A program made the translations under genes and the position numbers. Shown here in pieces: positions 1 to 18,088 of a DNA stretch of 18,088 bases. The stretch's first letter is position 1, and every line of letters begins with the position of its first letter. The notes under the pieces were generated by a model, which saw only the letters and a list, made by a program, of their open reading frames with translations, did no database searches and had not been told where the DNA came from. Source of the DNA: Stephanodiscus triporus. Its lineage: Eukaryota > Bacillariophyta > Thalassiosirophyceae > Thalassiosirales > Thalassiosiraceae. The stretch covers positions 1 to 18,088 of the forward strand of contig JALLAZ010000270.1 of the NCBI GenBank assembly GCA_036939755.1. Direction: 5' to 3'.

Positions 1-99
1 TTTTAGCTACTTAAGCTAGATAGAGTGGGTCTTCCAGGAAAATTATCCATCGCTTACAGTATGCAACAATCAACTAGGTAAAGCTCCTAGGAGGGAGGA
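1..99. other. Intergenic, nothing recognised
   Basis: No coding region, RNA gene or repeat could be supported in this short edge segment. Confidence 0.5.
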
Positions 100-345
100 A
101 GGATGACGGCTGATTGAGGATGACGATGACACGGGGGACGACGGGGGGAGAGGGTTGGTGGCGGCGGACAAAGACTACAAATGACAGCGGCGGGCGGCGT
201 TGGACAGGGGAGGACGGGGAAGGGCGAGGGGACGTTTGGGGTGTCGGCGGCTGACGGCGACGGCTGATGGCAGCAGACGACGGAGGGCAGCATTGGCGGC
301 GGAGGCGGCAGGGGGCCGGCGGCAGCGGGGGGGGATTATTTTATG
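100..345. repeat. G-rich low-complexity segment
   Basis: The + strand is strongly enriched in G and in GGC/GAC/GGA-type triplets, with many runs of three to eight G. Open frames here translate only to Arg/Gly/Ala-rich or Pro/Ser/Cys-rich low-complexity peptides, so I do not call a gene. Composition differs sharply from the AT-richer DNA that follows from about 345. Confidence 0.6.
207..231 (+). other. Putative G-quadruplex motif
   Basis: Four G runs (4, 4, 3 and 4 G) are separated by loops of 5, 2 and 3 bases, which satisfies the usual G3+N1-7 rule. Further G runs lie at 133-137, 143-148, 152-154 and around 311-336. Folding potential is inferred from sequence only. Confidence 0.5.
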
Positions 346-359
346 CGTTGTTGGGAGAT

Positions 360-488
360 ATCGTACCTCGAATCGTACCTCGAATCATGCAAAAACCTGG
401 AAAATCGTACGTCGTTTTTGAGGATGTTTTTACACAATTTGTGGTACAAAATTAATTTGTTATGATAAATCGTACCAAAAATCGTAAC
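360..488. repeat. ATCGTAC repeat cluster
   Basis: A 12-bp unit ATCGTACCTCGA occurs twice in perfect tandem (360-371, 372-383) and starts a third time. Further copies of the core ATCGTAC lie at 404-410 and 469-475, with a variant at 481-488. The flanking DNA is AT-rich and has no coding potential. It may be the end of a degraded mobile element or a protein-binding array; the sequence does not decide. Confidence 0.55.
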
Positions 489-622
489 TAAAATTCCCCG
501 ACAGAACGGGCCTAAGGGGTTGCCAATTGAGGTCAAATGATGTGACACGCTAAAAAGCTCAGAATGACGTTTTCGAAATAGTGATTCAACTTCAATACAT
601 TCTTCGTTGCGGTCGAGATTCC

Positions 623-635
623 TTCGAGAAAGTTC
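623..635 (+). promoter_or_regulatory. Heat shock element (TTC-GAA-TTC)
   Basis: The site reads TTCGAGAAAGTTC: three alternating 5-bp units with exact 2-bp spacing, the canonical binding site of an HSF trimer. An extra TTC lies at 619-621 and an out-of-phase GAA at 642-644. It is 415 bp upstream of the heat shock factor start codon, so it is a candidate autoregulatory site. Assuming equal base use, about 0.14 perfect three-unit sites are expected by chance in a window this size, counting both orientations. Confidence 0.6.
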
Positions 636-884
636 TACGCAGAAGTCTGGCGACGTGGCCTATCCACTTTCCCACATAGTCGTTGGGGTGAAAACATAGC
701 TGTTAGCAAAAAGTAAACCAGAATTTGAGTGACTTTCGTTGTGTGGGTTTCCTCTATTATGAGTAATAATATCGTGTCTTGAGATGTTTTTGATGAACTC
801 TGTTCCCTGCAAATACAAATGCAGCTGGCGCCCTAATAACGCGGGGAGGAGAACCATAGTTCGACCTCTCGTTGTGTGTCCTCA

Positions 885-971
885 ATGATGTTCGTCCTCC
901 ACATTCACGTCACTCTCCATGAAGCCTCTTTCTCCATAACACCCATTCGTCACCTGTTGTTCCAGACATAA
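885..971 (+). other. Upstream ORF in the heat shock factor leader
   Basis: An ATG-ATG start opens a 28-codon frame ending in TAA, 79 nt before the main ATG. A second mini-frame of 6 codons begins at 918. If transcription starts upstream of 885, ribosomes would meet these first. The transcript start is unknown, so this is a candidate only. Confidence 0.3.
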
Positions 972-1050
972 GAAGTAGGGAAAGCCAAAGGAAGACGAAG
1001 AACCAAATCCGACAGGAAAGAAAGAAGAAAGTTATTCCACACTGAAGATT

Positions 1051-3018
1051 ATGGCAAATCCATCATCCATCAACCTGGGCGACGTCAGCGGCGGCGGATC
1101 GGCCCTCAACGCGGCATCGGCCAGCGCAATGGACAATCGATTAAGGCATATCATATCCGCATCATGTTCCGTAGTCTCAGCCAACTCCAGATCTTCCTCG
1201 TCTACGAAGTCGTCGTCCGCGACAGCAGCGGCAGCGATGGGTGGCTGGGCTGCCGGGTTAATGGTGGAGGGAGGGCCCGAGGCCACGGAGACTCTTACGA
1301 TGCAGCAGCTCCCCAGCGACAGCAGTCACAATTGTGGCGTCGCACCCTTCGAGGGGAACAAGGAGGACGGGGATGGCAACGAGGACTTACATGCCAATGG
1401 CAGTGCTTCTGCGTCCTGCGCTGCTGTCGCAACCCATACACCTGCCGTACTGGGGGGATTCGACGGTGGCAATCCCATGATCTTGCAGATGGGTGCCCCG
1501 CTCCATCCAGTCGCCGAGTTTCTATTCCAGCTTACCAAGATGTTGACGGATAATAACACGGAATTTATTGAGTGGCGCAATGCCTCAATATTTGTACATG
1601 ATCCTCCGGTGAGATTTTTGCACCATCTTCCTTCTTGTTGTTATGTGTAGGAGACTTTTGACTCATGTTTTTCACTCAGGGTCTGGAAAGAGAGATTTTG
1701 CCGAGGTATTTCCGTCACTCCAATTATTCCAGCTTTGTAAGTAACCAAACAATTGATGCCTTTCAAACTTCCGCACTCCATGAGCCATCGTGTCTCTCAC
1801 CCCGCTTTCATTATCATAATTGCACATACTCTTCAGCAACGTCAGATGAACTACTTTGGCTTTCGTAAGATCGCTGGAAAGGGCAAAATGGCCCCCTGCT
1901 CATACGTCAATGAGCACGCCAAGGAAGACATTTCAAGTCTCCTCTTCATCAAGCGGAAGAAGACAGGAATTTCCAGTGCCGCGGCCAAGCTTTTGGCGCA
2001 GCAAAATCGCATCAACCGCTCCATGGGATTAGGTGGCATGGGCATCGCTGGAAACGCCTTGGGTATGATTGGCTACAATCACGGAGGTATGGGAGGTGCC
2101 GCCGGTGTCCCTGGGGCCGGCGCCACTCTCTCATTAAACAACTTTGCTATGTTGGGGGGAGTTCCCGCCATGGAAGGTGCTGGGAACGTGCTGTCCGCGT
2201 CAAGCTCTCTCAACGATCAGGCAAGTCTCCTCCGTGAGCAGCAGAATATTCTCGCCCAGCTCCAACAAGCCCATGCCTTGGCCATGACCAATACTGGATC
2301 CCTGGGTATGGCAGGATCAGCACAGGGGGGTATTTCTCAATTGACCCAGAGCAAGCTCAATGGCTTGAGCATGAACAGCGTCGTTAACGCCGGCCTCCTA
2401 ACCAACGATCAGGGCAACGTCTACATGAGCTCCAACATTCCGAGCAACTCCGCAGGCGCCGATGCAGCGACGACTCAGTCTCTTCTGATGCAACAAGCAA
2501 CATCTAGCGTTGCTGCTGATGGTAACCTCCCTCAAGCAGGAATGAGTGGCCCCCCTAGCGCGGGGGGGAATTCTGGCAATCTCGTAAGGGTCGATTCTGC
2601 CGCCAACTTACGCGCGTTGATTAACGCACAGATTTCGATGTTCAGCACACCGGGAGACCCGTTCTCATGGTCTACCATGAATACAATTGGAAGCTCGTTG
2701 GGTTCTCAAATGCCATCCTCTCAACAGGGAGGACGATTCAGTTCCATTCCTACGGGGACAACTGGCCTGCTGTATGATTGGAACGAAATTCTCCAGCGAA
2801 GTGCTAACATGGCGGGAGTAGGAAGTGACAATTTTGATTTACCAGGTGCTGGTCCTAACACCATATCTATCCGTCAGCTCGAGCAGCAACTTCTTCAGGG
2901 TAGTAACAGTGAAGGTGCAGCAACTGCTCCCATTGGTCAGTCGTTCAACTTTGGTGGGATCTTTGGTACGGGCGCAGGCGGTGTCCCTCAAGGTTTCCAA
3001 CAAGGCTATCAAACATGA
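1051..3018 (+). CDS. Heat shock transcription factor (HSF family)
   Basis: Nuclear transcription factor that binds inverted GAA repeats as a trimer. Exons are 1051-1608, 1680-1736 and 1837-3018 (598 residues); introns of 71 and 100 bp begin GTGAGA and GTAAGT, end in CAG and keep the frame. ATG 1051 is the first after an in-frame TAG at 976. Residues 1-150 are a Ser/Ala/Gly-rich extension. The DNA-binding domain spans about 155-247: FLFQL at the start, [13 protein letters not shown] then [11 protein letters not shown] forming the recognition helix (intron 2 falls inside it), ending in FIKRKK. The helix resembles FVRQLNMYGFRK of animal and plant HSFs, with the QRQ...YFGF form I associate with diatoms. 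A Gly/Met-rich linker is followed by a short heptad region (about 330-354) that may be the trimerisation domain; it is shorter than usual. The C-terminus is Gln/Ser/Gly-rich, typical of activation regions. Diatoms carry many HSF paralogues, so orthology cannot be set. Confidence 0.93.
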
Positions 3019-3638
3019 GAGAAGAATCCTGATGTGTATACAAAGCTAGAGTGCCCCTGCGATGCCGATACATAACTACATTAGTAAATACATGTTTTGA
3101 TGAACAAATGATCAGCTAGAGCTTGGAGAGTGCGCATTCATCGAGGTAGGAGATTCGAGCTATGCTACGACCAATTACTGAGTTTCTCGAACCGTCTCCC
3201 GTCTCGTCAACAGCCACAAAGAAGGTGAAGAAGGCACAGGACTTGTTCAGCCGTCAAGTCGGGCAGCTGCTGCGAGGCTGACCAAGAAAGGCGTTTGGAC
3301 ACGGCGCTAGGAATTGAATTGTCTTTTCCCCAACAGTTCGTCAACTCCTCGCGTACCAAAATGTTAAGGCTGACATATATTTTTGAATTGGTCAACAATA
3401 GGCGGGCTGAGTCTAGCACATGAATTCCTGAAACTATTAATAATAATACTCTATTAGCTAGGAGGACCGACAAACAAGCAACGCGGACAGATCCCGGCAT
3501 GTGTTTGTGGGGTTCCTGGTAGCTTGTTCAAGACTCTAGAGCAATCAAGAGACGTCCCAGTGGATGCAGGATTCCCTCTGAAGACGCTTGGCGGTCATGA
3601 GACAAAAACCCAGCAAACAAAATGGTGTTGACTTGATC
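3019..3638. other. Intergenic between convergent genes
   Basis: Lies between the stops of the heat shock factor (+) and the unknown 194-residue gene (-), so it should hold both 3' ends. I found no clear AATAAA, tRNA or repeat array. A 97-codon minus-strand frame at 3207-3500 is Leu/Val/Cys-rich, without recognisable motif, and is not called. Confidence 0.5.
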
Positions 3639-4223
3639 TCATTCCTCCTCATCGGTCTTATATGATGACATGTTGGATGCGGCAACCTCAGCGCCCAATC
3701 CTTCGAGAAACGATCTCGTTCCACTCCCCGATCGATATTCAACCAAGGATTCGCTGGGAATGGTATCCACATATTTTTTCTTGTCGCCACCAGAAATATC
3801 AGCACCTTTCTCATTCAGAGAATAAGGATTCTCCTCCCGTAACCTTGCCCCGACACCTTCGTCGAAGGGCGTGCGACGTGCCAGCTCAAACATGGGCACG
3901 GGCATGGCCTTCCCTCGAATAAACATAGACCGCCCACTTTGCGTCATTTGCTCGCGCGTTGTCTTCGTTTGGGCCGATGCCGCCTGTGCCTCCGTCTTCC
4001 AAGCCCCTGATCCAACTATCAACGGGTTCTTCTCCGGTACTGGACCGCCAAGAATCGACCCATTTGTGCTCATGCCCTTTTCGCTAACATGTCGACCAGG
4101 TTTCCAGTTGACCTCCTCGACGCCAACGCCGGTGGCTATCTTTGATGGGGGCTGAGGAATGTGTTTCTTGGAATTGGGTGACGGTGCCCATCCGCTCCAG
4201 TCTACCATAGTCTCGAGGGTCAT
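3639..4223 (-). CDS. Hypothetical protein, divergent from meckelin
   Basis: Intronless frame of 194 residues that I do not recognise. It is polar, Gly/Ser/Lys/Glu-rich, has no predicted membrane segment or signal peptide, and ends in an acidic DEEE tail. Short patches look structured or conserved: VDWSGWAP near the start, EEVNWKPGRH, MFELARRTPFDEGVG and RSFLEGLGAEVAAS. The frame stays open upstream of the first ATG only through non-ATG codons. ATG 4223 is therefore used, but ATG 4208 (MVDWSGW) has a better context, with A at -3 and G at +4. The start sits 102 bp from the meckelin start on the opposite strand, so a shared promoter is likely. A role alongside meckelin in cilia is a guess from position only. 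Confidence 0.55.
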   Translation of the reverse strand: MTLETMVDWSGWAPSPNSKKHIPQPPSKIATGVGVEEVNWKPGRHVSEKGMSTNGSILGGPVPEKNPLIVGSGAWKTEAQAASAQTKTTREQMTQSGRSMFIRGKAMPVPMFELARRTPFDEGVGARLREENPYSLNEKGADISGGDKKKYVDTIPSESLVEYRSGSGTRSFLEGLGAEVAASNMSSYKTDEEE

Positions 4224-4325
4224 TGATGTAACTTTCCGAAAAGTGACGGCGGTCTCGTTTAAAAATTGAAATCGTGAGAACAAGGGGGGACGGGAGAATC
4301 ACTAAGTACGCGACGACGTCACACC
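4224..4325. promoter_or_regulatory. Compact divergent promoter/leader
   Basis: Only 102 bp separate the start codons of the unknown minus-strand gene and meckelin, so both leaders and any shared control sites must lie here or within the genes. It contains GACGTCAC (4315-4322), one base off a palindromic bZIP/CRE site, directly before the meckelin ATG. No TATA box is evident. Confidence 0.45.
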
Positions 4326-7300
4326 ATGAAATCAAGTTTGACCTTGTTATTTTCAGCTGTACCTCTAGTTCTGCAGCTTCTTTTTTGGCAGTCTCACAGT
4401 GCAGCAACGTTTCCAGTCCCAATAAATCTACAATGCCCCGCCCTTCACTCGTTCGACGACACGGGGCTTCACTGCGAGGAATGCGACTCAAGAAAAATCT
4501 GTGGTTGTCCGTCGACTTCATTGCTTGTTAATGTTGAGTGCTCAAAAGATCAAATGTGGCAGGGGAAATGCGAAGAAACATTTTGCTCTACCGGATGCCA
4601 TGACGACGAGATGGCTGTATCACATGACCGACGAGCTTGTGTACCCTGCTACAACACTGACCAAAACTCGATCTATGAATCATCTGAATATGATGCCATC
4701 TCAAGCGACTGCACTTGCAACAATCCTACGAAAGGTGTTCCTACTAGAAAGCGACTGGCGACAAAAAAGCTTGTAGAAATCTACGATTCGTCAGGATTGC
4801 CGACCAGAAAAGATTGTTTGAGATGTCCAGAAGGAATGGCGGTCATAACGGATAACTTGATCGAAGATGGACAGCAATTCTTTGTCACTGCAGGCAGAAA
4901 ATACATGGCTGATCCCTATTCGTGTGTTTCGTGTCCCGATCCTCGTCATATGTTTTTCGACATGGACTATTCTTGTGTTTGTATTGATGGATACTTTCTG
5001 ACGGGTGAAGCCTCTGCGGGTGAACAGTCATGCATAAAAAACACCCCTTCTGTATCCTCAACATCTTACTCCAAAGTTCACTTTCGGGATCCGTTTAGAC
5101 TGGAGGCAAGCGATGACTTCACGCTTGAATCAATTCTTTTCTCTCATTTGTACATCAAGGCGGCATCTGAGTGCGAATTCTATTCAGGCTCTTCCGGGAC
5201 GGGTCGCCGTTCCTGTCAAGCCTTGGGTAACCTATGCGTCTTGAGCATGTACGACCAAGACACGCCGGCCTGTAAACAACTCGAAGTAATATATCAAAGG
5301 CGCCAAGAATCTTATCACGGTATTGTCGGCTGGAAAGACACACTTCCTTATCTTTTCTATCGTGGCGAGCCAGAGTATATATTAAATGACAGAGGTATCA
5401 ATATGAGAGTATCGTTTCACCCAGAAGTTGACCACGTGCATGTTTTGCAGTTCAAGTTTGCTAAGTACACCATGAACGGCACGTTTGTCGGAATCGAAGA
5501 AGTGCAAAATCAATTTGAATTCTGTGCTCAAGACTCTCTGAGTGTAGATAAGAGTCGGAGTCACTGGTCGGTGTTCGGATTGAGCTACCGTGTTGAGCAC
5601 ACCTGTCCGATAAGCAGCCTTGTCGGAAACGAGATGTTCCTTTACGATATGTACCTTGTTGATGAAAGCGCAGATGCATGCAAATCGGAATCGGATTGCT
5701 TGTACGGGGTGCCAGTATTGATACGCAATCTCGTGAAAGATGACAAGTTCCCAAATGTTAACCAGCGACTTGGTGATGACATCGATGATGTTTATACACG
5801 TCGTTTCTTCCTCTTTGACAGTAAGTCTGGGCAAACCTCGTCAGGCATCGAGGCTGTGCGCTACGCAAAGAAAATTGTACTGCAGATACAAATTCAATCA
5901 GAGCAAACCAGACTTTATCCCCCGAAGCTGACTATTGAATATGCAACTGCTACCAAAGGGAGTTGGTCAGGCGAAGAGGAAATCTCCTCAGTGTTCCAGG
6001 TTGAATACTCAATGAAGACCGATAAATTTTGGGAATCGATTCAGATTATGATTGGATTTCTCTGTGCATTTGGGGTGGTAATCTTTGGAATTCGATTGAA
6101 CAATTGGCAAAGTCGCCAAAGGGCTAGTGATGACGGATCGGCTGGGTCAATATTTGGTCTTTCTTTGGTGCTTCACGCTTTGATGGTTGCCAGTCATACC
6201 TTCGTGGTGCTACTTTTTTTTTTCATCTTCATGATTTGTCTGTATTGGTTTGTCTTCTTCAAGCTACAGAATGAGGTTTATATTTTGTTGCCACCAAAAG
6301 ACGAGTTCATCTTTTTTGAGATATCATTTCGTTCCCTATTCTGGTGTTCAACAATTCACATGGCATACGTCATTTCAAAACAGTGTATGAGTGACATAAT
6401 CTTTGTCGACTGGGAGTGCCGTAGAGGGGGCAATTCCGGCAATGGCGTTTCAATGTGGAGGTTGGCCACAGTTGCCAATCATTTCAACAAGATTCAGTCG
6501 AGGCGTCGAAGTAACATTGAATTTTCTTTGATATTTGTCGGATTTGTCATGATAGGTCTTCGCCAAAATCAAAATGCACTCCCCTACCCTAATTTTCATT
6601 ACCACTACAGTGGAAACAATGGCAACATTGCATTGGAATTCGCAAACACGGTCATCTTCTGGATTGCTGCCGCCATCATCCAGTGGTTATGGCGATTTAT
6701 CGTTTACGAGCGCTTTCTCGATGAGCCTCCCTCCACGAAGTTTGTAGACCTTTGCACGATGTGCAACATCTCAGTTTTCATAATGGTGGAGAACCATAAG
6801 GGCTACTACCTGCATGGTAAGTCTCCATACGAATCTGCAGATTGCAGCATGGAGGGACTACTGAAGAACTTAAAACGAGAAGGTAGGGGAACAACGACTA
6901 CTCGTGGTCTTGTTGGAGCCACGGGCGGATGTCAGATTTTTACTTTCTTTGCTAGTCCAGTCTTTCGCCGCCAGATTTCCAAGATTTATAGCTACGCTAG
7001 GCCAGGTCAAGAGCATCGCTTCTACCAATCTAACAACGATGCAGAAAAGAACCACCTTGCAAGGGCCGAAGTCACCGTCTTCTTGCAGAGTTTCATTAAC
7101 AGGCAACCATCTCCATCTAGGGATGGACTGAGCTACGTCGTCAGAGAATCATGGATGGCTGAAAGGCTCTTAAGCGTTACACCCGCTGAGTTCCGAACGA
7201 AGAGCGAGCCAAAATGCATCATGTATCAGGATGATGATGGATTTTTATCATCAACATTTCTAGATCTTGGCATAGAGGTCGATCTACTCATTCATGATAT

Positions 7301-7457
7301 TCTCACGTACAATGCAGCCAGTATGGCCTTCAACAATGTTGGGGTTTCAATCTTTTTGACATATCTAATGCACCTACTTAGGACAGCCAGTAGGTCATGG
7401 TTTGGAACACGAAATTTATCCGATAAGTCTTTTATTGACCCAAGATTCTTCGAGTAA
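4326..7457 (+). CDS. TMEM67: Meckelin (TMEM67/MKS3) homologue
   Basis: Meckelin is a multi-pass protein of the MKS module at the ciliary transition zone, which gates protein entry into cilia. This intronless frame encodes 1043 residues; human meckelin is about 995. A signal peptide covers roughly 1-26, then a cysteine-rich ectodomain with many CxxC pairs (about 36-240) and a beta-rich region to about 565. Hydrophobic segments follow near 573-592, 609-630, 629-646, 668-686, 731-746 and 772-796. Meckelin landmarks are in order: FVDWE (693-697), an SMWR...VANHFNKIQ block from about 710 (human SIWR...VANEWNEIQ), YERF (794-797), FVDLCTMCNISVF from 806, KGYYLHGKS (825-833), LKRE, and the terminal DKSFIDPRFF (human SKTLVDQRF). 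ATG 4326 has A at -3. A run of ten T (6214-6223) does not break the frame, since homology continues on both sides. Its presence argues for a lineage that still makes cilia, such as centric diatoms with flagellate sperm. Confidence 0.95.
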   Translation: MKSSLTLLFSAVPLVLQLLFWQSHSAATFPVPINLQCPALHSFDDTGLHCEECDSRKICGCPSTSLLVNVECSKDQMWQGKCEETFCSTGCHDDEMAVSHDRRACVPCYNTDQNSIYESSEYDAISSDCTCNNPTKGVPTRKRLATKKLVEIYDSSGLPTRKDCLRCPEGMAVITDNLIEDGQQFFVTAGRKYMADPYSCVSCPDPRHMFFDMDYSCVCIDGYFLTGEASAGEQSCIKNTPSVSSTSYSKVHFRDPFRLEASDDFTLESILFSHLYIKAASECEFYSGSSGTGRRSCQALGNLCVLSMYDQDTPACKQLEVIYQRRQESYHGIVGWKDTLPYLFYRGEPEYILNDRGINMRVSFHPEVDHVHVLQFKFAKYTMNGTFVGIEEVQNQFEFCAQDSLSVDKSRSHWSVFGLSYRVEHTCPISSLVGNEMFLYDMYLVDESADACKSESDCLYGVPVLIRNLVKDDKFPNVNQRLGDDIDDVYTRRFFLFDSKSGQTSSGIEAVRYAKKIVLQIQIQSEQTRLYPPKLTIEYATATKGSWSGEEEISSVFQVEYSMKTDKFWESIQIMIGFLCAFGVVIFGIRLNNWQSRQRASDDGSAGSIFGLSLVLHALMVASHTFVVLLFFFIFMICLYWFVFFKLQNEVYILLPPKDEFIFFEISFRSLFWCSTIHMAYVISKQCMSDIIFVDWECRRGGNSGNGVSMWRLATVANHFNKIQSRRRSNIEFSLIFVGFVMIGLRQNQNALPYPNFHYHYSGNNGNIALEFANTVIFWIAAAIIQWLWRFIVYERFLDEPPSTKFVDLCTMCNISVFIMVENHKGYYLHGKSPYESADCSMEGLLKNLKREGRGTTTTRGLVGATGGCQIFTFFASPVFRRQISKIYSYARPGQEHRFYQSNNDAEKNHLARAEVTVFLQSFINRQPSPSRDGLSYVVRESWMAERLLSVTPAEFRTKSEPKCIMYQDDDGFLSSTFLDLGIEVDLLIHDILTYNAASMAFNNVGVSIFLTYLMHLLRTASRSWFGTRNLSDKSFIDPRFFE

Positions 7458-7462
7458 ACTAC

Positions 7463-7468
7463 AATAAA
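7463..7468 (+). terminator. AATAAA polyadenylation-type signal
   Basis: AATAAA starts 6 bp after the meckelin stop codon, inside the 42-bp gap to the stop of the convergent kinase gene. Cleavage 10-30 bp downstream would place the meckelin 3' end at or inside the kinase 3' end, so the two transcripts probably overlap. Confidence 0.4.
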
Positions 7469-7499
7469 ATTATTAGAATGCTGGTAATGAACACTATTC

Positions 7500-10400
7500 C
7501 TAGCTATTTGACACTCGGCGAACAGACATGCCATTATCCTCAAGTTGAGATCTTATGTTTTCGATTGCCGTTGCTTTCTGGTTGTCTTCAACTTCTAATG
7601 CGAACTCCATTATCGCTTTTGATTTTTGTCCCCGTAGTCCATACTGTAAAACTGTAGAATCGGGTGCGGCATCTTTGATGAGCTGCATTGTGTGCGCTAA
7701 GATACCTTCTTTTTCTTTGGCCTCAACTCGAAGCAGAAGTGCCCCCTTCTTCCCCCATGACTTATCTAGTGATTGTACGGAGTACTCCCGTAAAAGTGAG
7801 TCAATACGGTCAGAAACAGCATCAGCAGTCGGGCGCTCTGATGCAGAATCTGAAATCATTTGGACAAGAAGGCCATGTATAGTGGGGAATGATGTTTTTA
7901 CATGAGAATTCCAATATGCAGGGAAGTTCCCTTTTCGAATACAAGCAAACTCCTGGTACCGTTCCATCGCTGTATACATTGGGTATAACAACTCAAACAA
8001 TATTAGCCCGAGCGAAAACACATCTGTGCTTGCATCATAGTCGGATCCTCTCATTTGCTCAGGGGATGCGTATGCTTGTGTGCCGACACCAACAGTGTTT
8101 TCTGTCATACTACCTTTTGGAAGTGAAAGACCATCACCTGGGACAATATTGGCATCCTCGCGATTTTCGTCACGATCAGTGATGTCGCCAGCAGCAGACG
8201 ATTCGCGACTCAGACCAAAGTCACCAACTTTGACAATTCCAGCATCATCAATAAAGCAGTTCTAGAAGGAAATGAATAGGGTTAGCAAGTTCTGTGTATT
8301 ACTTATTTTCGATTTGTGAAGTTCTGTGTGCTGCATTTATTTCGATTTTTGCAAACAGATGAGATGGCGCTTACTTACCTGCGGTTTTAAGTCACGATGA
8401 ATGAGCCCTTGCTTGTGTACATGTCTTATAGCGTGACCAATTTGAGCAAATAATCGAAGGGCAAATGGTATGTCTACAGCATAAGGCGGTTTTTGTGATG
8501 AGCAATATGGAACAGCGCCACATCGGGCTTCGCGGCTTGCCAAGAAGTCCGCCAGAGTCTGGACGCTACAAAGATGCATCTGGATGAACAGAATGTGTCG
8601 TCTCTCCGTAGGTTTGCTCTCGCAATCTGCATCGATTGTAGAATCAGGCAATCCTACTTTCTTATTCACGCCACTATTTGATTGTAACGCATTTGCATTC
8701 TTTTTGCTGTCAAAGCTTGATTGACTTTCTTCCAATTTCAAAGTTTTGTGTTTGAGCTTACTTGGTAATTGCATCTGGGAAGTTATTGAGGGTTCATCTG
8801 TGTTGTCTTTGCTTCGTTCCCATGTGAATCCCAAGTCGTCGTCATCGTCTTGGCACAGCTCATTGTTGGGGGAATCATGTTGTAGGGCAGCAATCGATTT
8901 TGATTCATCTAATCGTAAGCCGCCAAAGTTATTCAATCCAAGTGGGTTGTATGATCCTAAAAATCCATTGGCTGATAAATGTTTACTACTTCGCTTTGAG
9001 AAAGGCGCGTGCAGTGCCCTTGAATTTGATCCAAAGCCGCTGAAAAGACCGCCAGAAAAGATGCTCGTCGATTTCTGATCAGCGAATGATATTGTTGTGT
9101 AGGTCTCATCGTCAAACTCATTTTGATCAACCTCAAGCCATGCAGTATAGTACCGGACGATATTGGGGTGATCTAGGAGGGCCAGGCATTTTACCTCTCG
9201 CAGTACACGGTGGAGCTTTTGCGAAAGTTGCTTTGTGACATTCCCATCTACACTCAGTGGAGATGCAATCTTGATCTTTTTAATGGCATATTCACGGCCG
9301 TCAAGTACATTCCGACACCGAAACACAGTCCCAAAACCCCCTCTGCCTAGTGGCAAAATCTCATTAAACTCAGAAGTGTATCTGGAATATCGAACAAGAG
9401 GTATTCCATCTATATTATCAACACCCGGCCGGGACTTTTCATCAGAACTCGCATCTGTTGGAAGCGACTTCAATCCCATGGTGGACGGAAGAGTGGAGGG
9501 ATGGGTACTGTTCAATGACAGCGCTTGATCTGGAAAGGTCGACGTCACTCCGTTAATATCTGAACTAAAAGGCTGACCTCCATTGTGGCCAGGAGAGTAT
9601 AAATGAGATCCCATGGCACCTGCACTCCAACTCCTAGGTACAACAAGATGATTCTTTGGAAAAATGTTCATATGAATATTACCCGAAGTTGGCGCAGTTG
9701 GATTTTGGGCAGATGGTGGAAGTGATATGTGCTCATCCTGGCATGAACTGGGAGTAGTCGTTGGTTCAAGGCTGGATGCATGTTCCCATTTTCGTTTCTG
9801 TCGAAGAATGATGACTCTGGATAAGAAACCAACGAGTGAAAGTAAAATCAAAACAAGTGCTGAAACCATTGACCAGGTGAGATAGAGCCCGTGCTCTGTT
9901 CTGTGCGATAGAGTACGCCGAACATCAGCCATCGCCTGTTTTGAAGGACTCATGGCGAATATATGTGGGTGATATTCATGGCCATGACTAGTCACTCCCT
10001 GCGGCGAAAGAGGGGCTTCGAAATTGATTCCATCGTCATTGACGTCAAATTTAGTGCGGACAAACAAATGCGAGTGATGTCGACCAATGGATTCAAAAAT
10101 ACCAGCTGAGTTTGAGATCAGGTTTCCATACAGAGTGAGGCCTTCATACGCCAGTGAATAAGATGGCAAAAGTCCCTTGTGAACATTTTGTGGTGAACTG
10201 CGATGGCCATCGGTCAATATAGCAGCCTCATCAATGACATCCAGTTCTGTCCACTTGCTCTCACTATCGACGCCCAACACAATTGCGACCTCACTTTCAA
10301 TTTGGCAACTCCAAAGAAGCTCCCGGCTAATTTCATCAACTGCTAGAAGACTTTTTCGATCCTGGAGATTGCGGATGAGTCAAGTGCGAAAAATATAATA

Positions 10401-12005
10401 CCGTGCAGGAATCTTTGCATCAATATAATCTTAACAGGGCAACACGCTCACCTTTCCAAATGCGATAGAGGGAAGGTCTCGAAAAGAGTGGTCATGATTG
10501 TCGTCATCATCACGGTTATCAAATAAGCTTTCCTTTCTGCCGCCAGCGTGTCGACTGTCTCCAAACACAGCATCGTCAAGGTCGAGTAAAGATGTCTTTT
10601 TCCTTCCAAGAATAGGAGACACACCGCTTCTCTTCTTGTCCTCGGAGTCCAGCGAGGCCGCCATGGCGGCAACCCCTCGCTTTCTCCCACTCCCAACATG
10701 AACACCCCCTGTAGATCTCTCACCAGCAAATACGCCATCGTCACTGTTGGTTCCTTGGACGCCACCGCTTTGGGGCGTTACCAACGCAGAGAACATGCCC
10801 AGCTCCACCTTCCAAACCTCCTTGCCCTCATCAGTATCCGTGTGCCTCACAGCATAGTCTTCACGTTGAAGTAATACCGTTCTTCCTCGTGCAGTAGTTT
10901 TTGGCGGATGAGTTGTATAACCACGCCCACCCGCACCTCCTTGAGGATCCTGCGTCCATCGCACTTTACCAGTTGTGGGGTCGATTGCGAAGATGGTTAT
11001 TTTTTTTGATCCCATGATTATTCCGCATTGTTTTTGCTGTGTATCGCCATCTGAACATATGGAGAAGGGAGAATCAACGACGTCCATGACCCTGATGCGG
11101 TGAGGTGTTAGAATTGGCCCAGAGCGAGCCTGTGAGGTTACAGAGCCACAATTTTTGTCTACATTGTCATAATCTTCATCAGCAGAAAATTGGCACCCTC
11201 CGGGTTTATCTTCATTGCCATCTCCCACACCATCCCCCTCAAACTCAAAAAGACTATACAATCGTCCATCTAGTAATCCAGGAATGACCCTCTCCTTCCA
11301 AACATGGGAGACTTTCGATGCTAATGCATACCTTGAATCACCATCACGGTCATCGATTGCGATGTCATCCCCTTGTCCATTCGTTGCATCTGTAAAGGTG
11401 CCATCTGTAGTATGGTCATCATTAGGAGACGAGGAGAACACTAAAGGACCCGTGGCAAACATATTCCTCAATTTGCCAGTATATGCATCCAGTGTATAGA
11501 CTGTGCCATCAACACCACACACTACGAAGGAGGCTGCAGAGATGGAATCGTGCTCATGTCCAATTTTCTCATAGTGGTTTCGCCCATAGTTAAATGTAGT
11601 CCTTTCGTTGGATGTGATTGTTGGGGCCGGGTCCCCCTCCTTATCGAGAGGGGGTGACGATTTAGGGGGGGTCATGAATGGGCTTTTCTTCTTCAGTCGC
11701 TCTTTCAGCTCCTCCAAGACAATTGGTGAGTTGGAGAGAGGCTTCGGCGCATGTGCCCGTGGATTTCGCGGTAGTATCCCCGCTGGAGGTGGAGGTGCAT
11801 GCCCCCCCCTCGGACCGGCACTAAATCCGTCCTTACCTTCTTCAAAGATGAGGAATTTCGGGGGGGGGGGAGGAGCTATCGTCTCGATTTTCTCACCAGT
11901 GACATCGCATTTGTCCTTGTTCAATATGGGTTTAGCACGGCGAACTTTTTCTTCTTCATGTTCTTGCGGTTGTTGTGCGTCAAACTTTCCTCCGGATATT
12001 GACAT
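7500..12005 (-). CDS. PERK-like eIF2-alpha kinase with ACT-like tail
   Basis: Kinases of this family sit in the ER membrane, sense unfolded protein in the lumen and phosphorylate eIF2-alpha to reduce translation. Exons are 12005-10452, 10361-8379 and 8261-7500, joined in phase 0 across GT-AG introns of 90 and 117 bp; product 1432 residues. Residues 1-150 are Pro-rich and charged. From about 155 comes an IRE1/PERK-type luminal propeller: DGTVYTLDAYTGKL, then AIDPTTGKVRW and LLAVDEISRELLW. One membrane helix lies at about 681-703. The kinase starts near 850: glycine loop GRGGFG (857-862), Lys879 in AIKK, NIVRYYTAWLE typical of eIF2-alpha kinases, an insert of about 175 residues, HRDLKPQN (1173-1180), DFG (1193-1195), GTQAYASPEQ and DVFSLGLILFEL. 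Catalytic residues are intact. A tail at 1352-1429 has the beta-alpha-beta-beta-alpha-beta pattern of an ACT domain. No signal peptide is seen, and a TAA lies in frame just upstream of the ATG, so a 5' exon may be missing. Confidence 0.92.
7512..7745 (-). other. ACT-like domain encoded at the kinase C-terminus
   Basis: Residues 1352-1429 of the kinase. Predicted order: strand GALLLRVEA, a turn with KEKEG at the usual ligand-binding position, helix ILAHTMQLIKDAAP, strand STVLQYGLR, strand KAIMEFALEVE, helix NQKATAIENIRSQLEDNG, strand MSVRRV. This is the ACT fold order and spacing (about 75 residues). The call rests on pattern recognition; other ferredoxin-like folds remain possible. Confidence 0.5.
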
Positions 12006-12153
12006 GAAAAGGGAAAGTTACAAACAAGGCCCGTCTCCTCAACCTTTAGCTAGCGTAATCACGCGCCAACCGCCTCCGATGAGTCTATTGAGATCTCTCC
12101 GTGCTTGAGCCCCGGGCGGCGACTACTAGCGGCGACTTGGCTCAACAGAAATT

Positions 12154-12180
12154 TACTAGAGAGTCTCTAACTCTCTAGTA
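12154..12180. repeat. Perfect 10-bp inverted repeat
   Basis: TACTAGAGAG is followed by a 7-bp spacer and its exact reverse complement CTCTCTAGTA. It could be a dimeric transcription-factor site or an RNA hairpin in a leader. Confidence 0.6.
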
Positions 12181-12226
12181 GATTGTAGAGATAGTGGGTG
12201 TGGCGTGGTGTATTACTAACGTAGAG

Positions 12227-12252
12227 TAGAGTACACATAATATGGTACTCTA
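12227..12252. repeat. Perfect 8-bp inverted repeat
   Basis: TAGAGTAC, a 10-bp AT-rich spacer, then GTACTCTA. The right arm overlaps the third CTCTAGTA copy of this promoter. Confidence 0.5.
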
Positions 12253-12383
12253 GTAAAGTACGATACATACTATGGTACCAAACCTTTTCCCGTATGACGC
12301 TCACGTATTTTGGTATCGTAGCAGAATTCTGAACTCCTCCACCACCGAACCTCCCAGTTTCCAGTTGGAACCACAACAATGCC

Positions 12384-15300
12384 ATGGCCTCGTCGGCAGC
12401 GCCTTCCACAGGGCAGCAAACAACCCCAATTCTAGAAGAATACAAGCGACTGAAGGAAATTCAGTCAGACCTTAGCGACCTTTGGCGCGATGAGGTCCAT
12501 CTATACGAACAGACCAAATCGGCCTCCGCCGTTGGCGGCGTCGACGACGCTGACAATTCTTGCGAGACTCGCAACCATTTCAACGGCAAAGGCGCCGTCG
12601 AGAACGAAAGCCTCTTCCCCTACCATGAGGCCCTCTACCCCCTCTTGGACTGTTACGATTCGATAGAGGTAGTCGGCGGAAAGGAATACGCGTTCCGGCC
12701 ATCGCCAACGCCTATGCCCTTCGAGTACAATGGCCATCGTCGATCTAGGTCATCGCCTCGCTTGGACAGATACGGAGTTCGCATAGAGGAGCTGACGACG
12801 TTACACGAACATTTGCCGAACTCGTCATGGGCGATCGAGCACTTGATGCCTCAGAATCGGAGGGTTCAGTACGCGGAGTACGAGGGGTCATCGTCACAGA
12901 CGCAAGCGGTCGACCACCAACACGTGCCAATTCAAGGAGAGCTGGATGAAAACATCGAACGCGAGACGCCACCTCGTCATGATAATTATCGTTTTTGGAA
13001 CATTTTGATGGATCCAATTTCAGAACCCGTCCTTCGTTCGGATATCAGCATGCATCTTGAAGTGGAAGCTGCCGAGGATGAGGATGATGGCAGCGGCGAC
13101 TGGGAAGATTTCGGCGACGAAGAAGACGATGAGGATGAGGATGATGGCAGTGGCGACTGGGAAGATTTCGACGACGAAGAAGACGATGAGCAAAATATTA
13201 AAGAATTGGTTGCATTCGACGTTTCAAAGAGTGCGAAGAATGCGAGGGACTTCACGTTCCTGAGATGGTGGCAGCACGCAATCGTCCATGAGAGGAGAGG
13301 TGTGGTCAGCCCTATTGGCGAAGCTGAAAAAAAGCACCCCGTCACGCATCGCTACTCGCCAGAGAGTCTTTTCGCTGACTGCCCATCCGCCACGATGGTA
13401 CTTCTCAAGGTGCTGCGACACTCAATGTCCGACCTTCAACGCGACTTCCGATTGGCGCGAGCCGTCCTGTTGCTTATTGCCGACTGGAGCCTTTGTGATG
13501 ACAACGAAGAAGAAGCACAAGTCGGGAGAGAGACGTCGGGTATTGAATGCCTCCGACGTCTGTTAACTATTATTTCGTCGGAATATGCAATGCGAAGTTG
13601 TGGTGGATATTGCCACGAATGGTACATTGCAAATGGCGGCATCAGTGACGATGAGGACGACTTAGAAAATTCGACCAGGTTGCATACTCCAAGTCACTAT
13701 TGCACTGACGTAAGTCATATTGATGAGTTTTTTGCTATCCATCGCTCTTATAGACATTTTGTTCCCAATAACAGCACTGTATCATCTTCTTTTGCAGTGG
13801 TGGGAGTTTCTTGGCGCCTTGTCGACACTCATCTCTGAGGGTATTTCACATCTGTCTGTACGACACGCCAATGTTATTTGCGCGTTTGTAATGCTTGAGT
13901 TGAATCGCGCAAACAGCTGTGCAGGCCCAATGGATGATGCCAGTGGCAGCGAAACGTTGTCGGGAAAGGCATATCTAAAAAGAAATCTTTACTTCTTGAA
14001 TAATGCCGAACAGGACATTGGGAGAGTACGAACTGCTGAGGAAGGATTGCCGCAAGATACTGCCCCTTTTAATATCAACCTTCTCTTAACAATTGTAAGC
14101 GCCTTGCGACAGCATGCGCTTTCTGATCGAATGAGACTTGTCAAGCTAATTGATGGAATGAATAGTTCTAGCGCAACCTTTGAGAGCAACCAAGGTGACA
14201 TTTCAACGCGGCTGTCCAGATGTCTTGACTCGTTCCTATCTTGTGTCAACGTTATGGTAGATATTGGAGAACGCATTGCTCTTCAACTCCCATGCAATAT
14301 CCATGGTAGGCAGCTTGGTGGCATGCTGATCCGAGGTCTCGTGGAGGCATATATTGGCACTGATAGCTACTCTTCGCAAGCGCGTAAGCCTCTGTCCTAT
14401 CTTGCACGAGAGCAGGATGCAAGCTTAAGGAGTCTCATTGACCCTCGTCGATATGCCGATGCTGTGGCAAACAGCTCTAATCATCCCTTTTTGCATCCAA
14501 GCCGCCGCCACGGCAACATCACAACTGGCAGGTGTTTGATTGAGCATTTTATAGGGATCCAGCCACCTACCCAAGTAATAGACACTGTGAAGGCTCTATT
14601 CACAGCAGATCTTGTTGATTTGCAAGTCAGTGGGTGCGGATATGGAGATTTTCTCACGTGGTGTCATCTCCCAATATCGCCGGAACCTCTGTTATTCGAT
14701 TACGTTTCTAACTTTCCTAATTTGAGTGACGTGGGTGATGGCGAGTCGCGGAACGAAGGGTGGGTGATAGATGAGGATGAAATTGAGCTTGATTACGACC
14801 ATCTCTGTGCTAGATATGATTTTTCCCTTCTTGTGTTCTTGAGACAATGGCACGCACCGTGGACACCAGACAGCCACCTCTCATTCTCACTACCTTTCAG
14901 GTGCTCTGTATCAACCCTTGCATTGTGTGCACATCGCTACGGTGTTCCTCATGACATGGTTGCTCTTGTCAACTCATATTTGCCGCGTTCATGGTGGCCT
15001 GATGACAGAAGATGCTGTTGGTGTCGTGATTGCCAGATGAATCGTTTGAAACATCAATCCCAATCAAGGAATATGGACGGCCAATATTGTCTTCGGTCAG
15101 AAAGGAAGGAAAAGTCGAAGGAGGGTCAATCTAGTCGTCTCAAGTCAGAAAGAGAGGACAAACAGAAGCCACCTCTCAGTTTGATGACTTGTTCTGGTTG
15201 TCAGGTTGCGATGACCTGCTCCAAAGAACACATGCAATATCTGCATAAAGATGGTCATAAAAGATATTGTGGCCTCCCCCCCTTTCGAGCTCCATTCCAT

Positions 15301-15549
15301 GAAGATGACAATAACATCTGTCGAGAGGTACTGGGTGATGGAGAAGAGGAGGAGACTAACGTCCTAGAAGATCAAGATGCTGGTACTCAGGAAGACGACA
15401 ATATTGACGATGGGAGCTGGGAGAGTGTTGACAGTAACGAAGAAGAAGTAGTTGAACCAGGAAAAAGTGACGTGATCTTTTCATTCTTCAACAGCAAATC
15501 TTACAAATTACAACAGCGTGTTCAGTACCCATTCTCCAACTTTTTCTGA
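12384..15549 (+). CDS. Acidic protein with C-terminal MYND-type zinc finger
   Basis: Exons 12384-13709 and 13798-15549, joined in phase 0 across an 88-bp GTAAGT...GCAG intron; 1025 residues. MYND fingers are C-terminal protein-interaction modules common in diatom proteins of unknown role. Here the finger spans about 848-933: Cys848/849, Cys851 and Cys854 (CCWCRDC), a basic insert of about 50 residues, then Cys907, Cys910, Cys916, His920, His929 and Cys933 (CSGC, TCSKEH, GHKRYC). Compared with the classic C-x2-C...C-x2-C...C-x3-C...H-x3-C, the first two pairs are unusually far apart and one Cys is replaced by His920. Residues about 230-270 hold a tandem acidic repeat, and a second acidic stretch follows the finger. 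The large middle part is mostly helical-looking and unrecognised; a coiled coil is likely near 17-45. No signal peptide or membrane helix. ATG 12384 (GCCATGG) is preceded 5 bp upstream by an out-of-frame ATG. Confidence 0.87.
13074..13187 (+). repeat. 57-bp tandem duplication inside the MYND gene
   Basis: Two adjacent 57-bp units (13074-13130 and 13131-13187) differ at only two bases and encode two 19-residue acidic repeats with the core DDGSGDWEDF. Near identity implies a recent in-frame duplication or homogenisation. Confidence 0.9.
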
Positions 15550-15584
15550 TTAAAAATACTATTTCTTGTGAAGGAATATGTTCA

Positions 15585-15599
15585 TTAGGGTTTAGGGTT
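15585..15599 (+). repeat. Short telomere-like repeat
   Basis: Reads TTAGGGTTTAGGGTT, two telomere-type units 36 bp after the MYND stop codon. Too short to be a chromosome end; possibly an interstitial remnant or chance. Confidence 0.4.
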
Positions 15600-15638
15600 G
15601 ACTGTTTTTTTTGTCTGGACCAACAATCAACAATTGAC

Positions 15639-15697
15639 AACATCCCTTTTAGCCCACGTACAAATTGACAGCTTGTTCGTGGGCTAAAAGAGATGTT
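15639..15697. repeat. Long inverted repeat / hairpin
   Basis: Arms 15639-15658 and 15678-15697 are 20 bp each and pair with one mismatch; the core is TTTTAGCCCACG against CGTGGGCTAAAA. After one unpaired base per side, four more pairs form (15660-15663 with 15673-15676). The stem is thus about 24 bp around a 9-base loop. It starts about 90 bp after the MYND stop, so it may shape that transcript's 3' end or be a small palindromic mobile element. Confidence 0.75.
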
Positions 15698-15722
15698 ACT
15701 TGATCTTCTGTGATAGATCTCA

Positions 15723-15730
15723 TATATAAG
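15723..15730 (+). promoter_or_regulatory. TATA-box-like TATATAAG
   Basis: Good TATA consensus on the + strand, upstream of the possible small ORF at 16052. In AT-rich DNA such a match can be chance. Confidence 0.2.
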
Positions 15731-16051
15731 GGATCATAAAACTGTGGCGAATGCCCATCTCTCTGAATAATATGAGGCATTTAATTCTGCATCCTTGGGT
15801 CGTAGAAAGAGAGTTTCGTCTTCACAGCTTTTTTGTCAAGTATCTAGCATGTTGTTATCAGTCCACAAGATCATTAGTAAGTTATCTTAAAGTGTAAACA
15901 TGGACGCTTAGCTCCTCTTCGAGGACCTAGAATTTGGGTAATTAATCATTTATACCTTCACTCTTAAAATTAAGCATCGACACTATATTTTATCACGTCC
16001 TCTCTATCAATCAAAAACAATATTAACGATGGTCTTTTTCCAGGATTCTAG

Positions 16052-16210
16052 ATGTGTACACGCTGGTTTGGGCTTGTTTGTGCCGTGCTTGTAATCATAT
16101 TATCAAATGCGGGGTGCGGAGAACAGCCGCTTTCAAGTTACATGTTTCTCGAACGGACGGGTTTATATGCTTTGTCGTCTTCCCGTTCGCGCTTAATGCA
16201 GCAGGTTTGA
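16052..16210 (+). CDS. Candidate small secreted peptide (52 aa)
   Basis: A short frame opens with ATG right after an in-frame TAG and encodes 52 residues. The first 22 look like a signal peptide: a short basic start (MCTRW), a hydrophobic core FGLVCAVLVIILS, then NAGCG as a possible cleavage region. The remainder is Ser/Arg/Leu-rich and unrecognised. A splice-acceptor-like TTTTTCCAG lies just upstream at 16034-16043. It ends 53 bp before the stop of the convergent plastid-protein gene. It could be chance; I keep it because the N-terminus is well formed. Confidence 0.22.
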   Translation: MCTRWFGLVCAVLVIILSNAGCGEQPLSSYMFLERTGLYALSSSRSRLMQQV

Positions 16211-16244
16211 GCTCACGCTCTGTACAATTTCGTTCTCAAGACTG

Positions 16245-16283
16245 TCAAATGCAACAGGTTGAGCTATTCAAATGCAACAGGTT
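16245..16283. repeat. 16-bp direct repeat across the plastid gene's stop codon
   Basis: TCAAATGCAACAGGTT occurs at 16245-16260 and 16268-16283, 23 bp apart. The right copy encodes the last residues (PVAFE region) of the minus-strand gene and the left copy lies in its 3' flank, so the end of the gene has been locally duplicated. Confidence 0.7.
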
Positions 16284-17527
16284 TGACTCGCTCGGTAACA
16301 ACATTCTTCTCTATCAAATCTTCACGATCACCTGTCATTACAGAGGCAGACCCAAGCAATACATGATCGCTACCGAACAACTTATCTGTCTTAGTCCACA
16401 CAGTGCCAAGAGAGCAAAGGTGCAACCCGTTCTGTAAAGTAACCATGTCACGCTGTAGCGGCATTGCCTTGTAGGACCTGTAGCCCGAGTAATCAATATC
16501 TTCGTGGGCCTTGCACGCTGTCACGGATTCGGCACGGTAGAATGTTAAATGGGAAAGTAGTATAGAACTAAAGATGAAAATGCTGGCAGACTAACCGTTG
16601 CGGAAATGCATTGCCTTCATAAGAGGATTGGATGTTTCTGACATCATGCGGGTCTCGTCTTTGAGACGATCCATAGCCTCTACCGCCTTCTCCTCTGCCT
16701 TCACCATGCGTTCACGAAGATCTTGGAGTGACTCTTCTGTCCACACAGGAAACGTCTGAAAACTACCAAGTGAGTTTTGTTGGTCTAGAGAGAAAAAGAG
16801 AGTGTCGTTCAGGCATTACAGTAACCTACCACATACACCCGACCTTTGGGGATTGATGCACCGTTACGTTTGACTTCTTCGGGAACGTCAAATCCACAAA
16901 TGAATGCTCCCGCTTTGGCATTACGGCGCCATACCATCTCCCATGCTCCGTGTTCGAAGCTGACGTAGCGAGTCCCTGTTAGGTCCACAAACTTTCCCTT
17001 CTTGATTAATTCCAACGTCTAAATGAGAATTGGTATTGTGTAATGAAATCATGAACGAAACGGTTTTAGTCTTTGGTGATTTTTATTCAAAATATTCCCT
17101 ACCCGCTAACAAAGAATGCCAAACTCACCTTCGCCCCAGTTGACAGCTGAGGATTAGGGCCGTTGGCGCCCGGTAAGCTGGGACTGCACGCAGAGATTGG
17201 TATCGGTGTTAAGGGCAATCGGAACATTTCATGTAGATAGAATTATCAGAAATCTCAAGCTCACTGAATATAATTTGCGTCCTGATTGCCGTGAAGCTCA
17301 ACAACTATGCCATCAATTCCAAGACGGTTGCCGGTAATCACCGGAGTGCCCTCTTGCACAGCTACTTGACCGATGTCGAGATGGATTTTTAGCAGAGCAT
17401 TTTCCTGCGCCTCTGCATACTTGATGAGGGCGGGATTGGCCTGGTTGATGAATGGTAGGTTCAAGAACCCAGCACATGGAGTGGCAATAGCAGCAGCGAC
17501 AACAGCAAAAAGTGACGGTACTCTCAT
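16264..17527 (-). CDS. Predicted plastid-targeted protein of unknown function
   Basis: Five exons: 17527-17265, 17183-17129, 17018-16830, 16755-16596 and 16517-16264, giving 306 residues. All four introns (81, 110, 74 and 78 bp) have GT donors and AG acceptors, and the frame is kept in phases 2, 0, 0 and 1. The N-terminus has a short basic start, a hydrophobic core (LFAVVAAAIA) and a TPCAG|FLNLP junction. Phe right after the signal-peptide cleavage site is the key feature of the ASAFAP-type bipartite signal for import into complex plastids. The mature part has a Gly/Trp-rich middle (FEHGAWEMVWRR, AFICGFDVPEEV, GRVYVTFPVW), a charged helix (ERMVKAEEKAVEAMDRL) and a C-terminal SLGTVWTKTDKLFG...HVLLGSA block. 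I know no defined domain; related sequences seem common in diatoms, from memory only. Exon 4 shows an apparent stop (GGTTAG), but the G|GTTAGT donor restores the frame into exon 5. The function is unknown. Confidence 0.8.
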
Positions 17528-17887
17528 TGTTCGTTGGTTGGGCTGATGTGCAGGTCGCTGTTTTCCGAAAATTCGATGGCGGCGTTGATAGAGACGGAGC
17601 TGAGCGAAGGGGAGCGTGCAATGTGAAGTGTTTTGGTTTTATTTATGGCCCTGTCGGAAGAGCGGAGAGTAGATTCTACTCTAGTGTGATGTGGCCTGTT
17701 TGTTCCGATGATTGTTGTTGGCGTCAATCTCATTCGGCATTTTGGCTTTGATGCTTCTCCACCCCCCGGGCCGCCCTTGGCACTTCGCAAGTTCTCCTTT
17801 CACATTCAGAAAAAATCAGAAACCCATCACCTCCAGAATTCTCCTGATCTGTTGACGTAGGAATCAATAACATTAAAGTCCTTCTGT
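17528..17887 (-). promoter_or_regulatory. Upstream region of the plastid-protein gene
   Basis: No supported gene. On the minus strand an AT-rich ATAAATAAAA box lies at 17646-17637, about 110 bp before the ATG, and could serve as a TATA element with transcription starting some 30 bp downstream. Confidence 0.35.
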
Positions 17888-18088
17888 CCTGTGTCGGTGT
17901 GTCACCCACGTGTCAACTTGCGAATCGGGAGTCTCTGATGTGGGCTGGAAAGTCGGCCACACAACATGTCCGACAAGGCGAAATGTCGCCTATTTTCGTC
18001 CTGACAGGCCAATTTTGGCGACATGGTTTTTAGTGTGTCGGCACACTTTTGTGTCGCCATTTCCCGACATTGACGGACCAAAGACAGA
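17888..18088. repeat. TGTCG/CGACA motif cluster, probable repeat edge
   Basis: TGTCG or its complement occurs at 17892, 17971, 17984, 18019, 18036, 18052 and 18065, mostly within longer TGTCGCC/TGTCGGC forms. ATGTCGCC (17983-17990) and GGCGACAT (18017-18024) form a perfect 8-bp inverted repeat. GTGTG-TCGG-CACAC (18033-18046) is a small hairpin. No coding frame is evident. The cluster continues to the window edge. Confidence 0.55.

Follow-up and report, generated by a model that had tools for sequence, protein, structure and literature searches.

An ACT-like domain behind the kinase domain of a PERK-type protein in diatoms and Parmales, from sequence and predicted structure

A PERK-type protein of diatoms carries a C-terminal tail that is, by predicted fold and profile homology, an ACT domain. 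The protein is encoded in the window, which is the whole stretch of Stephanodiscus triporus DNA that was analysed (18,088 bases). We put the probability at roughly one half that this tail is a genuine ACT domain, was joined to a PERK-type kinase before the diatom crown, lies in the cytosol, is coupled to the kinase, shifts its activation threshold, and is gated by a ligand where the ligand loop is kept.

Gene structure and kinase identity

The protein is encoded on the minus strand of the window by one gene of 3 exons, and has 1,432 residues after splicing. Its parts are arranged in the order of a PQQ-type propeller, one transmembrane helix, a PERK-type kinase domain with a long insert, and the C-terminal ACT tail. 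The features are as follows.

10452..12005, minus strand: PERK exon 1 (coding), residues 1-518, PQQ-type propeller segment (open frame, PF13360, splice site read)
10362..10451, minus strand: intron 1, GT-AG, phase 0, 90 bases (inferred from sequence)
8379..10361, minus strand: PERK exon 2, residues 519-1179, from the end of the N-terminal part through the transmembrane helix, the kinase N-lobe and the insert to the start of the C-lobe
9810..9890, minus strand: predicted transmembrane helix, residues about 676-702 (Kyte-Doolittle scan)
8262..8378, minus strand: intron 2, GT-AG, phase 0, 117 bases (inferred from sequence)
7500..8261, minus strand: PERK exon 3 (coding, with stop), residues 1180-1432, kinase C-lobe, linker and ACT domain (PF00069, match to PERK 4g31)
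7746..7793, minus strand: linker between kinase and ACT domain, residues 1336-1351 (comparison of segment identities)
7512..7745, minus strand: predicted ACT domain, residues 1352-1429 (AlphaFold, Foldseek, VIA, hhalign)
7704..7706, minus strand: codon of Gly1365, the canonical glycine of the ACT ligand loop (alignment of 97 representatives)

The propeller segment is matched by Pfam family PF13360 with an E-value of 9.2e-9, a match that passes the cut-off of this family, and residues about 676-702 are the sole segment of the protein above threshold in the Kyte-Doolittle scan. Intron 2 separates HRDLKPQ from NCFID, so that an unspliced reading breaks the kinase directly after the HRD motif. The kinase is complete, as the original prediction stated, because the lysine of YAIKKIKI, HRDLKPQN and DFGLS are all read directly in the spliced protein. 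The boundaries that were given for the tail are likewise exact: the codon of G1352 starts at base 7745 and the 78 residues end at 7512.

Exon 3 is matched by PF00069 (E 3.2e-12), and its best PDB match, when it is searched alone, is PERK (4g31, E 7.7e-18). The best PDB relatives of P0084, a close homologue, are eIF2-alpha kinases, with PERK first at 5.8e-48; 17 of its best 19 PDB rows are named PERK, HRI, GCN2 or PKR, 2 bear a generic kinase name, and row 20 is NEK2. Together with the propeller and the one transmembrane helix, these nearest kinases support the assignment of the protein as a PERK-type eIF2-alpha kinase, with a predicted luminal side. The MSI start (12005, minus strand) is common to several Thalassiosirales-type PERKs, and an in-frame stop is located a few codons upstream of it. 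An N-terminal signal peptide is not visible at this start in a hydrophobicity scan of the window protein and several Thalassiosirales-type PERKs, while P0102 and P0106 start hydrophobic in the same scan, which is not a dedicated predictor. Some 670 residues would have to reach the ER lumen from a start without a hydrophobic signal peptide.

Other genes are located on the plus strand. Meckelin/TMEM67 is encoded at 4278-7457 in one open frame (PF09773, E 2.4e-153), and its stop and the stop of the PERK gene, which are on opposite strands, are 42 bases apart. Meckelin is a protein of the ciliary transition zone, and its presence would make sense in a centric diatom whose sperm bear flagella. A MYND-finger-like protein is encoded at 12333-15549 (PF01753, E 7.1e-4, below the cut-off), and no PDB match is found for its N-terminal part at E 0.01. 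The region at about 1050-3018 looks by eye like a heat-shock-factor-type transcription factor; Pfam gives no match for its unspliced exon pieces.

Predicted fold and homology of the tail

The AlphaFold model of the tail is a confident ferredoxin-like fold of the order b-a-b-b-a-b (pLDDT 89.7), and the best matches of this model among solved structures, by Foldseek and VIA, are ACT domains. The original prediction had recognised the same order of strands and helices by eye and proposed that it be checked with a structural model and a profile search; the model agrees with it. No ACT chain is matched among the PDB sequences, whether the tail is used as a single sequence or as a profile, so that the fold and a comparison between profiles are needed. 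RelA/SpoT-type is the nearest ACT family, as judged from Foldseek rank and Pfam matches. A profile of 48 tails (out of 77 listed from the 195 that passed the score and length filter) was compared by hhalign with a profile of RelA-type ACT domains (ACT_4), the one ACT family used, which was built from 30 of 34 domains after 4 near contig ends were left out. The relA loci of one search were too alike for profile building. The comparison gives P 2.3e-7, and none of 300 shuffles comes near the real score. The RRM profile (27 of 30 loci), the one non-ACT ferredoxin-like control, gives 0.4% and P 0.14.

Pfam points weakly in the same direction. ACT_4 is matched by 11 of the 48 tails (best E 1.7e-4, with the shown bit scores below the curated cut-off), and is the sole Pfam family matched by more than one of them. 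A ferredoxin-like domain of another origin that has converged on the same topology would account for the designed ferredoxin folds and the ribosomal S6 that are also present in the structure match lists. It would account for neither the difference between the ACT_4 and RRM profiles nor the exclusive match to ACT_4, and is very improbable. These results support the tail as a genuine ACT domain by predicted fold and profile homology, in agreement with the identity first proposed for it.

When the genome itself is searched with the tail, the tail is the one match among the best candidates, which alone were scored. The RelA/SpoT-type ACT domain of this genome is encoded at a separate locus (L002, G000:C667:7190-7417) and does not have the loop glycine (NDRKLLL).

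Distribution and history of the fusion

The tail has 80 relatives at E <= 1, and a separate search gives 31 long relatives, which argues against a chance similarity. All 31 long ones contain a precomputed kinase domain, and 18 of them are also matched by PF13360. Kinase-less relatives of ~170 residues were considered as stand-alone ACT proteins and rejected. The short relatives start within the kinase, mostly at MERxxxF, and are therefore taken as last exons; this reading rests on 28 of the 80 relatives read individually, the other 52 being aligned only.

Seven of the 31 long relatives are derived from transcriptomes (five mmetsp, two CAMPEP), Skeletonema and Bolidomonas among them. These bear on the reading that the kinase ends earlier and that the tail is a read-through or part of a neighbouring gene. 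The gene model of the window was read from the DNA sequence of Stephanodiscus triporus, in which the tail is in the same exon and the same frame as the kinase C-lobe; such an artefact is hardly conceivable in view of the transcribed relatives.

Among the 120 listed of 846 matches to kinase plus tail, 89 are new relatives, of which 84 have the tail and 5 do not. The named rows, a minority of these 120, all belong to diatoms or Parmales. Over the searches together, carriers with a name include the diatoms Thalassiosira, Cyclotella, Leptocylindrus, Aulacoseira, Chaetoceros, Grammatophora, Nitzschia and Seminavis and the parmaleans Bolidomonas and Triparma. This result indicates, at the level of sequence, that the fusion of an ACT domain to a PERK-type kinase is real, as had been proposed from the window alone. 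The search for the same tail in other PERK homologues succeeds in diatoms and Parmales, but one diatom clade does not have it.

A kinase tree was built from 94 of 118 kinase rows; P0116, P0117 and P0189 were also left out, having no recognised start. Its root was placed on three rows assigned to Parmales, the sister group of diatoms; one of them is named, and P0111 and P0115 are placed by similarity. The labels raphid, araphid, Chaetoceros-like and Thalassiosirales-type follow general taxonomy and the small number of tips that bear a name. All 5 rows without the tail group together (SH-aLRT 99), in a clade that diverges later than Leptocylindrus and Aulacoseira; its position depends on branches with SH-aLRT values of 93, 84 and 92, while the branch of all diatoms has 99. 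A single loss is the simplest reading, because the tail-less rows form one clade. The position of this clade and the presence of the tail in Parmales suggest that the fusion is older than crown diatoms, and it appears to predate the split of diatoms and Parmales. The tail-less proteins (P0177, P0183, P0185, P0190 and P0193) have a conserved C-terminus of their own, of the type LLGEYTC-LLGLDFSMYQ-LRQLDR, in place of the ACT domain.

Conservation, proposed role and known systems

Conservation was counted over 97 representatives at 70% identity. E1398 and F1399 are fixed in all 97, R1357 and R1427 in 96, and E1359 and Y1386 in 95; L1367 and A1400 are also near-invariant. The first six of these residues are located in the strands and in the QYGLRG turn between b2 and b3, not in the ligand loop, and are unchanged in both the Gly-loop and the Asp-loop groups. 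This pattern is what would be expected if the ACT fold were an interaction module that forms dimers, or binds to the kinase, the ribosome or some other protein, and senses no metabolite. A similar function is attributed to the C-terminal domain of GCN2. Judged from the alternating pattern of the strands, the open side of the sheet would be lined by R1357, E1359, E1398 and R1427. This is the main rival to a ligand-gated domain, and a serious one, though its odds are below even.

The ligand loop is conserved in another way. Gly1365, which is aligned with the glycine of ENRPG in SerA, is glycine in 49 and aspartate in 39 of the 97 representatives. The EG(I/L)L turn noted in the original prediction is thus present in the window but is not a feature of the whole family. 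The glycine is kept by 13 of 14 rows of the Thalassiosirales-like group, 12 of 14 of the Chaetoceros-like group and 11 of 12 of the araphid-like group (36 of 40 together). All 6 early single branches also have it, as does 1 of 3 Parmales-like rows. Among the 39 raphid-like rows scored, 1 has glycine and 33 have aspartate. These counts indicate that the classical loop belongs mostly to the non-raphid diatoms. At least 7 changes of the Gly-loop state are required on the tree. Three residues ahead of the glycine, D, E or N is present in 34 of the 49 Gly bearers. Retention of the glycine in non-raphid rows, together with this acidic or amide residue, exceeds the needs of a pure scaffold and argues against an interaction module that is independent of any ligand.

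E. coli SerA contacts serine at three positions, one of which is His344. The position of His344 is alanine in 84 of the 97 representatives and the other two are variable, so that serine is unlikely to be bound in the manner of SerA. That the domain reads a cytosolic metabolite, as was first put forward, is still a proposal; the loop is rewritten in the raphid-type clade and the serine contacts of SerA are absent.

When the window protein is compared with ten Thalassiosirales-type relatives, the linker of 16 residues between kinase and ACT domain has a mean identity of 94%, the highest of ten segments. This value favours mechanical coupling over a loose tether. The tail could also be a former ligand sensor that survives as a structure and does little else, since it was lost once while the kinase was kept and since its loop was rewritten in the raphid-type clade. 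This is improbable, because the mean identity of the ACT domain to the ten relatives (63%) is close to that of the kinase C-lobe (69%) and above those of the cytosolic linker (48%) and the kinase insert (44%), and because the tail is kept in nearly all of the listed relatives.

In the preferred reading, the ACT domain is a regulatory module of the cytosolic side that is coupled to the kinase C-lobe and is possibly gated by a ligand in non-raphid diatoms. The ACT domain would lie in the cytosol behind the C-lobe, to which the short and highly conserved linker would couple it. It may pair with its counterpart on the other kinase of a PERK dimer, and this pairing would shift the activation threshold of the kinase. 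In centric and araphid-type diatoms, which mostly keep the D/E-x-x-G loop, a small molecule may gate the domain, an amino acid being the default guess; in the raphid-type clade, the ligand would be changed or lost. A wider proposal, that diatoms and Parmales fused the sensing of amino acids or other metabolites to PERK, so that one kinase gates both ER folding stress and nutrient state, and that raphid pennates re-tuned the loop, is tentative. If it is true, the integrated stress response would have a route that is independent of the HisRS-like sensor of GCN2.

What distinguishes the eIF2-alpha kinases from one another is the sensor, which is a luminal domain, a HisRS-like domain, RNA-binding domains or haem. 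An ACT domain would add a further type and would give the diatom PERK two candidate sensors. Diatoms account for much of the primary production of the ocean. Two natural experiments, the switch from Gly to Asp and the clade without the tail, make the role of the ACT domain testable. A description of an ACT domain on an eIF2-alpha kinase is not found in a literature search whose reach excludes most subscription journals, and the claim of novelty stands within that literature. Papers containing both 'ACT domain' and 'eIF2alpha kinase' concern other proteins in their accessible parts (PMC8945916, PMC8045761). The Phytophthora infestans kinome contains five PEK/GCN2 kinases, and the term 'ACT domain' is not found in the available main text (PMC3019232). 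In the available part of a Thalassiosira silicon paper, GCN2 is discussed and PERK appears just in a reference title (PMC3478156); nothing on a PERK kinase is found in that of PMC8252717.

The protein resembles PERK (EIF2AK3) in its PQQ-type propeller, one transmembrane helix, long kinase insert, eIF2-alpha-kinase sequence and best PDB match, but the Thalassiosirales proteins have no obvious N-terminal signal peptide, by hydrophobicity only. To our knowledge, human PERK does not extend far beyond its kinase domain and lacks an ACT domain. GCN2 (EIF2AK4) is also an eIF2-alpha kinase with a C-terminal regulatory part; it has a HisRS-like domain and its own C-terminal domain, whereas the diatom PERK has an ACT domain directly behind the kinase. 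GCN2 is not seen among the 50 structure-search matches listed for the tail (Foldseek, VIA); a likeness may exist beyond these rows. Plant STY8, STY17 and STY46 are likewise protein kinases regulated via an ACT domain; they are cytosolic, carry this domain ahead of the kinase, and belong to another kinase family with another substrate. Binding of isoleucine by the STY ACT domain is reported (PMC8953291, PMC7020187), the primary paper being Eisa 2019. The STY kinases thus provide a precedent for the gating of a protein kinase by an ACT domain. The C-terminal ACT domain of RelA/SpoT is of the family nearest to the diatom tail, and RelA/SpoT links starvation to translation, but it does so as a (p)ppGpp synthetase and is not a kinase.
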